Origin: Halorubrum tebenquichense DSM 14210
GTDB lineage: Archaea; Halobacteriota; Halobacteria; Halobacteriales; Haloferacaceae
DNA length: 64,000 bases
Direction of reading: 5' to 3'
Assembly: GCF_000337415.1 (NCBI RefSeq)
Contig: NZ_AOJD01000045.1
Coordinates: 1-64,000, forward strand
Part shown: positions 1 through 64,000 of the stretch, piece after piece
How positions within the stretch are numbered: position 1 is the stretch's first letter
How the letters are laid out: the number at the start of each line of letters is the position of its first letter
Made by a program: the position numbers and the translations under genes
The notes under the pieces: generated by a model
The model's database searches: none
Seen by the model: only the letters and a program-made list of their open reading frames with translations
What the model was told of the DNA's origin: nothing

Positions 1-122
1 GGGATCCGGATCCGGTCGGGGCCGGAGCCGCCGAGGTCGCCGTGACTGATGAACTCGGAGAGATCCTCGCGGCGCGTCTCACCGACCTCCCGGAACCGCT
101 CGCGGTCCTCGGTCAGTCCCAC
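1..122 (-). CDS. DUF444 / UPF0229 (YeaH-like) protein, N-terminal fragment
   Basis: Only the first 40 or so codons lie in the window; the gene runs off the left edge. It starts with GTG at 120-122, ten bases inside the end of the upstream PrkA-like gene, so the two are probably translationally coupled. The visible peptide starts [20 protein letters not shown] and continues with a [14 protein letters not shown] stretch. This matches my memory of the start of DUF444 proteins, which carry a von Willebrand A-like domain. Family knowledge: DUF444 genes commonly sit beside prkA and spoVR in bacteria and archaea. Role inferred: partner of the PrkA kinases in a stress or starvation response. The C-terminal metal-site part is not visible. 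Confidence 0.75.
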
Positions 123-2554
123 GGACTCTCACCTCCGTTCGGACCGCCGTCGTCCTGCCTCTCGCCGCCGCCCGCCGCGTCGCCGACCTCGGCCCACTCC
201 TCGCGCACGTCCTCCATCACGGCGCGGCTCGTCAGCTCCGCGGACGCGCGGCTGTAGCCGCGCTCGCACAGGCGGTCGATCGCTTCGGCCTTCACCCGCG
301 CCGTCTCGGTGTCCTCGGGCGGGTCCGGCCACGCCGCCGGGTCGAGGTCGGGGAACCGGCGCTTCACGTCGGCGAGGTCGTTGGCGTCGATCACCGACTC
401 CAGTTCGGGAACCTCCCCGAGATCGACCTCGTCGAGGTTGAACGCGTCGTCGCGGTTGCGCCACGCGTAGCGCGTGAGCCCGCGGATGACGCGCTCGCGC
501 CGGAAGCGCTCGACGTCGCGGCCCGGCTCGGTCCCGCGGTAGTCGCCCTCGTCGAACCGTCCGAGCGCCTCCGTCTCGAACACCTTCATGACGAGCGGGT
601 CCGGCGGCTCGTCGTCGCGGCCGCGCGCCGTCGGGTCCGCGTCGTCCCACGCGTACACGTGCTCGACGTACTCGGCGACCGTCTCGGCGGGGACGGTCTC
701 CGCCGCGAGAATCGCGTCGATCACGTCCTCGCGCTGCCGCTCGCGAATCCGCGAGGCGACCGGCCCGCGCCGCCCCTCGAACTCCGCGGCCTCCGCCCGC
801 GAGAAGACGGGGGCGTCGGCGAGGCCGTCGGCGAGCGCCGCGAGCACGTCCGTCGGCGTGACCACGCGCTCGACGGGGAGGTCGGGGTGGCTCCGGTCGG
901 CGGTCGTCGCGAGCAGGTCGGCGATCGCGTCGCGGGCGTAGGTGACGGGGATCCCGTTGCGGCCGTCCCCCTCGGCGAGGTCGACGTCCGCGACGGTGAC
1001 CGCGTCGTCGCCGCTCCGGACCTCGCCGGTCTCGTACAGCGTCGCGGTCTCGATCAGGTCGAGGTCGCCGGGCAGGTCGTCGGCGTCGAGCCGCGTGACG
1101 ACCGCGTACAGCGCCGCCGCCCCGACCGCGTGGGGGGCGATCTCGCGCTCGACGACGCTCCCGTCGGACTCCCGGACCTCGACCGTCAGCGGGGCCGCGC
1201 CCGGGTCGTCGCCGTCGGCGTTCGGGCCGCTCGCGCCGGGATGGGCACCGCTCGCGCGCGACCCCGCGCCGCTCTCGACGCCGCCTCCGGCTCCGTTCCC
1301 CTCGACGCCGCCGACCGCCGTCGCGCCGGCGATCTCGCGGCGGAGCAGCCGCGCCTCCAGCCGGCGGTTCGTGAGGTACCGGAACTCGTGCTTCGAGAGC
1401 CGACGTTTCAGCGCCTTCAGCGGGTCGGCGTCGCCCCGCTCGGCGTGCCGGTCGAGCTCCGCGTCGAGGTCGGGGTTCGAGATGACGATCAGCTGGGTAT
1501 CTAAGTCCATCCCGATCCCCTTGTCCAGTTTCACCCGGCGCTCGTCCGGGACGTTGAGCAGCCGCCGGAGCAGGTCCGGGTGCTGGCTCGCGTCCTCGAC
1601 GACGGTGGCGACCCCGTTCCCCTGCGAGAGCACGCCGTCGTAGCTGAACGCCTGCGGGTTCTTCCGGCCGCGCGAGTCGAGCTCCCGCAGCATCCCGCCC
1701 ATCCACGAGCCGACGAGCCGCTCTTTCGCCGTCCCGTCGTCCTCGGCGTGGAGGACGCCGATCCCGCGCCCAACGTCGACGACGTAGCTCGTCACGCGCA
1801 GGTGGTCGCGGTCGGTGATCGCCGAGAAGAGGTCGCGCCGCTCTCGCTCCCGGTAGGCGGACTCGAGGTGGTCGTACGCCTCGCGGCTGAACGGGTCGAG
1901 GTCCACGTCGGCGGCGATCGGGTAGGCGTCGGCGTCGACCGCGTCGGCGATCGACTCCCGGACGGACTCGGGGAACACCGACAGGGGATGCGTCTGGACC
2001 GGACTGCGGTACCACTCGCCCGCGTCGCCGCCGTCGCCGTACGACAGCGACGCCGAGCCGGTCCCGCCCCCGGCCCCACTCCCCGCGCCCCCGACGTTCC
2101 ACTCGACGGTGTACCGCCGGCCGGCGTCGGTCTTCGAGAACGCGCGGAGCCCGTTGACCAGGCACCGCTTGAACTCCGACTTTCCGGTCGCCGTGGGGCC
2201 GTCGATCCAGACTATCGTCTCGTCGTTCCCCCGCCCGGCGGCGGCCGCGCGGAGGTCGTCGACGAACGCGTTGAGCGCGCGGGTGTTGCCCAACACGGCG
2301 TGTTCGCCGTCGTTCGCCGGGTCGTCGAAGAAGCGGTAGCGGTCGAGCGTCTCGCCGCGCTCGCGGACCTCCCGGGTGCCGTACGCCTCGACGGCCGCGA
2401 GGAGGTACCCCGCCCCGGAGGCGGCCGCGGTCGGGTGTTCCAACACGCGGTCGACGTACGATTCGAGGCTCATCGGCGGGTCGTACGCCCCGCGGAGCCG
2501 CTCGTCGGCCGCGGCGACGAACGACTCGCCGTCGGATCGGGTGCGGTCGCTCAT
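113..2554 (-). CDS. PrkA-like serine protein kinase, second paralogue
   Basis: This is an 813-aa PrkA-type AAA+ protein kinase. I start it at the ATG that follows the upstream PrkA stop by one base; the frame stays open upstream, but that stretch only shadows the neighbour. The N-terminal AAA half has a Walker A of form GPTATGKS near residue 96, followed by an [12 protein letters not shown] helix. The C-terminal half matches the PrkA kinase-like region. Two Gly/Ala/Ser-rich linkers are inserted (roughly residues 125-145 and 385-420), which make it longer than the usual 640-700 aa. It lies between a first PrkA and a DUF444 gene, the standard haloarchaeal prkA pair. The substrate is unknown. 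Whether this paralogue still phosphorylates protein or mainly acts as an AAA+ ATPase cannot be told from sequence. Confidence 0.85.
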
Positions 2555-2555
2555 C

Positions 2556-4643
2556 TCAGTCCCCGCCGTCCTCGATCTCCGAGCGCGCGACCGCCGCGCC
2601 CGCGTACTCCAGCACCTCGGCCGCGCCGTCCTCGGAGTAGCCGCGGTCGACCAAGGCGTCGACCCACGCGCTCCGGTCCTCGTCGTCGAGGTCGGTCGCG
2701 GACACCAGCGCGGAGAAGTTGATGTTGTGCTTCTTGTCCTCCCACAGCTTCCGTTCGAGGGCGCGCCGGAGCCGGTCGTTCTCCTGCGGGTCGAAGCCGC
2801 GCCCCTCACGGGCGCGCCGGGAGACCCAGTTCGACACCTCCTGTCTGAAGTCGTCCTTGCGGTCGGAGGGGACGTCGAGCTGCTCCTCGACCGCGCGCAG
2901 GAACGTCTCGTCCGGCTCGCTCTCTCTCCCGGTCAGCTCGTCGTCGACGGTGTCGTCGTCGATGTACGCCATCACGTGGTCCATGTACTTCTCGCCCTGT
3001 CGCCGGAGCTCGTCGACGTCGTACGCTAACGCGTGCCGCACGTCTTCGATTGCGCGCTCGCGGTACTCCTCGCGGACCCGGTCGAGCAGCCGCTCGTAGC
3101 GGTCGAGGTCGTCGGCCGCGATCGAGCCGTGCCCGCCGAGGTTCGCCTCGAAGTGGTCGAAGACGGACAGCGGCGAGAGGTGGCTGCGCTCGCGGTGCGT
3201 CGCGTCCATGATCGCCTCGGCGATCTCGTCGCCGACGAACCGCGCCGAGATCCCGTCCATCCCCTCGCCGATGTCGGCGGACTCGGCGGCGTCTTCGCGG
3301 AGCTTCCGCCCGTCGATCTCCTCGTCTTCGAGTTCGCCGTTGTACACCTTCGCCTTCTCGACGAGCGTCACCGTCTCGTCGGTCGGCTCTTCGAGGCGAG
3401 TGAGCACGCCGAAGAGGCCGGCCATCTCCAGCGCGTGCGGCTCGACGTGGACGTTGGGCACGTCGGCGTTGGCGAGCATCTTCTCGTAGATCCGCGCCTC
3501 CGACTCGTACTCCAGCACGTACGGGTAGTCGATCCGCTTGGTGCGGTCGTTGAACGCTTCCATCTTCTCGTCGCCCGTCTTCTCGCGGTACTCCGGCATG
3601 TTCGTCCGGCCGACGATCACCTGATCGATGTCGATCCGGGGGTTGTTCTTCGGCTTGATCGTCGACTCCTGAGAGGCGTGGAGGAAGTCGTAGAGGAACT
3701 CCCGCTGGAGTTTCAACAGCTCCTCGCCGGAGAACAGCCCACGATTAGCGTTGCAGAACGCGCCGGCGTAGTCGAACGCGCGCGGGTCGGACTCGCCGTA
3801 GACGGCGAGTTTCGCGTAGTTGACGTCGCCGGTCAGCTCCGTCTCGTCCTGGTTCTTCTTGTCCTTCGGCTCGAACGTCTCGATGCACTCGCGGCGGTTC
3901 TCGTCGGCGACCAGCCGGACGACCTCGACGTGCTCGTCGAGGACGCGTTCGAGGTCGTCGTCGTAGTGCGCGAGCAGTTCGTTCAGGTAGAACTCCGAGG
4001 CCGGGTCCGGGTGCTGGTCGTTCCGCAGCGTGTAGGGCGCGTCGAGCCGCTCGTTGAGGTCGTCGATGACGTCCTGTCGCTGCTCTTTCGGGAGCAGTAC
4101 GAGCGGGTCTTGGCTCATCGGCGACCGGACCGTGTCGTCGTCGGGGTCCTGGTCGTCGATCACCGAACAGAGGTCGACCCAGCGGAAGGTGTACATCCGG
4201 CCCGCGTCCTCGCGGGTGTACGCCTCGAAGTAGCGGCGCACGAGGTAATCGAAGTGCGACTTCCCGGAGCCGACCGGCCCGAGCAGGAGCTTGATCCGCT
4301 TTTCGGGACCGAGCCCGCGAGCGCCGGACTTCACCTTGTTGACGAACTCGTGGATCGCCTCGTGGACCTCGCGGCCGTAGAAGACGTTCTCGCCGTCGTG
4401 AAGCGGGTCCTCGGCGGCGAGCGCGTACTCGACGACGCCGCGCTCGTCGTCGTAGTGGGTCCCGTAGTGGTCGAACATGTCCGCGACGCGCTGGTGGGCG
4501 TTCCGCGCGATCCGCGGGTCGTCGTACAGCGCGTCGAGGTACCAGTCGAACGATCGCGCCGCTCTGAGGTCGTCGGGGACCTCCGTCCGGTACTCCTCGC
4601 TGAGCCGTTCGAGCGTGTGTCGTTCCGCGGTGGTGTCTGCCAT
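2556..4643 (-). CDS. prkA: PrkA serine protein kinase
   Basis: A 695-aa protein with the PrkA AAA+ domain at the N-terminus and the PrkA C-terminal domain. Walker A reads LLLGPVGSGKSHFDYLVRRY around residues 120-140. The N-terminal signature (a DHYGT segment and an FYGREVHEAIHEFVNKVKSG helix) and a VGRTNMPEYR stretch in the middle are typical PrkA features. The length is close to bacterial PrkA. It is the first gene of a three-gene run with the second PrkA and DUF444, one base apart and overlapping respectively, so an operon is very likely. Family knowledge: in bacteria PrkA with YeaH and SpoVR responds to nutrient stress. That role here is an inference. Confidence 0.9.
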   Translation of the reverse strand: MADTTAERHTLERLSEEYRTEVPDDLRAARSFDWYLDALYDDPRIARNAHQRVADMFDHYGTHYDDERGVVEYALAAEDPLHDGENVFYGREVHEAIHEFVNKVKSGARGLGPEKRIKLLLGPVGSGKSHFDYLVRRYFEAYTREDAGRMYTFRWVDLCSVIDDQDPDDDTVRSPMSQDPLVLLPKEQRQDVIDDLNERLDAPYTLRNDQHPDPASEFYLNELLAHYDDDLERVLDEHVEVVRLVADENRRECIETFEPKDKKNQDETELTGDVNYAKLAVYGESDPRAFDYAGAFCNANRGLFSGEELLKLQREFLYDFLHASQESTIKPKNNPRIDIDQVIVGRTNMPEYREKTGDEKMEAFNDRTKRIDYPYVLEYESEARIYEKMLANADVPNVHVEPHALEMAGLFGVLTRLEEPTDETVTLVEKAKVYNGELEDEEIDGRKLREDAAESADIGEGMDGISARFVGDEIAEAIMDATHRERSHLSPLSVFDHFEANLGGHGSIAADDLDRYERLLDRVREEYRERAIEDVRHALAYDVDELRRQGEKYMDHVMAYIDDDTVDDELTGRESEPDETFLRAVEEQLDVPSDRKDDFRQEVSNWVSRRAREGRGFDPQENDRLRRALERKLWEDKKHNINFSALVSATDLDDEDRSAWVDALVDRGYSEDGAAEVLEYAGAAVARSEIEDGGD

Positions 4644-4824
4644 CGTATCACGTTCGCTCGGAGGTCCGGGCGGCGTCTCCGGCCGACGCGGCCGACAGAG
4701 CGGTCGCTCTCCGTGCGCGTGTCAACAACTCGTCGAGCCGCGAGCAGCGCGTCGTCGGCGTGTGCGTCGGTCCGGTGGTCGCCTCGCCCGTATCCGAGGC
4801 TATATATGTGGGAGGGATTGACAC

Positions 4825-4988
4825 GGATAAGTATATCGCCAGTTGACATCCGACACGATTCGGTCGCTCCCGTCGCTGTCGTCGGATCCACCCCGATCGG
4901 TGACGGTCCGTTGACCGGATTTATGTAAGGTTCGTGAGATCGACGGCGGGGGTGGCCGGCCGTCCCCCCGGAACGGCCCGCGCGCGTC
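4825..4988 (+). repeat. Long direct repeat, left copy
   Basis: About 165 bases matching 5730-5890 in the same orientation, by eye at roughly 80% or better. Shared blocks are GGATAAGTATATCG, TTGACATCCGACACGA, GACGGTCCGT followed by a TTTAT box, and GTTCGTGAGATCGACGGCGG. The right copy lies directly before the DUF1028 gene, so the unit may be a promoter/leader segment that was duplicated. The left copy has no recognisable gene after it on the plus strand. Confidence 0.7.
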
Positions 4989-5253
4989 GCCCGGAGGATT
5001 TGTATCTGGGCGGATCGTCGTCATCGTCGTTAGTGTCGCCGCTCACAGCCGGCGCACACTTCCAACCTGCGTCACACCGAACATGGTGTACTTAAAATCG
5101 AACTGTAGGAGTTCTACAAATCCACATTTGTTGGTATAACTGTGATGAGAGAATTAACACCGAGGATCCGATAAACCCGAATTTGTACGTAAGAGCGGAT
5201 TTACTGCGATATTCAAAATGTTTGAGACCTCGGAAATGGCAGCGACGGGGTGA

Positions 5254-5427
5254 CTATCCCAAAAAAAGAAGTTTTGCGACTGGAATCTCGTCGATGATGA
5301 TGGAGAGTTGGTTAACGAACACGCCGCGTTCGACGACAGCGCCGACGGCGCACTGACAGTCAAGCCGATTGAATACTCGGATCGAAAGTCTAAACGGAGT
5401 ATATTGATCAATCCACTCGTGATTTGA
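5254..5427 (+). pseudogene. Possible C-terminal scrap of a decayed gene
   Basis: An open stretch of about 57 codons between two TGA stops, with no plausible start. It reads like a real haloarchaeal protein tail: after a Lys-rich run it gives DWNLVDDDGELVNE, then an acidic segment, then LTVKPIEYSDRKSK. The acidic composition supports former coding; the A+T richness suggests it is foreign. I do not recognise the family, and chance cannot be excluded. Confidence 0.25.
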
Positions 5428-5519
5428 TCAAGATCGATCAATAAATTTGTTATCAAAACCTATAGAGAAAAACTCGGCAATTCGCAACTTACAAGCGTAG
5501 AGAGTCCATTTAAAAAAAT

Positions 5520-5697
5520 GCGCTTCCTACTCGCGTGGCCAGTACAGGCCACGCTAGCTATACCACCAAGCAGCTGCTTTGTTACAGCTGCGTGACGAGC
5601 AGGTAGAGGAGCATAGCCGCTCCGCTACTCAGCTCGATCTTGACCTTCAGGCTGATAGTTCTCAGGGACCAGCAACGCGCTTCCTACCCGCGTGGCT
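5520..5697. other. Hairpin element flanked by short direct repeats
   Basis: The near-identical sequences GCGCTTCCTACTCGCGTGGC (about 5520-5539) and GCGCTTCCTACCCGCGTGGC (about 5678-5697) bracket about 140 bases. Just inside the left one is a perfect 8-bp hairpin, GCGTGGCC at 5533-5540 pairing with GGCCACGC at 5547-5554. Further in are the palindrome AGCAGCTGCT and an ACAGCTGC segment. No transposase gene is present. It may be a small non-autonomous mobile element or an excision scar; the class is unknown. Confidence 0.4.
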
Positions 5698-5729
5698 TCG
5701 ATCCCGTTTTATAATATGACGAGTCACTT

Positions 5730-5890
5730 GGATAAGTATATCGGCGGTTGACATCCGACACGACCCGATCGCCGCCGCCGCCGTCGCCGGATCCGCCCCG
5801 ATCGCTGACGGTCCGTCGGCCGGGTTTATTCGAGGTTCGTGAGATCGACGGCGGGGGTGGCCGCCCGCCCCGCCGGAACGGCTCGCGCGC
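5730..5890 (+). repeat. Long direct repeat, right copy
   Basis: Second copy of the unit at 4825-4988. It ends about 90 bases before the GTG of the DUF1028 gene and carries a GGGTTTATTC box that could serve as a TATA element for a longer leader. Confidence 0.7.
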
Positions 5891-5982
5891 GCCGCCGTTC
5901 GCGGGACGAGGACCGTCTTGGTGAAACCGGAACCATCGGCCCCGGAACCCACCCTTTTGCGGGTCGCCGCCGCAGTACGGGT

Positions 5983-6675
5983 GTGACGTTCAGCATCTGC
6001 GTTCGCGAGCGGTACACCGACGAGGACGGCGACGACCAGATCCGGTTCGGCGTGGCGGTGACCACCCGACTGCCGGGCGTGGGCACGCTCTGCCCGTTCG
6101 CGTCGTCGGACGGGGCAGTGGCGACCCAGTCGCTCGTCAACGTCGAACTGGGGTGGAAGGGGATCGAGTACCTCGGCGACGGGCTCGCGGTCGACGACGC
6201 CCTACGGGCACTCTTAAACGCCGACGAGGGGAGCGCCGAGCGCCAGCTCCACGGCGTCGACGCCGACGGGACGTTCGCCTTCTCCGGCGACGAGTGTAAC
6301 GACTGGTACGGGCACCTGGAGGGGGAAAACTACACCGTGGCGGGCAACCTCCTGACCGGCGAGGACGTGATCGAGGACACCGCCGCCGCCTACGAGTCGG
6401 ACGCGCACGGCGACGCGCCGCTCGCCGAGCGCCTGATCGACGCCCTCGCCGCGGGCCACGCCGCGGGCGGCGACAAGCGCGAGGACCTCGAGGTCCAGTC
6501 CGCGGCGCTGATCGTCGAGAACACCGAGGCGGAGGCCGACGACCCGTACTACAACGACCTCCGCGTCGACGCGAGCGAGACGCCCGTTGCCGACCTCCGC
6601 GAGACGTACGAGACGGCCAAGCGCGGCTACGAGACTATCCTGGAGAAGTACGCCGAAGAAGGGGACGACGAGTGA
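5983..6675 (+). CDS. DUF1028 family Ntn-hydrolase-like protein
   Basis: A 230-aa protein read from GTG at 5983; this start puts the conserved TFSI motif directly at the N-terminus, as usual in DUF1028. Visible family features are the glycine-rich GVAVTTRLPGVGTLCPFA segment, GAVATQSLVN, LGWKGIEYLGDGLAVDDALRAL, and a C-terminal LAAGHAAGGDKRE loop. Family knowledge: DUF1028 proteins belong to the Ntn-hydrolase superfamily and are often encoded near amidase or peptide-use genes, but their substrate is not established. An N-terminal Thr right after the initiator fits an Ntn nucleophile. The gene stands alone here, with the endonuclease/phosphatase gene convergent to it. Confidence 0.85.
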   Translation: MTFSICVRERYTDEDGDDQIRFGVAVTTRLPGVGTLCPFASSDGAVATQSLVNVELGWKGIEYLGDGLAVDDALRALLNADEGSAERQLHGVDADGTFAFSGDECNDWYGHLEGENYTVAGNLLTGEDVIEDTAAAYESDAHGDAPLAERLIDALAAGHAAGGDKREDLEVQSAALIVENTEAEADDPYYNDLRVDASETPVADLRETYETAKRGYETILEKYAEEGDDE

Positions 6676-6722
6676 TCGGCGAAGGCGACGAGTAGTCGTC
6701 GGCGGAGGACGGGCGGAGCGGC

Positions 6723-7577
6723 CTACAGCGACAGCCGCGCGAGGATCGGCAGGTGGTCGGAGGGGTATCGCCCCCGGTCGTCTCGGTCCGCGAGCGTGGC
6801 AAACGCCTCGACCGATAGCTCCGGCGAGACGAGCGCGTGGTCGATCCGCCGGCCGTCGATCAGCCGAGCGAAGTCGGTGAGGCTCGTTTCCGGGCCGTGA
6901 CGGAGGTCGGCGGCCGCCGCCGCGTCGCGGAGGGTGAGCGCGTCCTCGTCGGCCGGCTCCGCGGTGTCTTCGTTGTCGCCGTCGTCGCCCACGAGGATCC
7001 GATGCGGCTCGGAGCCCGGCGTACAGTTGAGGTCGCCGACGAGGACGACCGGGACCGCTTCGTCGGATTCCGTTTCGCTCGCGGTCGCTCTCTCCGGGAG
7101 CCGGTCGCGGAGCAGTCGCGCGGACTCGCGCCGCGCGCGGGCGCTCACGTGGTCGAAGTGCGTGTTGACGACGAGGAGCGCGTCGCCGCCGTCGGGATCC
7201 GTCGCCGCGCGCTCGACCCGCGCCCACGTCGCGATCCGCGGGTAGGACGCGTCCCAGCCGGTCGAGGGCTCGGCGGGCGTCTCGGAGAGCCAGAACGTGT
7301 CGCTCTCGGTGACCTCCCAGCGGTCGCTCCGGACCGCGACGGGACAGCCCTCCCCCTCGCCGTCCGCCTCCCGGCCGCGTCCGACGAACTCGTACCCCGG
7401 GAGCCGCTCGCGGAGGTCCCGGCGCTGGCCCGGGAGCGGCTCTTGGAAGGCGGCGATGTCGGGCCGGTGGAAGCGGACCAGTCGCCCGACCGCGTCGCGG
7501 CGGTCGTGCCAAGCGTCGTGGTGGTCGCCGCGGTTGGCGTAGCGGACGTTGTAGCTCAGCACCCGAATCGCGGTCAT
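6723..7577 (-). CDS. Endonuclease/exonuclease/phosphatase family protein
   Basis: A 284-aa EEP-fold metal-dependent hydrolase. The start is the ATG giving MTAIRVLSYNVRYANRGDH; the frame stays open upstream only through a repeat element. Catalytic landmarks: the Asn of SYNVRY, the Glu of IAAFQEPL, NTHFDHVSARAR, VGDLNCTPGSE, and the terminal SDHLPILARL with the conserved Asp-His pair. This subgroup (with WAHDRR-like and STGWDA motifs) is common in bacteria and haloarchaea, without a settled substrate; phosphodiester or phosphate ester hydrolysis is the safe call. Convergent with the DUF1028 gene; its upstream region holds structured repeat copy A. Confidence 0.88.
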   Translation of the reverse strand: MTAIRVLSYNVRYANRGDHHDAWHDRRDAVGRLVRFHRPDIAAFQEPLPGQRRDLRERLPGYEFVGRGREADGEGEGCPVAVRSDRWEVTESDTFWLSETPAEPSTGWDASYPRIATWARVERAATDPDGGDALLVVNTHFDHVSARARRESARLLRDRLPERATASETESDEAVPVVLVGDLNCTPGSEPHRILVGDDGDNEDTAEPADEDALTLRDAAAAADLRHGPETSLTDFARLIDGRRIDHALVSPELSVEAFATLADRDDRGRYPSDHLPILARLSL

Positions 7578-7669
7578 TACGTCGTGCGTCGCGGGCGAGG
7601 CGATTAAAAGACGCGGAGCGTGTACGGAACCGTGGTCAACGTCTCGGTCGATCGACTGTGCGTGCTCGC

Positions 7670-7940
7670 TTATAAACTGCTGATCGACACGGACACCGCC
7701 TCGCGACTGCCCCTTCGAGTCCCGCCCGCAGCAGCACCGCACCTCACGCCTCCCCAGCCTCGTCGGCCGCGTCCGTCGGGCTCCCTTCGGTCGCCCCCGT
7801 CGCGGCCGACTCCAGCGGGGGACCGGAAGGTCCCTCTGGCAGCCGGCGCGTAGCGCCGGCGACCTCGCGCGGCGCTACTCGCGGCCGCCTTCGGCGGCCG
7901 CTCGCAGGCGCGCGCCACCGCACAGTGTGTTCAGTTATAA
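7670..7940 (+). repeat. Dispersed structured element, copy A (lacks stem P1)
   Basis: One of four intergenic relatives (others at 16313, 36406, 58977), all in the same orientation. It runs from a TTATAAAC box to a TTATAA box. Shared blocks: TCGCGACTGCCCCTTCGA, CCTCACGCCTCCCCAGCCTC and GCGCGCCACCGC. Stem P2 pairs GTCGGCCGCG (7762-7771) with CGCGGCCGAC (7801-7810). Stem P3 pairs GCGGCCGCC (7881-7889) with GGCGGCCGC (7893-7901). Two further hairpins (GGGACC/GGTCCC type and GCCGGCGC/GCGCCGGC) lie between. The left-hand P1 hairpin of the other copies is missing, as if deleted between short repeats. Open frames across it look spurious. Confidence 0.85.
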
Positions 7941-7990
7941 GTAATCGTCGCCGTCGCTCGCGGCGGTTAAAAACGGAGTAGCCCGCCCGC

Positions 7991-8473
7991 TCAGACGGAG
8001 AACTCGTAGAGGTCGTCGCCGACGTGGTGGATCGACTCGACGACCTTGCCGCTGTCGCCGACCATCTCGTCGCCGTCGACCAGCGCGCGGCCGACGGCCA
8101 GCACCTTCCCGTGGGTCTCCTCGGCGACGACGACGAGGTCGCTCTCGCGGATCTCCGGGTCGGCCTCGACGATGCCCGGCCGCATCACGTCCGCGCCGTC
8201 GGAGACGAACGAGATAGCGCCGGCGTCGACGGTGACGACCCCCGTCTCCGGGTCGAAGTCGTTCGCGCCGCGGACGGTGAGGAACGGCTCGTCGTCGTCG
8301 ACGTAGAACACCGCCGGATCGCCGTCGACCAAGACGAGTTCGTAGCCGGCGTCGACGAACTCGACGAACTCGAACGTGTCGCCGTCGATGTCGACCCCGA
8401 GGTGGTCGGCGACCGCCTCGCGGATCGCCGTGATCTCGTCGCTCCGGAGGTGGTGCCGGGATTTCACTTCCAT
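7991..8473 (-). CDS. PUA-domain RNA-binding protein
   Basis: A 160-aa protein with the layout of the archaeal MCT-1/Tma20-like family. An N-terminal region (about residues 1-75) starts MEVKSRHHLRSDEI, and a C-terminal PUA domain (about 75-155) shows VTVDAGAISFVSDGADVMRPG and HGKVLAVGRALVDGDEM. These are the standard PUA core strands that bind structured RNA. Family knowledge: eukaryotic relatives act in translation initiation and ribosome recycling; a tRNA/rRNA or ribosome-linked role here is inferred. Repeat copy A lies immediately downstream. Confidence 0.85.
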   Translation of the reverse strand: MEVKSRHHLRSDEITAIREAVADHLGVDIDGDTFEFVEFVDAGYELVLVDGDPAVFYVDDDEPFLTVRGANDFDPETGVVTVDAGAISFVSDGADVMRPGIVEADPEIRESDLVVVAEETHGKVLAVGRALVDGDEMVGDSGKVVESIHHVGDDLYEFSV

Positions 8474-8617
8474 GAGCGCCTCGTCGGCCGCTCGGCCGAT
8501 AAATGGACCGCTCCGCGGCCCCCCGCCGGGGCGACCGCCCGCTTCGCCCCGCGAAACCGGTCTCGCACCGTTGGACCGATCAAAACGGCCTTAAACCACC
8601 TCTCCTTATCGGCTCGT

Positions 8618-9235
8618 ATGCTTGGCCCACTGGCGATCGTGGCGATCACGAGGATCGTGAGCCTGCCCGCGATCGCGCTCGCGACGGTCGCGACGCTGCT
8701 CATCGTCCTCATCACCTCGGTGAAGGGGACGGGGTGGGAACCCACGACCGACATCTCCGAGGAAGTGCTCGAACACCGCGCGTCCGCGGTCCCGGAGACG
8801 GAGTTCCCGGAACCCGGCAACCGCGCGGTCGGCGGCGGCGGTGGCGGCGCGGGCGCGATCCCCGCCGGCGGCGACGGCGAGGAGGGCGAACTCGAAGAGG
8901 GCGGCACCGTCAGCTCCGGCCCCGGCGACATCCCCGAAGACGAGGTCGAGTACTTCGAGGTCGAGTTCGTCAAGCAGGGCGAGACGGTCGAACTGTCGAA
9001 CGACCAGCCCATCCTCGAACAGGGCGAAGACGAGGGGTGGGACCTCCCGTACGCCTGCCGGCAGGGACAGTGCGTCTCCTGTGCCGGGCAGATCGCGGAC
9101 GGTCCCTCCGAGGACTTCGTCGAACACGACAACCAGCAGATGCTCGAGGAGGCCGAGATCGACGACGGCTACACGCTCACCTGCGTCGCGTACCCCCGCG
9201 ACTCCTTCAGCATCGAGACCGGCGAAGCGCCGTAG
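8618..9235 (+). CDS. Membrane-anchored 2Fe-2S ferredoxin
   Basis: A 205-aa protein with one N-terminal membrane helix (residues about 5-30, hydrophobic from LAIVAI to LLIVLI), an acidic Gly-rich linker (about 65-100) and a C-terminal plant-type 2Fe-2S ferredoxin domain. Cluster ligands are visible in CRQGQCVSCAGQ plus a distal Cys in LTCVAYP, the C-x4-C-x2-C...C pattern. The start is the ATG after a CGGCTCGT leader; upstream codons belong to no recognisable domain. It is probably an electron carrier attached to the cytoplasmic membrane, with an unknown partner. Confidence 0.9.
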   Translation: MLGPLAIVAITRIVSLPAIALATVATLLIVLITSVKGTGWEPTTDISEEVLEHRASAVPETEFPEPGNRAVGGGGGGAGAIPAGGDGEEGELEEGGTVSSGPGDIPEDEVEYFEVEFVKQGETVELSNDQPILEQGEDEGWDLPYACRQGQCVSCAGQIADGPSEDFVEHDNQQMLEEAEIDDGYTLTCVAYPRDSFSIETGEAP

Positions 9236-9322
9236 CTCCTCAGCGCTCCGCACTCCCGTACTCGTTTCCCGGCCCGCGCCCGCTCGCGACACCCTTTTTC
9301 GCGTCTCGCACCAACCGATCGC

Positions 9323-9661
9323 ATGACCCTCACTACGGCGCTCGTCGCCGGCGGCGGCGGCGTCGCCGTCGCCCTGATCGCCGCGGCCGTCTATCGCGAC
9401 GCCGTCCGCGTCGGCGTCGACCTCGGGACGCCGGCGCTGTGGGCCGCGCTCGTCGTCCTCACCGGCGGCGCGAGCGTCGTCACGGCGATCCTCGTCCCCG
9501 ACGCGCCCCTGCCCGGCGTCCTCGTGTTGACCGCGTTCGGCCCGCTCCTGTACCTGCTCGAACGCGACGACTCGATGCGCGGCGGCGACGCCGCCGACCC
9601 GACGCGGCTCCCGAGCCAGTCGGAGGAATCGCCAGAGAGAGGCGACGATCGCGACCGATAG
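9323..9661 (+). CDS. Small membrane protein, unrecognised
   Basis: A 112-aa protein with three predicted membrane segments: about residues 3-24, 37-60 and 65-80, the last ending in LTAFGPLLYLLERDD. A charged cytoplasmic tail of about 30 residues follows (RLPSQSEESPERGDDRDR). I do not recognise a family with certainty; the shape is that of many haloarchaeal conserved small membrane proteins. It follows the ferredoxin gene by 87 bases in the same direction, so cotranscription is possible. Confidence 0.7.
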   Translation: MTLTTALVAGGGGVAVALIAAAVYRDAVRVGVDLGTPALWAALVVLTGGASVVTAILVPDAPLPGVLVLTAFGPLLYLLERDDSMRGGDAADPTRLPSQSEESPERGDDRDR

Positions 9662-9826
9662 CGGCCTCGTGCCCGTTGCGACGGTCGCGACCGCCGCGGC
9701 CGCCGCGACCGCTCGCGGCCCGTCCGGGCGCGTTCCCGTCTCATCGACGATGACACAGTTCCTTTCCTTCTCGATCGCGGCTCCTAAACCGCAACTTTCC
9801 ATACCGTCGGGGGCGAAGGAGTGACA

Positions 9827-10162
9827 ATGAGCGACGAGAGCGACGAGAGCCTCGCGGACCGGGTCGAGCGGTGGATGGTCGGACAGATGCCGATCATCCA
9901 GATGCACGGCGGCACGAGCGTCGTGCGCGAGGCGGACCCCGACACCGGCGAGGTCGTCGTCGAACTCGGCGGCACCTGCTCCGGCTGCGGCATCTCGAAC
10001 ATCACCGCCGACAACATCCGCCGCGACCTGATCATGGACTTCGATGAGGTCGACGACGTGACGGTGCGGACCGCCTCCTCCGGCGACAACGGCGCGTCCA
10101 CCGTCGAGGGCGGCCGCGGCGGCGAACTCAAACACGAGACCGAGTCCGCGAACCACTTCTGA
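9827..10162 (+). CDS. NifU C-terminal-domain iron-sulfur scaffold protein
   Basis: A 111-aa protein matching the NifU C-terminal (Nfu) domain, with the cluster motif [16 protein letters not shown] (CxxC) and flanking strands VVVELGGTC and VDDVTVRTA. Family knowledge: Nfu proteins hold and pass on Fe-S clusters. I choose the ATG at 9827 because a GGAG lies five bases before it; an in-frame GTG two codons earlier overlaps that GGAG. The last 30 residues are a charged haloarchaeal tail. Two ferredoxins are encoded within 12 kb, but no Fe-S assembly operon is visible. Confidence 0.9.
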
Positions 10163-10218
10163 GCGCCGCGGGCCGACCCCGCACCCACTCGTCCGCTCCC
10201 GGACCTCCTCTTTATTCC

Positions 10219-13200
10219 CTACAGCGGCGTGAACGGCAGCGACGCCAGCGAGTCGGGGCCGTAGTCGAGCGCGTCCGCCTGCGAGACGCCGTCGGGCGTG
10301 ATCAGGTCGATGACGCGTGGCGCGTTGTCCGCCGCGCCCTCGCGGGCACCGCCGAAGACGAAGTCCCCGGCGTCGACCGCCACCGCCCGCAGACCGCCGC
10401 GGTCCTCCGAGCCGACGACCGGTAGCACCTCCCACTCGGAGAGGTCGCCCCCGACCGCCGACTTCGGTATCGAGACGACCGCCGTGTCCGCGTCGAAACT
10501 GGCGAACACCTCCGGCGTGCCGAGATTCGCTCCGTCGGCGTCGGTGATCCCCCTCCCGAAGCCGCTCGCGTCGACCCGGTACTGCCACGGATCGTCGAAC
10601 TCGGCTGCCAGTCCGAGGTCGTCGAGCGGTTCCGCCCGCCCGCCGTCCGCCTCGGGATCGCGCAGGTACGCGAGGAAGTAGTGCGGCGAGAAGTCGCCGC
10701 CGAACGTGTCGTACAGGTTCTCGACCTCGAACGCGAACCGGTACTCCTCGTCCGTCTCAAGCACGCGGAACGAGCGCAGGTCGAAGGCACCTTCCCGAAA
10801 CGCGCCGTTCGTCGGGTAGACGTACTCGCCGGGCCCGTCGTCGTCGCCTCGCGGGTCGGTGAACTCGCTGACCACGTCGCCGGGGGCGACCGTCACGCTC
10901 CCGGACGCCAGTTCCGTCCCGCCGTCGGCCTCGCGGACCGTCACGTCGAACGTCCCGATCCGCGAGATGCTGAAGCCGAGGTCGACCGTTTCCCCGTCGG
11001 CGTTCGGCGGGAGCCGGACGTTATCGAGCGCGGCGACCTCGCCGTCGACGAGAATCTCGACGGTGGTCCCGCCGACGAAGGCGGCGTCGTTGGAGCCGGT
11101 CCCCGTGACGAACGACTCACCGAGGTCGGCCTCGTCGGCGATCGACACGGCGATCGACTGCTCCGGCCGCTCGTACTCGGGGAGCCGGTTGATCCCGCGC
11201 CCCCGAGCCGGGCGCAGCCTGACCGCGGTGCCCCCGCTCGGAGCCAGCGACGCCAGTAGGGTCGACCCCGGCGCGACGACCGCCTCGTCGATGCGGACCC
11301 CGGTCGGGTCGGCGTCGACGCCAGCGCCGAGCGCGTCGGAGTAGATCTCGGCGACGTACTTCGGACCGTTTCGACCGTTGCCGTTGCCGTTTCCACGGCC
11401 GTTGCCGTTCTCGTTTCCGCGTCCGTTGCCGTTGCCGTTTCCACGGCCGTTGCCGTTCCCGCCGCTCTTGGACTTCCCGTTCCCTCGCCCCGGCGTGTCG
11501 CCCGAACTGCCGGGCGTGTCGCCCGAACTGCCGGGCGCGAGGAAGTCGAGGGGCACGTCGACCGCGCGGCCGTTTCCGTCGGTCATGACGCCGAGGAACC
11601 ACTCGTCGCCGTGGCGGCGGGCGATCGCGAGGTACTCGCCGATCGCGGAGCCGACGACGCGGGTCTCGTCCCAGCCCGCGGCCGGGACCGACTCGATGAA
11701 CCCGAACTCCGCTTCGGCGTCGAAGTTCTCGTTTTCGGGCTCGTACCCCTCGTACTCGGCCGGAATCGGCGACGGTTCGCCGACCTCGGTGACCGCGACC
11801 GCGTTGAGGTTGAACCCGCCCACGTCGCCGACGAACCCGTCGTCGCCGTCGTCGTACGCCAGTTCGATCGCGACCTCGTTGTCGCCGGCCGCCAGTTCGA
11901 CCTCGGTCGTGAACACCCGCCAGTCGTCCCAGTAGTCGGTGAACGGCGGCTCGATCGTCCGCGTCTCATCGTTGACGCGCAGCGTGGCCCGCGGCCCGCC
12001 GGCGTCGATCACGCGGCCGGCGTTCTCCTCGCCGTCGCTCGCGTACCGGAGGTGGAGGTCGTAGCTCCCGGCCGCGGGAACGTCGCGGACCTCATAGGCG
12101 ACCGACGACCCGCTCGGCGCGCGGTTGGGGTCGACGGCGACGAAGTTGGTGCCGAAGGCGTCGCGCCACGAGTCGTCGGTGACCAGCCCGTCGCGGTCGC
12201 CGGCGGCGGCGTGGAGCCCCTCGCCCACCTCGAACGTCTCGTCGACGTACCCCTCGATCCGGTCGGCCGCCATCTGGAGGCCGCTGAGGTACGTCGGGTA
12301 CATCGCGAGCTGTTTCGCCCGCGTCGTCTGGACTTGGTCGCCTCTGTCGTCGCCGAAGGTGAGGTCGAAGATGCCCGGCTGGAAGCTCACGGGGCCGGCG
12401 AGGTTCCGCGTGAACGGGAGCGTGACGTGGTGGTCGCGGCCGACGTTCGAGCCGAGCTGGCCGAACCCGTCGTACTCCTGCGCCTTCACGACCTCGCGGT
12501 TCGCCACGTTCGGGTAGGTGCGGATCTCGCCGGTCGGCTTGATCCCCTCGTGGATCTCCAGCAGCTGGCGGTTCGCGGCCGCCTCGCGGATCACCAGCCG
12601 GTGGTGGTTCACCGCGAGCTGGTTGTGCTGGTTGTGGGTCGGCTCTGCGCCGTCGCCGTCGATGCCGAGGCCCGGGTCCGAGACGTAGCCGTTCTTGATC
12701 GAGTTGATCCCCGTCTCGTCGTAGCCCGCGAAGACGTCCTCGTCGAGGATCGCGGACTCGTACCCCGGGAGGTTCCCCGCGGTCTCGTTGTGGATCGTCA
12801 TCTCCACCGGGTCGGTGAGCCCGGCACCGAAGTCGGTCACCTCGCGCACGTCGAAGTCCGGGGAGGAGTCGTCGACGCCGAAGCCGAAGCCGCTCCCGTC
12901 CCCCGGGTAGGTGTCCCAGCCCTCGTTCCACCCCTCGACGAGGACGCCGTCGATCCCGTTTTCGCTCGCGAAGCGCATGTACCGCTTCATCCGCTCGGTG
13001 CGAGCGCCGTGGACGTAGGCCGCGGGGTTCCCGCCCCCGCCCGCGACCTCGTCGTCGGTCTTGTACTCCCAGTTCGCCTGCCCCGCGATCATCGTCCACC
13101 AGATTCCGACGTACTTGCGGGGCTCGATCCAGTCGGTGTCCGGCTCACCGCCCGCTCCCGCCGGGAGCGCCTCCTCGTCGAGCGGGTCGGAGAGCAGCGG

Positions 13201-14181
13201 GACCAACTGCGACTCGATCAACTCGCCCGGGCGGTCGGCGACCTGGATCGTTCGCCACGGCGTCGCCGCCGGCGGCTCCAGCGACGCCTTGCTCCCCTCC
13301 GGCAGCGGCGTGAGTTCGGTCGCGAACGCGGTCCCGCCGCCGTCGTCGCGCGGCGCGAGCGTCGCGGCCGCGTAGTCGTCGAGGTTCGCCTCGTGGACGC
13401 TGAGGTACGCGTCGCCGGCGTCGACCGTGAGCGGCGTGTGCGCGCCGCGCCGCATCGGCGTGCCCGTCGGCCGCCGGTCCTCGCTCCCGCCGGGAATCTC
13501 CGAGAGCGGCGTCTCCGCGTACTCCTGTTCGAACCGCGGGTTCGTCACCCTGTTTTCGATCCACCACGCGGTGTAGTCGTCCGCGAAGTCGACGCCGGTG
13601 TTCTCAGAAACGACCACCGCCCGCCCCTGATTGCTCGCGAACCCCTCGCCGAGGACGACTCGGAGGCCGACCCCGTCGTCGAAGACGCGGACCTGAAGCG
13701 TCGCCGTCCGGCCGCCGTCTCCGTCGTCGTCGGCCGCCGCGTCCGTGAGGCCGACGCTGAGGGCGTTGTACTCGGCGGCGACCTCGTCGGTCGCGCCCCA
13801 CACCGGCTCCCACGCCTCGGTCGAGACCGCTCGGATCGTTCCCGTCACCGCCACGGGGCCGGCCTCGCCGGCGGCGCTCGCTCCGAACGCCGCCTGATTG
13901 CCGAAGTCGAACCCGAGCGTCGACGGCTCCACGTAGGTCGTCCCGTCGCGCGCGACCTCGTAGGTCGGGACCCCGTCGCCGACGTCGACCGTGACCGCGA
14001 TCGACCCGTCCGGCGACGCGATCGTCTGAACCGGGTCGTCCGCGTCGTTGGCTACCCGCGCGGCGTCGTCGGCCGCCACGGTCCCGGAGTACCCGGCCGC
14101 GGCCACCAGCGCCCCCACGCTCCCCAGGAACCCCCGTCGCGTCGTCCCATCGAACGTTTGCTGTGATCGTTTCTCACGCAT
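10219..14181 (-). CDS. Secreted multidomain GH97 alpha-glucosidase-like enzyme
   Basis: A 1320-aa Tat-exported protein (signal TTRRGFLGSVGALVAAAG, residues about 13-30). GH97 N-terminal domain about 50-330. Catalytic barrel about 350-680, with YVGIWWTM, GVLVEGWNEGWD, an IHEGIKPTGEIRTYPN stretch and a QEYD. The two Glu residues in HEG and QEY are 24 apart, the spacing I recall for the inverting SusB enzyme. A CBM6/35-like beta-sandwich follows (about 690-795). GH97_C (about 830-950) is split by an Asn/Gly-rich run. An Ig-like part comes next (about 985-1100), then a module resembling the glucodextranase C-terminal binding domain (about 1104-1320, FTDPRGDDDGPGEYVYP). It likely releases glucose from extracellular alpha-glucans; the exact linkage is unknown. 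A small palindrome precedes the gene. Confidence 0.9.
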   Translation of the reverse strand: MREKRSQQTFDGTTRRGFLGSVGALVAAAGYSGTVAADDAARVANDADDPVQTIASPDGSIAVTVDVGDGVPTYEVARDGTTYVEPSTLGFDFGNQAAFGASAAGEAGPVAVTGTIRAVSTEAWEPVWGATDEVAAEYNALSVGLTDAAADDDGDGGRTATLQVRVFDDGVGLRVVLGEGFASNQGRAVVVSENTGVDFADDYTAWWIENRVTNPRFEQEYAETPLSEIPGGSEDRRPTGTPMRRGAHTPLTVDAGDAYLSVHEANLDDYAAATLAPRDDGGGTAFATELTPLPEGSKASLEPPAATPWRTIQVADRPGELIESQLVPLLSDPLDEEALPAGAGGEPDTDWIEPRKYVGIWWTMIAGQANWEYKTDDEVAGGGGNPAAYVHGARTERMKRYMRFASENGIDGVLVEGWNEGWDTYPGDGSGFGFGVDDSSPDFDVREVTDFGAGLTDPVEMTIHNETAGNLPGYESAILDEDVFAGYDETGINSIKNGYVSDPGLGIDGDGAEPTHNQHNQLAVNHHRLVIREAAANRQLLEIHEGIKPTGEIRTYPNVANREVVKAQEYDGFGQLGSNVGRDHHVTLPFTRNLAGPVSFQPGIFDLTFGDDRGDQVQTTRAKQLAMYPTYLSGLQMAADRIEGYVDETFEVGEGLHAAAGDRDGLVTDDSWRDAFGTNFVAVDPNRAPSGSSVAYEVRDVPAAGSYDLHLRYASDGEENAGRVIDAGGPRATLRVNDETRTIEPPFTDYWDDWRVFTTEVELAAGDNEVAIELAYDDGDDGFVGDVGGFNLNAVAVTEVGEPSPIPAEYEGYEPENENFDAEAEFGFIESVPAAGWDETRVVGSAIGEYLAIARRHGDEWFLGVMTDGNGRAVDVPLDFLAPGSSGDTPGSSGDTPGRGNGKSKSGGNGNGRGNGNGNGRGNENGNGRGNGNGNGRNGPKYVAEIYSDALGAGVDADPTGVRIDEAVVAPGSTLLASLAPSGGTAVRLRPARGRGINRLPEYERPEQSIAVSIADEADLGESFVTGTGSNDAAFVGGTTVEILVDGEVAALDNVRLPPNADGETVDLGFSISRIGTFDVTVREADGGTELASGSVTVAPGDVVSEFTDPRGDDDGPGEYVYPTNGAFREGAFDLRSFRVLETDEEYRFAFEVENLYDTFGGDFSPHYFLAYLRDPEADGGRAEPLDDLGLAAEFDDPWQYRVDASGFGRGITDADGANLGTPEVFASFDADTAVVSIPKSAVGGDLSEWEVLPVVGSEDRGGLRAVAVDAGDFVFGGAREGAADNAPRVIDLITPDGVSQADALDYGPDSLASLPFTPL
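11375..11458 (-). repeat. 48-base-period repeat coding the Asn/Gly linker of the GH97 protein
   Basis: A block of about 36 bases starting CCGTTGCCGTTGCCGTTTCC occurs at 11375-11410 and again at 11423-11458. On the coding strand it gives NGNGRGN-type residues. Next to it the 20-base unit CGGCGTGTCGCCCGAACTGC is repeated, coding two SSGDTPG units. It is prone to slippage, so linker length should vary between strains. Confidence 0.8.
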
Positions 14182-14206
14182 TCCGTCCGCACCGTGTATA
14201 CGATGA

Positions 14207-14222
14207 ACAATAATGCTATTGT
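14207..14222. promoter_or_regulatory. Palindrome upstream of the GH97 gene (candidate operator/promoter)
   Basis: ACAATA (14207-14212) and TATTGT (14217-14222) form a perfect 6+6 inverted repeat with a 4-base spacer. It lies 26-41 bases before the GH97 ATG, where a TATA element would sit for a leaderless transcript. A regulator bound here would block the promoter; sugar-responsive control is inferred. Confidence 0.4.
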
Positions 14223-14279
14223 AACGGAACGAAGTGATTGAATTGCGAAACGACCGAGTCGATCGGTCGCCGCCCCCGC

Positions 14280-15806
14280 CTACAAGGCGTTCCCCAGCGC
14301 CGACGCGACGCTCCGCGCCTTCTCGGCCAGCGGCTCGGGGACCGCCCCGGCCGCGACCGCCTCGTCGAGTTCGTCGTCGTCGACGCGCTCGACGGTCCCG
14401 TCGGGGCGTTTCACCACGTCGACGTGGAGGTCCACGTAGCGGGCCGCGCCCGGGAACACCTCCACCGGCGTGCAGACGTTGACGTAGGTCCCGCGGACGG
14501 TCCCGTCGCGGCCGCGATAGGTCGTCGGGTACCACCAGCGGCCCTCCTTCAGGCTCGTCTCGGCCACGTCGCCCGCCTCGCGGTCGACGCCGAGGCCGTC
14601 GTAGGTCCCGCCGCCGGTCATCTCCCGTTCGACGGTCACGCCCCCGTCGGCGTCGACGTCGGTGACCGTCCCCTCGCCGAGGGTGATCAGCCGGCCGTCC
14701 GGCTTCCCGTGGTCGATCCGGAGCGCGTCGCCCTCGCGCGGACCGAAGGCGTCGCTCACGACCGCGAACGGGAACGCGGCGTCGGGGTCGGGGTCACAGA
14801 GCGCCTCCGCGAGGTCGACGCCGGCCGAGGCGTCCGACGACCCCGCCTTCACGCGGTGGTGTCCCGGCATCGTCGCGGTCGCGGTCCGGCGCGCGTCGTC
14901 GAGCCCGAACCGGCTCTCGCGGCCGAACCAGACCCAGACGCCGGCGTTCGGCGCGGCGGTCGGCGCGTCGCGGAGCCGGGACCGGCCGTCGAGCACCCCG
15001 AGGGCGGACCCGCCCGCGGGACCGTCCGCGTCGCCGTCGTCGATCACTCCGCTCCCCTCGCCGTCGCCGCTCGCCGCGCGCAGCGCTTCCGCGGCCTCGA
15101 CCGCGTCGTCGAGCCCGGCGGTCAGCGCCTCCGTGTCGGCGTCGACGGCCGGCGGCCGCCACACCGCCCGCCAGCCCGCCGGCGGTTCGAGGCCGAGCAG
15201 GTCGAGCATCCCCGACAGCTCCCGGGCGGCCTCCTCGTTCCGCACGTCGACCCGCGTTCCCGACCCCGGTTCGAGCGCGACGAGGCCGCCGCCGACCCGC
15301 AGCTCCCCAGACAGCTCGGGGCGGCGGTCGGTCCACGGCGCGGCCGACTCCCGCACCTGAACGCGCACGGGGTCGCCCGTCTCCACGCGGGCGTCGACGT
15401 CGCCGTACGGCAGGTACCCCTCGGGGGTTCCCGCGGGCGAGCCGGCTCCCTCACCCTCGTCGCCGACGCGGAGCCGGACCACCGCGCCGCCGCCGAGCGT
15501 CTCCGTCACCTCGCCGTCGAGGACGGTCCCGGGCGGGGTCGGGTCCGGCCACGCGAGCGCGTCGCGGCCGACGTCCGTCAGCAGGTCCCGGACCGCCTCG
15601 ACCGCGTCCCGGTCGCCGCTCGCGCCGACGCCCTGTCGGTCCGCGCTCGTCTCGATCCGGACGTCCGGCGGCTCGGTCCCGAACGCGGCGTCGAACCGCC
15701 GGCGGATCGGCGGCGAGGCGTCGACCACCTCGTGTCCGGCGTCGAGCAGGCGCGCCGTGAGCGCCGTGGCGTAGATGCCGCGGACCCGGACCCGCGACAT
15801 CGTCAC
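14280..15806 (-). CDS. fau-1: Probable ribonuclease FAU-1
   Basis: A 508-aa protein of the archaeal FAU-1 (RNA-binding protein AU-1) family. The N-terminal half has RNase E/G-like character with an S1-like strand pattern (TVLDGEVTETLGGGAVVRL), a GYLPYGDVD segment and PGHHRVKAGS. The C-terminal part (about 390-490) is a DUF402-type domain: RWWYPTTYRGRDGTVRGTYVNV followed by YVDLHVDVVKRPDG. Family knowledge: FAU-1 of Pyrococcus binds AU-rich RNA and was linked to 5S rRNA maturation. The start is the ATG whose ATGA overlaps the stop of the upstream small gene, implying coupled translation. Confidence 0.9.
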   Translation of the reverse strand: MTMSRVRVRGIYATALTARLLDAGHEVVDASPPIRRRFDAAFGTEPPDVRIETSADRQGVGASGDRDAVEAVRDLLTDVGRDALAWPDPTPPGTVLDGEVTETLGGGAVVRLRVGDEGEGAGSPAGTPEGYLPYGDVDARVETGDPVRVQVRESAAPWTDRRPELSGELRVGGGLVALEPGSGTRVDVRNEEAARELSGMLDLLGLEPPAGWRAVWRPPAVDADTEALTAGLDDAVEAAEALRAASGDGEGSGVIDDGDADGPAGGSALGVLDGRSRLRDAPTAAPNAGVWVWFGRESRFGLDDARRTATATMPGHHRVKAGSSDASAGVDLAEALCDPDPDAAFPFAVVSDAFGPREGDALRIDHGKPDGRLITLGEGTVTDVDADGGVTVEREMTGGGTYDGLGVDREAGDVAETSLKEGRWWYPTTYRGRDGTVRGTYVNVCTPVEVFPGAARYVDLHVDVVKRPDGTVERVDDDELDEAVAAGAVPEPLAEKARSVASALGNAL

Positions 15807-16213
15807 AGCGCCCCGCGCTCGCGCGCGAAGCGGACTCGGTCGTTCACCGTGTCGCCGAGCGTCAGTTCCACGACGACGGGCTCGGCGTCGGCCGACTCCT
15901 CGCCCGTTCCGGCCTCTCGGAGGATCCGACCGCCCTCGACCGGGACGCCCCAGCCGTCGAGCGAGAGGTAGCCGCGGAGGTCGCTCCCGTGGGTGAACAG
16001 GTCGACCTCGGCGGTCGGGTGTTCCTGGACCGTCGCCGCGCCGTGGGCCATCTCCATGTCCGAGTAGTAGGGGCCGTCGGGCGCGAAGAAGTCGGTCAGC
16101 GCCTCGGCGTCCGCCGCGACCAACTCCGCGACGCGGTCCGAGGCGTCGGCGATCGCGTCCGCGTCCAGCCCGGCCTCGCGGAGGGCCCGCTGGGTCCGCT
16201 GGTCGAAGTGCAT
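15803..16213 (-). CDS. Haloarchaeal conserved protein (DUF7532-like) upstream of FAU-1
   Basis: A 136-aa acidic soluble protein starting MHFDQRTQRALREAGLDADA. It contains a helical N-terminal half and a beta-rich C-terminal half (VELTLGDTVNDRVRFARERG). I recall similar haloarchaeal proteins under DUF7532 but cannot verify this. Its stop overlaps the FAU-1 start by ATGA, so the two are made together, which hints at an RNA-related role. The start is the ATG at 16211-16213; the open frame further upstream is only high-GC readthrough. Confidence 0.7.
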   Translation of the reverse strand: MHFDQRTQRALREAGLDADAIADASDRVAELVAADAEALTDFFAPDGPYYSDMEMAHGAATVQEHPTAEVDLFTHGSDLRGYLSLDGWGVPVEGGRILREAGTGEESADAEPVVVELTLGDTVNDRVRFARERGAL

Positions 16214-16312
16214 ACCCCGGCGTTCGGGTGCCGCGGTTTCAACTCTGTCGGCTCCGTTGGAATCCCCTTCCGGGAAATAACAGGCTGTGAAACGACCGAT
16301 CGATGGCAACTG

Positions 16313-16620
16313 CTTATAACCCGGAGCTTTCGTGTTTGGTGTTGGTGGGATAAATGGGATCGGCGCTGGCGCGGTGAACACGTCCGAAGCCCCAGCCGCG
16401 AGGCGGTCAGACGCTCGCTGCGCGCCTCACTCGGTCGCTGTCGCTCCCTCGTTCGGTGCTTACGTCGCCTCTGACCGCCTCGCGGCTGCCCCTTCGATTC
16501 CCGCCCCGCACCGCAACCGCACCTCACGCCTCCCCAGCCTCGTCGCTCACTCCGTTCGCGACTCCCTCGCGCGGCGCTCCTCACGCCCTTAAAAGGGCGC
16601 TCGGAGGCGCGCGCCACCGC
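16313..16620 (+). repeat. Dispersed structured element, copy B
   Basis: Core similarity starts at about 16376 (GAACACGTCCGAAGCCCCAG); a CTTATAAC box at 16313 may be the left end. Stem P1 pairs CAGCCGCGAGGCGGTCAGA (16393-16411) with TCTGACCGCCTCGCGGCTG (16470-16488), 19 perfect pairs. Several positions differ from copies C and D, each with the matching change on the other arm. P2 is short, GTCGC (16542-16546) with GCGAC (16558-16562). P3 has GCCC/GGGC closed by TTAAAA. No TTATAA is seen at its right end. It lies between divergent genes. Confidence 0.85.
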
Positions 16621-16809
16621 ACCGCAGATCGGTTGTCCGTCTCTCTGTATTGACCGACAGCAAGTCCCCCATATCACGTGTTGAAGAGTTCAACGGAGCC
16701 ACTCTGTCGTCTCACTCGGGATCTACAGATCCGTCCGGCAGCCTCGTGTCTCCGGCGTTCGGCCGGCCCGCGCCCACCGGTTAAGTCACCGGGGGACAAA
16801 CCGGCACGC

Positions 16810-17820
16810 ATGCCAGCAGACGAGGACCCGATCGCGTCCCGGGCCGACGACGACCGCGACCTCTACGACGTCGCGACCTGGGAAGAGCGGACGTCCCTCG
16901 ACGGGCTGTCGGTCGCGCTGTACTGGCTGCTCACCCGCTCGGCCAAGGCCGGCCTCCTCCTCGTCGCGCTCCTGATCCTCCTCGCGATCCTCGGCTCGTT
17001 CGGGCTGGGACTGCTCTTCGACCCCGCGATCGCGGTCCTCCTCGGCCTCTCCGTGGTCCCCGCGCTCGGCCTGGCGGCGTACGTGTACGTCTCCGACGTC
17101 ACGACCGCCGAGCCGCTGTCGCTGCTCGTCGCCACGTTCCTGTTGTCGATCCTCACCGCGACGTTCGCGGCGGTGCTGAACGACGTCCTCCAGCCGTACT
17201 TCCGGCCGTTCGGCTTCCTCGGACTCGTGCTCTTCTTCTTCGTCGTCGTCGGGCCGGTCGAGGAGTCGGTGAAGCTGCTCGCCGTGCGGCTGTACGCGTA
17301 CACCGACGCCCGGTTCGACGCCGTCATCGACGGGGCCGTCTACGGTGCCATCGCCGGTCTCGGCTTCGTCGTCATCGAGAACCTCGTGTACATCGCCCAG
17401 AACGTCGAGATATCGGAGCTGACGGTCGGCGTCGCGGCGCTCGGAGCCGGCGACGGCATCGCGGCGCTCCGGGCGCTCGCGGGGCCGGGCCACGTGATCT
17501 ACTCGGGGTTCGCGGGCTACTACCTCGGATTGGCGAAGTTCAACCCCGGGAACCGCGGCCCCATCGTCGTCAAGGGGCTCGTGCTTGCGGCGGCGATCCA
17601 CGGCCTGTACAACACCCTCGTCGGGCCGGTGACGGCCGTCGCCTCGGGGCTGTTCGGCGTCCCGCAGGTGCTCGCGCTGTTCGGGTTCGTCCTCGTCTTT
17701 CAGGGCGCGTTCGGCTACGTCCTCCTCCGGAAGATCCGCCGGTACCGCGACACCTTCCTCGAGACGCGCGACGCGGTCGACCCCGACGTCGAGCCGGAGC
17801 TGGACGAGTTCGAACAGTAG
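16810..17820 (+). CDS. PrsW family intramembrane metalloprotease
   Basis: A 336-aa polytopic membrane protein with about eight hydrophobic segments. The PrsW signature is complete: E151-E152...K155 in GPVEESVKLLA, E190-N191 in GFVVIENLVYIAQN, His228 in GPGHVIYSG and His264 in AAIHGLYNTL. Family knowledge: bacterial PrsW cleaves membrane anti-sigma factors within the membrane; archaeal substrates are unknown because archaea lack sigma factors. The start is the ATG at 16810, which leaves a short acidic cytoplasmic N-terminus before the first helix. It is followed convergently by the glucokinase gene. Confidence 0.9.
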   Translation: MPADEDPIASRADDDRDLYDVATWEERTSLDGLSVALYWLLTRSAKAGLLLVALLILLAILGSFGLGLLFDPAIAVLLGLSVVPALGLAAYVYVSDVTTAEPLSLLVATFLLSILTATFAAVLNDVLQPYFRPFGFLGLVLFFFVVVGPVEESVKLLAVRLYAYTDARFDAVIDGAVYGAIAGLGFVVIENLVYIAQNVEISELTVGVAALGAGDGIAALRALAGPGHVIYSGFAGYYLGLAKFNPGNRGPIVVKGLVLAAAIHGLYNTLVGPVTAVASGLFGVPQVLALFGFVLVFQGAFGYVLLRKIRRYRDTFLETRDAVDPDVEPELDEFEQ

Positions 17821-17862
17821 CGCCGGCGGCCGTCGGCCGCAGCCGGTCCCGCTTTCCCGCCG

Positions 17863-18840
17863 TCAGGGCGGACTCTCGACCCGCGAGCGGTCGCCCGTCC
17901 CGTCCGTCAGCGCGCTCGCGAGGGCCCCCTTCACGACCACCTCGTCGCCGAGACCGGTGAGCCGCACCTCCGGCACGTTGATGAACACCATCTCCGGGAG
18001 CTTCTCGCGGATCGGATCGAGGACGCGGTCGGGATTGTTGAGCGCCACCGCGCCGCCGACGCTCACGACCAGCGGCGCGTACGCGTGGATGACGTTGGCG
18101 ATGCCCATGGCGTTCCAGTGGGCGACCTGATCGATCACGTGGTCTGCGAAGGTGTCCTCGCCCGCCGCCTCGAACACGTCGACCGCGGAGAAGTCGGGGT
18201 CCTCGACCGGGAGGCTCGTCTCGATCGGGTCCTCTTCGTACAGTTCGCGGGCGTACTCCGGGATGTTGTTGCCCGAGCAGTACCCCTCCCAGTGGCCGTC
18301 GAGCCCGCACCCGCAGGTCATGAACCCGTGCGGGTCGACGGTCATGTGCCCGACCTCGCCGGCGTTGCCGTCCCACCCCGAGAGCACGTTGCCGTCGACG
18401 GCGACCCCCGCGCCGATCCCCGAGGAGATGGTGAGATACACCATGTCGTCGGGGTTGCGCTCGGAGTGGAACCGCTCGCCGATGACGCCCGCGATGGTGT
18501 CGTTGTGGAGGTACACCTCGTCGGTGTCGAGCAGCCGGCCGACCGGGCCGACGAGCGGGATCCGCTCGACGGTGTCCGGGAGGTTCGCCGGTCCCTGGAC
18601 GACCCCCTCCGCCAGGTCGAGCGGGCCGATCGAGCCGACGCCGGCCGCGACGGCCTCGCTCGGCGCGATCCCCGCCTCCGTACAGGCCTGCCGGATCACC
18701 TCCAGAACGGCCTCCGTGACGGCGATGCCGTTCGGCCCCCGCGGGGTGCCCCGCGACGCGGAACCGAGGATCGCCGCGGTCTCGTCGCCGACGACCGCCC
18801 GGACGTTCGTCGCCCCGAGATCGACGCCCACGTAGTACAT
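17863..18840 (-). CDS. glk: ROK family glucokinase
   Basis: A 325-aa ROK-family sugar kinase that phosphorylates glucose to glucose 6-phosphate with ATP. The N-terminal phosphate loop is YVGVDLGATNVRAVV. The sugar-binding region has LHNDTIAGVIGE, ISSGIGAGV and GNAGEVGHMTVDP. The ROK zinc motif appears as CGCGLDGHWEGYC: two Cys of the classical CxCGxxGCxE are present, while the third is replaced by His, with a Cys four residues on. A C-terminal adenosine loop LVVSVGGAVALNNP is visible. Size is normal for the family. It is most similar in pattern to haloarchaeal glucokinases; a GH97 glucosidase encoded 4 kb away could supply glucose, which is an inference only. Confidence 0.9.
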   Translation of the reverse strand: MYYVGVDLGATNVRAVVGDETAAILGSASRGTPRGPNGIAVTEAVLEVIRQACTEAGIAPSEAVAAGVGSIGPLDLAEGVVQGPANLPDTVERIPLVGPVGRLLDTDEVYLHNDTIAGVIGERFHSERNPDDMVYLTISSGIGAGVAVDGNVLSGWDGNAGEVGHMTVDPHGFMTCGCGLDGHWEGYCSGNNIPEYARELYEEDPIETSLPVEDPDFSAVDVFEAAGEDTFADHVIDQVAHWNAMGIANVIHAYAPLVVSVGGAVALNNPDRVLDPIREKLPEMVFINVPEVRLTGLGDEVVVKGALASALTDGTGDRSRVESPP

Positions 18841-18931
18841 CGGGTGTAAGCGCGGACCCGTCTCACTTAAGCGGGGCGCTTCGGGCGGTCGACCGGGCGC
18901 GAAAAAACCGACCCGTCACCGCGGAATCGCC

Positions 18932-19390
18932 TTACGACGCGGTCTCGTGAACGAACGTTACCGGGCACGGGGCCGACAGCATGACCTCCTGCGCGACGCT
19001 GCCGAAGACGGCCTTCCCGGTCGGGGAGCGCCGTCGTCCGCCGACGACGACGCGGTCGGCGTCGAGGCTGTCGGCGGTCTCGACGACCTCGTCCGCGAGG
19101 TCCCCGACCGCGCCCCGGACCGAGTGCCGGACGCCCGCCTCCGAGAGCGCCTTCGAGAGCGCGCGGGTGGTCGAGTGTCGCTCCGCGACGGCGTCGGGCG
19201 TCGAGCCCTCGGTCCCCCGTTCGACGCCGAGCTTCTCCCGGATCCCGTCGAACTCCGACCCGTCGAACACGTGGGTCAACACGACCTCGGCGTCCGCCGG
19301 CTCCGCGACCGCGATTATCTCGTTCGCGAGCCGTTTCGCGCGCTCCTCGTCCTCGGTACCGACCGCCAGTACGACCGTCTCAATGCTCAT
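18932..19390 (-). CDS. Universal stress protein (UspA family)
   Basis: A 152-aa single-domain UspA protein. The ATP-binding motif G-x2-G-x9-G-S is visible as VVGGRRRSPTGKAVFGSVAQ, followed by the last strand PCPVTFVH. The N-terminal strand TVVLAVGTEDEERAKRLANE fits the family. Family knowledge: small UspA proteins dimerise and bind ATP in stress responses. Haloarchaea have many paralogues; nothing here marks its specific signal. Confidence 0.9.
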   Translation of the reverse strand: MSIETVVLAVGTEDEERAKRLANEIIAVAEPADAEVVLTHVFDGSEFDGIREKLGVERGTEGSTPDAVAERHSTTRALSKALSEAGVRHSVRGAVGDLADEVVETADSLDADRVVVGGRRRSPTGKAVFGSVAQEVMLSAPCPVTFVHETAS

Positions 19391-19661
19391 ACACGCCCTT
19401 CGCTCCCGTGTAACTTAACCGTAGCGGGTTTTAACTCAAATCTGAATGAATATTTAGTCGATCGACCCTGACAGTCCGGGCGTCGCCGACCCCCTCGTCT
19501 CCGACCGGCTCCGGTCGGGCGGACGCGTCGCTGTCGGAGCGAAGTTCCGCCTCGGCGGTCGGCCGTCGGCACGACCCCCGAAACCGATCGGTAGTCGGGA
19601 GCGTCAGAAACCGGGCGGTAGCGAGGCGTGAGAAGGCGTCCGGTAGACCTGCGCGAGCCGT

Positions 19662-20045
19662 TCAGTAGTCGGGGGCGTCGTCCTCGACCTCGCGCTTCAG
19701 CGAGTCGCGGCGGGACTTCGCGTCGCGACCGGTCGCTTCCAGCAGGAACTCGTTTTTCGCGTCGACGGCGTCCGCGGCGGCGTCGGCGTTCCCCTCGGCG
19801 ATGACCTCCTCCGCGGGCCGCTCCTCGAAGTGGACCGCCAGCTTGTCCTTCTTGCTCCCGTACTCGGCGGCTCCAGCGACGATCCGCTCGAACACCGGGT
19901 TGTCGGGGTCCTCGACGACGTACAGTTCGTGGCCGTCGTACTCCTCGGTGCCGGTGACCTCGCCGAAGTACTCCTCGATGGACCCCTTCAGGTCCGGCAT
20001 TCGGTCGTCCAGATGCTCGCCGCGGCGCATCTTGTACTGCTTCAT
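19662..20045 (-). CDS. DUF5611 family protein
   Basis: A 127-aa acidic protein beginning MKQYKMRRGEHLDDRMPDLK, a start typical of the archaeal DUF5611 family. The middle shows YFGEVTGTEEYDGHELYVV and KDKLAVHFEERPAEEV, suggesting a small alpha/beta fold; the C-terminus is a charged helix. I choose the ATG at 20043-20045 because family members start there; the open frame further upstream is high-GC noise. Function unknown. It is transcribed in the same direction as the zinc-ribbon gene upstream. Confidence 0.8.
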   Translation of the reverse strand: MKQYKMRRGEHLDDRMPDLKGSIEEYFGEVTGTEEYDGHELYVVEDPDNPVFERIVAGAAEYGSKKDKLAVHFEERPAEEVIAEGNADAAADAVDAKNEFLLEATGRDAKSRRDSLKREVEDDAPDY

Positions 20046-20169
20046 GCCGCGACCGTTCGACAGGCCGGCGTAAACCAGTTTCGTCACGGCCGCTCGCCGG
20101 GCTCGGCCGCCGACGCGCCCTTTGTATTCCGACCGCGGCGTCGGGTGTCGCCGCTCGACCGCCGCCCCG

Positions 20170-21294
20170 CTACCGCGGGCGCTCGTCGACGTACCCGCGC
20201 TTACACTCGGGGCAGATGTCGCCCGCGCGCATGGAGCTCCCGTCCGCGGCCCGGACCATGCCGCACTCCGGGCAGTAGTACTCCGTCGGTTCGTCCTCGC
20301 CGGCGGTCTCCAGATTCGGGCTCTCGCCGCGGGTGATCCCGGTTCCGCCCTCGCCGTCGGCGTCGAACGAGACCCCCTCCGCGTCGTCGGGGGCCTCGAC
20401 GTACTCCGTCTCCGCGGACTCGGCGTCCCGCTCCGCCGTTGCCTCCGGCGTGAGTCCGCCGCCGAACTCCACGTCGGCCTCGCCACCCTCGCCGACCTCC
20501 GCGCTGAACCCCTCGTCTTCGCCCCCGTGGTCCGGCCAGGCGGTCCGGTCGTCGCCCTCGGCGTCCCCCTCGTCGACCGACGGCCACGCGCCCCGCTCTC
20601 GGTCGTCGGGCGACTCCTCCTCCCCGTCGAGGATCACGCCGTCGTCGGTCTCCGCGTCCGCGTCGCCGCCCGACGCGGCCTCCGGATCGGCGTCGACCGC
20701 CGCCGAGCCGCCGGCTGCCGGGCTGTCGCCCGCGTCTAGAAGCTCCGCCTCCTCGTCCGCCGGGTCCGGTCCCCGCGACGGCCTCGGATCGTCGGCGGCG
20801 TCCGACCGGCCGGGCGCGCCCGCGTCGACGGCTCCCGGTTCCGCACCGGTCTCGGCCGACTCGGTCTCCCCGTCGCCGGACGGTTCCTCGTCGAGGATCA
20901 CCGCGTCGTCGCTCCCGGCCCCCGGCTCCTCGTCGAGCGTGATCCCGTCGCCGCCGCTCGCGCCGCCCGCGCCGACGCCGTCTGCGTCGGCCTCCGGGGC
21001 GTCGCTCCCGCCCGGCGTCGCCGACGGTCCGCCCGCGGTCCCGCGGTCGGTTCCGCCCGATGGGCCGGCCCCGCTCGTCGGGTCGGTACCGCCGGCCGCG
21101 TTCGCGGCTGCCTCGTCGGCCAACTGCTCCATCGTCGTCACCTCGGTATTCTCGCTGACGATCTGCGTCTCGCCGCAGCGAGCGCAGGTCTTCACCTCCT
21201 TGACGGTCGTGACGACCTCGTCGCCGTCCTCCTCGCGTTCCCGCCGGAGTTCGGGTTCGCCGAAGTCGTGTCCGAGCAGACACCTGAGTCCCAT
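20170..21294 (-). CDS. DUF7093-like haloarchaeal protein with two zinc knuckles and a long acidic linker
   Basis: A 374-aa protein with two ordered ends and a disordered middle. The N-terminus (1-60) starts MGLRCLLGHDFGEPELRRER and contains CARCGETQ, one CxxC knuckle. Residues about 65-330 are rich in Asp, Glu, Gly, Ser and Ala, with recurring DEEPG-type pieces. The C-terminal 45 residues form a zinc ribbon: YYCPECGMVRAADGS and GDICPECKRGY. A role in nucleic-acid or protein binding is plausible, but I know of no assigned function. The length of the linker probably varies between species. Confidence 0.75.
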   Translation of the reverse strand: MGLRCLLGHDFGEPELRREREEDGDEVVTTVKEVKTCARCGETQIVSENTEVTTMEQLADEAAANAAGGTDPTSGAGPSGGTDRGTAGGPSATPGGSDAPEADADGVGAGGASGGDGITLDEEPGAGSDDAVILDEEPSGDGETESAETGAEPGAVDAGAPGRSDAADDPRPSRGPDPADEEAELLDAGDSPAAGGSAAVDADPEAASGGDADAETDDGVILDGEEESPDDRERGAWPSVDEGDAEGDDRTAWPDHGGEDEGFSAEVGEGGEADVEFGGGLTPEATAERDAESAETEYVEAPDDAEGVSFDADGEGGTGITRGESPNLETAGEDEPTEYYCPECGMVRAADGSSMRAGDICPECKRGYVDERPR

Positions 21295-21491
21295 TGTGCC
21301 ACCCTGCGGTGCCGAGGGTAAAAAACGCCCCGTCGGCGTCCGACGCTCGGCACACGACCGTTTCGGGGGGTTGCGGACCGTTCCGAGGCGACGCGGCCGG
21401 CCCCCGACGGTTCGATCGCCGCACCCCGGGACACGGTTTGCGTCCCCGGGACACAGGCTCTTTTGTGGATCGCCGCTGTACCGTGACCCAC

Positions 21492-21806
21492 ATGCCTACC
21501 GTATCCTACCAGGGCGAGGAGATCGAATGCGAAAAGGGCGCGAACCTACGCGACGTGCTCAAGGAGGCCGGGCTCTCGGTGTACAACGGGAAGATGGAGC
21601 AGCTCAACTGCCGCGGTGCGGGGTCGTGCGGCTCCTGTGCGGTTCAGGTCGAGGGCGAGGTCAGCGAGCCGAGCAAGAAGGAGCGCGCCCGTCTCTGGCT
21701 CCCGCCGCACCACCCGAACCACGACGTTCGCCTCGCCTGTCAGACCACGGTCGAGGGCGACGTCGAGGTGACGAAGGGGCGCGGCCTCTTCGGCCAGCAC
21801 ATCTGA
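21492..21806 (+). CDS. 2Fe-2S ferredoxin
   Basis: A 104-aa soluble ferredoxin-like protein. Cluster ligands are in NCRGAGSCGSCAVQVEG (C-x5-C-x2-C) with a distal Cys in RLACQTTVEGD. The spacing of the first two Cys is five residues, one more than in typical plant-type ferredoxins, as seen in some haloarchaeal and cyanobacterial relatives. It starts at the ATG giving MPTVSYQGEEIECEKG; a GTG three codons upstream is an alternative. An electron-transfer role is inferred from family; the partner is unknown. Confidence 0.88.
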   Translation: MPTVSYQGEEIECEKGANLRDVLKEAGLSVYNGKMEQLNCRGAGSCGSCAVQVEGEVSEPSKKERARLWLPPHHPNHDVRLACQTTVEGDVEVTKGRGLFGQHI

Positions 21807-22016
21807 ACGCGCGGAGCGGCCGCTCGACGGACTCTCGATCCGTCTGTGAGGACTCTCACTTGTCACGAACGACGCACGCGCGACGAGCGGCGCGCTGGTC
21901 GGGAATAAAATACGGCCGCGGCGGACGCGAGCCCGCGACGCGGACGAAAACGCTTGGTACCGTGTGTCAGAGTCGCGTTCGGCGTCAGCCGGACCGACCC
22001 ACCTTCTCGGATCGGC

Positions 22017-22211
22017 TTACTGCCGAACGACGTTGGTCGCGCGGGGGCCCTTCTCGGAGGACTCGATGTCGAACTCGAGCTCCTGGCCCTCTTCGAGGTC
22101 CGGGCCGCCGACGTCTTCCATGTGGAAGAACACGTCGTCGTCCGCGTCGTCAGTCTCAATAAATCCGTAGCCGCCAGTGTCGTTGAAGAAATCAACCTTT
22201 CCGGTCGCCAT
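22017..22211 (-). CDS. cspA: Cold-shock domain protein
   Basis: A 64-aa single cold-shock domain that binds single-stranded RNA or DNA. RNP1 appears as GGYGFIET (residues about 13-20) and RNP2 as DVFFHMED (26-33). The usual basic surface is offset by haloarchaeal acidic residues. Family knowledge: Csp proteins act as RNA chaperones. The upstream stretch GGATAAGG on the plus strand corresponds to a CTTATCC element on the coding strand about 30 bases before the ATG, a plausible TATA box for a near-leaderless transcript. Confidence 0.93.
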   Translation of the reverse strand: MATGKVDFFNDTGGYGFIETDDADDDVFFHMEDVGGPDLEEGQELEFDIESSEKGPRATNVVRQ

Positions 22212-22397
22212 TGCGAATGGAGAAAGGCCCCCTTCGGGGATAAGGATTGCGAGTGTACAGTTACCACGCGTCTCTGTGAACGTTCGTATTGCCGAAACCC
22301 GAATAGATCGGAGTACAACTGACCGTATGACGGATTATGCGGACTCTCCCGGCCGATGTCTCGCCGTCTCCGCCGGAACCCTTCGACGCCGAGGTTT

Positions 22398-22988
22398 ATG
22401 AGTCCGGCCGTGAAAGGGTCGCGCGTGTCACACGCACGCAGCGCCGACGGCCCCGCGCTCGCCCTCCGCGAGAACGGTCCCGCCCTGCTGGTCCCCGCGG
22501 CGTGGGGCGTCGCCGCGGGGGCGCTCCTCGGCGTCGTCTCCGGGCACGCCCTGTTCGTCGCGCACGTCGTCATGAGCGTCCTGCTCGTCGGTTTCGTCGC
22601 CGCCTCGTGGCGCGACATGGCGACCGGCGTCCTCCGCGCGTGGAAGCTGGTGATCCTCGCCGGAGCGCCGGTCACGCTCGCGGGCGTCGCCGGCTTCCTC
22701 GCGCTCGACGGGACCGTCCCGGCGCTCGCGGCCCTCGTTCCGGCGGACGCGGCGCTCGCCGTCGCCTTCTACGGCTGGATGCTGCTGCCCGCCCCCGCGT
22801 TCGTCTACACGGGCCTCCGCGACTCGGCGAGCCCGCGAGCGCTCATCCACCACGCCGCGGCCGCGTGCTCCGTCGCCGGGGCCGGCGTCGCCGCGCTCGC
22901 GGCCTCCGCGACCGGCACCGTCGCCGGGATCGCGCTCGTCGGCGTCGGCCAGACCGCGGGGATCCTCACGGCGACCGCGCTGTACTGA
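22398..22988 (+). CDS. Six-helix membrane protein, unrecognised
   Basis: A 196-aa hydrophobic protein with about six predicted membrane segments separated by short loops. The first helix has AAWGVAAGALLGVVSG, and the loop HAARSADGP-like N-terminus is cytoplasmic. An FYGWMLLPAPAFVYTG segment and ALIHHAAAACSVAG occur later. I choose the ATG at 22398, preceded by GAGG five bases earlier, over a more upstream start that would add an Arg-rich tail. I cannot assign a family; it resembles small haloarchaeal conserved integral membrane proteins. Confidence 0.7.
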   Translation: MSPAVKGSRVSHARSADGPALALRENGPALLVPAAWGVAAGALLGVVSGHALFVAHVVMSVLLVGFVAASWRDMATGVLRAWKLVILAGAPVTLAGVAGFLALDGTVPALAALVPADAALAVAFYGWMLLPAPAFVYTGLRDSASPRALIHHAAAACSVAGAGVAALAASATGTVAGIALVGVGQTAGILTATALY

Positions 22989-23034
22989 CGGGAATATTCC
23001 GGCCGTTCCGTACCCGCCCTTCCGGACCGACTCC

Positions 23035-24021
23035 TCACGCTCCCGTTCCGTCCAGCGCTCGCCGGAGCGCGCGACGGTGGAACGCCACCGCCTCGCCGCG
23101 GTCGACCGGTGGATACCGCGGGTTCGTCACCACGCCACCGCTGTCGACGGCGGCGCTCGCGACGGCGGCCGCGCGGTGCGCGCGCCCGACCGGCGGCAGC
23201 GGGGCGACCGACTCGTAGCCGTCCCGAAACGCCCGACGGAGCGGGTCGGTCTCGGCCGCCGGCACGTACCAGTCGACCACGAGGTGTTCCGCCTTGGCGA
23301 CGGAGACGCCTGGCGGCGCGGCGAGCGGTGCCTCCCAGTCGAGGACGGCCGTCACCGCCCCGTCCGCGACGAGCGCGTTCCCGGGCCGGTAGTCCCACGG
23401 GAACAGTCGCGGCGCGGCGTCGGTCTCGGTCGCCTCCCGGAGCGCGTCGTCGAGCGCGCCGCGGAGGTCGTCGAACTCGGCCGGGAGCCGAGCCGCGTGT
23501 CGCTCGCCGAACCGCCGGAGCCACTCCGCGGCGTCGGTCGGATCCCGGACGGACAGCCGGGAGTCGCGTCCGCGCCCCGCTTCCGTCTCCGCCTCACCGC
23601 GCTCCGCAGCCGCGAGCCGGCCGCACTCGGAGAACCGGAACGCCTCGTGGACCTCGGCGAGGTACCGGCCGAACGCCCGCGCTATCGATCGCTGGTCCCC
23701 CCGATCGAGGTCCACGAACGCCTCGTGGAGGTCCCGCCCCTCGACGAGCGGCGTGACCATCCATCCCGTCCCGTCGACGACGCCGTCGCCGAGGGGTCGG
23801 GGGACGGGAACGCCCGTCCGCTCGCCGACCGCCGCCAGCAGCGCCGCCTCGGTCCGGATCGCCTCCGGCGTCGCGGAGCGCTGAACGACGACCGGGTCGG
23901 TCGCGTCGAACCGGACCACCTCCGTCCGCTTCCGGTTCCCCCGCCCCAGCGGCTCGACGCTCGTCGGCGTCGCTCCCGGTCGGGTCTCGGCGAGGGCGCG
24001 CTCGCGGACCGCGTCGCTCAC
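23035..24021 (-). CDS. Aminoglycoside phosphotransferase-fold (APH) kinase-like protein
   Basis: A 328-aa protein with the APH/choline kinase fold. An N-terminal lobe has LGRGNRKRTEVVRF and VVVQRSATPEAIRTEAALLA. The hinge reads GWMVTPLVEGRDLHEAF. The catalytic loop is FPWDYRPGNALV: the Asp and Asn of Brenner's HxDxxxxN are kept, but the His is replaced (WD). The metal site LDWEAPLAAP follows. It starts with a GTG that overlaps the stop of the HAD gene (GTGA), so the two are co-expressed. Probably it phosphorylates a small metabolite rather than an antibiotic; substrate unknown. Confidence 0.8.
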   Translation of the reverse strand: MSDAVRERALAETRPGATPTSVEPLGRGNRKRTEVVRFDATDPVVVQRSATPEAIRTEAALLAAVGERTGVPVPRPLGDGVVDGTGWMVTPLVEGRDLHEAFVDLDRGDQRSIARAFGRYLAEVHEAFRFSECGRLAAAERGEAETEAGRGRDSRLSVRDPTDAAEWLRRFGERHAARLPAEFDDLRGALDDALREATETDAAPRLFPWDYRPGNALVADGAVTAVLDWEAPLAAPPGVSVAKAEHLVVDWYVPAAETDPLRRAFRDGYESVAPLPPVGRAHRAAAVASAAVDSGGVVTNPRYPPVDRGEAVAFHRRALRRALDGTGA

Positions 24022-24719
24022 GCGTCGGCCCCCGACTCGGCCCCGGAGTCGCACGTCAGCAACGCCGCCAGTTCGTCCAGCGAGTCGAGGACGTAGTCCG
24101 GTCCGTACGGGGTCGCCGCCTCGTCGGGGTCCGCCCGCAGCCACGCCGACCGGAGGCCGGCGTTGTGCGCGCCGGCCACGTCGTACGACAGCGAGTTCCC
24201 GACGTACAGCGTCTCCCCCGGATCGACCGACAGGGCGGCGGTCAGGCGGTCGAACGGCTCGACGTGGGGCTTCCGGCGCGGCAGGTCGCCCGCGTACACG
24301 ATCGCGTCGACTCGGTCGGCGAGCCCGAGCGCCTCGACCTTCGACCGCTGCCGCCGCTCGGGACCGTTCGTGAGGATCCCGACGGGCCCCGCCGCCGCCG
24401 CGGCCGACAGCGCGTCGACCGCGCCCGGGAGGTACGCGACGCGCGAGTCGTCCGCGACCGTCTCGAACGCCTCGGCGAGCGCGACCGGGTCGACGTCGCG
24501 GTCGTACCGGGCCGCCAGCCGCGCGAACCCCGCGCCGAGGTAGCCGACGCGGTCGTCCGGGTCCGGCGCGCCGTCGAGCAGCGGCCACAGTTCGTCCGGC
24601 TCCCCGAACGGCTCGACGCCGGCCGCCTCGAACGCCCGCCGGTACAGGTCGTTCACGTCGTGGTCGTGGCGGCACAGCGTGTCGTCGAGGTCGAACGCGA
24701 CCGCCGCGAACCGGCTCAT
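24018..24719 (-). CDS. HAD family hydrolase
   Basis: A 233-aa haloacid dehalogenase-like phosphatase. Motif I FDLDDTLCRHD carries the nucleophile and general acid Asp; motif II GILTNGPE the Thr; motif III the Lys in RRKPHVEPF; motif IV VGNSLSYDVAGAHNAG the metal Asp. The cap region between motifs I and II is alpha-helical (subclass I type). The start is the ATG at 24717-24719, which places motif I at residue 9-19 as expected. Overlap with the APH-like kinase gene suggests the pair handle the same phosphorylated metabolite, kinase and phosphatase; this is inference. Confidence 0.88.
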   Translation of the reverse strand: MSRFAAVAFDLDDTLCRHDHDVNDLYRRAFEAAGVEPFGEPDELWPLLDGAPDPDDRVGYLGAGFARLAARYDRDVDPVALAEAFETVADDSRVAYLPGAVDALSAAAAAGPVGILTNGPERRQRSKVEALGLADRVDAIVYAGDLPRRKPHVEPFDRLTAALSVDPGETLYVGNSLSYDVAGAHNAGLRSAWLRADPDEAATPYGPDYVLDSLDELAALLTCDSGAESGADA

Positions 24720-24779
24720 ACGGGATCGAACGCCCCGCGCGGCGAAGTCCGTTTCGGCGACGCGCCCGTACCCCCGACG

Positions 24780-24950
24780 ATGGCCGACCCCGAGAACACC
24801 CACGACTGCGAGACCTGCGGCGCGACGGTCGCCGTCGCGGACGCCCGCCGCTCCGAGCCGTTCGGCGATCTCGACCCCGAAACGTGGCAGACGCTGAACT
24901 GTCCGCACTGCGGCGACCGGCTCGCGACCGTCCTCGTCGGCGACGAGTGA
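24780..24950 (+). CDS. Small zinc-ribbon protein
   Basis: A 56-aa protein, MADPENTHDCETCGATVAVA..., with two CxxC knuckles: CETCG near residue 10 and CPHCGDR near residue 42. The spacing of about 32 residues between knuckles fits a single zinc ribbon. It is divergent from the HAD gene with a 60-base gap, so promoters must overlap. Small zinc fingers are common in haloarchaea, most of unknown function. Confidence 0.7.
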   Translation: MADPENTHDCETCGATVAVADARRSEPFGDLDPETWQTLNCPHCGDRLATVLVGDE

Positions 24951-25030
24951 GTCGCGGCCGTCCGCCCGGCGACGCCCGCGGTCCGTGGTGACACCCCACA
25001 GTATCTATGCGTCCGGCACGTAGCACCATC

Positions 25031-25324
25031 ATGGTCGATTTCGGCACCGTCTACCTGGTCGCGACCGGCGCGGCGCTGCTCCTCGCGCTCGGCGTCGGCC
25101 TCCGGGTCCTCGTCGGGATCTTCCGGGACGGCCGCGAGCGCAGCCGCAAGCGCCGCGAGGGGGAGATCGACCGGTACACCGAGGACCCCGTCTACGACCG
25201 CGACCCGCCGGATCCGGGAGCGGACGGCGGGACGCGGTCGACCTGTCCGCAGTGCGGCGCGGAGAACGAGTCGGAGTTCACCTACTGTCAGGAGTGCGCC
25301 GCGCCGCTCGGTCCGAATCGGTGA
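25031..25324 (+). CDS. Membrane-anchored zinc-ribbon protein
   Basis: A 97-aa protein with an N-terminal membrane helix (about residues 5-30, YLVATGAALLLALGVGLRV), a basic stop-transfer stretch (RERSRKRREGE), a linker, and a C-terminal zinc ribbon: CPQCGAENESEFTYCQECAA. It resembles haloarchaeal proteins grouped under DUF7577-type zinc ribbons, from memory. I prefer the ATG at 25031, which gives the standard short start before the helix; another ATG eight codons upstream is possible. Confidence 0.75.
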   Translation: MVDFGTVYLVATGAALLLALGVGLRVLVGIFRDGRERSRKRREGEIDRYTEDPVYDRDPPDPGADGGTRSTCPQCGAENESEFTYCQECAAPLGPNR

Positions 25325-25371
25325 ACGGCGTCGTTTCTGCGACCGCTCGCTACGCTCGCGGGCTCAGAATA

Positions 25372-25472
25372 TGCCGCCTCCCCGATTTGAACGCCGGAAG
25401 ACGTCGCTGCGCTCGTCTTCTGAGCCCCCGCTCGCTGCGCTCGCGGGGACGGGGGACAGCTCGATCTTCAGT
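25372..25472 (-). pseudogene. Split tRNA-Phe remnant
   Basis: TGCCGCCTCCCCGATTTGAAC (25372-25392) is identical to the 3' end of the intact tRNA-Phe at 25635. About 55 bases later GGGGGACAGCTCGATCTTCAGTCG (about 25449-25472) matches the variable and anticodon region of the same tRNA. The insert between them is G+C-rich and palindromic. The 5' part of the tRNA is missing. The preceding 50 bases also recur in front of the intact gene, so this is part of a larger duplication. Confidence 0.75.
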
Positions 25473-25508
25473 CGGAACTCTCGAATCTAAACCGTGCCAA
25501 AAAGCCAT

Positions 25509-25529
25509 GCCGCCTCCCCGATTTGAACT
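25509..25529 (-). repeat. tRNA-Phe 3'-end duplicate (att-like)
   Basis: A 21-base exact copy of the T-arm/acceptor end of tRNA-Phe, as left by integrases that use a tRNA 3' end as target. With 25372-25392 and the intact gene it makes three copies spaced 137 and 126 bases apart. Confidence 0.7.
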
Positions 25530-25634
25530 CGCCGAGACGGTCGGCCTCGCTCCGCTCGGCCGCTGCGACCCGTCTGCTCAAATCGGGTCGGCGTCGTTTC
25601 TGCGACCGCTCGCTACGCTCACGGTCTTAGAATA

Positions 25635-25708
25635 TGCCGCCTCCCCGATTTGAACGGGGGACAGCTCGATCTTCAGTCGAGTGCTCTCCCAGTCTGAGCT
25701 AAGGCGGC
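25635..25708 (-). tRNA. tRNA-Phe (GAA)
   Basis: A 74-base cloverleaf on the minus strand. The acceptor stem pairs GCCGCCT with AGGCGGC, discriminator A. The anticodon loop is CTGAAGA, giving anticodon GAA. The T-arm is CCCCG TTCAAAT CGGGG. CCA is not encoded. Its 3' end is duplicated twice downstream of it, at 25372 and 25509. Confidence 0.96.
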
Positions 25709-25913
25709 TCGCACTCGCACCAACGCCGATTCGAGACAAAAGGATTTCGAAAGGCCGCGGGCGGATCCCCCCGTCCCGCTCGCGTCGCTCGAATCCGGCT
25801 CGCGCGCCCCGGACCGCTCCCCGGAATCGGACGATATCGCCGCCGATCCGGGGCGACGGCGCGGATCGTGGTTTCCGCAACGATCCCGTCTCTCGCGCCC
25901 CTCCGATCCGTCG

Positions 25914-26540
25914 ATGGCGTCTCACGACCACAACCACGACAATCACGACCACGATCACGACACGCATCACGAGCACCTCGAGGCCGCCGTCGACGACCGC
26001 GACGACTGGGCGCGCCGCCGCCGGAAGGGGATCCCCACGGACGAGAACCTCCTCGTCGTCGCCTGTATGGACGAGCGCATCCCGATCGAGGAGGCGCTCG
26101 ACATCGACCTCGGCGACGCGCAGGTGTTCCGGAACGCCGGCGGCAAGGTGACCGACGACGTGATCCGCTCGGCCGCGCTCACGACGAACTTCTTCGACAC
26201 CGACGAGATCGTCGTGATCAACCACACCGACTGCGGCATGATGAGCGCCCCCGACGAGGCGATCCGCGACGGGCTCGCGGCGCAGGCCGGCGACCTCGAC
26301 GACGCCGACCTGGATCCCTCGCTGCCCGAACTCACCATCGGCGACGCCGACCTGCTCGACTGGGTGAAGATGACCGACGACATCGACGCGGCCTGCGCCG
26401 CACAGGTCGAGTACCTCCGCGAGTCCGCGTTCATCCCGGACGACACCACCGTCTCCGGCTACGTCTACGAGGTCGAGTCCGGCGAACTCCGCCGCCCCGA
26501 CGAGCGGATCGCCGAGGCGATCAGCGAGCGACGGGCCTGA
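25914..26540 (+). CDS. Beta-class carbonic anhydrase
   Basis: A 208-aa zinc enzyme interconverting CO2 and bicarbonate. Zinc ligands are C51 with D53 and R55 of the Asp-Arg dyad in ACMDERIPIEEAL, then H104 and C107 in INHTDCGMM. An NAGGKVTDDVIRSA segment is also characteristic. The first 21 residues are extremely rich in His and Asp (HDHNHDNHDHDHDTHHEH), a probable zinc-scavenging tail not part of the catalytic fold. The start is the ATG at 25914. It is the first gene after the tRNA-Phe scars and is followed by the methyltransferase gene in the same direction, 158 bases away. Confidence 0.9.
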   Translation: MASHDHNHDNHDHDHDTHHEHLEAAVDDRDDWARRRRKGIPTDENLLVVACMDERIPIEEALDIDLGDAQVFRNAGGKVTDDVIRSAALTTNFFDTDEIVVINHTDCGMMSAPDEAIRDGLAAQAGDLDDADLDPSLPELTIGDADLLDWVKMTDDIDAACAAQVEYLRESAFIPDDTTVSGYVYEVESGELRRPDERIAEAISERRA

Positions 26541-26698
26541 TCGCCCGACTCGGACGCCCCGATCCCCCGGCCCGGCGCGCCGGTCGGCCGACGAGACGAC
26601 CCCGACGCCGCACCGCCCGAGGTGTGACGTTTTTATGCGCCCGCGGCGAACCGAGTCACAGATGGACCGAGTACGCGCGCCCGCGTTCGAGCGGGGTG

Positions 26699-27877
26699 AT
26701 GTCGGTGGGCGCTGACGGCGATTCTCCCGCCGGATCCGACGCCGCGAGCGACGACGCCGCGCCCGTCGTCGCCGGCTTCTTCTCCGGCTGTGGCGGGCTC
26801 GATCTGGGCTTCGAACGGGCCGGCTTCGACGTCGCCCTCGGGAGCGACCAGTGGGAGCCGGCCGCCGAGACCTACCGCCGGAACTTCTCCGACGTGGGGT
26901 TCGTCGAGGAGGACGTCCGCGAGCTCGACGCCGCGGCGATCCGCGAGTCCGTCGAGCGCGCCGGCTACGACCCCGGCGGCGTTGACGTGGTGATCGGCGG
27001 TCCGCCGTGTCAGGGGTTCAGCCGGCTCAACAACGAGCAGATCGAGCTCGACGAGATGGAGAAGGACCGCCGGAACACGCTGTTCGAGGAGTTCCTCCGC
27101 GTCGTCTCCGTTCTCGAACCGCAGCTCGTCTTGATGGAGAACGTCCGCGACCTGATCAACCGCCAGACCAGCGACGACCGGTACGTGAAAGACCTCATCG
27201 TCGACGAGTTCGCGGCCCACGGCTACAAGTGCGAGTACCGGGTGCTTGAGGCCGAACAGTACGGCGTCCCCCAGAAGCGCCGCCGGATCTTCTTCATGGG
27301 CACCGACCGCGACGTGCCGATCCGGTTCCCCGAGCCGACGACGCCGGAGGGGAGCTGGCGCACCGCCGGCGAGGCGCTCGCGGACGCGAGCGACGACCTC
27401 CCGAACATGACGTACGCGAACACCGGCGAGAAGACGCTCGAACGCATCCGCCACGTCCCGCCGGGCGGCTACTACCGCGATCTGCCGGACCGGCTGAAGA
27501 CGAAGAAGTACCGCTGCGACTGCGAGGACACCGACACCTGTCCCCACGAGCCGGAGATCGTCAAGCGCTACGGCACGTACCTCCGCCGGCTCCACCCCGA
27601 GGAGCCGTCGCTGACCGTGAGCACCAACGTCTTCATCCACCCGCACGAGGACCGCTATCTCACCCCCCGCGAGATGGCGCGGCTCCAGACGTTCCCCGAC
27701 GAGTTCGCCTTCGAGGGGACGAAGACCGACGTGCTGAAACAGATCGGCAACGCGGTCCCGGTCCGACTGGGCGAGGAACTGGCCACCCAGATCCGGGAGT
27801 ACTTCCCCGAGGTCCGCGACGCGCCCCCCGCCGACCCGGACGTCTACGAGCAGCAGTCGCTGACTGACTTGGCCTGA
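26699..27877 (+). CDS. DNA (cytosine-5) methyltransferase
   Basis: A 392-aa Dcm-type enzyme. Motif I FFSGCGGLDLGFERAGF (27-43) binds SAM. Motif IV GGPPCQGFS carries catalytic Cys104. Motif VI ENV is at 147-149, motif VIII QKRRR at 192-196, and motif X GNAVP at 350-354. The target-recognition region (about 200-320) has an unusual C273-C275-C281-H283 cluster that may bind zinc. G+C and acidity match the host, so it is long resident. It ends 55 bases before the convergent nuclease gene, suggesting a restriction-modification pair. The recognition sequence cannot be read from the sequence. Confidence 0.92.
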   Translation: MSVGADGDSPAGSDAASDDAAPVVAGFFSGCGGLDLGFERAGFDVALGSDQWEPAAETYRRNFSDVGFVEEDVRELDAAAIRESVERAGYDPGGVDVVIGGPPCQGFSRLNNEQIELDEMEKDRRNTLFEEFLRVVSVLEPQLVLMENVRDLINRQTSDDRYVKDLIVDEFAAHGYKCEYRVLEAEQYGVPQKRRRIFFMGTDRDVPIRFPEPTTPEGSWRTAGEALADASDDLPNMTYANTGEKTLERIRHVPPGGYYRDLPDRLKTKKYRCDCEDTDTCPHEPEIVKRYGTYLRRLHPEEPSLTVSTNVFIHPHEDRYLTPREMARLQTFPDEFAFEGTKTDVLKQIGNAVPVRLGEELATQIREYFPEVRDAPPADPDVYEQQSLTDLA

Positions 27878-27932
27878 GATCGTATTTCACTATACGTGTG
27901 GGCGACCAGCGATGTGTAGCTCGTTTATCTAG

Positions 27933-29084
27933 TTACTGTGGTGGCCATCTCTTTTCAAATAAGAAATCATCTGCGTAATTTATTCGAGGACTGTTCTTTT
28001 TCGGAGGCTCTACCCTCAATGATATTGATTCGTTGAACGCATCGTCTGGTATGAGATACGTATCTATCTCCTCTGGATGCCCGATTACGTAGAAGTCAGC
28101 CGTCTCCGTGACGGTAAATCGTAATAAACCCCCTTCGAGCCAAGCGGACTCAACTCGGAGACAGAATTCGTTGTTTTCTCCCTCAACGATAATTGTTCGT
28201 CCATCGTCACAGTCTGCTTGTACCGATGGTGTGTATCTATCCGACTCTACCATCTTGACCGCCTTCGATGCTAGCGGGATTGAATCGGGCGTCTCTGAGG
28301 GATTCACGACCGGCGGCCAATTGTTCTCGAACGCATAATCGTCTGCTAGCTTTGCTCTTGACGGGTCCTCGCAACTCTCTTTTCTCCGAAGTGAGACCGA
28401 TTCGTCAAACTCCGCTCCGTGGACCGAAAAGACCTCATCGAGTGATTCGCAGTGAAGCAAATAGTAGTCCGCTGTAGACTCTAAGCTACTTCTGATCCGG
28501 TTATCAACTTGCCAAGCCCTCTCGATACCGATCTTGGTAACATCTCCAGTTCTGTCTTCTACAAAGACTGCTCTTCGTCCTTCGTCCTCTGAATTGACGT
28601 ATACTGGTACGTCCTCTTGGCGAAGCATCTCAATGACCTTCGACTCAATCGTATCTGAGCCGTTTCCAGCCACTACCGGCCATTGCTCTTCTAGTTGGTA
28701 CTCTTCAGCCCAGTTGACCTGTCTCGTCTCCTTGTCGGCTGGCTCCACTCGCAGATACATTGATGTCCCTACCTCAGAACTGGGCACCAAATACGTCTGA
28801 TCTGTATCGTAGCAATAGACGACAAAACAATCGATATCCTCTCCGTATTCCTTATAGGTGTGGCCCGAACCGTTTGTGTGCTGGCTCAGCCCGTTGAATC
28901 GGATCGTCCCGTTTTTTAACCGACCAGTTTTGATTTGCGCTCTTAACAGGTCTCCCTCGGGTTGTTCGATAATGACATCGTATCGCTCGTTGTCTCCAAC
29001 AGGCGTGGAGACGCTAATTTCTCGCCTCTTTAATTCCGTAATGACAATCTGCTCGGTTAAATCACCGCGTCGGTGCGATTCCAT
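27933..29084 (-). CDS. Three-module PD-(D/E)XK endonuclease (group I intron endonuclease-like family)
   Basis: A 383-aa protein, clearly poorer in G+C than its neighbours. Module 1 (about 5-138) matches the family named group I intron-associated PD-(D/E)XK endonuclease: RRGDLTEQIVITELKRREI, then D36 in YDVII and Q50-x-K52 in AQIKTGRL as active site. Modules 2 (about 142-259) and 3 (about 264-382) repeat the same end pattern, such as SISLRVEPPKKNSPRINYAD and ENNWPP/EKRWPP, but the Q-x-K position reads GIE or RVE, so they should be inactive. No intron is visible, so I infer a restriction-like role with the convergent methyltransferase. A homing or stand-alone nuclease is the alternative. Confidence 0.8.
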   Translation of the reverse strand: MESHRRGDLTEQIVITELKRREISVSTPVGDNERYDVIIEQPEGDLLRAQIKTGRLKNGTIRFNGLSQHTNGSGHTYKEYGEDIDCFVVYCYDTDQTYLVPSSEVGTSMYLRVEPADKETRQVNWAEEYQLEEQWPVVAGNGSDTIESKVIEMLRQEDVPVYVNSEDEGRRAVFVEDRTGDVTKIGIERAWQVDNRIRSSLESTADYYLLHCESLDEVFSVHGAEFDESVSLRRKESCEDPSRAKLADDYAFENNWPPVVNPSETPDSIPLASKAVKMVESDRYTPSVQADCDDGRTIIVEGENNEFCLRVESAWLEGGLLRFTVTETADFYVIGHPEEIDTYLIPDDAFNESISLRVEPPKKNSPRINYADDFLFEKRWPPQ

Positions 29085-29109
29085 AACTACTGTCTTTTGC
29101 TATATCTTG

Positions 29110-29117
29110 TATTAATA
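29110..29117 (-). promoter_or_regulatory. TATA box for the nuclease gene
   Basis: TATTAATA lies 26-33 bases before the nuclease ATG on its coding strand, fitting a leaderless haloarchaeal promoter. Confidence 0.5.
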
Positions 29118-29153
29118 ACATTTGTATATTCGCAAACTACGTGACGATTACAG

Positions 29154-29163
29154 TATATAAATA
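29154..29163 (+). promoter_or_regulatory. TATA box for the 67-aa gene
   Basis: TATATAAATA is centred 29 bases before the ATG at 29187. It supports that ATG, rather than the GTG three codons earlier, as the start of a leaderless mRNA. Confidence 0.6.
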
Positions 29164-29186
29164 CTCGTTCGCTTCTTGTGGAACGT

Positions 29187-29390
29187 ATGGCCCGTACTCG
29201 CGCCCCGCTCACCAAGACTGAGAGGAATCACCTTCGCTCAGAAGACGCCAATTCACAACGATATCAGGCGATTTCGGGGATTCGAAGCCGTATCAATGAC
29301 GAACTGACTACCGATATCGACACTCTTCGAGAACACCATCCGGAGCTATCCGAGGAACTGCGCGAAACTGTCTGTGACGATGTGAAATGA
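29187..29390 (+). CDS. Small haloarchaeal protein divergent from the nuclease
   Basis: A 67-aa, almost all-helical charged protein: MARTRAPLTKTERNHLRSED, then SQRYQAISGIRSRINDELTTD and LREHHPELSEELRETV. I recall similar short proteins in other haloarchaea, often near mobile or accessory genes, without known function. It shares the 100-base AT-rich promoter region with the nuclease gene and ends four bases before the tRNA-Pro gene. A role as a small regulator of the nuclease is possible but unproven; no helix-turn-helix is clear. Confidence 0.65.
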   Translation: MARTRAPLTKTERNHLRSEDANSQRYQAISGIRSRINDELTTDIDTLREHHPELSEELRETVCDDVK

Positions 29391-29393
29391 ATA

Positions 29394-29464
29394 TGGGGCC
29401 GCTGAGAGTCGAACTCAGGTCCACTGCACCCAAGGCAGCGAGGATACCACTACCCCACGGCCCC
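29394..29464 (-). tRNA. tRNA-Pro (TGG)
   Basis: A 71-base cloverleaf on the minus strand. The acceptor stem pairs GGGGCCG with CGGCCCC, discriminator A. The anticodon loop CTTGGGT gives TGG. The T-arm is CTGAG TTCGACT CTCAG. It closes the accessory stretch that begins at tRNA-Phe. CCA is not encoded. Confidence 0.95.
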
Positions 29465-29511
29465 GCACCCCTACCTACCCCGAAGAGGCGCTAAAGGGTT
29501 TCGTTGCGATG

Positions 29512-31566
29512 TCACTCCTCGTCGTCGCGCCGTTCGAGGTCGGCGACGATGTCGTACGGGTCCGTCCCCTTCCTGACCGAGTCGAGGATGAAGAACGCCT
29601 CGTCGGGCGCGAGGAAGTGCCTGGTGACCCCCCGACCCAGCGGCGTCGGCTCGAAGCCGTCGATGAAGTTCCACTCCAGCAGCTTCCCGAGCGCGTGTTT
29701 CGTCGGGATCTCGCCGATCATCCGGTCGTTGAGTCGCTTGGCCTTCTTGCCGGCCACGACGACGTTCGCGAGCGTCTCCTCGGCGGCCGCGGTCTCGTCG
29801 TAGTGGGTCGCCACGTCCTCCATCTCGCCTTTCAGCAGGGTGAACGCGACCTCGTCCTCCGTCCGGTCCATCGAGCCGTGGTAGACGCCGTCGGGCTCGA
29901 CGAGGAGGTAGACGCGGCCGCGGTCGTGGTAGTCCGGCCGCCCGGCGCGCCCGAGCATCTGGGAGAACTCCTGGACGGAGAGCCACTCGATCCCCATCGC
30001 CAGCGAGTCGAAGATCACCTGCGAGGCGGGGAAGTCGACCCCGGCCGCCAGCGCCGCGGTGGTGACGACCGCCGAGAGGTCCTGGTTCCCGAACTGGCGC
30101 TCGACCTTCTTCCGGCGGCCGTAGTCGAGCCCGGCGTGGTACGGCGCGGAGTCGTACCGGAGCTTGCGGCTGATCTCGTGACAGCGCCGCCGCGAGTTCG
30201 TGAAGATGATCGTCTGCCCGCGGTACCCCTTCGACGACTTCGTGTCGAACTCGCGTTTCACCAGCTTGTCGGCGATCTGCGCCTTCTCGCGGCTGTCGGC
30301 GAAGGTGACGTGTCGCTCGATGGGAACGGGGCGCTCCTCGTACTCGATGAGCGTCGCCCGGAGCTGCTTCGCGAGCCACTCGGGGTTCCCGACGGTCGCC
30401 GAGAGGTAGACGAACTGGGTCCCGTCGTAGCCCGAGTGCGTCTCCATCCGGTTCTCGCTGTAGTACTTCAGCCGGGAGATGAGCCCGTCGAGCCGGTGGC
30501 CGCGCTCGCCCTCCTTCAGTGTGTGGACCTCGTCGATGACGACCGTCCCCACGTCGCCGAGGTCCTTCCCGGTCCGGAGCGCGTGGTCGATCCCCTCGTA
30601 GGTGCCGACGATCACGTCGGCGTGCGGGTCGAACCGGTTGCCGTCGTCGTTCACCCGCGAGGAGCCGACCCGGATGGAGACGTCGAGCAGGTCGCCGTAG
30701 CGGTCCTCGAAGTCCTCGTGCTTCTGGTTGGCGAGCGCGACGAGCGGGACCAGAAAGAGGAGCTTCCCGTCCCCCTTCAGCGCGCGGTCGATCCCGGTCA
30801 GCTCCCCGACGAGCGTCTTCCCCGTCGCGGTCGCCGACACGACCAACTGGTCGCCGCCGTCGAGCAGGCCGTTCCGCACGGAGAGGCTCTGGACGGGGAG
30901 CAGCTCCTCGAACCGCCCCTGAAGCTTCGCGGACAGGTCCGGGTGGAGGTCAAGGTCCTCGGTCCGCACGGGACTCACGTCGTCGACGTTCGCGGAGACC
31001 TCGTCGTACTTCGTGAGGTCGGGGTCGAGTCCGCCCTGAAGCAGGCTCACGATCCGGTCTAAGTCGCCGGACTCGTACAGCAGCTCCTCGAGGCGCTCCT
31101 CGGCCGCGCCCGTGAACTCGCCCTTGTAGGACAGCTCCCGCTCCAACTCCCGCCGGGCGCAGTCCCGGCAGATCAGCTCGCCGTTGTGTTCGACCGCGTC
31201 CTCGCTCGTGATCGGGCCGTACCGCCCGTCGCTCGCGCACCGCCGGCAGGTCCGCACGGTGAGCGAGTCCAGCTGGTAGCCGTCGAGCATCGCCTCCAGC
31301 CGCTTCCGGTTCTCGGGGGCGGTCTGCTCGGAGATCCGGATGCGGTCGGCCGCCCGCGCGAGGTCGACGAACTCGTCCGGCTGGCGGGGATGGTCCTCGC
31401 CGTCGCGGATCACCCGGAACTTCCCCGGGCGCGGGCCGGCGGACGTATCCTTGAGTTCGAGCCGCCCGCGGAGGACCCGACTCCCGTCGCGGTTCGCGAC
31501 GACGGTGTAGTCGCTCCGCGACTCGTGGAGGAACAGCGTCTCGACCTCGGCCAACTGCTGTGACAC
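29512..31566 (-). CDS. DEAD/DEAH-box helicase with N-terminal DUF5814-like region
   Basis: A 684-aa superfamily 2 helicase. The N-terminal 200 residues carry a small beta domain, then a zinc-finger-like CRRCASDGRYG...CRDCARRE. RecA-like domain 1 has Walker A SATATGKTLVGEL (about 255-270), DEVH in VVIDEVHTLKEGE, and YLSATVGNP. Domain 2 has TIIFTNSRRRCHEIS, VVTTAALAAGVDFPA and EFSQMLGRAGRPDYHDRG. The motifs resemble the Ski2/Hel308 group. A role in DNA repair or RNA processing is inferred; the exact one is unknown. The gene follows tRNA-Pro by 47 bases in the same direction (its stop lies nearer). Confidence 0.88.
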   Translation of the reverse strand: MSQQLAEVETLFLHESRSDYTVVANRDGSRVLRGRLELKDTSAGPRPGKFRVIRDGEDHPRQPDEFVDLARAADRIRISEQTAPENRKRLEAMLDGYQLDSLTVRTCRRCASDGRYGPITSEDAVEHNGELICRDCARRELERELSYKGEFTGAAEERLEELLYESGDLDRIVSLLQGGLDPDLTKYDEVSANVDDVSPVRTEDLDLHPDLSAKLQGRFEELLPVQSLSVRNGLLDGGDQLVVSATATGKTLVGELTGIDRALKGDGKLLFLVPLVALANQKHEDFEDRYGDLLDVSIRVGSSRVNDDGNRFDPHADVIVGTYEGIDHALRTGKDLGDVGTVVIDEVHTLKEGERGHRLDGLISRLKYYSENRMETHSGYDGTQFVYLSATVGNPEWLAKQLRATLIEYEERPVPIERHVTFADSREKAQIADKLVKREFDTKSSKGYRGQTIIFTNSRRRCHEISRKLRYDSAPYHAGLDYGRRKKVERQFGNQDLSAVVTTAALAAGVDFPASQVIFDSLAMGIEWLSVQEFSQMLGRAGRPDYHDRGRVYLLVEPDGVYHGSMDRTEDEVAFTLLKGEMEDVATHYDETAAAEETLANVVVAGKKAKRLNDRMIGEIPTKHALGKLLEWNFIDGFEPTPLGRGVTRHFLAPDEAFFILDSVRKGTDPYDIVADLERRDDEE

Positions 31567-31702
31567 TGCCGTTCGGTACGCGAGCGAGGTATTTCAGGAG
31601 TTCGGCTCGGGGGTCGCGGTCGCGGCGCGCCCGCGAGGACAGCAGCTACGCGGAACGGTCGCACGGAGAAGAACCCGCCTCACGGACGGGGGCGTCGCGT
31701 CG

Positions 31703-32233
31703 TTACGAGACGAGCAGCTTCTCGCCGCGGTCGACCGTGATCCGGCACGGCGGCGAGAGCTTGTTGTACGCGCGGCGGAACGCCTCCTTCACGACGGCGG
31801 CCTGCTCGACGTCGCAGTACGCCGTGAAGACCACGTCGTCCTTGTTGAGCCGGGCCGCGGTGCCGACCGGCTTGCCGAACGCCTGCCGCATCCCGTCGGA
31901 GACGCGGTCCGCGCCGGCACCGGTCGCCTGCTTGTTCTCCCGGATGACCTGGTGGGGGAACTTCCGGAGGGTCATCTTGTAGTTGCCCTCGCCGAGCTCC
32001 TTGATCAGGTGGCGGTTCGCCGAGAGGCGCGCGCTCTCAAGCGAGCCGTGTCGCACCTGAAGCTCCTCTTCGACGCGGAGGCTGATCTGGACGGGGTAGT
32101 CGTCCGGCTCCGCGGTGAGGTCGCCCATGTTGTGCTGCGCGATCTTCGAGCCGGGGATACCCGTGATGTACTCGCGGCGGGTGTACGACGGCTTGTCGAT
32201 CGTCCGATACATAGAGGCGGGTTTGTCAGACAT
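31703..32233 (-). CDS. rpl10e: 50S ribosomal protein L10e (uL16 family)
   Basis: A 176-aa ribosomal protein of the large subunit, near the 5S rRNA and the tRNA elbow. The start [20 protein letters not shown] and the pattern [14 protein letters not shown]-like, [20 protein letters not shown] and [15 protein letters not shown] are diagnostic of archaeal L10e. Length is standard. It stands alone, upstream of the helicase gene, with a TATA box close by. It is highly expressed in all archaea. Confidence 0.97.
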
Positions 32234-32265
32234 GGCTACTTGTCCGATGTAGCCGCCGCTGCGGC

Positions 32266-32272
32266 GATAAAG
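32266..32272 (-). promoter_or_regulatory. TATA box for rpl10e
   Basis: GATAAAG on the plus strand reads CTTTATC on the coding strand, 33-39 bases before the L10e ATG, leaving a leader of about ten bases or fewer. Confidence 0.45.
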
Positions 32273-32377
32273 CCTTCGATAGCGAGGCGTTCCCGTCGGC
32301 CCGTTCGGCGTCGACGAGGGCGCTCGGCCCGGTCGCGGTGCGTGTTGACACGCGGGTCGGCTCGCTCCGCGGTCGGC

Positions 32378-33127
32378 TCACTCCGCCGGCGTCGGTTCGA
32401 GCGCGACGTGGTCGAAGCCGCGGTCCGCGAGGCGCTCCGCGGCCCGGTCGGTGACCGACGGTGCGACGAGAATTCCGCGGACCGTCGGGGGGCCGCCGGG
32501 ATCGGTATCGGCCTCGACACCCAGTTCCTCCTCCAGCGCCCGGACGTACCGCGCGAGCTGTCCCACGGCGTCCGGGCCGACCCGGCGGCGCTTCAATTCG
32601 ACGACGACCGGCGTCCCGCCGGCGTCGACCCCGAAAATGTCCATCGGGCCGGCGCTGGAGGGTCGTTCCGTCTCCCGCGGCTCGAACCCCTCCTCGACGA
32701 GGGCGGGGCGCTCCAAGATCCGAGTTCGGAGGTCCTCCTCGCTGCCGTGGAGGTCGAGGTCCCGGCCCCCCGTCACGGCCATCGCGGAGAGCTGGTGGAC
32801 GTCGGAGAAACGGACCGTCAGCGTCTCGTCGGGGCTCGACCGCGTCGAGACCACGCGCAGTCGGCCGTCGCGGACCGCGGCCCGGTGCTGTGACCCCGGC
32901 GGCTGCCAGTTCACCGGTTGGCGGCCCTCGTCGGTGTGAACGAGGGCGGCCCCGTCCGGCTTCAAGACGAGCAGGCGGTCACCGGGGCCCAGATCCGAGG
33001 CCGCCCGCCCCTCGTACGAGACCGTACAGCGACCGAACACGCTGATCAGGTCGCCGCGCTCGAAGGCGTCCTCGAGCTCCCAGAGGGTCTCGCGGTGGCT
33101 CGGGTCGTGGACGCTCGTGACTGTCAC
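32378..33127 (-). CDS. nucS: Endonuclease NucS (EndoMS)
   Basis: A 249-aa nuclease of the NucS/EndoMS family that cleaves mismatched or branched DNA. The N-terminal beta domain (about 1-115) has DLISVFGRCTVSYEGRA and GDRLLVLKPDGA. The C-terminal RecB-like nuclease has D163 in PMDIFGVDA and E177-x-K179 in VVVELKRRR, then AVGQLARYVRALEEEL. Length is typical. Family knowledge: NucS replaces MutS/MutL-type repair in many archaea and actinobacteria and usually interacts with PCNA; no clear PIP box is seen at the C-terminus. Confidence 0.93.
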   Translation of the reverse strand: MTVTSVHDPSHRETLWELEDAFERGDLISVFGRCTVSYEGRAASDLGPGDRLLVLKPDGAALVHTDEGRQPVNWQPPGSQHRAAVRDGRLRVVSTRSSPDETLTVRFSDVHQLSAMAVTGGRDLDLHGSEEDLRTRILERPALVEEGFEPRETERPSSAGPMDIFGVDAGGTPVVVELKRRRVGPDAVGQLARYVRALEEELGVEADTDPGGPPTVRGILVAPSVTDRAAERLADRGFDHVALEPTPAE

Positions 33128-33181
33128 TGGACCCCGTATGCGGTCGCGGCTGAAAAAGGGCGCGCGCCGCGCCGTCGCGTC

Positions 33182-33331
33182 TCAGTCGCCCCGCCGCGAC
33201 ACCGCGACGCCGGCGACGAAGAGGACCGCGCCGAGCGCGAACGCGGCGATGCGGAGCGTCGTGTCCGAGACGAGGAATCCGGCCAGGACCGAGACGCCGA
33301 ATCCGGCGTGAAGCACTGCCGTGATGTTCAT
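33182..33331 (-). CDS. 49-aa two-helix membrane protein
   Basis: A short gene starting MNITAVLHAGFGVSVLAGFL and ending AGVAVSRRGD. It has two hydrophobic segments (about 6-21 and 28-44) separated by SDTTLR, and a positively charged end. Coding is supported by host-like codon use, the ATG start, and a clean fit between ahcY and nucS in the same direction. Function unknown. Confidence 0.6.
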   Translation of the reverse strand: MNITAVLHAGFGVSVLAGFLVSDTTLRIAAFALGAVLFVAGVAVSRRGD

Positions 33332-33421
33332 GCGATCGGTACGGCCCCGTCGCACAAAAGCCGGTCGAACCGGTTCGGGCGGGCGGGTCGCTCCCGCCGA
33401 ACCGGCCCCGGTCGGGCCGCG

Positions 33422-34711
33422 TCAGGTCCCGTGTTCCCAGCTGCCCATGTACTCGCGCTGCTCGTCGGACAGATCGTCGTACTCGACGCCCTCGGCGGCG
33501 AGTTTTATGTCCGCGACCTCGCGGTCGAGCTCGTCGGGCACGTCGTGGACGCCGGCCTCGTACGCCTCGCCGTTTTCGGCCAGTTCGCGGACGACGACGG
33601 CCTGAACGCCGAAGCTCTGGTCCATCACCTCGACCGGGTGGCCCAGGGCGATGGGCGCGGCGAGGTTGACGAGCCGCCCCTCCGCGATGACGTTCAGGAC
33701 GCGGCCGTCTTCCATCTCGAACCCCTCGACGCCGTCGCGGACCTCGTAGCGGTCGACCGCGAGGTCGTCGAGGTGATCGAGGTTGACCTCCACGTCGAAG
33801 TGCCCGGCGTTCGCGAGCAGGACGCCGTCGTTCATCGCCTCGAAGTGCTCGCGGGTGATCACGTCGCGGTTGCCGGTCGTCGTGACGAACACGTCGCCCT
33901 TCGCCGCGGCCTCGGCCATCGGCAGCACCTCGTACCCCTCCATGTGGGCTTCCAGCGCCTTGCGGGGGTCGACCTCGCAGACGATGACGTTCGCGTTCTG
34001 GCCCGACGCCTTCTTCGCGACGCCCTTCCCGCACTGGCCGTAGCCGCCGACGACGACGTTCTTCCCGGCCCACGAGAGGTTCGTCGTCATCGCGATGGTC
34101 GCGAGCGACGACTCGCCCGTGCCGTGGACGTTGTCGAACAGCTGTTTCATCGGCGTGTCGTTCACGGCGAAGACGGGGTAGTGGAGCTCGCCGTCGGCGT
34201 CCATCGCGCGCAGGCGGTCGACGCCGGTCGTCGTCTCCTCGGCCCCGCCGACGATGGAGTCGATCAGGTCGGGGTACTCCTCGTGGACCAGCTTCACCAT
34301 GTCCATCCCGTCGTCGACGGTGATGGTCGGCCCGTGGGCGACGCAGGCGTGCATCGCGTCGTAGTACTCGTCGTCGTCGACGCCGCGGACCGCGTAGGAG
34401 GTGATCGACTCGTGGGCGTCGAGCGCGGCCGACACGTCGTCGTGCGTCGAGAGGGGGTTACAGCCGGTGATCGCGACCTCGGCTCCGCCCTCGGCGAGCA
34501 GTTCGACGAGGTTCGCGGTCTTCGCCTCGACGTGCATCGCCATCGCGATCGTCTCGCCCGCGAGCGGCTGCTCGTCGACGAACTCCTCGCGGAGCGCGTT
34601 CAGGATCGGCATGTGCTGGAGCGCCCAGTCCATCTTCCGGCGTCCCTCCTCTCGGGCCGCTTCGACGTCCGAGAGGTGTTGTGACACCGGCGGATACGCG
34701 GTCTCGCTCAT
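33422..34711 (-). CDS. ahcY: Adenosylhomocysteinase (S-adenosyl-L-homocysteine hydrolase)
   Basis: A 429-aa cytosolic enzyme that splits S-adenosylhomocysteine into adenosine and homocysteine, clearing the product of SAM-dependent methylation. NAD-binding loop VVVGGYGQCGKGVAKK. Substrate and catalytic regions ITGCNPLSTHDDVSAAL, FAVNDTPMKQLFDN and NAGHFDVEVN. Length is that of archaeal AhcY. I start at the ATG giving MSETAYPPVS; a GTG six codons upstream is also in frame. The S-adenosylhomocysteine-type amidohydrolase is encoded 2 kb away. Confidence 0.95.
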   Translation of the reverse strand: MSETAYPPVSQHLSDVEAAREEGRRKMDWALQHMPILNALREEFVDEQPLAGETIAMAMHVEAKTANLVELLAEGGAEVAITGCNPLSTHDDVSAALDAHESITSYAVRGVDDDEYYDAMHACVAHGPTITVDDGMDMVKLVHEEYPDLIDSIVGGAEETTTGVDRLRAMDADGELHYPVFAVNDTPMKQLFDNVHGTGESSLATIAMTTNLSWAGKNVVVGGYGQCGKGVAKKASGQNANVIVCEVDPRKALEAHMEGYEVLPMAEAAAKGDVFVTTTGNRDVITREHFEAMNDGVLLANAGHFDVEVNLDHLDDLAVDRYEVRDGVEGFEMEDGRVLNVIAEGRLVNLAAPIALGHPVEVMDQSFGVQAVVVRELAENGEAYEAGVHDVPDELDREVADIKLAAEGVEYDDLSDEQREYMGSWEHGT

Positions 34712-34820
34712 ACCTCGTGGTTCGCTCACGGCGCACTAAACCCTGCCGACACCGGACTACGCGCAAAAAAGACCGCCGTCAGCCGCCGTCGCCCGCGCAA
34801 TCGCGCGGGCGGTCGCGTCG

Positions 34821-36143
34821 TCAGTTACCGCCCGGGCCGCCGGCGTGGTCCGGCGGGCCGCGCTCGCCGTCCTCGTCGTCCTCGTCGTCATCGTCGTCCT
34901 CCTCCGCGTCGTCGTCATCGTCGTCCTCCGCGTCGTCTTCCTCCGCGTCGTCCTCCGCTCCGTCCGCTTCTTCCGTGTCGTCCGCTTCGGCCTCGTCGTC
35001 CTCGGCGTCGTCACCGTTCGGCCCGGCGTGGTCCGGCGGGCCGCGCTCGCCGTCGTCGCTGCCGTTGCCGACGCCCTCGGGCGCGTTGCCGGGCGCGTCG
35101 CTGGCGTTGCCGTCGTCGTCGCTGCCGTTGCCGGCGTGGTCCGGGGCGTTACCCGGGTTGTTCTCCGTCGCGAAGTCCGAGACGGCCCCGCCGATGCCGC
35201 CGTCGCGGTCGCTGATGTTCTCGATGAAGTCGCGCATCAGCTGGCCGAACGGCGTCCCTTCGAGGGCGTCGCCCTCGCCGGTCGTCAGCTCGACGGTCGT
35301 CGAGACCGTCCGCTCGTCGTCGCTCGCGGTCACGTCGACGGTGACGTTCCCCTCGGCGGCCGGGAGCGCCACCGTGCCGTTCGAGTCGGTCTCGTACTCG
35401 CCCGTCCCCGCGTACGAGGCGTTCTCGCCGGCGTCGTCCGCGAGGTCGACGACGACCGTCGCGTTCTCGACGGGGCCGTCGCCGTCGCTCACGGTGACGA
35501 CCGGCTCACCGCCGGTGTCCGCCACGTCGAGTTCGAGCCCGTCGGGCGCTTCGATGTCGACCGTCGCCGAGACGTTTCGATCGTCGAACTCGGCGGTCAC
35601 GTCGACCGTGACGTCCTCCTCGGCGGCCGGAAGCGTCACCGTGCCGTTCGCGTCGGTCCCGTACTCGTCCGCTCCCGCGTACGACTCGTTCTCCGCGTCG
35701 ACGACGCTCACGTTCACCGTGGCGTTCTCGACGGCCGCGTCGTCGTCGGTGACCGTGACGACGGGCTCGCCGCCGGTGTCCTCGACGTCGAGTTCGAGTC
35801 CGTCGGGCGCTTCGAGGTCGACCGTCGTCGAGGCCGACTCGTTACCCGAGGCGACGGTCACGTCGACCGTCACGTCCTCCTCGGGCGCTTCGAGGCCGAC
35901 GGTGCCGTTCGCGTCCGTCTGATACTCGCCTGCTCCCGCGTACGACTCGTTCTCCGCGTCGACGACGCTCACGACGACCGTGGCGTTCTCGACCGCGGTG
36001 TCGTTCTGTGTCACCGTGACGGTCGGCTCGCCGTCCGCGTCCTCGACGGCCACTTCGAGATGGCCGTCGGCGGCCGCGACGCCCGTCATCGCGCCGAGCG
36101 CGACGACCGCGATCAGCAGTACACTGGTGATGCGTTCGTTCAT
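34821..36143 (-). CDS. Secreted Ig-like repeat protein with acidic tail
   Basis: A 440-aa exported protein. Signal peptide: residues 1-25 (LLIAVVALGAMTGVAAA). Three tandem modules of about 87 residues follow (about 26-113, 114-200, 201-288); each has GEPVVTV, AVENATV, SYAGAGEY, ANGTVTL and EDVTVDVT, i.e. Ig-like beta-sandwiches with many N-x-S/T glycosylation sites. Next come NAPDHAGNGSDD and two GERGPPDHAG repeats. A run of Asp/Glu (about 385-425) ends in GERGPPDHAGGPGGN. No membrane anchor is visible, so it is secreted or cell-wall bound. Function unknown; an adhesive or salt-binding surface protein is plausible. Confidence 0.8.
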   Translation of the reverse strand: MNERITSVLLIAVVALGAMTGVAAADGHLEVAVEDADGEPTVTVTQNDTAVENATVVVSVVDAENESYAGAGEYQTDANGTVGLEAPEEDVTVDVTVASGNESASTTVDLEAPDGLELDVEDTGGEPVVTVTDDDAAVENATVNVSVVDAENESYAGADEYGTDANGTVTLPAAEEDVTVDVTAEFDDRNVSATVDIEAPDGLELDVADTGGEPVVTVSDGDGPVENATVVVDLADDAGENASYAGTGEYETDSNGTVALPAAEGNVTVDVTASDDERTVSTTVELTTGEGDALEGTPFGQLMRDFIENISDRDGGIGGAVSDFATENNPGNAPDHAGNGSDDDGNASDAPGNAPEGVGNGSDDGERGPPDHAGPNGDDAEDDEAEADDTEEADGAEDDAEEDDAEDDDDDDAEEDDDDDEDDEDGERGPPDHAGGPGGN

Positions 36144-36365
36144 GTCCACTCGGGTCCAATCCCTGTTACCGTATAAAAAGAGAAGTCGCTTAACGCGGTT
36201 TAATTCGGTTTGTATCCGGGTTAACGGCTTTGTACCGTCTGTTTTGTGAGTGATGGTGATCTCGGCGGAGATCCGGCTGATCCCCGACCCGTTAGACGCG
36301 AATCTGCGCTCGCGCGCGCCACCGAAACCCGTGTGCGTTGATAGGTCACACGCCTCATGATACGC

Positions 36366-36391
36366 GACACCGCCGAAGCCCCAGTCGCTCG
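36366..36391 (+). repeat. Fragment of the structured element beside copy C
   Basis: GACACCGCCGAAGCCCCAGTCGC repeats the left arm start of copy C (about 36427-36450) 62 bases earlier. Before it, CGCGCGCCACCGAAACCC (about 36313) resembles the right end of the element. A second, largely deleted copy probably lay here. Between 36144 and 36365 I see nothing else except the promoter of the Ig-repeat gene. Confidence 0.55.
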
Positions 36392-36405
36392 GCTGTGCGT
36401 TTGTG

Positions 36406-36723
36406 TTGATAAACTGCCGATCGACACGAACACCGCCGAAGCCCCAGTCGCGAGGCGGGCGCACGCTCGTTGCGGTCCTCAGTCGCTCGCGTTGCTCGCT
36501 CCTTGCGGTCCTTACGTCACCTGCGCCCGCCTCGCGACTGCCCCTTCGAGTCCCGCCCCGTACAGCACCGCAACCGCGCCTCACGCCTCCCCAGCCTCGT
36601 CGGGCGCGTCTCTCGGGCTCCCTTCGGTCGCCCTCGTCGCGCCCGACTCCCTCGCGCGATGCTGCTTCGCGGCCGCCGATGGCGGCCGCTCGCAGGCACG
36701 CGCCACCGCCGGTTCGTTTATAA
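36406..36723 (+). repeat. Dispersed structured element, copy C
   Basis: This copy runs from TTGATAAAC to GTTTATAA, short inverted ends. P1: CAGTCGCGAGGCGGGCGCA (36445-36463) pairs perfectly with TGCGCCCGCCTCGCGACTG (36522-36540). P2: GTCGGGCGCG (36599-36608) with CGCGCCCGAC (36638-36647). P3: GCGGCCGCC (36669-36677) with GGCGGCCGC (36681-36689). In P2 the third inner pair is G-C here and C-G in copy A, a compensatory change. It lies between the Ig-repeat gene start and the amidohydrolase gene stop. The frames running through it look spurious. Confidence 0.88.
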
Positions 36724-36810
36724 GCCACACGCGGACCCGCCTTCGAATTTACTATCAGTCGCCGCGGCTCGGCTCTGTGGCTCCCGCTTCGGTCGTGCCC
36801 GCGCTCCCCG

Positions 36811-38133
36811 CTACTCTGCCGCGTCCACGCGGTCGACGAGGTCGGCGGCGGCGTCGGCGGCGCGCTCTTGGATCGCCGCTGCGTCGAGCGTCAGGACCTC
36901 GCGGTCGCGCATGAGGATTTCGCCGTCGCACACCGTGTGGCGCACGTCGTTCCCGCGGGCCGCGTACGCGAGGTGCGAGACCGGGTCGTGAACGGGCGTC
37001 AGGTGCGGCGCGTCGAGGCCGACGACCGCGAGGTCCGCGGCCGCGCCCGCCTCGACCCGGCCGCCGGGGAGGTTCAGCGCGTCCGCGCCGCCCGCCGTCG
37101 CCATCTCCACGACCGCCGCCGCCGGGACCGCGCTCGCGTCGTCCGCGGCGAGCTTCCCGAGCATCGCGGCGTCGCGCATCTCGTCGAACACGTCGAGGTC
37201 GTTGTTCGAGGCCGCGCCGTCGGTGCCGAGCGCGACCGTCACGCCCGCCTCGCGGAGCCGCTGGACCGGAGCCATCCCGCTCGCGAGCTTCATGTTCGAG
37301 GCCGGGCAGTGGACCACCGCGGTCCCCGCCTCGGCGAGCCGGTCGACCTCGCCCTCGTCGAGGTGGACCCCGTGCGCGAAGAAGTCGTCCGGGCCGAGCG
37401 CGTCGAGCGACTCCGCGTACGCGATCGGTCGCTCGCCGCGCTCGTCGACGATCGGGTCGACCTCGTCGGTCGTCTCGTTCGCGTGGAGGTGGACCGGAAC
37501 GCCCGCCTCGCGCGCCGCCGCGACGCCCTCGCGGAGGTACTCCTCGCCGACCGTCGTCAGCGAGTGCGGCATGAACGCGGTGCGGACCCGGCCGTCCGCG
37601 CCCCCGTCGAGCTCGCGGGCGACCGCGAGGCTCTCTTCGACGTCCGCGCGGGCGTCCGCGTCGCCCTTGCCGACGGTGACGACGCCGTGGCCGAGGCGCG
37701 CGCGCAGCCCCGCGCGGTCGACGACGTCCGCGACCCGGTCCATCGCGAAGTACATGTCCGCGAACGCGGTGGTCCCCGACCGGATCATCTCGACCGCGCC
37801 CAGTTCCGCGCCCGCCTCCACGTCGTCGGGCGTCAGTTCGGCCTCGGCCGGCCAGATGTCCTCGCGGAGCCACGGGTCGAGCGGCTTGTCGTCGGCGTAC
37901 CCGCGCAGCAGCGTCATCGCGACGTGCGTGTGCGCGTTGACGAGCCCGGGGATAACGAGCGAGTCCGAGGCGTCGAGCGTCTCGTCGGCAGTCGCGCCGA
38001 CGGCGTCGTCGACCTCGTCCGGCGGCCCGACGGCCCGGATCGTTCCCTCGTCGCGGTCGACCGCGACGTCAGCCCGCTCGGCGCGTCCGTCGGGTCGAAG
38101 CACCCGTCCGCCGGCGACGCGGAGGTAGTCCAT
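36811..38133 (-). CDS. Amidohydrolase: S-adenosylhomocysteine / 5'-deoxyadenosine / methylthioadenosine deaminase-like
   Basis: A 440-aa metal-dependent deaminase of the ATZ/TRZ (MtaD/DadD) group. Metal ligands appear in NAHTHVAMTLLRG (HxH), VHLHANET, FFAHGVHLDE and LGTDGAASNNDLD. Further signatures: CPASNMKLASG and GRVEAGAAADLAVVGLD. Family knowledge: archaeal members deaminate S-adenosylhomocysteine, methylthioadenosine or 5'-deoxyadenosine. With ahcY encoded 2 kb away, a role in recycling SAM by-products is likely, but the preferred substrate cannot be read here. It starts at the ATG giving MDYLRVAGG. Confidence 0.88.
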   Translation of the reverse strand: MDYLRVAGGRVLRPDGRAERADVAVDRDEGTIRAVGPPDEVDDAVGATADETLDASDSLVIPGLVNAHTHVAMTLLRGYADDKPLDPWLREDIWPAEAELTPDDVEAGAELGAVEMIRSGTTAFADMYFAMDRVADVVDRAGLRARLGHGVVTVGKGDADARADVEESLAVARELDGGADGRVRTAFMPHSLTTVGEEYLREGVAAAREAGVPVHLHANETTDEVDPIVDERGERPIAYAESLDALGPDDFFAHGVHLDEGEVDRLAEAGTAVVHCPASNMKLASGMAPVQRLREAGVTVALGTDGAASNNDLDVFDEMRDAAMLGKLAADDASAVPAAAVVEMATAGGADALNLPGGRVEAGAAADLAVVGLDAPHLTPVHDPVSHLAYAARGNDVRHTVCDGEILMRDREVLTLDAAAIQERAADAAADLVDRVDAAE

Positions 38134-38250
38134 GTCCGCCCGTTCCGCCCGCCGAACCAAACGCCTTCGGTTCCTGCCCCCGGCCGCTCGGCGACGGCGA
38201 GCGGCCGCCGCCGTCCGAACCTTCTTGCCCGCCCGCGGCCGCGTTCCGAC

Positions 38251-38649
38251 ATGGCAAGCGACGCCCAGCAGGCGTGTTTCGAGGCCGGGATCAAGTTCGG
38301 CTCGCTGTACCACCAGTTCGCCGGCACGCCCGTCAGCCCGTCGAGCACGCGGAGTCTGGAGGCCGCGATGGCGGAGTCGATCGAGAACCAGCCGCACTGC
38401 GAGTCGGTCGACGTGACGATCCGCGACGACCGCGTCGCCGACGCCATCGACCACGAGAACGGCTACACCGAACTCACCGGCTCCCTGATGGACGTCGAGA
38501 TGCGGATCGAGTACGAGGGCGTCACCGCCCGGACGCGGATGGAGATGGAGGACGGCTACCCGCTGATGAAACTGGTCGAGGTGATCGACGACGGCGAGTC
38601 GCGGTCCGGCGACCCGCCCCGGTCGGGCGACGCCGACCCGAACGCTTAG
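38251..38649 (+). CDS. mptD: Archaeal dihydroneopterin aldolase (MptD)
   Basis: A 132-aa protein of the archaeal dihydroneopterin aldolase family, which releases glycolaldehyde from 7,8-dihydroneopterin in folate/methanopterin synthesis. Diagnostic stretches are CFEAGIKFGSLYHQFAGTPV near the start and NGYTELTGSLMDVEMRIEYEG. The last 20 residues are an acidic haloarchaeal extension. The start is the ATG at 38251. It is divergent from the amidohydrolase gene. Confidence 0.92.
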   Translation: MASDAQQACFEAGIKFGSLYHQFAGTPVSPSSTRSLEAAMAESIENQPHCESVDVTIRDDRVADAIDHENGYTELTGSLMDVEMRIEYEGVTARTRMEMEDGYPLMKLVEVIDDGESRSGDPPRSGDADPNA

Positions 38650-38718
38650 TACCGCGACCCGCCTACGGCGACCCGAACGGCGGCCGATACCTCCGATTTC
38701 CCGCTTTCAGAGACGCAC

Positions 38719-39216
38719 ATGGTCGACAGACGTCACGACGGTTCGACGGACCGCACCGGTTTCGACGAGACGAAGGACTACCTCTCGAACGCGCTCGGAC
38801 GCGTCGTGCCGCGCGCCGTGGCGCGCCGGGCGGTCGAGGTGACCGTCAGCACCGACGCCGCCGAGTACGCGCCCGACGAGCCGGTCGCGATCACCGTCGC
38901 CATCCGGAACCGCCTCCCGGTCCCGATCGAGGTCCCCACGGCCACCCGCCGCTCGTGGGGCTGGGCGGTCGACGGCGTCACGGAGGCCACCGACGAGCGG
39001 CTGTACGTGCGCGACGAGGAGTCCGCGCTGTCGCTCCGGGCCGGCGAGACGAAGCGCGCGACGGCCACGTGGAACGGTCGCTTCCGCCGCACCGACGGCG
39101 ACGGCCTCGACCGCTCGGTCCGGGCCGAGCGCGGTGACCACACGATAACCGCGTTCGTCCCGGTCCCCGACGCCGACGAGCGTCACGAGGCCACCACGGA
39201 AATTCGGATCCGGTAG
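38719..39216 (+). CDS. Haloarchaeal conserved protein with a beta-sandwich domain
   Basis: A 165-aa soluble acidic protein. A helical start (ETKDYLSNALGRVVPRAVARR) leads into a beta-rich domain: VEVTVSTDAAEYAPDEPVAI, RNRLPVPIEVPT, WGWAVDGV and LSLRAGETKRATATW. This is the strand pattern of an Ig-like/intracellular-protease-inhibitor-type sandwich. There is no signal peptide. Family function is unknown to me. It follows mptD by 69 bases in the same direction. Confidence 0.7.
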   Translation: MVDRRHDGSTDRTGFDETKDYLSNALGRVVPRAVARRAVEVTVSTDAAEYAPDEPVAITVAIRNRLPVPIEVPTATRRSWGWAVDGVTEATDERLYVRDEESALSLRAGETKRATATWNGRFRRTDGDGLDRSVRAERGDHTITAFVPVPDADERHEATTEIRIR

Positions 39217-39271
39217 CTAAAAATCCGATCCGCCGCCGCCTCCTCGACGTATTAGAGAAAACCGACCGCCG

Positions 39272-40627
39272 TCAGTCGTCCGCTTCCGGTCTGCTCCGCG
39301 CCGCGTCGTCGAACGCGGTCCCGTCCACGGCCGCGGCGACCGCTTCGTCGCGCCGCAGGTGACACGCCGCGTAGTGGCGGTCGTCGCCGAGCTCCGACCC
39401 CACCTCGTAGGCGGGGTTCGCGGTTGCGCAGACGCTCTGGTCGGCGAACCGTTCGACGAGAAGCTGTTCGGCGGCGTCCCACTCGTCGCGCTCGATGTGC
39501 CCGAACGCCTCGTCGAGCAGCGTGCCCGCGTCGCCGCCCGGCGTCGCATCGTCGAAGTACCGATCGCGGAGCGCGTCTGGGTCGGTCTCCTCGAACGCCC
39601 GGCGCTCGACCGCGCGCTGGAACTCCACGACGTTCCGCCACGCCTCGTCGGTCATGTCGTACTCGTCCGGCTGGATCACGCTGGGGCACCGCGTCCGGAA
39701 TCGGCAGCCGGAGGGCGGGTCGATCGGCGACGGCACGTCGCCGGACAGCAGCGCCTTGCGGCCGCCGCTCCGCGGGTCCGGAACCGGGATCGCGTCGAGC
39801 AGCGCCCGCGTGTACGGGTGTTTCGGGTTCTCGAACAGCTCCTCTTTGTCGGCCAGTTCGACGATCTCGCCGAGGTACATCACCGCGACGCGGTCCGAGA
39901 TGTGCCGGATGACGCTCAGGTCGTGCGCGATGAACAGGTACGTCAGGTCGAACTCGTCTTGGAGCTCCTCCATCGTGTTGAGCACCTGCGCCTGGATGGA
40001 GACGTCGAGCGCCGACACCGGCTCGTCGCAGACGATGAAGTCGGGGTTCACCGACAGCGCGCGGGCGAGGTTCACGCGCTGTCGCTGCCCGCCGGAGAAC
40101 GCGTGCGGGTACCGGTTGTAGTGTTGCGGGTCGAGCCCAACCTTCTCCAGTAGCTCCTTCGCGCGCGCCTCGCGACCCTCCTCGTCGAGCATGCCGTGCG
40201 CCTTCATCGGCTCCTCGACGATCGGTCCGACCTTCATCCGGGGGTCGAGCGAGGACTGCGGGTCCTGGAAGATCATCTGCATGTCCTTCCGCATCCGCCG
40301 CAGCGGCTCGCCGGACATCGACGCGAGGTCCTGCCCCTGGAAGTAGACGCTCCCGCTCGTCGGTTCGAGCAGCCGGAGGACGGTGCGCGCCAGCGTCGAC
40401 TTCCCGCAGCCGGACTCGCCGACCAGCCCCAGCGTCTCCCCCTGCTTGATGTCGAAGCTCACGCCGTCGACCGCGCGGACGTCCGAGGTCGACCGGCTGA
40501 CGTACGGGAACTCGTCGTCGAGCTCGACGCCGGCGAGGAGTCCGCTCTCGTTGTCGAAGTGCTTGCACAGGTCGCGGACCTGAAGGAGGGCCTCGGGGTC
40601 CGACTCGGGCGGCCCGACCTCGCTCAT
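39272..40627 (-). CDS. Peptide ABC transporter ATP-binding protein, DppF-like
   Basis: A 451-aa ABC ATPase. Walker [14 protein letters not shown], signature [16 protein letters not shown], Walker [15 protein letters not shown], then the H-loop FIAHDLSVI. The oligopeptide C-terminal extension ([11 protein letters not shown]) is present, but about 95 extra residues (about 340-440), including [20 protein letters not shown], separate its Cys-rich CRFRTRCP from a later CHLRRD. Such insertions occur in some haloarchaeal DppF proteins. It is the last gene of the five-gene operon and overlaps dppD by ATGA. With DppD it powers uptake of peptides or other solutes. Confidence 0.93.
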
Positions 40628-41745
40628 TCCGCCTCACCTCCGGTCTCGGTGAGGCCGGCGGAGAAGCCGCCCCCGGCCCGCGTGTCGATCGGCGGGCTCT
40701 CGTCGTAGCCCACGTCGAACGCGTCGTGTTTCACGCACGCGGCCGCGTGGCGCGGCTCGCCCTCCTCGCTCAGGTCCCGCGGCTCCGGATGGACCTCGCG
40801 GCACACCTCCCGGGCCTCGGGACACCGCGAGTGGAACCGACAGCCGGCGGGCGGGTCGATCGCCTCCGGCATCACCCCCTCGATCGGTCTGAGCTCGTCG
40901 ACCGTCCGGTCGGGGCGCGGCATCGAGTCGAGCAGCGCCGACGTGTACGGGTGTTTCGTGTCGTAGAACAGGTCGTCGACCTCCGCCTGCTCGATGATCT
41001 CGCCGAGGTACATCACGTTGACCCGGTCGCAGATCTCCGCGACGACGCTCATGTCGTGGGTGACCCAGATGAAGGACGTGTCGTACTTCTCTTGCAGCTC
41101 CGTCACCATCTCCAGGATCTCGCCCTCGACGGTCACGTCGAGCGCGGTCGTCGGCTCGTCGGCGATGATGAGGTCCGGCTGGCAGGCGAGCGCCATCGCG
41201 ATCAGCACGCGCTGGCGCATCCCGCCGGAGAACTGGTGCGGGTACTCGTCGTACCGCGACTCGGGCGCGGGGATCCCGACCTCCCGGAGCATGTCGATCG
41301 CCTCCTCCTTCGCCTCGTCGGGGTCGAGGTCGCGGTTGATCTCGATGAACTCCCGGAGCTGTCCCCCGACCGTGAAGACGGGGTTCAGAGACTCCATCGG
41401 GTCCTGGAAGATAATCGCGATCTCGCGGCCCCGGATACGCTTCCGCATCTCGTTTTCCGTGAGCATCTCGTCGCGCGGGCGTAACTCCCCGTCGTCGTCC
41501 GCTTCGAGTCCGAAGATCGTCTCGCCTTTGAACTCGATCTCGCCGCCGACGATCTCGCCGGGGCTGTCGACGAGCCGGAGGATACTGGAGGTCGCGACGG
41601 ACTTGCCGGCACCCGACTCGCCGACGAGTCCGACGATCTCTCCCTCGTGAACGTCGAAGGAGATGCCGTCGACGGCGCGGACCGTTCCGTCCTCGGTGAA
41701 GAACTGTGTCTTGAGATCGCGTACGCTGAGTAGTGGTTCGCTCAT
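40624..41745 (-). CDS. Peptide ABC transporter ATP-binding protein, DppD-like
   Basis: A 373-aa ABC ATPase. Walker [14 protein letters not shown], signature [15 protein letters not shown], Walker [15 protein letters not shown], and H-loop WVTHDMSVV. The C-terminal oligopeptide region [20 protein letters not shown] is intact. A small insertion ([20 protein letters not shown], about 85-105) lies between Walker A and the Q-loop, as usual in haloarchaea. One base separates it from the permease gene upstream, and it overlaps dppF downstream. Confidence 0.95.
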
Positions 41746-41746
41746 G

Positions 41747-42733
41747 TCAGTTGTTTATCCGCGGATCGAGGGCGTCCTGGAGGCCGTCGCCGAGAATGTT
41801 GAAGCCGATGACGGTGATCAGAATGGCGATGCCGGGGAAGATGCTGAACGTCGGCGCGGGGAGCATGTAGCCCCGCGAGGCCGACAGCATCTGTCCCCAC
41901 GACGGCGTCGGCGGCTGCGCGCCGAAGCCGAGGAACGAGAGCCCGGCCACGATGAGGATGCTCACGCCGACCTGAAGCGTCGCCTGGACCAACACCGGGG
42001 CGAAGCTGTTCGGGATGATGTGCCGGAAGATGATGTTGCGGTCCTTCACCCCGGCGGCCCGAGCGGCCTCGACGTAGTCCTCCTCGCGGATGGAGACGAC
42101 CCGCGACCGGATGAGGCGGTTGAACACGGGGATCGCCGTGATCCCGACGCCGATCATCGCGAACGTGAGGTCCCGCCCGAACGCGGTCATGAACGCGATG
42201 ACCAAGACGAGGAACGGGATCGCGTAGATGGTCTCCGTGACGCGCTGGAGCACGTCGTCGATCCAGCCGCCGTAGTAGCCGGAGACCGCGCCGATGACGG
42301 TGCCGCCGCCGAGCCCGATGGCGGTCGCGAGGAAGCCGACCGTCATCGCGATCCGCGTCCCGTAGATGGTCCGGGAGAGCAGGTCGCGGCCGCGGTGGTC
42401 GGTGCCGAGCGGGTGTTCGAGCACGCCCTGCCCGAACTGGTTCTCCATGCCGACCGGCGGGAGCAGCCGTCGGACGTTCTGCGGGTCGGTCTCGGGGTTG
42501 TACAACACCGCCTCCGCGATCGCGTAGTCGAGGACGTAGTAGTCGAACGCGGCGAACACCGCGACGAAGGTCATGAACCCGACGATGTAGGTCCCGATCC
42601 GCGCCGTCGTGTCCTGTCTGACCTGTTTTAACGTGTAGCGGAGGCCGACCCGGGCCTCCACCTCGTCCGGTCCGCCGCTCTCGTCGCCCCCGTCCGGCGT
42701 GTCGTCGTCCGAAGTTGCGCTGTTTATCGACAT
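41747..42733 (-). CDS. Peptide ABC transporter permease, DppC-like
   Basis: A 328-aa inner-membrane permease. An N-terminal cytoplasmic acidic stretch is followed by six hydrophobic segments. The EAA loop reads EDYVEAARAAGVKDRNIIFRHIIPN. The DppC-type LGTDHRGRDLLSRTIYGTRI segment is present. An extra N-terminal loop (residues about 55-115) is usual in archaeal DppC. The start overlaps the end of dppB, so the two are translated together. It forms the channel with DppB. Confidence 0.94.
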   Translation of the reverse strand: MSINSATSDDDTPDGGDESGGPDEVEARVGLRYTLKQVRQDTTARIGTYIVGFMTFVAVFAAFDYYVLDYAIAEAVLYNPETDPQNVRRLLPPVGMENQFGQGVLEHPLGTDHRGRDLLSRTIYGTRIAMTVGFLATAIGLGGGTVIGAVSGYYGGWIDDVLQRVTETIYAIPFLVLVIAFMTAFGRDLTFAMIGVGITAIPVFNRLIRSRVVSIREEDYVEAARAAGVKDRNIIFRHIIPNSFAPVLVQATLQVGVSILIVAGLSFLGFGAQPPTPSWGQMLSASRGYMLPAPTFSIFPGIAILITVIGFNILGDGLQDALDPRINN

Positions 42734-43728
42734 CAGTCTTCACCGTAGGTGACCCGCGGGTCGAGGTAGCTGTACGTGATGTCCGTGACGATCACGCCGA
42801 CCACGTACACGATACCGAACACCAGCGTCGTCCCCATGATCAGCTCGTAATCCTGGTTGTTTATCGCCGTGATGATCAGCCGTCCCATCCCCTGTATCTC
42901 GAAGACGGTCTCCGTGAGGACGGCACCGCCGAGCGCGGTCGACAGCCCGAGACCGATGATGGTGATAACCGGGAGCTGCGCGACTTGGAACGCGTGTTTG
43001 CGCACGATCGTCGACTCGGGAACCCCGTACGCCCGGGCGAGCTTGACGTACTCGCCCTGGAGGGAGTCGACCATCGACGAGCGCTCGATCCGGGTGATCT
43101 GCGCCATCTGGAGCGTCCCGAGCGCGATCATCGGCAAGAAGAGGTGGTGTGCCGACTGGCGGAGCACCTCGAACTGCGTCGCCGCCCCCCGCACGTCGGC
43201 CGGGTCGGTCCACGGGAGGACGAGTCCGCGTGCGGGGAACCACCCGAGGTAGAACGCGAAGACGATGATCAACACCAGTCCGATCCAGAACGACGGCGTG
43301 GAGACGCCGATCAGCGAGACGACCCGGGAGACGTGGTCCGCCGGCTCGTTCCGCCGCTTGGCCGAGATCACGCCGAGCGGGATCGCCGTGGCGACCGCGA
43401 ACGCGAACGCGGACAGCATGAGCAGCAGCGTCACCGGCAGCCGGAGCATGATCATCTCCAAGACCGGCCGGTCGTAGTAGATGCTGAACCCGAGGTTTCC
43501 GGTCGCGACGCCGGAGAGGTACGTGAAGTACCGGACGTGTATCGGCCGGTCGAGACCGTACCGGGCGCGGATCGCCTCGACCTGCTCCTGTGCCGGCGTC
43601 GGTCCCAGCATGATCTCCACCGGGTCGCCGGGGATCTGGTTTGCCAGGAAGAAGGTTATCGTCACGATACCTATCAGTACGGGTATCGCCTGTGCGAACC
43701 GCCGGAGTGTGTACCGAAGTAAACTCAC
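42733..43728 (-). CDS. Peptide ABC transporter permease, DppB-like
   Basis: A 331-aa permease with six membrane segments. It starts MSLLRYTLRRFAQAIPVLIG, a hallmark DppB N-terminus, followed by QIPGDPVEIMLGP. The EAA loop is LARAYGVPESTIVRKHAFQVA. It pairs with DppC to form the pore. It lies 220 bases after the binding-protein gene; that gap has no other gene and could carry a processing site that allows more binding protein than permease. Confidence 0.95.
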   Translation of the reverse strand: MSLLRYTLRRFAQAIPVLIGIVTITFFLANQIPGDPVEIMLGPTPAQEQVEAIRARYGLDRPIHVRYFTYLSGVATGNLGFSIYYDRPVLEMIMLRLPVTLLLMLSAFAFAVATAIPLGVISAKRRNEPADHVSRVVSLIGVSTPSFWIGLVLIIVFAFYLGWFPARGLVLPWTDPADVRGAATQFEVLRQSAHHLFLPMIALGTLQMAQITRIERSSMVDSLQGEYVKLARAYGVPESTIVRKHAFQVAQLPVITIIGLGLSTALGGAVLTETVFEIQGMGRLIITAINNQDYELIMGTTLVFGIVYVVGVIVTDITYSYLDPRVTYGED

Positions 43729-43949
43729 TGTCGTGGATCTCTCGTTGCTTCGATTCGGTCTTTGCTGTCGCTTATCCGTTTCGCTCCCGCCGACGCATCA
43801 ACCCTCGGCCGCTGACGGCCGCCGGACGCGTCGACGACCTCCCGGAGAGCTCGCGTCCGGCCGCGGACGGCCGCGCCCGCGCCGCGATCCGTCGGGGGTC
43901 GCGGCGCGGTCTCGTCGCGTTTCCGACGCGGTTCGTTCTCTCGACCGGC

Positions 43950-45563
43950 TTACCGAGTCACGGTCGAGCCGTCCACCTGGATCTCCGACGAGATCGGGTG
44001 CGAGCTGAAGCCTTCCACGGCGCTACGGACGCCGTAGGAGTTGTTCAGGTTGTACGCCGGGATGTGGACGCGGCCTTCGAGCAGCGTCGTCGTCGCCTCG
44101 ATGTAGAGCCGCCGCCGCTCCTCGCGGTCGGCGGACTCGCGGGCCTGCGTCAGCTTCTCGGAGGCCTCGTCGTAGCCGTGGAACGTCCCGTTGGTCACGC
44201 CGTCGACCTCCTGACTCAGCAGGTTGTACGCGAACGTGTCCGGGTCGGGGGCACCGGACCAGCCGAGCGTGTACATGTTGTACTCGTCGGCGCTGTTCGG
44301 GCCGTCGTCGCTCTGGTACGCCTCGGTGAACGTCCCCCAGTCGAGCCGCTGGACCTCGACGTTGTCGAAGCCGGCGTTCTGGAGCCCGTCGCCGATGGTG
44401 ACGCCGATCTGCTCGCGCATGTCGTCCGGCGGGACGATGATCCGCCAGTCGTAGTCCATCGAGACGCCGGCCTCGTCGAACAGCGCCTGCGCCTCCTCGA
44501 CGTCCTGGTCGTGCTGGATGTCCGCCCACTCGTCGACCGGGAAGTCCCACTCCTCGGAGATCGACGACGGGTAGGGGGCGTGCTGCCGCACGCCCGACGG
44601 TTCGACGAAGTTCTCGATCGCCTGGTCCATCGAGAAGCAGTAGTCGACCGCCTCGCGGACGAGGGGGTCGCTCGTCGGGCCGTTGGCGCAGTTGAACGCG
44701 AGGTAGAAGTAGCCGACGCCCGGCGACTCCGTGATGCTCGCGTTCTCGTTGCCCTCGACCGTCTCGTACAGCTGCGGCGGGATCGTCTCGATGACGTCGA
44801 CGTTGCCCGTCTCAAGCTCGGTGACGCGGGTCGTCTGCTCCTCGATGGGGTCGAACTCGATGCGGGCGATCTCCGGGAGGTTGTCGCCGTCCCAGTAGTC
44901 GTCCCAGCGCTCGACGGTCGCGTAGTCCTCCGGCTCCCACTCGACGAGCTGGAACGGGCCGGAACCGACCGGCTCCTGGTTGTACGTCTCGGTGTCCTCC
45001 TGCCGGACGGAGGCGTTGACGACGTTGCGCACCATGGCGATCGTGAACGCCCCGTAGGGGTACGAGAGGTCGAACTGCGCGGTGTGCTCGTCGATCGCCT
45101 CCGCGCTGTCGACCATGTCGACCTCCGAGGCGTTCTCGGTCTGCTCCTCGACCGGGGCCCGGATCGTGTGAATGACGTCCTCGGCGGTGACCGGGTCGCC
45201 GTTCTGGAACTCCGCGTCCTCGCGGATCGGCACGATGTACCGCGTCCCCTCGCGCTCGACCGTGGGCATCTCCGCGGCGATCTTCGGTTCGAGACCGACG
45301 CCGTCGCCGTACTCGTAGAGGCCGTCGAAGATCTGTCCCGCGATCTGCGCGGACGGCACGTCGTTGATGACGACCGGGTCCATGTCGAGCGGACCCTTCA
45401 CCTGCGAGAAGTACAGGGTCGGACCGCCGCTGCCGCCGCCGCCGTCGCCGCCGTCGCCGCCGTCGCCGCCGCCGGTACACCCGGCGAGCAGGAGGGAGGC
45501 ACCGGCTGCCCCGCCGGCGAGGACCTTCCGTCGCGAAATGCGTTGTGTGTGTTCTCGGCGCAT
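43950..45563 (-). CDS. Peptide-binding lipoprotein, SBP_bac_5 family
   Basis: A 537-aa extracellular binding protein and first gene of the transporter operon. It has a Tat-type lipobox: SRRKVLAGGAAGASLLLAGC, acylated Cys at residue 28, followed by a Gly/Asp spacer. SBP_bac_5 features: LEPKIAAEMPTVEREG, DPVTAEDVIHTIRAP, NQEPVGSGPFQLVEW, and LFDEAGVSMDYDWRI near the C-lobe boundary. The domain order is normal, in contrast to the permuted protein at 54488. It delivers peptides or similar compounds to DppBCDF. A TATA box 25-35 bases before the ATG supports a leaderless transcript. Confidence 0.94.
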   Translation of the reverse strand: MRREHTQRISRRKVLAGGAAGASLLLAGCTGGGDGGDGGDGGGGSGGPTLYFSQVKGPLDMDPVVINDVPSAQIAGQIFDGLYEYGDGVGLEPKIAAEMPTVEREGTRYIVPIREDAEFQNGDPVTAEDVIHTIRAPVEEQTENASEVDMVDSAEAIDEHTAQFDLSYPYGAFTIAMVRNVVNASVRQEDTETYNQEPVGSGPFQLVEWEPEDYATVERWDDYWDGDNLPEIARIEFDPIEEQTTRVTELETGNVDVIETIPPQLYETVEGNENASITESPGVGYFYLAFNCANGPTSDPLVREAVDYCFSMDQAIENFVEPSGVRQHAPYPSSISEEWDFPVDEWADIQHDQDVEEAQALFDEAGVSMDYDWRIIVPPDDMREQIGVTIGDGLQNAGFDNVEVQRLDWGTFTEAYQSDDGPNSADEYNMYTLGWSGAPDPDTFAYNLLSQEVDGVTNGTFHGYDEASEKLTQARESADREERRRLYIEATTTLLEGRVHIPAYNLNNSYGVRSAVEGFSSHPISSEIQVDGSTVTR

Positions 45564-45585
45564 ACAGCCGAACTCTTGTTTCTAT

Positions 45586-45596
45586 CTAATAAGTAT
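45586..45596 (-). promoter_or_regulatory. TATA box for the ABC transporter operon
   Basis: The plus-strand CTAATAAGTAT reads ATACTTATTAG on the coding strand and is centred about 28 bases before the ATG of the binding-protein gene. Confidence 0.55.
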
Positions 45597-45778
45597 TTTG
45601 GGACGCCCTGTCCGAACGGTCATCTCTCCCCGCAGTGGTGTCTTTTTGTACGTCCCGACGCCCTCGAATACCGTTCGAATCGGCAGAAAGCCTGACAGGA
45701 TCGTCGGTCGACCGCCGCTTGCGGACGAAACGGGATGCCGCCTTCGGTCCGAGACGCGAGTTCGCGTCCAGTTCGGAG

Positions 45779-47431
45779 TCAGCGACCGTCTGCCGGTTCC
45801 TCTCCGCTTCTCCCGATGCCCGTCACGGTCCCGACCCCCTTGCTCGACCCCTCTCGGAAGACGAACCGCTGGCCCTCCTCGATCAGGTACGGGCGGAACT
45901 TGAACCGAACGCGCGTCCGGCCCGTGTCGCCGGGAAGCAGTCGCCCCTCCTCCGGGAAGAACGCGGCCGCCTCCGACAGGGTCTCGAGGTGGACCACCGG
46001 CTCGTACCCCTCTTGGATCCGCGTCGGGTGGTTCAACACCATCACCTCGGCGTCGAACTCCCGGACCGGTTCCGGCTCGCTCTCCCGGGGAACGAGCGCC
46101 ATGCCGCGCTCGATCTCCGCCTCGTCGACGCCCTTCAGCGCGATGCCGACGATCCGGCCGGCGGTCGCCTTGTCGACCCGGTGGTAGTGCATCTCGATCG
46201 ACCGCACCTCCACCTCGCGGAAGGACCCGTCGGGCATGGGACCGAGCAGGAGTTCGTCGCCGGTCTCGACGGTGCCGGAGTTCACCGTGCCGGACGCGAC
46301 CGCGCCCACGCCCGTCACCTTGTAGCTGCGGTCGACGTACATCCGGAACGCCTCGCGGTCGGGCGTCGCGCGCTTCGGCAGCCGCTCGAACAGGCGGTCG
46401 AGCGTCTCGATCCCGTCCTTCGTCACCGCGCTGGTCCGCAGCAGGGGGACGACCCCGTCGCCGACCTCCGCGACCGCGGTGTCGACCCCGTGGCGGTCGA
46501 CGAGCAGGGGCGTCTGTCCCGCGTCGCGGAGCATCGACTCGACCTCCCGTTCGACCTCGGCCAGCCGGCCGTCGCTCACGGCGTCCGCCTTCGTGACCGC
46601 GACGATGGTCGGCAGCTCGGTCGCGAGCAGGATTCCGAGGTGTTCGCGGGTCGTCTTCGTCGGCCCGTCGTCGGCGGCCACGACGAGGAGCCCGTAGTCG
46701 AGCTTCTGCCCCACCAGCCCGCGGATCGTCGTCCGCAGCCACGGCTCGTGCCCGACCGTGTCGACGAACGAGACGAGGCGGTCCGCCGCCTCGACGACGC
46801 CCGCGCGGTCCGCCTTCCGGTGGGGGTTGTTCATCCGGACCGGCTCGTCGGCCTCGTCGTCGAACCCGTACACCGCGTACGAGAGGTCCGCCGAGAGGCC
46901 GCGCTCGACCTCGTGGGGCTGGACGTCGAGGAAGCCGCGCGTGCCGCCCTGCCCGTCGTCGGCGCGTCCGGTGACGAGCGTCCCCACGAGCGTCGACTTC
47001 CCGTGGTCGACGTGGCCGGCCGTGCCGACCACGAGGTGGTCCTCGTCGGCCTCGAACACGCCGCCGTCGCGGAGGGTGGCGAGCCCGACCAGCCCCGCCT
47101 CGTCGGCGTCGCCCCCGTCGCCGGCGCTCCACGTCTCGACGTCGGCGATGTGGGCGTCCGCCTCGTCGGCCAGGAGCGAGAGCACGTCCATCGTCTCCGA
47201 GAAGGCGTCGGGCGAGACCCCCGCCAGTCCGCCGTCGTCGGTGACGCCGAGGACGTAGGTCGCCTCGCCGTCGCCGGAGAGCACGCGGTGGCGGAGCTGG
47301 GCCACGAGCGACTCCATGCGGCCGTCGGCCAGGTGGACCTCCCGGGTCAGCCGCTCCTTGAACTCGATAGCCCCGCCGTCTCGCTCGCCCCGCTCGATGG
47401 CCCGCCGGAGGGCGGACCGGTCAGCGCTCAT
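45779..47431 (-). CDS. GTPBP1-like translational GTPase
   Basis: A 550-aa EF-Tu-like GTPase of the archaeal/eukaryotic GTPBP1/2 group. The N-terminal 130 residues form an extra domain (EFKERLTREVHLADGRMESL). The G domain has G1 GTAGHVDHGKSTLVG, G3 DTVGHEPWLR, G4 VTKADAVSDG and, in the switch region, RGLSADLSYAVYGF. EF-Tu-like domains II and III follow (GVGAVASGTVNSGTVETGDE). Family knowledge: GTPBP1 binds aminoacyl-tRNA and links to mRNA decay and stalled ribosomes. It begins at the ATG giving MSADRSALRR. It stands alone, upstream of and co-directional with the transporter. Confidence 0.88.
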   Translation of the reverse strand: MSADRSALRRAIERGERDGGAIEFKERLTREVHLADGRMESLVAQLRHRVLSGDGEATYVLGVTDDGGLAGVSPDAFSETMDVLSLLADEADAHIADVETWSAGDGGDADEAGLVGLATLRDGGVFEADEDHLVVGTAGHVDHGKSTLVGTLVTGRADDGQGGTRGFLDVQPHEVERGLSADLSYAVYGFDDEADEPVRMNNPHRKADRAGVVEAADRLVSFVDTVGHEPWLRTTIRGLVGQKLDYGLLVVAADDGPTKTTREHLGILLATELPTIVAVTKADAVSDGRLAEVEREVESMLRDAGQTPLLVDRHGVDTAVAEVGDGVVPLLRTSAVTKDGIETLDRLFERLPKRATPDREAFRMYVDRSYKVTGVGAVASGTVNSGTVETGDELLLGPMPDGSFREVEVRSIEMHYHRVDKATAGRIVGIALKGVDEAEIERGMALVPRESEPEPVREFDAEVMVLNHPTRIQEGYEPVVHLETLSEAAAFFPEEGRLLPGDTGRTRVRFKFRPYLIEEGQRFVFREGSSKGVGTVTGIGRSGEEPADGR

Positions 47432-47608
47432 ACCCGTTCGTAGGCGACAGCCGGGCTTAACGGTTTTCGTGGTACGTGACCTCACGGCTCGTGATCGCTA
47501 CCGAGCGCTCCGGAGCCGCGCCGGAGCCGCGCCGCAGTCGCACCGGTCCGCGCTCGCGGCCGCCCGGTTCGGCGGGTTATTTAACCGACCGCCGCGGCGA
47601 ACGTCGGT

Positions 47609-48457
47609 ATGGACACCTCGGTCCCCAGCGTCGCCGAACGCCGCGTCCACGTCGTCCCGCTCGGCTACGAGCGCGACCGGATCGTCGAACCCCTCCGCCG
47701 CCACGGTGCCGACGTCGCGTACCTGTTCGTCGACGCCCCCGACCGCGACGGGGCCCGCGGCGACGTCGACTTCGACGCGGCGACCGCCGCCGACCCGGCG
47801 GACGCCCGCGTCCACCCGGACGGACTCACCGACTACCAGCGCGACGCGTGGACGGCGGTCGCCGAGTTCGCCGAGGTGCGACCGGTCCCGGTCGCGCTCG
47901 CGGACGTGTACGACGTGCTGGGCGTGACGACGACGGTCGCCGCCCGCCACGACGCCGGCGCGGGGGACGGCGACCGCCTCTTCGGGAACGTCTCGACCGG
48001 CCCGCGGGTCGCCGCGGTCGGCGTCGCTTTGGCCTGTATGATCGTCGGCGCGCGCCCGTACAGCGTCGAGCCCGAGCGCCACAGCCACGACCCCCGCGAG
48101 GAGCCGCTCACCGAGGGCGTCGAGCGCACCGTCGACCTCCCGATCTACCCGATGGACGCGCCCACGACCGATCAGGTCGCCGTCCTCGGTCGGCTCCACG
48201 ACCGCGCCGAGGGGAGTCTGAGCACGGACAAGTGGAACCTGATAGAGTGGGCGCGCGAGCGCGGGCTGTCGTTCCTCCGCGAGGCGGGCGAGAGCCGGAC
48301 GGCGAAGTACCGCGCCCTGGAGACGCACGTGCTCTCGCCGCTGCGCGAGCGCGGCTACGTCGAACTGGAGGACGTCGGCCGCTCCGACACGGTCCGGCTC
48401 ACTGAGACCGGCCGTCGCGTCTTCTTCGCGTTCAAGCACAAGCTCGACGAGCGATAG
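47609..48457 (+). CDS. HFX_2341-type transcriptional regulator, CARF-like domain plus winged helix
   Basis: A 282-aa protein of the haloarchaeal HFX_2341/DUF6293-type family. The N-terminal part (about 10-165) starts RRVHVVPLGYERDRIVEPL and has FGNVSTGPRVAAVGVALACM, a layout like CARF-type Rossmann domains of Csa3 regulators. The C-terminus (about 190-282) is a winged helix: TTDQVAVLGRLHDRAEG, ESRTAKYRALETHVL and YVELEDVGRSDTVRLTETGR. A nucleotide-type ligand is inferred from the CARF resemblance. No CRISPR or cas genes lie in the window, so the target genes are unknown. Confidence 0.75.
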   Translation: MDTSVPSVAERRVHVVPLGYERDRIVEPLRRHGADVAYLFVDAPDRDGARGDVDFDAATAADPADARVHPDGLTDYQRDAWTAVAEFAEVRPVPVALADVYDVLGVTTTVAARHDAGAGDGDRLFGNVSTGPRVAAVGVALACMIVGARPYSVEPERHSHDPREEPLTEGVERTVDLPIYPMDAPTTDQVAVLGRLHDRAEGSLSTDKWNLIEWARERGLSFLREAGESRTAKYRALETHVLSPLRERGYVELEDVGRSDTVRLTETGRRVFFAFKHKLDER

Positions 48458-48896
48458 CGCGGCCGGCAGTCTGGATCGGGAGTGGCGGACGGGACCGGCC
48501 CGCCGAACGAACCGAAGCCGACGAACCGTGCCCGGTCGACACGCACGGCGCGACCCGTCCGATCCGACACGATTGTTCGGTCCGTCCGTACTATCGACGG
48601 CTAACGTAGAATTATCCCCCACACGTGGATCGAAATGCGTGACGCCCGCCGGGCGGGCGGGGCACCCTCCCTGCCCTCCATTCCCCCTCCCGCCCGCTGT
48701 CGCGGTCCCCGCTGACGCCGCCGCGCCCGCCCGCCGGTCCGTCACGAATCGACGGCTCCCTCCGTCGTCCCTTTTCCCTTCTCGACGGGAATCCACACCC
48801 TTAGCACCTCGCGGTCGAGGAGCAGTGGTCGGGTTCGGTCAAAAGCTCGTAGCGGACGCTTCGCGCCGTGCCGCTCGGTTCACCTCCCGCGCCGAC
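48458..48896. other. Intergenic stretch without a recognisable gene
   Basis: 439 bases between the convergent HFX_2341-type regulator and TFB genes, both of which end here. There is no convincing open frame, no tRNA-like fold, and no copy of the dispersed element. A pyrimidine-rich stretch lies at about 48658-48700 (CCTCCCTGCCCTCCATTCCC). Terminators for both genes may lie here, but I see no clear oligo-T run. Confidence 0.5.
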
Positions 48897-49898
48897 TCAC
48901 TCTTCGGTGAGATCGACGTACGTCCGCCGGACTGTGACGGGCGTCACGTCGGCGACGGCGGCGGCCTCCTGCTGGGTACACTCGGCGTCCAGTTCGCGCG
49001 CGGCGGTGTAGAGGCAGGCGGCCGCGACGCCGACCGGGTTGCGGCCGTTCGCGATCCCCTCCTCGACGGCGCGGTCGGCGAGTTCGCCGGCGCGGCGCTC
49101 GACGGCCGGGTCGCAGCCGAGGTCGCTGGCGAACCGGGGGAGGTACTCGCTCGGTCCGGCCGGCGCGATCGGGAGGCCAAGTTCGCGGTTCATCGCGTCG
49201 AAGGCGGCCTGATGCTCGTCCTCGCTCGCCTTCGCCTCGTCGCAGACCTCCCCGACGGTCCGGGCCACGTCGGCGGTGCGGCAGGCGACGTAGACGCAGG
49301 CGGCCGCGAACCCCTCCAGCGAGCGCCCTCGGAGCAGGCTCTCCTCCTGCGCCGAGTCGAACAGCGAGCAGGCCGTGTCGCGGACGCTGTCGGGCAGCTC
49401 CAAGACCCCGGTGAGCCGGCGGATCTCGGTGTACGCGTACACCTTGTTGCGGTCGCGCTTCGTCGAGATCTGCGCGCGGTTGTGCTGGGTCCGCATCCGG
49501 GCGAGCCGCCGCCGCTTGCGACCCTTCACCTTCGTCGACCGACCGATCTCCGTCGAGAGCCCGCGGTCGTGCCGCGAGCGCGTCAAGGGGGCTCCGGTCC
49601 GTTTCGGGTTCGTGTCGTCGTCGTCGAACGACCGCCACTCCGGCCCGTGGTCGATGCGGTCGGCCTCGACGACGAGTCCGCAGTCGCCGCAGACCCGCTC
49701 CGCTCCCTCGACGCGCGTGCGGCCGCCGCACTCCGGACACGTCTCGCGGTCGCTCTCCCCCGTGGTCTCGGAGCTTTTCGCGGTCGCGGAGCGGTCGGCA
49801 GCAGCTGCGCGATCCGCGGTCGCGGCGCGGTCGGCGGTCGCGACGTCGTCGGCTTCGGCGCGGGGCGTCCGGGTTCGGGTCGAGCGTGCCTCACTCAT
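48897..49898 (-). CDS. tfb: Transcription initiation factor IIB (TFB)
   Basis: A 333-aa TFB that bridges TBP and RNA polymerase at promoters. It has an N-terminal zinc ribbon CPECGGRTRVEGAERVCGDCG, B-reader region GPEWRSFDDDDTNPKRTG, and a B-linker with RSTKVKGRKRRRLARMR. Two cyclin folds follow (about 155-245 and 250-333). The first 60 residues are an Ala/Asp/Arg-rich extension with ADRAA repeats, not usual in TFB. Haloarchaea have several TFBs for different conditions; which one this is cannot be told. It starts at the ATG; a GTG one codon earlier is also in frame. Confidence 0.93.
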   Translation of the reverse strand: MSEARSTRTRTPRAEADDVATADRAATADRAAAADRSATAKSSETTGESDRETCPECGGRTRVEGAERVCGDCGLVVEADRIDHGPEWRSFDDDDTNPKRTGAPLTRSRHDRGLSTEIGRSTKVKGRKRRRLARMRTQHNRAQISTKRDRNKVYAYTEIRRLTGVLELPDSVRDTACSLFDSAQEESLLRGRSLEGFAAACVYVACRTADVARTVGEVCDEAKASEDEHQAAFDAMNRELGLPIAPAGPSEYLPRFASDLGCDPAVERRAGELADRAVEEGIANGRNPVGVAAACLYTAARELDAECTQQEAAAVADVTPVTVRRTYVDLTEE

Positions 49899-50061
49899 CA
49901 CACGTGGAACTCCGGCCCGATCCCTTACTTAAACCCGGGCGAATCGGCGGTCGATCGGCCCGATCGCGGCGCTCGAACCGACCGGTTATCGGTCGGTGGT
50001 TCGCCGACACACCTCGCCGCAGTACGGTGGTTTTAACCGTTCGTGTCGAGCAGCGATTCGC

Positions 50062-50583
50062 ATGACGCTGTCGGAGATCGCGGACGGGGTCGAAGTGACC
50101 TCGCGCCAGCGCGACCGCGGGGTCGCCGTCGCCGACGACACGGAGACGCCGCTCGCCGAGCGCCTGTCGGACCACGCCGAGTCGCTCCCGTGTACGCCCG
50201 AAGCGACCGCGACGCTCGTCGACGCCTACACCGCCGGCCGGAGCGTCGGCGACGCGGCCCGCGAGGCGGGGGTCTCCCCGATGACGGCCGCGAAGGCCCT
50301 CCACCGGTGCGGCGTCGCGGGCGTCTGCCCCCTCTCCCCGACCGGGCGCGACGTCGTCCGCGACTGGCTCGCGGGCCGGACCGCGCGCAGCGAGGCCGTC
50401 GAACTCACCGGCGGCGACGAGGCGGACTTCGCGCTGGCGACGTACGTCGAGACGCACGACCCCGTCGACGCCGTCGCGGAGGCGGTCGACGCGCAGGTCG
50501 CCGGCTCAGCGCCGCTCGGAGACGGACTCGGCGACGGCGGTCCCCTCGGCGACGCGCTCGGCTCCACGGACGGACTCCGCTGA
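50062..50583 (+). CDS. Haloarchaeal conserved protein with a helix-turn-helix-like segment
   Basis: A 173-aa acidic soluble protein, MTLSEIADGVEVTSRQRDRG. The middle (about 45-85) reads CTPEATATLVDAYTAGRSVGDAAREAGVSPMTAAKALHRCGV, best viewed as a helix-turn-helix of homeodomain/resolvase type (it is split here as two motifs: TAGRSVGDAAREAGVS and MTAAKALHRC). The C-terminus is Gly/Asp-rich and disordered. I recall such proteins as DUF7858-like but cannot verify it. It is divergent from tfb, which suggests a regulatory gene. Confidence 0.7.
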   Translation: MTLSEIADGVEVTSRQRDRGVAVADDTETPLAERLSDHAESLPCTPEATATLVDAYTAGRSVGDAAREAGVSPMTAAKALHRCGVAGVCPLSPTGRDVVRDWLAGRTARSEAVELTGGDEADFALATYVETHDPVDAVAEAVDAQVAGSAPLGDGLGDGGPLGDALGSTDGLR

Positions 50584-50609
50584 CGCCCACCTCCGTCTCG
50601 ATACCCTTC

Positions 50610-51455
50610 TCAGGACCTGATCCGGTCTATCAGTCCCTTCTCCGGGAACTCCACGCCGAGCGACGCGTCGAACGCGGTCTCGTAGGCGGTCGCGATCGAA
50701 CGCGCGTACGCGTCGTCCCCCGCTGCCGCGGTCGGCGCGGCCCCCACCTCGGGGTCGGTCGCCGGCACGCGGACGACGCCCGAACCGGTCCGCTCCCCGT
50801 CGCCGGTGCCGCCGTCGCCGTCGATGCCGCCCGCGCCGGGCCGCTCGACCGCCAGCGTCGCGTCGAGGCTCCCGCCGACGTCCGCGATCCGGCCGCGGAG
50901 CCGCTGCGTCGCGTCGCTGCCGTGCGCCGTCGCCGGTCTGACCGCCGCCGCGCGGTCGGCGCTCGTCGCGGCCGCGACCGCCTCGTTCGACCCCGCGGGC
51001 GCGGCGTCGACGATCACCGCGTCGTACGTCGTCGCCGCCTCGTCGATCCGCTGTTCCAGCTTCCGGGCGGCCTCGGCGGTCTTCGCCCGCGCGACGCGCT
51101 CGAACGGTGCCCGCGCCGGCACCGCGTCGACGCGTCCGGGGAGGGTCGCCGGGTCGCTTCCGTCCCCGATTCCGCCGCGCTCGACGCCGGACCCCGACCG
51201 CGCGCCGTCGCGCGTCCCGGCGACCGGGTACGCCGCCGCCGACAGCGGCGCGTCCGTGTCGTCGGTGAGGAGCGCGGTGAGGTCCGGGTCGATCCGCCCG
51301 GACACGTACTCTGAGAGCCCCTGCGTCGTGAACGCGGCGTCGACGACCGCGATGTCGTCGCCGTCGCGAGCGCCCATCGCCGCCAGCTCGACCGCGGTCC
51401 GCGTCGTCCCCGCGCCGCCGGTCGCCCCGACTAACGCGAGCGTCGTCGCCTGCAT
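50610..51455 (-). CDS. ParA/MinD/CpaE-like ATPase with an atypical Walker A
   Basis: A 281-aa P-loop protein of the SIMIBI class. The N-terminal loop is LALVGATGGAGTTRTAVELA: the usual signature Lys of ParA/MinD (KGGxGKT) is absent, as in CpaE/TadZ-like proteins with GGxGTT. Walker A' appears as IAVVDAAFTTQGL and a Walker B-like strand as AVIVDAAPAGSN. A Gly/Asp-rich insert lies at about 205-225. It may bind ATP weakly or act as a localisation factor. Convergent with the HTH-like gene; no partner gene for a pilus or partition system is adjacent. Confidence 0.72.
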   Translation of the reverse strand: MQATTLALVGATGGAGTTRTAVELAAMGARDGDDIAVVDAAFTTQGLSEYVSGRIDPDLTALLTDDTDAPLSAAAYPVAGTRDGARSGSGVERGGIGDGSDPATLPGRVDAVPARAPFERVARAKTAEAARKLEQRIDEAATTYDAVIVDAAPAGSNEAVAAATSADRAAAVRPATAHGSDATQRLRGRIADVGGSLDATLAVERPGAGGIDGDGGTGDGERTGSGVVRVPATDPEVGAAPTAAAGDDAYARSIATAYETAFDASLGVEFPEKGLIDRIRS

Positions 51456-51539
51456 GTTCCGGCGTCGCCGGAGCCGGTTGTTAAAAATCTCGAAGCGGGT
51501 CGACGGTCTCGCGAGATACCGACCGCCGATCCCCCGGCG

Positions 51540-51971
51540 CTACCCGTCGACCGCGGCCGCGACATCTTCGGCGACCGCGTCGAGTTCGTCGTCCGAGAGG
51601 GCCGGTCGGTCGCCGGCGACCGCGTGGATCGGCGCGCCGCCGTCGCCCTCGAACCGCGGGACGACGTGGACGTGGACGTGCGGGACCTCCTGGCCCGCCG
51701 CCTCGCCGTCGTTGACGCCGACGTTCGCGCCGTCGGCGTCGACCGCCGCCTGAATCCGCGGCGTGAGCGACGCGACCGCGTCGAACAGGTCGCTCGCGAG
51801 GGCGGCGTCGAGGTCGCCGACGTGCTGCGCGTGCGACTTCGGTATCACCAGCGTGTGCCCGCGCGCGAGCGGGTTGGCGTCCAAGAACGCCAGCACCGAG
51901 TCGGTCTCGTACACGGTCCGCGCCGGGATGTCGCCGGCGACGATCGAACAGAAGATGCAGTCGTCGGACAT
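51540..51971 (-). CDS. HIT family protein
   Basis: A 143-aa histidine-triad nucleotide hydrolase of the Hint group. A zinc-type start CIFCSIVAGDIPARTVYE, the core GHTLVIPKSHAQHVGDL, and the catalytic triad PHVHVHVVPRF. Family knowledge: Hint enzymes hydrolyse AMP-lysine-like phosphoramidates and adenylylated substrates. Length is normal. It begins at the ATG giving MSDDCIFC; translation upstream of it is not conserved. Confidence 0.93.
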   Translation of the reverse strand: MSDDCIFCSIVAGDIPARTVYETDSVLAFLDANPLARGHTLVIPKSHAQHVGDLDAALASDLFDAVASLTPRIQAAVDADGANVGVNDGEAAGQEVPHVHVHVVPRFEGDGGAPIHAVAGDRPALSDDELDAVAEDVAAAVDG

Positions 51972-52122
51972 ACGCGGGGGATCGGCGGGGACTCGCATCA
52001 AGCTTTCCCGGCGGGGCGCTCCGACCGGACGCGACGCCGCAGAACGATGGGACGCGACGCCGCGGAGCGACGCGGTGCGCATTGTGAAAGTATTTTGTTA
52101 CGACCGTCCGTTCGGTGACGAC

Positions 52123-52704
52123 ATGCCCTCCACCGACGACGGTCTCGCCCGTCGGATCCGTCGGCTCGTCGAGACGTACACCCCGGACGGAACGGTCGGA
52201 CGGATCGCGCTCGCGCTCGCGGCCGGGTCGGTCGCCGGCGTCTCGGCGTTCCTGTCGACGGTCCTCTTTCTCAATCCGGTTCCCCTGTCACTGCTCGTCG
52301 TCCCGCTGGGGGCGGCGGTCGGGGTCGGCGCGGCCACGCTGGCTCTGCTGCTGCTCTGGCCGGTGTACCTGTCGCTGATCGGCCGCGTCGACTCCCCCGC
52401 CGACTACGGCCGAACGGTCCGGTCCCGATCGGCCGAACAGGGGACCGGTCGGTCCCGCTCGGCCACGCCGGATCCGGACGTTCCGGACGGTGAGACCGCC
52501 GAGGCGCTCGCGACGCTCCGGGACCGCTACGCCCGCGGCGACCTCTCCGAACCCGAGTTCGAACGGCGGCTCGAACGCCTCCTCGAAACGGAGTCCGTCG
52601 ACGAGGCGCGGGCTCACGTCGACCGTAACGAGGCGGAAACGGACTCCCGCCGCGACGACGCGTCGGCTCCGGGGGCCGCGTCGCGGGAGCGCGAGACCGA
52701 GTGA
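52123..52704 (+). CDS. SHOCT-domain membrane protein
   Basis: A 193-aa protein with two membrane helices (about 25-50 and 56-82), a disordered Ser/Arg-rich linker and a SHOCT motif near the C-terminus (TAEALATLRDRYARGDLSEPEFERRLERLL). Family knowledge: SHOCT segments are short oligomerisation modules at protein ends. It starts at the ATG at 52123. Divergent from the HIT gene; the 150-base gap contains TTTTGTTACG, a possible promoter box. Confidence 0.8.
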   Translation: MPSTDDGLARRIRRLVETYTPDGTVGRIALALAAGSVAGVSAFLSTVLFLNPVPLSLLVVPLGAAVGVGAATLALLLLWPVYLSLIGRVDSPADYGRTVRSRSAEQGTGRSRSATPDPDVPDGETAEALATLRDRYARGDLSEPEFERRLERLLETESVDEARAHVDRNEAETDSRRDDASAPGAASRERETE

Positions 52705-52785
52705 GCCCTCGCACGCCGCGCGTTTCGTCCCTCGCCGGGGGCTCCCGCCAACGGACCTATATCCGCCGCGCCGAAACGGCGGGGC

Positions 52786-53088
52786 ATGGACGACCGGCTC
52801 GAACGCGTCATCCGCCAGCAGCTCCGGAAGGCGGGCAAGCAGTTCGAGGAGGCCAAACGCGCCTACGCCGAGGGGCGCGACGACCCCGAGGGCGACGCCG
52901 CCGGCGCGGCGCGCTTCGACCTCCCGACCGACGAGTCCGGGCGCGCCCGCATCGTCTGCCGCCGCCACGCCGAGCGCCGGACCGTGTCGGTCGACGCCGA
53001 GGGGCGGCCCGCCTGCTTCGAGTCCGGGCACCCCGACTGCGAGGGCTGCGCCGAGGACGTCCGCGACGGCGTCGTCGAGACGTGGTGA
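52786..53088 (+). CDS. DUF7091-like haloarchaeal protein with Cys/His residues
   Basis: A 100-aa soluble protein, MDDRLERVIRQQLRKAGKQF. The helical N-terminal 40 residues precede a Cys/His-rich half: IVCRRHAERRTVSV, ACFESGHPDCEGCAEDV. Four Cys and three His in the right pattern suggest one zinc site. I recall this as DUF7091, unverified. Transcribed in the same direction as the SHOCT gene, 81 bases on. Confidence 0.7.
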   Translation: MDDRLERVIRQQLRKAGKQFEEAKRAYAEGRDDPEGDAAGAARFDLPTDESGRARIVCRRHAERRTVSVDAEGRPACFESGHPDCEGCAEDVRDGVVETW

Positions 53089-53206
53089 CTCCCGGCCCGG
53101 CCCGTCCCGGAGCCGGCTGTCCCGGTGTCGACCGTCCCGAACACGCCCGTCGTAGCGCGCCGAGGCCACCCGAACTAGTTTGTGTTCCGCGGCTCTCGTG
53201 GCCCGC

Positions 53207-54397
53207 ATGAAACGGGTCTACGTCGTCGTCGCCCTCCTCGCAGTCGTCGGAGTCGCTCTCGCGCTCTCCGGGGTCTTCGCCGGGGCGGACGAGGAGCCGG
53301 CCGTCGGCGACGTCGCGGACGACCGCCTCATCGCCGTCGACGGCGACTACCGGCTCTGGCCGTACACGAGCCGGAGCCGGAGCGTCACGGGGCGGACGCT
53401 CGCGATCAACGTGGTGTTCCACGCGGACGCGGCGACGACCCGAGCCGCCATCGAGGGGCGCTCGGACGCGGACTGGGAGGAGACGGAGCCCGGCGAGGCG
53501 GCGACGCGGACGGAGTCGGAGGACGTCGAGGAGTTCGTCGCCCGCGACTGGCGGGACGCCCGCAGCTCGCTCCGCTACTCGTACGTCGAGGGACCGGACG
53601 GCGGCGCGTGGCTCACCGAGACGTTCGAACTCCACGACGGGGCGTACCTCGGGGTCCGCGACCACCTCCGCGCCTACGAGTCGCCCGACGGCAGCTACAC
53701 CGCGATACAGGCCCACGAGGAGTACTACGACTGGTTCCGGCTCCGCCACACCGTTCCCGACATCGACGCGCCCGCGCTGCGGCTCGAATCCGAGTTCGTC
53801 GGGTCGGACCGCGCGACCGACGTCCGCCGCGAGTACCGCGGCATCGACGGCGGGCGCAGCGACGGCTGGCTCTCCGTGATCGAACTGGCGGCCGCGGCGG
53901 CGCTCGCCGGGGCGCTGCTCGGGCGGCGGACCCGCGAGACGGCCGTCGACCTCGCTCGGCGGCTCCGGACCGACGTCGGCCGGCACGCGACGGCGGCGAC
54001 GCTGGGGCTGGCGCTCGGCGCGGTCCTCGTCGGCGTCCGCGTCGCCGGCGTGACGCTGGAGGCGGCGCTGCCGGGCGCGTCGCCGAAGGCCATCGCCGCG
54101 CCGCTGTACCTCGTCCTCGCGGTCGGGCTGCCCGCGCTGGTCGTCTGGCGCGCCCCGGGCACCGACCCGGAGGCCGCCGCGCTGGCCGTCGTCGTCGGTC
54201 TCGGCGGCGGCTTCCTCGCCGACTTCGCCGCGCTCGGGGTGGCGGTCCCGCCCGACCTCATCGTCCACCGCGTGGCGCTCCTCGCCGCGCTCGGCGTCGT
54301 CGCCATCGGCCGGGCGGCAGCCGACCGCCTCGTCGCCGCCGGGGGGGTGGCGGCGTGGGCCGTCGGGCTGGCGCTCCCCCTGCTGGACGTCATCTGA
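53207..54397 (+). CDS. Haloarchaeal membrane protein with a large extracellular domain
   Basis: A 396-aa protein. The first hydrophobic segment (residues about 4-26) is a signal anchor. Residues about 30-215 form an extracellular acidic domain with YRLWPYTSRSRSVTGRTLAI, VVFHADAATTRAAIEG and YSYVEGPDGGAWLTETFELH. The C-terminal half holds about six membrane helices. I do not recognise the family; its look suggests haloarchaeal proteins next to secretion or surface genes. It ends 90 bases before the lipoprotein gene in the same direction. Confidence 0.72.
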   Translation: MKRVYVVVALLAVVGVALALSGVFAGADEEPAVGDVADDRLIAVDGDYRLWPYTSRSRSVTGRTLAINVVFHADAATTRAAIEGRSDADWEETEPGEAATRTESEDVEEFVARDWRDARSSLRYSYVEGPDGGAWLTETFELHDGAYLGVRDHLRAYESPDGSYTAIQAHEEYYDWFRLRHTVPDIDAPALRLESEFVGSDRATDVRREYRGIDGGRSDGWLSVIELAAAAALAGALLGRRTRETAVDLARRLRTDVGRHATAATLGLALGAVLVGVRVAGVTLEAALPGASPKAIAAPLYLVLAVGLPALVVWRAPGTDPEAAALAVVVGLGGGFLADFAALGVAVPPDLIVHRVALLAALGVVAIGRAAADRLVAAGGVAAWAVGLALPLLDVI

Positions 54398-54487
54398 CCC
54401 GCTCGCCCGCGCCGACGCCCCGCTCGGATCGCGGAGTCAGCACAGAAGAGATATACCGGACGCCTGAAAATAAGCGGAAACGAACGG

Positions 54488-56404
54488 ATGACCCGACCGA
54501 TCAGTCGACGCGCGGCGCTCGCCGGACTCGGCCTTGCGGCCGCCAGCGCCGGCTGTCTCGGTCGCACGGAGAACATCGCGGGACGCAATCCTCCCTCGCA
54601 GTTGACCCTCGAGATCAACACCACGCCGGCGGACGACGACCCCAACGGGATCCGCATCGCGAGGCAGCTCGAGGAGCACCTGACCGCGGTCGGCGTCGAC
54701 GTCAGACTCAACACCGTCGGCCAGACGGACCTCTGGCGGAAGGTGCTGATCAACCAGAACTTCGACCTCTACGTCGGGCAGTTCGTCGAGACGGAGCCGT
54801 TCGACGCGGACGCGCTGTACGGGCTGACGCACTCGAAGTTCGTCGCGGAGTCCGGCTGGCAGAACCCGTACGGGCTCACGGAGATCGCGGTCGACGACGC
54901 CCTGGAGCGACAGCGCCGCGTCTCCGGCGACGAGCGGACCGACGCGATCGGGTCGCTTCAGGAGACGCTGTGCGAGCTCCAGCCCTTCTCGGTCGTCGCC
55001 TTCCCCGACGCGCTCACCGCCGTCCGGGAGCACCGGTTCGAGGGGTGGACGGAGGACCGCCAGCCGCTCTCGGCCACCGGCCTCCTCGAACTCGACGCCG
55101 TCGCCGACGGCTCGGACGACGGCGGCTCCGGGACCGACGGCTCCGGGACCAACGACACCGGCACCGGCGGCTCGACGGACGGCAACGCGTCGACCGAGGA
55201 CGCGGCCGGCGGGGACGACGGCACCCTCCGGCTCGTGACGACCGACGACCGAATCACCGAGAACTGGAACCCGATCGCGGCTGAGTACCGCAAGTACGGC
55301 ACCTTCACCGGCCTGTTGTACGACCCGCTCGTCCGCGCGGACGGCGACGCCGTCGTCCCGTGGCTGGCGGCCGACTGGGAGCGCGTCGACGACGACGTCC
55401 TTGAGGTGTCGCTCCGCGACGCGCGGTGGCACGACGGCGAGCCGGTGACGGCGACCGACGTCGCGTTCACCTACCGGTTCCTCCGCGACACGTCGCTGGG
55501 GAGCGTCGAGACGTCCGTCCCGACCCCGCGGTTCCGCGGACGGAGCTCCCTCGTCGACGACGAGCGCGTCCTCGACGAGTCGACGGTCCGGCTCACCGTG
55601 CCCGACGTCAACGAGACGGTCGCCGCCCGGGCGCTTCAGGTGCCGATCCTCCCGAAACACGTCTGGTCGGAGCGGACCGGCGCGGCGACGATAGCCGGCT
55701 TCGAACTCGACTTCGAGACGACGGAGGCGATCGTCTCGAACAACCCCGACCCCGTCGGTAGCGGGCCGCTGCGCTTCGTCGAGGCGGAGGCCGGGGAGTC
55801 GGTCGTCTTCGAACGCAACCCCGACCACTTCCTCGTCCGCCCGGCGGCGGACGGCGAGTCGGCGGACTCGGATGAGACGACGGACCCGCGGGCGGGGGTC
55901 CCGTCCCGCTACCGGGGCAAACCCGCCTTCGACCGGCTCCGCATCGAGGTGCTGCCGTCGGACATCTCGGCCGTGGAGTCGGTCTCCGACGGGCTCGCGG
56001 ACGCGACCGTCTCCAACCTCGGACCCGCGTCGGTCCCCCTGATCGGCCGCTCGGCAGACGCCCGCCTCGTGAGCGGTCGGTCGGCGGCGTTCTACCACGT
56101 CGGCTACAACGTGCGGCGGAGCCCGCTGTCGAACCCCCGGTTCCGGTCGGTCGTCGCGCGCCTGATAGACAAGTCCGCGCTCGTCGACGACGCCTTCGAC
56201 GGGTACGCGCGGGCGGCGGCGTCCCCGCTCGCGGCGTCGCCGAACGCGGTCCCGGACTCGGTGGCGTGGGACGGCGACACCGACCCGACCCACCCGTTCT
56301 TCGCCGACGAGGGGTCGTTGGACGTCGAGGCCGCCAGAGCGGCGCTCCGCGACATCGGGTACCGCTTCGACGACGAGGGACGACTGCTCTCGCGGGGGCA
56401 ATGA
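54488..56404 (+). CDS. SBP_bac_5-type lipoprotein with circularly permuted domain order
   Basis: A 638-aa Tat lipoprotein (SRRAALAGLGLAAASAGC, Cys23). Residues about 38-205 look like the C-lobe end of SBP_bac_5: QLTLEINTTPADDDPNGIRI, IARQLEEHLTAVGVDVRL, NFDLYVGQFV and ALERQRRVSGDERTDAIG. A Gly/Ser/Asp linker (206-244) follows. Residues 245-638 look like the usual beginning: NWNPIAAEYRKYGTFTGLLYDPL, WHDGEPVTATDVAFTYRFL, NPDPVGSGPLRFV. It ends ARAALRDIGYRFDDEGRLLS, where the C-lobe segment would normally go on. So the two pieces are swapped. It overlaps the PAP2 gene by ATGA. No permease or ATPase gene is adjacent; function unknown. Confidence 0.82.
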   Translation: MTRPISRRAALAGLGLAAASAGCLGRTENIAGRNPPSQLTLEINTTPADDDPNGIRIARQLEEHLTAVGVDVRLNTVGQTDLWRKVLINQNFDLYVGQFVETEPFDADALYGLTHSKFVAESGWQNPYGLTEIAVDDALERQRRVSGDERTDAIGSLQETLCELQPFSVVAFPDALTAVREHRFEGWTEDRQPLSATGLLELDAVADGSDDGGSGTDGSGTNDTGTGGSTDGNASTEDAAGGDDGTLRLVTTDDRITENWNPIAAEYRKYGTFTGLLYDPLVRADGDAVVPWLAADWERVDDDVLEVSLRDARWHDGEPVTATDVAFTYRFLRDTSLGSVETSVPTPRFRGRSSLVDDERVLDESTVRLTVPDVNETVAARALQVPILPKHVWSERTGAATIAGFELDFETTEAIVSNNPDPVGSGPLRFVEAEAGESVVFERNPDHFLVRPAADGESADSDETTDPRAGVPSRYRGKPAFDRLRIEVLPSDISAVESVSDGLADATVSNLGPASVPLIGRSADARLVSGRSAAFYHVGYNVRRSPLSNPRFRSVVARLIDKSALVDDAFDGYARAAASPLAASPNAVPDSVAWDGDTDPTHPFFADEGSLDVEAARAALRDIGYRFDDEGRLLSRGQ

Positions 56405-57264
56405 CGCCGTTCCTGTCGGTCCTCACGTCGGTCGTCGCGTGGGTCGCGGCGATGCTGACGGTCGCGAGCCTCGCGGTCGTCGGCCCGGCCCGACTCCGCG
56501 CGGCGTGGGGTGGGGTCCGCGCCCGGCTGTGGGACTCGCGTCGTGCGATCGCGGTCCTCTGTACCGTGTTGCTCGCCAGCGCGGTCGGAAGGTCGTGGCT
56601 GCTGGACGTCTCCAGGCTGTTCGGCGTTCAGGCGACGGCGCTCATCTACAAGCTGGAGGGCGGGTTCGTCGCGTGGGTTCAGGCGACGTTCGCCGGCCCC
56701 GCGCTGACCGCGTACTTCTCGTGGGTGTACGTGTACGGCTACGCGTTCCTCCTCGCGTTCCCGGTGGTCGCGTACCTCGCGCTCCCCCGGACGGTGACCC
56801 TGAGGCGACTGTTCGTCGCGTACGCGCTCAACTACGGGATCGGGCTGGCGCTGTACACGCTGATATTCGCCCACGGCCCGCGAAACGTGATGCCGGAAAT
56901 GGTGACGCCGCTGCTGTTCGCCAACCAGCCCGACGTGATGGCGCTGACGAGCGAGGTGAACGTGAACTCGAACGTGTTCCCGTCGCTTCACACCTCGCTG
57001 GCCGTCTCCGTGGGGACGTTCGCGGTCCTGACCCGCGAGGAGTATCCGCGGTGGACGCCCGTCGGGGTCACGCTCTCGCTGTCGGTCGTCGTCGCGACGA
57101 TGTACCTCGGCATCCACTGGCTCACCGACGTGATCGCCGGCTTCGCGCTCGCGTTCGGCTCCGTCTACCTCGCGCACCGGTTCGTGGAGCCCCGCGGCGA
57201 GGGCCTCTCACCGGGCGACGACGCGGGCGAACGTCCCGGCTCCGGAACCGGCGCGGACGACTGA
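56401..57264 (+). CDS. PAP2-superfamily membrane phosphatase-like protein
   Basis: A 287-aa membrane protein with about six helices. PAP2 motifs 2 and 3 are visible as NVFPSLHTSLAVSVG and YLGIHWLTDVIAGFALAF, with the two catalytic His. Motif 1 (KxxxxxxRP) is not clear, and the region around GPRNVMPEMVTP takes its place. This pattern resembles the inositolphosphotransferase/AUR1-type subgroup. It may move phospho-head groups or dephosphorylate lipids. Translational coupling with the permuted binding-protein gene suggests joint function at the membrane. Confidence 0.82.
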   Translation: MTPFLSVLTSVVAWVAAMLTVASLAVVGPARLRAAWGGVRARLWDSRRAIAVLCTVLLASAVGRSWLLDVSRLFGVQATALIYKLEGGFVAWVQATFAGPALTAYFSWVYVYGYAFLLAFPVVAYLALPRTVTLRRLFVAYALNYGIGLALYTLIFAHGPRNVMPEMVTPLLFANQPDVMALTSEVNVNSNVFPSLHTSLAVSVGTFAVLTREEYPRWTPVGVTLSLSVVVATMYLGIHWLTDVIAGFALAFGSVYLAHRFVEPRGEGLSPGDDAGERPGSGTGADD

Positions 57265-57310
57265 CCGGACGCCCGGCGGCCGTCGCCGTCGCCCCCCGTC
57301 CGCTCCGGCC

Positions 57311-57967
57311 TCAGACCCCTTCGACGAGGCGTTCGAGCTGTTCCGGCGGGACCGCGCCGCGGGCGGCGTGGCCGTCGTACGCGAACGTCGGGACGCCGGT
57401 GACCCCCTGCCGCCGCGCGGCGTCGAACAGGTCCGTCACGCGCTCCCGGAGGTCGCCGTCCGCGAGCGCCCCGTCGACGACGCCGGCGTCGAGCCCGTCG
57501 ACGTCGGCCGCGATGTCGGCGAGCACGTCGCGGTCGCCGATGTCGCGCCCGTCGACCCAGAGCGCGTCGAAGACGGCCTCGTCGAACGCGAGCCACGCGT
57601 CGGGCGCGGTCTCGCGCACGCGAACCGAGACGATCTGGGCGGGCAGCGAGTCCACGTCCCCGCGGAGTTCCTCGGTCATCTCCGCGTCGTACTCCTCTTG
57701 GAGGCGGCGGACGTTCTCTCTCGCCTGCTCGTAGTACGCCTCGTCTTTGCCGTCGTCGGCGTCGTGGTCGATCTCCCCGTCCGGGCCGCGCTTGCCCGCG
57801 CGGAGGTCGAACGGGTGCCAGTCGATCTCCAGCGGCTCCTCGCGCGTCTCCTGATACTGCGCGAGCGACTGCCGCCCGAGGTAACAGAACGGACAGACGT
57901 AATCGGAGTAGATCGTGATCGCGTCGGGATCGTCGGTGCCGGATGCCGCGTCGGAGTCGGTCGCCAT
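57311..57967 (-). CDS. DsbA family (FrnE-like) oxidoreductase
   Basis: A 218-aa thioredoxin-fold protein with an active site CPFC in YSDYVCPFCYLGR (residues about 25-28) and the cis-Pro region GVTGVPTFAYDGH. A helical insert between (about 75-160) is typical of DsbA/FrnE-like proteins. No signal peptide is visible, so it acts in the cytoplasm. Substrate unknown. Family relatives act as dithiol oxidases or in polyketide biosynthesis. It begins at the ATG at 57965-57967. Confidence 0.88.
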   Translation of the reverse strand: MATDSDAASGTDDPDAITIYSDYVCPFCYLGRQSLAQYQETREEPLEIDWHPFDLRAGKRGPDGEIDHDADDGKDEAYYEQARENVRRLQEEYDAEMTEELRGDVDSLPAQIVSVRVRETAPDAWLAFDEAVFDALWVDGRDIGDRDVLADIAADVDGLDAGVVDGALADGDLRERVTDLFDAARRQGVTGVPTFAYDGHAARGAVPPEQLERLVEGV

Positions 57968-58087
57968 GCCCGCGGTACGCCGCGGAGGGGAAAAGGTCGT
58001 TCGGCGACGGCAGGCCCCGGACCCGCGCCGCCGGACGGCCGGCGAGACGCGGACCGCACGACCGCTCGCCGAACCATTACCAATTAA

Positions 58088-58102
58088 TACAACTACATTG
58101 TA
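58088..58102. promoter_or_regulatory. Inverted repeat before thiD (candidate operator)
   Basis: TACAA (58088-58092) and TTGTA (58098-58102) are separated by CTACA and end nine bases before the ATG. An AATTAATA box at 58082-58089, about 27 bases before the start, is a plausible TATA element, so the repeat would lie between TATA box and transcription start. Thiamine-dependent control is an inference. Confidence 0.4.
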
Positions 58103-58111
58103 CACTCGCCC

Positions 58112-58948
58112 ATGTCCGATTACGACCCGGTTCACCCGCCGGTCGCGCTGACGGTCGCCGGCAGCGACAGCGGCGGCGGCGCGGGGATCCAGGCGGACCT
58201 GTCCGCGATGACCGCGCACGGCGTCTTCGGCACCGCGGTGGTGACCGCGACGACCGCGCAGAACACGCGGGGCGTCGAGGACGTCCACCCGGTCCCCGCC
58301 GACCACGTCGCGAGCCAGTACGCGGCTGTCGCCGACGACTTCGACGTCGCCGCGATCAAGACAGGAATGTTAGCGACCGCCGAGATCGTCGAGACGGTGA
58401 CCGACGCGCTCGCGGATAGCGGCGTCCCGCTCGTCGTCGACCCCGTGATGGTCGCGGCGACCGGCGACCGGCTGCTCTCGCCAGCCGCCGAAGAGGCCTA
58501 CGAGGCCCTGATCGCGGCCGCGACGCTCGCGACGCCGAACGCCGACGAGGCCGAAGTCCTGACCGACGAGCCGGTCGAGACGCCGGCCGACGCGGAGCGC
58601 GCCGGCCGGGAACTCGTCGCGCTCGGCGCGGACGCGGCGCTGGTGAAGGGCGGCCACCTCGACGGCGAGTCGGTCGACGAGGGCGTCGTCGACACGCTCG
58701 TCCGCGCGGGAGACGAGGCCGACGGCGTTGAGGTCGACCGCTTCGAGTCGCCGCGGATCGACACCGACGCCACCCACGGCTCCGGCTGCGCGCTGTCGAG
58801 CGCGATCGCGGCGCGGCTGGCCCGGGGGGAACCGCTCCGGGGCGCGGTCGAGAAGGCGGTCGGGGAGATGAGCGAGGCGGTCCGGCGCGGCTACGACGTG
58901 GGCGGGGGTCCGGGTGCGGTGAATCCGACGATGTTGGGCGGGGAGTGA
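58112..58948 (+). CDS. thiD: Hydroxymethylpyrimidine/phosphomethylpyrimidine kinase
   Basis: A 278-aa ribokinase-fold enzyme that phosphorylates HMP and HMP-phosphate in thiamine synthesis. N-terminal TVAGSDSGGGAGIQADLSAM binds the pyrimidine; VVDPVMVAATGDRLL, TPNADEAEVLTDE and THGSGCALSSAIA (catalytic loop with Cys) follow. The length indicates ThiD alone; the fused ThiN domain of many archaeal ThiD proteins is absent. A small inverted repeat lies at the promoter. Divergent from the DsbA-like gene. Confidence 0.95.
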   Translation: MSDYDPVHPPVALTVAGSDSGGGAGIQADLSAMTAHGVFGTAVVTATTAQNTRGVEDVHPVPADHVASQYAAVADDFDVAAIKTGMLATAEIVETVTDALADSGVPLVVDPVMVAATGDRLLSPAAEEAYEALIAAATLATPNADEAEVLTDEPVETPADAERAGRELVALGADAALVKGGHLDGESVDEGVVDTLVRAGDEADGVEVDRFESPRIDTDATHGSGCALSSAIAARLARGEPLRGAVEKAVGEMSEAVRRGYDVGGGPGAVNPTMLGGE

Positions 58949-58976
58949 TGCGATCGGCCGTGCGATATCGTTTCCA

Positions 58977-59321
58977 TTTATAAACAGACGATAGACACGG
59001 ACACCACCGAAGCCCCAGTCGCGAGGCGGGCGCACGCTCGTTGCGCTCCTCGTCGCTCACTGCGTTCGCTCCTGCGGTGCTTACGTCGCCTGCGCCCGCC
59101 TCGCGACTGCCCCTTCGAGTCCACCCCGCAACAGCACCGCACCTCACGCCTCCCCAGCCTCGTCGCTGGCGGTCTCCGCTTCGCTCGACCGCCAGCGACT
59201 CCAGCGAGGGACCGAAGGTCCCTCTGGTAGCCGGCGGCTTCGCCGCCGGCGACCTCGCGCGTGCTGTCTCGCGCCCTGTCGGGCGCTCGCAGGCACGCGC
59301 CACCGCGTCGTGGATTTATAA
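58977..59321 (+). repeat. Dispersed structured element, copy D
   Basis: The most complete copy, from TTTATAAAC to TTTATAAA. P1: CAGTCGCGAGGCGGGCGCA (59016-59034) with its complement (59091-59109). P2: GTCGCTGGCGGTC (59162-59174) with GACCGCCAGCGAC (59187-59199), 13 pairs with sequence unlike copies A and C. Then hairpins AGGGACC/GGTCCCT and GCCGGCG/CGCCGGC, and P3 as GCGCCC/GGGCGC. Its last TTATAA includes the TAA stop of the ZIP gene (59316-59318), so the element ends exactly at that gene. It lies between convergent thiD and ZIP genes. Confidence 0.88.
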
Positions 59322-60113
59322 ATAAGCGAGCGGGACCATGAGCGCGACGCCGAGCGCGATCCCGCCGACGAGGACGGGCTTGCCGCCGCGCGGGAGGTCG
59401 GAGCCGGTTTCGAGCGCCTCCGGGACGAACTCCGAGAGGACGAGGTAGATCATCGCGCCGGCGGCGAAGCCGAAGCCGTACGGGAGGAACGCCCGGGCGT
59501 ACCGCACGAACGCGAACGCGACGACGGCCCCGATCGGCTGCGGGAGACTGGAGAAGACGGCCCACCACACCATCTTCCACTTCGAGACGCCCATCGCCCG
59601 CAGCGGGATCGAGATGGCGGTCCCCTCCGGGACGTTGTGGATCGAGATGGCGACCGTCATGAACACCGCCAGAAGCGGCACGGTGAAGCCCAACAACATC
59701 GTCCCGCCCTCCAGCCCGAGGTCCGCGAACGAGACGCCGACCGCGATCCCCTCCGGGAAGCTGTGGACCGTCAGCACGCCGAGGATCAGGATCAGCTTCT
59801 TGAAGTCCGCCTCCGCGTACTCCCGCGGGTCGATCTCGGCGTCGGTCAACACGTCGTGCGCGAGGACGACGAGGACGACGCCCGCGAGCATCCCGACCGC
59901 GATCTCGACCGGCGTCCCCTCCGCGAGCCCCTCCTGAACGAGCCCGAACAGCGACGCCGAGATCATGATCCCAGACGCGAAGCCCCACAGCGCCACGTTC
60001 CCGCGGTCGCTGATCGTCTCGAAGAAGAAGAACGGCAGCGCGCCGATACCGGTCGCCAGCGCCGTGATCAGGCCGGCGACGAAGACGAAGAGGTAGGCGT
60101 CGAGCGCGACCAT
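59316..60113 (-). CDS. ZIP family metal transporter
   Basis: A 265-aa integral membrane protein with eight predicted helices. Metal-binding motifs are clear: TVHSFPEGIAVGVSFADLG in helix 4 and SIHNVPEGTAISIPLRAMG in helix 5. The GufA/ZIP layout and length are normal. Transports zinc or another divalent cation; direction is usually inward. Its stop codon forms part of the right end of repeat copy D, so the last residues (LAYL) may have been set by the element. Confidence 0.92.
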   Translation of the reverse strand: MVALDAYLFVFVAGLITALATGIGALPFFFFETISDRGNVALWGFASGIMISASLFGLVQEGLAEGTPVEIAVGMLAGVVLVVLAHDVLTDAEIDPREYAEADFKKLILILGVLTVHSFPEGIAVGVSFADLGLEGGTMLLGFTVPLLAVFMTVAISIHNVPEGTAISIPLRAMGVSKWKMVWWAVFSSLPQPIGAVVAFAFVRYARAFLPYGFGFAAGAMIYLVLSEFVPEALETGSDLPRGGKPVLVGGIALGVALMVPLAYL

Positions 60114-60204
60114 CGGTCGCGTGGGAGTTCGGCGGTGTCGGTGATAACTCCGGCGAGCGCGGCCACGGGCTGAGAACCGCGGTTTGGCCCCCCGGTCGGC
60201 GAGC

Positions 60205-60363
60205 TCACCCGAGCGTCCGAACGAGACTGGCGAGGAGCGCGAGAAGGAGCAACGCGACGAGCAGCAACAACGCTGTGAGCTTCGCTCCGGGCGCGTCGCA
60301 GTGCGCGTCGGACCGTACGCCGCCCCTCTCGAGACGCTCCCGCGCCCGGCTCGGCGAGGTCAT
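60205..60363 (-). CDS. 52-aa single-helix membrane protein
   Basis: A short gene beginning MTSPSRARERLERGGVRSDA and ending in a hydrophobic stretch (LTALLLLVALLLLALLASLV). It starts two bases after the stop of the upstream sequon-rich gene, as the last gene of the SipW operon. The strict spacing and membrane helix support a real gene; function unknown. Confidence 0.6.
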   Translation of the reverse strand: MTSPSRARERLERGGVRSDAHCDAPGAKLTALLLLVALLLLALLASLVRTLG

Positions 60364-60365
60364 GC

Positions 60366-61130
60366 TCACGCTTCGCGGCCGGACTCCGCCGGATCCGGTG
60401 GACGACGAACCGCGACCGCGTCGACGTCGTTCGCGTCGGGCGGAGCCGAGCTGTCGTCGGTCGCGTTCCCTGCCGGAGCCGACTCGGCCGTCTCCGTCTC
60501 GTCAGCCGGTGCGCTCGACTGATCTCTCGTCGGCTCAGCCGGTGTCGAGGCGTTCTCGTCAGCCGACGGCTGCGAGACGTTTCCGTCTGCCGGCTCAGTC
60601 GGTGTCAAGGTGTTCTCGTCAGTCGGCTCCGCCGCAGCCGAGGAGTTACTCTCCGTCGGCTCAGTCGGTACCGAGGTGTTCCCGTCTGCCGGCTCGGTCG
60701 GGACCGAAGCGTTCCCGTCCATCGGCCCAGTCGGCGTCGAGGTGTTCTCGTCTGCCGGCTCGGTCGGGACCGAAGCGTTCCCGCCAGTCGGTGGCACCGG
60801 GGCGTTCCCGTCCGTCGGTGGCATCGAGGTGTTCTCGTCCGCCGGATCTGGTGGCACCGAGGTGTTCTCGTCCGTCTCCGTGCCGTTCGCCGCTGGCGGC
60901 GTCACGTTTTCTCCCTCGGTGGCCGTCCCGTTCTCGACGGGGACGGTCGCCACGGCGAACCCGCTCCCGCTCGACTCGTTGATTTCGCGCAGTTCCCCAG
61001 GCGTCTCGAACGTCGTCGTCACGTTGGCGCTCGCCGTGAGGAGCGCGACCGTGGCTCCGCCGGCGAACGCGACGCTCCACACCAACACGGCAAGCGCGAC
61101 GAGCGCGACGAACCCGCGGTTCGCGGTCAT
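60366..61130 (-). CDS. Membrane-anchored Asn-Ser/Thr and Pro-rich surface protein
   Basis: A 254-aa protein. An N-terminal hydrophobic anchor or signal (about 5-32) precedes a low-complexity remainder built from units such as PADENTS, DGNASVP and PTEPADGN. More than ten N-x-S/T sequons are present, so it would be heavily N-glycosylated. The C-terminal 40 residues are charged. It starts within the stop of the signal peptidase gene (TGATG), so it is made with it. A cell-surface stalk or wall-spanning part for the neighbouring cargo proteins is the likely role, by inference only. Confidence 0.75.
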   Translation of the reverse strand: MTANRGFVALVALAVLVWSVAFAGGATVALLTASANVTTTFETPGELREINESSGSGFAVATVPVENGTATEGENVTPPAANGTETDENTSVPPDPADENTSMPPTDGNAPVPPTGGNASVPTEPADENTSTPTGPMDGNASVPTEPADGNTSVPTEPTESNSSAAAEPTDENTLTPTEPADGNVSQPSADENASTPAEPTRDQSSAPADETETAESAPAGNATDDSSAPPDANDVDAVAVRRPPDPAESGREA

Positions 61131-62197
61131 CAGTCCACCTCCCCGGCGGCATCGGGACGCACGGGCGGCGTCGACGCCGATGCCGAGTCCTTCGGGGCCG
61201 CGCGCTCCGCGTCCGCGGCGACGGCCTCCCCGTCTGCCTCATTGGTCTCCTCGGCCTCCGCGCCGGCGTCGTCCGCCTCGGTGTCTGTCTGCTTGGCCTC
61301 TGCGCCGCCCGCCGCGCCCCCGCCGTGGGCGGCGGGCGAGTCCGCTGATTCGCCCGCCGGAGCCGCCGTCGGGTCGGCCCGGTTGAGCACGCCGCTCGCC
61401 GGCACCCACGTCGCGAGCGCGCCGAACAAGAGCGTCGCGGCCGCGACCGCGGCCGCGATCGCGACGGCGCTCCGCAGCTCGAACGCGACGTACGCCGTGT
61501 ACGGCGCGACCACGGCGAGCACCGCCGCCGCCCCGCCGACCGCGTCGACCGGGACGCCACCGGAGCCGCTCGCGGCGGTGCCGACGGGAACCGGATCCGC
61601 ATCGACCGCTGCGACCCCCGCTGCTGTGCCGGCCTCGCCGCCGGCCGAGCCGGCCGTCGTCGAGGGGCGTTCCTCGGGCTCGTCGCGATCGCGGACGATC
61701 GACCAGACCTCGGTGGCCGCGAGCAGTCCGAAGGGGAGCAGGACGAGCGCGACGAACCCCGCGTCCGTGCCAGCGAACTGGATCACGTACCCGATGTACG
61801 GGATCGTCAGCGCCACGACGCCGACGAGGTTCCCGGCCAGGACGAGCCCCGGATCCGGCCCCTCGTTGGCGTCGCCCATCGTCTCGAACGCGAGGACGCC
61901 CCCCTCGTCGACCACGTCGATCACGCGGTGGGTCACCGGCACGTCGCTGGTGCCCCGCACGAACGTGATCACGTCTCCCTCCGCGATCGCCGTCGGATCG
62001 CGATCGGCGACGATCACGACGTCGCCCGGCGCGATGGCGGGCGTCATGCTCGCCGTAAGCACGACGAAGCTCTCGTCGGCACCGACGATCTCGGGGGCCG
62101 CGAACACCGCGAACGGCGCGATGAGCGCGATCAGCAGGACGATCCCGAGTACGTTCGCCGCGCGCTTCGTCCGTGGTGCTGTGAGTGGGTTTGTCAT
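61130..62197 (-). CDS. SipW-type signal peptidase I
   Basis: A 355-aa membrane protease. One N-terminal helix (about 15-35) precedes the catalytic domain with the nucleophile Ser50 in VVLTASMTPAIAPGDVV and His90 in DVPVTHRVIDVV, the Ser-His dyad of archaeal/ER and SipW enzymes in place of Ser-Lys. GDAN (about 108-111) supplies the usual Asp. Another helix pair follows (about 125-165), then a C-terminal region with more hydrophobic segments and an acidic tail rich in Ala/Glu. Its place between two SipW-type cargo genes and a sequon-rich surface gene, all overlapping, indicates a dedicated processing enzyme for this locus. Confidence 0.88.
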   Translation of the reverse strand: MTNPLTAPRTKRAANVLGIVLLIALIAPFAVFAAPEIVGADESFVVLTASMTPAIAPGDVVIVADRDPTAIAEGDVITFVRGTSDVPVTHRVIDVVDEGGVLAFETMGDANEGPDPGLVLAGNLVGVVALTIPYIGYVIQFAGTDAGFVALVLLPFGLLAATEVWSIVRDRDEPEERPSTTAGSAGGEAGTAAGVAAVDADPVPVGTAASGSGGVPVDAVGGAAAVLAVVAPYTAYVAFELRSAVAIAAAVAAATLLFGALATWVPASGVLNRADPTAAPAGESADSPAAHGGGAAGGAEAKQTDTEADDAGAEAEETNEADGEAVAADAERAAPKDSASASTPPVRPDAAGEVD

Positions 62198-63339
62198 CAG
62201 TTCCCCTTCGTACTGCCGTTTTCGGGCTTTTCGTCGCCGTTTTCGGGCTTTTCGTCGCCGTTTTCCTCAGCCGTGTCGCCGTCGACGCTTTCATGATCGC
62301 TGGCGTCCCCGGAACGCTCGTCACTCAGCCGGTCTTCGCCGGCACAGACGAAAACGACGATATGGCTGATCCCGTATCGCTGGCCCTTGTCCGGATTCTG
62401 CGGTGCGAACAGGACCTCGCCAGTCTCCGTGACTGGCGGGTCGAGCTCGTGGCGTTCTGTTCCCTGCCCGCCCTTGATCTCGACCGCACACACGGCCGGT
62501 CCGGCGGTCCCGTCGGGGCCGCGGAGGGCGAATGCGACGCCGACGGCCTCGCCGTCGTCCTTCGTCTCGACCTCGGTGATCTCGATCTCGTACGATCCCG
62601 CGCCCGCAAGCCGGAGCGCGTCGCCCACCGCGAGCGCCGCCTCGATGTCGTCCGCCTTCCCGAGTTCGAGGCACGCTGGGCACTCTTCGGCGAACTCCTC
62701 GCAGACGACCTCCGCAAAGGGGTTCGACCCCGGCGCGTTCGCCTGCCCTTCCGAGACGTGGCGACACTGCTCGGCGTACAGCCGGAACGTCAGGTCGGTC
62801 GCCTCCCCGCCCACGTCCGGCGAGCCAGCCGGCAGGTACGGGGCCACTTCGACGACGATCGGACCCTCGTCGGGATCGAGGCAGCCGTCGTCGATTCGAA
62901 TCCCGGTCGCGAGGTCGCGCTCGACCGCGGCGAGGGGACGGTAGCCGCCCGTCACCGACTCGCCGTTGACGACGACCTCGACCTCGAGGGCGTCCCCGAG
63001 CCGGTCGCCGCCCGGACAGCGAGTCGCGAGCCACACCCGCACGGGGTTCGCGGACGCGCCCACCTCGAACGTCTCGGGCCGGGGTCGCTCGTCGAACGTC
63101 GTGCGGTCGACCCGGAACGGCCCGACGGCGACGGTCCCGCTCGTGGGCTCGCCGTCCACCGTCAGCCCGACCTCGCCAGCGCCGAAGGCGTTTCCCGTGA
63201 ACGCCTCCCGGTTCGAGAGGTACGCGCCCGTGCCGAGGCCGCTCGCCGTCCCGATGACGCCGACGCCGCCGATCCCGGCGAGCAGGCGGCGGCGACTCAG
63301 TCCGCTCGGGCGTCCTCCGGCGTCGTCTCCAGGAGTCAT
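62197..63339 (-). CDS. SipW-type secreted protein with Cys-rich domain (putative TasA/camelysin-like cargo)
   Basis: A 380-aa exported protein. The signal LSRRRLLAGIGGVGVIGTAS continues as GLGTGAYLSNREAFTGNAFGAGEVGLTVDG, the pattern of SipW-processed proteins (GIGxxGxxGTASGLGTGAYL). A beta-rich domain follows with PVRVWLATRCPGG. Cys residues recur (TRCPG, DGCLD, AEQCRH, VVCEEFAEECPACLELG). The tail holds two GDEKPEN units, coded by a 21-base tandem repeat at 62216-62257. It overlaps both neighbours (ATGA and TGATGA). Family knowledge: such cargo can form extracellular fibres, as TasA does; that is inference here. Confidence 0.8.
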   Translation of the reverse strand: MTPGDDAGGRPSGLSRRRLLAGIGGVGVIGTASGLGTGAYLSNREAFTGNAFGAGEVGLTVDGEPTSGTVAVGPFRVDRTTFDERPRPETFEVGASANPVRVWLATRCPGGDRLGDALEVEVVVNGESVTGGYRPLAAVERDLATGIRIDDGCLDPDEGPIVVEVAPYLPAGSPDVGGEATDLTFRLYAEQCRHVSEGQANAPGSNPFAEVVCEEFAEECPACLELGKADDIEAALAVGDALRLAGAGSYEIEITEVETKDDGEAVGVAFALRGPDGTAGPAVCAVEIKGGQGTERHELDPPVTETGEVLFAPQNPDKGQRYGISHIVVFVCAGEDRLSDERSGDASDHESVDGDTAEENGDEKPENGDEKPENGSTKGN

Positions 63340-64000
63340 GCGCTCCCTCCGGCGGTGTCGCTCGCCGCGCTCATGTCGAACGGGTTCCCCTCTGCGGTAC
63401 AGTCGTCGGCGGCGAACTCGACGTCGAAGTCGACGGCACCGCCCCGCCCGGCGTTGCCGCCCTCGGCGTCGAACTCCCACGCGAAAGTCAGGCAGCGGCG
63501 CTCGTCGGTCGTGAGACAGCCGTTACCGAGCAAGCTCGGGTGGAGTTCGATCCCCGCCGCCAGCGGGTCGCCGCTCAGCTCCGCGAGCGTCCCGGCGGCG
63601 ATCAGCTCGCCGTAGCCGGCGAAGTCGCTCTCGGCCCCCGCGCACGCCCCGACCCCGAGGAGGCCGGTATCGTACCGGACCCCCAGTCGGATGCGCTCGG
63701 CGAGCGCGCGGCTCGCGGCGTCGTCGTCGAACTCGGGGGCGACCCGGAGCCACACCCGCACGCCGTTCGGCGCGGTGTCAGCCGGATCGTCGAGTCGGAG
63801 CCCGACGCTCGCGGTCCCCTCGTCGCCCGGCAGCGCGTTGTCCGTGTCGACGAGCCGTCCCCCCGCCGCCTCGACGTCGGTCTCGGCGTCGGTCGGGCTC
63901 GACCCGACGGCCGCGCCGTTCTCCGTACGCCGCCAGCCGACGAGCAGGTTCCACGGCCCGTCGGACTGCGCGTACGTGTACTCCGGATAGTCGTCCCAGC
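63336..64000 (-). CDS. SipW-cargo-like secreted protein, C-terminal part
   Basis: The gene continues beyond the right edge; 221 codons are visible without a stop. The visible part resembles the cargo protein downstream: a TASVGLRLDDPADTAPNGVRVWLRV stretch in the same style as its neighbour's VRVWLATR (read here as SVGLRLDDPA and NGVRVWLRVAP), a CLTTDERRCLTFAWEFDAEGG region and a final VDFDVEFAADDC. A trimmed start inside the window (GTG at 63759-63761) is possible but would cut the domain. It overlaps the next gene by ATGA, so it heads or continues the SipW operon. Confidence 0.75.
   Translation of the reverse strand, partial: WDDYPEYTYAQSDGPWNLLVGWRRTENGAAVGSSPTDAETDVEAAGGRLVDTDNALPGDEGTASVGLRLDDPADTAPNGVRVWLRVAPEFDDDAASRALAERIRLGVRYDTGLLGVGACAGAESDFAGYGELIAAGTLAELSGDPLAAGIELHPSLLGNGCLTTDERRCLTFAWEFDAEGGNAGRGGAVDFDVEFAADDCTAEGNPFDMSAASDTAGGSA

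Follow-up and report, generated by a model that had tools for sequence, protein, structure and literature searches.

What is the role of a DNA-cutting enzyme of the salt-loving archaea in which a single live catalytic module is followed by two burnt-out copies of itself, and why does this gene nearly always lie beside one particular transfer-RNA gene, that of proline with the anticodon UGG? The question is raised by a gene found in a 64,000-nucleotide stretch of Halorubrum tebenquichense DSM 14210 (assembly GCF_000337415.1, contig NZ_AOJD01000045.1, positions 1 to 64,000 of the forward strand), referred to here as the window. The original prediction, made from the sequence alone, described the product as an endonuclease of one active and two degenerate PD-(D/E)XK modules, a layout for which it knew of no described precedent, and suggested that the dead modules could serve as DNA-reading arms or as a built-in pseudo-trimer. 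The gene and its surroundings are composed of the following parts:

27933..29084, minus strand: nuclease gene, 383 aa, GC 0.489 in a window of 0.701
28677..29084, minus strand: module 1 (residues 1-136), intact PDDEXK_5 domain with E11, D36, Q50, K52, and the QHTN loop
28929..28979, minus strand: catalytic stretch D36 ... Q50-x-K52 of module 1
28833..28892, minus strand: QHTN loop (residues 65-84) of module 1
28314..28661, minus strand: module 2 (residues 142-257), degenerate copy, D36 to A, Q-x-K to G-I-E, QHTN loop lost
27942..28295, minus strand: module 3 (residues 264-381), degenerate copy, D36 to T, Q-x-K to R-V-E, QHTN loop lost
29187..29390, plus strand: orf70, small divergent gene between the nuclease and the tRNA, phrog_26393 (halovirus) family
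29394..29464, minus strand: tRNA-Pro(TGG), allele A, the only tRNA-Pro(TGG) among the 46 tRNA genes read of this genome
29512..31566, minus strand: SF2 DEAD-box helicase gene, the conserved flank used for the empty-site and tree comparisons
26699..27877, plus strand: C5-cytosine methyltransferase, convergent neighbor, with a distribution independent of that of the nuclease

The first step is to establish whether the three modules are real, and the observation in the original prediction is confirmed. Residues 1-131 match Pfam PDDEXK_5 (PF11645) at E 6.6e-36 and the sequence of PDB 2OST, the homing endonuclease I-Ssp6803I, at E 1.3e-4, with module 1 scoring 123.8 bits and the full protein 146.1 bits against a gathering cut-off of 26.1. 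Residues 142-258 and 264-382 are degenerate copies, which, when searched as single sequences, fall short of this cut-off, with 19.8 bits for module 3 and no PDDEXK_5 hit for module 2, while single-sequence searches of the tails against NCBIfam and a search of the tail profile against the PDB sequences returned nothing. Their homology rests on profile comparison, in which profiles built from eight orthologues and aligned with hhalign gave probabilities of 98.3-99.3% for modules 2 and 3 (98.6-99.0% for module 3) against active modules, whereas the reversed controls gave at most 6%. In the opposite direction, an HMM built only from tail modules recovers the active module of this very protein at E 1.8e-31, together with single-module relatives across the class. 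Chance repeats are thus rejected as an explanation of the tails.

The catalytic residues of the tails have been lost. Across 33 catalytic modules, E11, D36, K52, H69, T70, and N71 are invariant and Q50 is kept in 32, while across 34 tails Q50 is never kept, K52 is K once, E11 is E twice, and D36 is kept nine times. The D ... Q-x-K site of the I-Ssp6803I type is present in module 1, but is replaced by A ... G-I-E in module 2 and T ... R-V-E in module 3, and an intact second active site, which had been named beforehand as grounds for rejecting the layout, was not found in any of the 34 tails. One feature absent from the original prediction is that all the tails also lack 8-15 residues of the loop that carries QHTN, which has 20-21 residues in module 1 and 5-12 in the tails, although they retain a C-terminal Arg (R112) and the final Trp-Pro. 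Structure prediction was based on shallow alignments (2 and 4 rows), and the AlphaFold model of the protein, built from only two sequences, is weak (pLDDT 51, pTM 0.30), but shows the same order of secondary-structure elements three times. Foldseek ranks the four chains of 2OST first for this model, and VIA-align places its residues 263-372, that is, module 3, on 2OST chain C with Z 8.6 over 103 residues at 4.2 A. An AlphaFold model of the tails alone was also weak, and a fold search with it gave no significant match.

The three-module layout is not isolated, but is the end of a series of one, two, and three modules found within one clade of the haloarchaea. In a sample of 391 genomes of the class, nine carry the three-module form (eight Halorubrum and one genome of another family, G305) and 17 a two-module form, while others have one module, and a search of the genus added one more Halorubrum, giving nine of 52. 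One of these (genome G224) has lost codons 1-103 of the nuclease through a deletion, around position 7840 of its locus, which also removed the start of orf70 but left both tails open and the methyltransferase intact. Another (G197) has an early in-frame stop, while two further genomes (G072 and G203) keep only relics of a tail. The tails evolve faster than module 1, with 35-40% identity against about 70% between the two Halorubrum groups, but they remain under purifying selection, with dN/dS of 0.14-0.39 (0.14-0.30 for module 2 in the pairs that were not saturated) against 0.08-0.17 for module 1, which rules out the view that they are simply decaying. The module tree does not resolve whether the tails arose through one duplication or several.

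The next question is what accompanies the nuclease. On its 5' side lie orf70, tRNA-Pro(TGG), the DEAD-box helicase, and ribosomal protein L16/L10e, while the convergent methyltransferase lies on the 3' side, although the gene calls in the GC-rich flanks rest on a rough scoring devised for this analysis. In other genera, the helicase and the MCM gene are often near, but the constant neighbor, missed by the original prediction and the best clue to function, is tRNA-Pro(TGG), which is found on the same strand, 37-458 bp 5' of the nuclease start (310 bp in the window), in 32 of 33 loci with one, two, or three modules. The exception (locus L052) has a short sequence like a tRNA-Pro 3' end upstream. 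Locus L001 is from Halorubrum sp. Hd13. A scan of positions 26600-32300 with Rfam found no group I intron, with only the tRNA above its cut-off, and the tRNA-Pro gene has no intron, so that this nuclease, in contrast with I-Ssp6803I, is not encoded within a self-splicing group I intron. The small divergent orf70 belongs to a virus/mobile-element protein family (phrog_26393), seen at 12 further loci and in the halovirus records Humcor1 and HJTV-4, which is also found beside restriction-like genes, and is the divergent partner of the tRNA-Pro nuclease in three families.

The link with tRNA genes extends to the wider family. Forty single-module relatives outside the tRNA-Pro clade, taken from the sequence search roughly in rank order, were examined, and 36 have a tRNA gene within 450 bp while one lies inside a tRNA gene, where about 1.9% would be expected from 47 tRNA genes in 3.33 Mb. 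In a tree of the catalytic domain, the tRNA-Pro, -Asp, -Lys, -Asn, and -Arg loci fall into five single clades, one per isotype, with four changes in all against a mean of 31.6 in shuffled labels. Relatives at four distinct phage loci, in Pectobacterium phage My1, Halorubrum virus HRTV-15, Acinetobacter phage Herod, and Klebsiella phage cp19, also adjoin tRNA genes, although searches of a collection of viral contigs and of plasmids returned no relatives.

Introns are a recurrent feature of some of these loci. In genome G021 (locus L140, about 624-1146 in the orientation of the match), the nuclease ORF lies inside a 451-nt intron of tRNA-Lys(TTT), at the usual anticodon-loop position and with no group I intron match, and may represent an archaeal tRNA-intron homing endonuclease. 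Most other tRNA-Lys loci of this clade have introns of 19-40 nt, as read by ARAGORN, at the same position, one of which folds like an archaeal bulge-helix-bulge intron. Short introns were recorded at nine such tRNA-Lys loci and at three tRNA-Arg loci next to single-module genes. Intronless tRNA-Lys is the rule in the class and in the genome of the window, occurring in 336 of 391 genomes, but in none of the 12 known to carry the nuclease of the tRNA-Lys clade. This pattern is not uniform, however, given that the nuclease of the tRNA-Asp clade mostly sits between identical, or near-identical, intact tRNA-Asp copies (as at 11 of the loci), and half of the tRNA-Asn clade loci examined have intronless tRNA.

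Within Halorubrum, two forms of tRNA-Pro(TGG), which differ at 18 of 70 positions, divide the genus, with allele A in 16 genomes and allele B in 35, none with both, and one incomplete genome with neither. The nuclease is found in 9 of the 16 allele-A genomes and in 0 of the 35 allele-B genomes (p 3.8e-6, or 6e-7 when the G072 relic is included), while six allele-A genomes have no nuclease, and one more (G072) has only the relic. Nuclease-free loci, such as those of G206 and G011, keep the helicase and the tRNA, with other sequence 3' of the tRNA. On the tree of the flanking helicase gene, alleles A and B are scattered (six changes, against a shuffled mean of 6.3), and a single clade for allele A is rejected (p-AU 1.65e-7), which indicates movement relative to the flank, although the helicase gene may itself recombine. 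The D- and T-arms of allele A equal those of the host tRNA-Pro(GGG), as if made by gene conversion, so that allele A may be a chimera.

Given this, the explanation that best fits the evidence, and which is held with moderate confidence, is that of a free-standing homing endonuclease of the I-Ssp6803I (PDDEXK_5) type, resident at, and probably aimed at, the tRNA-Pro(UGG) locus, which suggests a selfish element that spreads by targeting tRNA genes. The analysis itself demonstrates the architecture of one active and two degenerate modules, the near-invariant placement just 3' of tRNA-Pro(TGG), the presence/absence polymorphism at a fixed site between the tRNA and the downstream gene, the exclusive association with allele A in Halorubrum, the discordance between this haplotype and the tree of the flanking gene, and the placement of the sister clades at other tRNA genes. 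Everything that concerns mechanism is inferred, that is, that module 1 cuts DNA at the nuclease-free locus (the tRNA gene or its 3' junction), that repair from the donor copies allele A, orf70, and the nuclease together, that allele A is resistant, and that the dead modules enlarge the assembly or its DNA contact. Some observations weigh against this view, as allele A, orf70, and the nuclease are physically linked, which means that their association may be hitchhiking, and the independent pairs on supported branches (three) were too few for a test. The allele-A genomes without a nuclease (six, and one more with only a relic), the intronless tRNA-Pro, the lack of a group I intron in the region, and the uneven site protection in the other clades also count against it, while the conserved neighbors (the helicase, and MCM in other genera) would allow a simple reading by synteny.

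The interpretation of the dead modules in the original prediction is only partly supported, since the active-plus-degenerate layout is right, but the D2 tetramer known for the family, in I-Ssp6803I and the SPARDA DREN domain, makes a pseudo-tetramer or larger pseudo-oligomer likelier than a pseudo-trimer. In this view, the two dead modules would stand in for the non-cutting subunits of the tetramer, in which two of the four subunits hold substrate (PMC12205087). Dimers of the two-module proteins would then have two active and two passive modules, whereas a dimer of the present protein would have two active and four passive ones, and would grip a longer stretch of DNA. As the tails lack the QHTN loop, if they touch DNA, they do so differently from module 1.

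The alternative that survives best is a stronger form of the same explanation, a natural cleave-and-rescue gene drive in archaea, which remains possible, but tentative. In this case, the nuclease would destroy the native, single-copy tRNA-Pro(UGG) gene of its host lineage (allele B), and would travel with a recoded tRNA-Pro (allele A) that it cannot cut and that keeps the cell alive, while the wider family would apply the same principle to other tRNA genes, with introns as shields. The combination of nuclease and allele B is absent, and allele A without the nuclease exists, as expected of a resistance allele, while the divergence of the two alleles, the single tRNA-Pro(TGG) found in this genome, the arms shared with tRNA-Pro(GGG), and the apparently random pattern of the alleles on the helicase tree are also in keeping with this reading. 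However, linkage over 310 bp can explain the association without any function, all nine carriers share one identical allele A, so there may be a single origin, and other genera with the nuclease carry different tRNA-Pro sequences, some of which are B-like. The tRNA-Asp and tRNA-Asn loci also indicate that shielding by intron or recoding is not general.

It is less likely that the nuclease is merely a passenger, with tRNA-Pro acting only as an insertion hotspot or syntenic neighbor, and the protein doing something else there, such as defense against viruses. The low GC of the cassette (0.49 against 0.70) is consistent with this possibility, as is the affiliation of orf70, other copies of which sit in defense and provirus islands. 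The tRNA fragments next to the site in genomes G006 and G153 look like old integration scars, and the partial tRNA-Pro-like fragments beside the intact gene at two nuclease-free Halorubrum loci, between the helicase and the methyltransferase, suggest repeated past integration at this site. There is no integrase in the cassette, however, and a passive hotspot does not predict that each nuclease clade keeps to one tRNA isotype or that phage relatives also lie at tRNA genes.

A replication or repair nuclease working with the helicase and MCM encoded next door is very unlikely. The helicase lies within about 6 kb on the same strand in most loci and MCM is downstream in many other genera, but the nuclease is patchy (nine of 52 Halorubrum), evolves rapidly (48% identity where the helicase keeps 94%), and is linked more closely and constantly to tRNA-Pro than to either helicase. 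Least likely of all is a type II restriction-modification pair with the adjacent C5-methyltransferase, which is not supported despite the convergent arrangement in the window and three relatives and the retention of the methyltransferase beside the truncated nuclease of G224, given that the methyltransferase is in 25 of 52 Halorubrum genomes and the nuclease in nine, together in only four (Fisher p=1.0), with five carriers lacking the methyltransferase.

The importance of this protein lies in the capture, within one clade and at one locus, of a series of one, two, and three nuclease modules with loss of catalysis in every added copy, which makes the question of why dead nuclease modules are kept directly testable. 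The link with tRNA extends the tRNA-gene habit of I-Ssp6803I to a family that spans archaea, haloviruses, and bacterial phages, and predicts a target for each clade, while no description of tRNA-linked PDDEXK_5 nucleases in haloarchaea was found in the literature searched, which leaves out most subscription papers. If allele A proves resistant, it would be a natural counterpart of engineered cleave-and-rescue drives.

Among the known systems, the closest is the PD-(D/E)XK homing endonuclease I-Ssp6803I of Synechocystis (PDB 2OST), which belongs to the same Pfam family, has the same D ... Q-x-K type of active site, is linked to a tRNA gene, being encoded in a group I intron of tRNA-fMet (PMC1995217), and is the best fold match of the model, including module 3. 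I-Ssp6803I is a homotetramer of one module (150 aa) encoded in an intron, however, whereas the present protein is free-standing, has three modules in one chain, and sits 3' of tRNA-Pro in an archaeon. The SPARDA DREN nuclease domain shares the PD-(D/E)XK fold, the D/Q/K catalytic residues, and a D2 tetramer like that of I-Ssp6803I (PMC12205087), but belongs to a short-Argonaute defense system, degrades DNA collaterally, and has no tandem dead copies. SegB of the T-even phages is likewise a free-standing homing endonuclease associated with tRNA genes, which acts through recombination (PMC13096335), but it is phage-borne and has an unrelated GIY-YIG fold, with no preference for a tRNA isotype reported. 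The single-module PDDEXK_5 proteins of haloarchaea and haloviruses are of the same family and are also found at tRNA genes, but lack tail modules and occur at other isotypes (Asp, Lys, Asn, and Arg). The archaeal tRNA splicing endonucleases with degenerate repeats, although RNA endonucleases of a different family and function, provide a precedent in archaea for tandem active and inactive nuclease repeats that make pseudo-oligomers.

Follow-up and report, generated by a model that had tools for sequence, protein, structure and literature searches.

Gene content of the locus

The window considered here is a stretch of 64,000 nucleotides from Halorubrum tebenquichense DSM 14210 (contig NZ_AOJD01000045.1, positions 1 to 64,000). 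Two of its genes considered here encode solute-binding proteins (SBPs) of the SBP_bac_5 family, one of normal order, which served as the control, and one whose segments are arranged differently. The relevant features are as follows.

43950-45563, minus strand: control SBP_bac_5 paralogue of normal order, with DppBCDF at 39272-43728
53207-54397, plus strand: 396-aa membrane protein of an unnamed family, upstream of the SBP and its partner in part of the clade
54488-56404, plus strand: SBP_bac_5 protein of 638 aa, a predicted lipoprotein and almost certainly a circular permutant (open reading frame; Pfam PF00496 in swapped order, E = 7.3e-46; 245-genome profile search)
54488-54556, plus strand: predicted Tat signal and lipobox (RR...SAGC), residues 1-23
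54599-55102, plus strand: moved C-lobe segment, residues 38-205 (positions 389-536 of the 545-position normal-family profile; match to 6i3g)
55103-55219, plus strand: low-complexity G/S/D/T linker, residues 206-244, from the old C-terminus to the old N-terminus (sequence; pLDDT)
55220-56401, plus strand: core, formerly the N-terminal part and running up to the cut site, residues 245-638 (normal-profile positions 45-387; rotated alignment)
56401-57264, plus strand: PAP2_3 membrane phosphatase gene (PF14378, E = 2.3e-16; PF01569, E = 3.4e-11), located 3' of the SBP gene in 60 of 70 relatives

The 638-aa protein thus reads signal, moved C-lobe segment, linker, core. Its Tat motif and lipobox (SRRAALAGLGLAAASAGC) include an RR pair and a lipobox Cys that are invariant among 22 aligned relatives, a putative signature of export and anchoring. 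Linker residues 208-242 have pLDDT below 50 in the AlphaFold2 model, and in relatives the linker shrinks to 1-10 residues.

Sequence evidence for a swapped segment order

Membership in the family is clear, as the window SBP scores 157.4 bits against PF00496 (gathering cut-off 32.4), with residues 289-629 aligned to profile positions 2-282. The N-terminal segment taken alone matches the same profile further on, its residues 5-79 (approximately 42-116 of the protein) covering positions 289-363 (E = 1.9e-4). Since the earlier part of the profile is found at the back of the chain and the later part at the front, the order is swapped, with abutting ends; the end segment comes first rather than last, as it does in the canonical linear order. 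An earlier note on this DNA, made by reading the sequence, had proposed both that residues 38-205 are the end segment of the family placed first and that the chain stops where this segment would continue, and the profile coordinates bear out both proposals. A check of residues 38-205 for a different domain returned the same family instead (PF00496; 6i3g).

A native-order profile built from 22 relatives of the window SBP matched C. difficile AppA (6i3g) in two swapped stretches, profile positions 237-550 aligning with chain residues 29-311 and positions 67-186 with residues 351-467. When the profile was rebuilt in rotated form (residues 245-638 joined to 38-205), one unbroken stretch was obtained for AppA (17-521 to 36-498), CtaP (15-533 to 30-488), DppA (33-521 to 32-487), Tm1223 (14-530 to 20-511), and NikZ (17-529 to 19-477), so that the alignment of the rejoined pieces to normal members suggested in the earlier note is indeed continuous. 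In the AppA alignment the junction lies at about chain residue 359/360, in a turn (DKDGKK) that precedes a strand. The permuted order is absent from the solved chains listed among the profile matches. In the control paralogue of the window, the equivalent of the moved segment (386-511) follows the core (67-381).

Predicted structure

The AlphaFold2 model computed from the native-order alignment has pLDDT 79.9 and pTM 0.80, with poor regions restricted to the signal, the linker, and a few loops; the model of the control, obtained at a similar alignment depth, has pLDDT 82.6 and pTM 0.80. Sequential Foldseek searches matched the permuted model only partially (best E 8.5e-15, TMt 0.49, 424 columns) and the control model over its whole length (best E 4e-38, TMt 0.86, 488 columns). 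A comparison of helix/strand strings between the permuted and control models scored 260 in the native order and 445 after rotation, the median of all rotations being 310. The score of 445 was obtained with rotations of 144-174 residues, a length of 174 residues being assumed for the moved piece; its ten predicted elements correspond, in order and with nearly equal lengths, to the ten main elements at the end of the control model. Hence, once rotation is allowed, the predicted secondary-structure elements of the window SBP are those of cluster C, and the structure prediction that the earlier note had called for yields the normal element order, rotated. No match was found in a viral structure library.

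Taken together, these observations make it almost certain that the window SBP arose by natural circular permutation of a cluster-C (SBP_bac_5) binding protein. Its chain begins in the loop that, in normal members, connects the last helix of the core with the first strand of the end segment; the linker fuses the old termini, and the predicted signal peptide and lipid anchor are placed on the new start. Such a protein would fold into the normal two-lobe clamp. Because the cut lies in the part of cluster-C proteins that is assigned, as in OppA, to domain III, the tether would now be on the C-lobe instead of the N-lobe.

Distribution of permuted relatives

Mapping covered approximately 75 distinct relatives with the permuted order, which belong to Halobacteria, Archaeoglobi, and Alphaproteobacteria; E-values and trees are based on species-representative genomes. 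The rearrangement is shared by close relatives within the genus (97-60% identity), is found in many further haloarchaeal families of the order, and recurs at 20-30% identity among a wide range of paralogues. An artefact of assembly or reading frame was rejected, as the same order recurs in full-length open frames of many genomes, from 97% down to about 25% identity.

Among Alphaproteobacteria, permuted proteins were read and mapped in Ketogulonicigenium vulgare (WP_013385786.1), Roseomonas marmotae, and Maritalea myrionectae; proteins from Nitratireductor, Microvirga, and Neorhizobium gave a one-piece match over 93% and lie outside the set mapped residue by residue. The RefSeq name of the alphaproteobacterial relatives is only "ABC transporter substrate-binding protein", and many annotations of this kind are misread by sequential domain tools. 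Four further alphaproteobacterial proteins, matched by an Archaeoglobi query along with relatives from Archaeoglobi themselves, turned out to have the normal order and were rejected as evidence for permutation. The normal-order controls behaved as expected (L108, L109, the window paralogue, L112, and L114-L116), including Cytobacillus L173, which aligned in a single stretch (33-520 to 63-531).

Cut site and repeated origin

Cut positions were mapped on a profile of 22 normal proteins with 545 positions. In every mapped relative the cut falls no more than about 30 residues from one loop, and the exact positions are of three kinds: in the main clade the end lies near 387 and the restart at 387-390, in the Archaeoglobi proteins the end is at 375-381 and the restart at 386-388, and for L082 and L083 the corresponding positions are 362-367 and 371. 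The sister of the latter two, with support 100/100, is the haloarchaeal protein L124, which has the normal order; BLASTP of L124 against L082 gives two swapped blocks, 98-405 to 270-576 at 47% identity and 412-593 to 77-258 at 34%.

Forcing all permuted proteins into one clade costs 181.6 log units and is rejected (AU p = 7e-48), as is joining the main clade with Archaeoglobi (37.7 log units, p = 6e-4). The smallest number of switches on the tree, which is unrooted, built on domain-trimmed concatenated blocks, and contains some long branches, is three. We conclude that this loop was the site of at least three independent permutations, presumably in the direction from normal to permuted. In the Archaeoglobi protein L091 only about one spacer residue separates the old C-terminus from the old N-terminus, and several others have 6-13; the old ends are therefore near one another, which the fold requires. 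The initial 50 residues of some permuted proteins match the region of signal and spacer in normal ones, which fits a route by tandem duplication and subsequent loss of the first core together with the second signal and tail. One Archaeoglobi permuted SBP (L092:7733-9496, minus strand) carries a PGF-CTERM-like tail (KTPGFGVIAVIAGVMAATYLLRRRR) and hence likely has its anchor at the new C-terminus.

Two alternative histories have to be considered. The first, a truncated SBP joined to an unrelated domain at its N-terminus, would involve no permutation and accords with the fact that only the core aligns well in native-order Foldseek and HMMER searches. This explanation is nevertheless exceedingly improbable, as the N-terminal segment matches the missing end of the profile, its elements match in order, and rotation of the segments restores a continuous alignment to solved structures. 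A single ancient permutation with reversions to the normal order in L124 and others is formally possible on an unrooted tree; we regard it as improbable given the three kinds of cut positions, the rejection of both constrained topologies, and the normal order of the solved family at large.

Importer operons of permuted relatives

Outside the group associated with PAP2 genes, most permuted SBPs of the main clade are directly adjoined by DppB, DppC, DppD, and DppF genes, usually lying downstream, and several of these operons also contain genes for M28, M20, or TldD-type peptidases, oxoprolinase/hydantoinase, creatininase, or gamma-glutamylcyclotransferase. Judging from the DppBCDF neighbourhood and the operon content, the permuted fold is very probably competent in the import of peptides or related amides. 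In L117, L170, and L172, the permuted importer operons are flanked by M28/M20 peptidase or TldD-related genes, those of the two bacteria also by oxoprolinase/hydantoinase genes, hinting at peptide or pyroglutamyl/hydantoin-type substrates. In the DppA system of E. coli, the scoop loop of DppB engages the ligand-contacting residues R383 and D436 (PMC12136057).

Association with PAP2_3 phosphatases

The window SBP itself is neighboured not by DppBC/DF but by the PAP2_3 enzyme and the unnamed membrane protein. The SBP stop and the PAP2_3 gene overlap by four bases (ATGA, 56401-56404), and the downstream product scores 60.6 bits against a Pfam cut-off of 27. In a profile search at E <= 1e-100, the window clade was found in 142 of 245 genomes and 55 of the 78 genera of the order. 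The PAP2-associated SBPs form one clade (support 100/100). Among 70 distinct clade copies with enough sequence, the PAP2_3 gene is next on the same strand in 60; six of the other ten are the second SBP of an SBP-PAP2-SBP triple, and four have no PAP2 neighbour. The PAP2 motifs are conserved in nearly all partners (GPRN, 62/64; FPSLH, 64/64; IHWxxD, 63/64). Neither a permease nor an ATPase gene was found beside window-clade copies across more than a dozen haloarchaeal families. Scans for promoters and terminators, with models of bacterial type only, returned nothing.

Several variants of this arrangement were observed. In the triples (L025, L026, L105, and L106), two diverged permuted SBPs surround one phosphatase gene, and L105 has two PAP2 genes. 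A dodecin-like gene of 66 aa lies close 3' of the SBP or of the SBP-PAP2 pair in L027, L028, L029, L031, and L032, which represent several families.

Comparison with known systems

The window SBP is homologous to the cluster-C proteins (DppA, OppA, AppA, NikZ) over both core and end segment; like them it is predicted to be secreted and to have a two-lobe fold, and many of its permuted relatives are accompanied by DppBCDF. It differs from them in being rotated at a C-lobe loop, and its clade lacks an adjacent permease or ATPase. A natural permutation has been described for another tethered SBP, TpMglB-2 (Tp0684) of Treponema pallidum, a cluster B protein ("Type Ic / Cluster Bc") for which anchoring was proposed as a reason (PMC4990184). 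TpMglB-2, however, belongs to a sugar-binding family and has N-lobe strands moved to the C-terminus, whereas Foldseek places the window SBP with cluster C and its C-lobe segment has moved to the front; the two events are unrelated. The downstream gene resembles PAP2_3 (PF14378) lipid phosphatases in passing the Pfam cut-off and in its catalytic motifs. To our knowledge, PAP2 enzymes have not been described together with a dedicated family-5 binding protein.

The SBP_bac_5 family and circular permutation as a type of rearrangement are both known. A permuted family-5 SBP was not found in the openly licensed PMC papers searched, in agreement with the earlier note, which knew of no described natural permutation of this family. 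New are the permutation in family 5, its repeated origin, its presence in two domains of life, and the unexpected phosphatase partner. Family 5 would be the second binding-protein superfamily with a natural permutation, and here the event happened three or more times in nearly the same loop. Normal and permuted forms, still 47% identical over the core, offer a natural experiment on what drives a change of topology, and tethering through the other lobe is the likely candidate. The PAP2 link points to an uncharacterised membrane system present in most sampled genera of this haloarchaeal order.

Possible role of the window-clade proteins

As a whole, the data are best explained, with good confidence, by a circular permutant that serves transport in most relatives and has a PAP2-partner role in the window clade. 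Taken separately, the proposal that the window-clade SBP is the extracellular ligand-binding partner of the PAP2_3 enzyme is tentative, though it is the likeliest role. The protein would have left the transporter and, co-transcribed with PAP2_3, would capture or present a ligand linked to a phosphatase/phosphotransferase reaction at the outer face of the membrane; alternatively, within the same role, it would report ligand concentration. Orphan SBPs are common, and the main rival view is that the window protein is one of them and feeds a Dpp-type translocator encoded elsewhere, with the PAP2 gene linked only through dephosphorylation of the same substrate or through shared regulation. Complete importer operons do contain permuted relatives and Dpp systems are present in the genome (e.g., at 39272-45581 of the window), but the lack of a permease or ATPase beside the clade copies and the tight coupling of overlapping SBP and PAP2 genes argue against this explanation, which we regard as slightly less likely than the partner role. 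The adjacency of the two genes could also reflect shared regulation only. Returning to the partner role, its boldest version combines two claims, namely, that permutation was repeatedly selected for the shift of the anchor from the N-lobe to the C-lobe and that one haloarchaeal lineage quit ABC transport altogether and now serves a membrane PAP2 lipid phosphatase/phosphotransferase as its ligand-binding subunit. This combination is speculative and on balance unlikely; if true, it would mean an SBP-PAP2 complex of a kind not described before.

The upstream membrane protein

The protein encoded at 53207-54397 has no Pfam or NCBIfam match, even at E-value thresholds of 5 and 1, and an assignment to LssY_C, suggested by a by-eye likeness, was rejected on these grounds. 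Its orthologues are located 5' of the SBP gene within the genus, in L022, and in Haloferax gibbonsii, where a three-gene unit (membrane protein, SBP, PAP2) is annotated on pHG2. The sequence suggests an N-terminal domain outside the membrane (LWPYTSRSRS...LAINVVFHAD) followed by several C-terminal helices.
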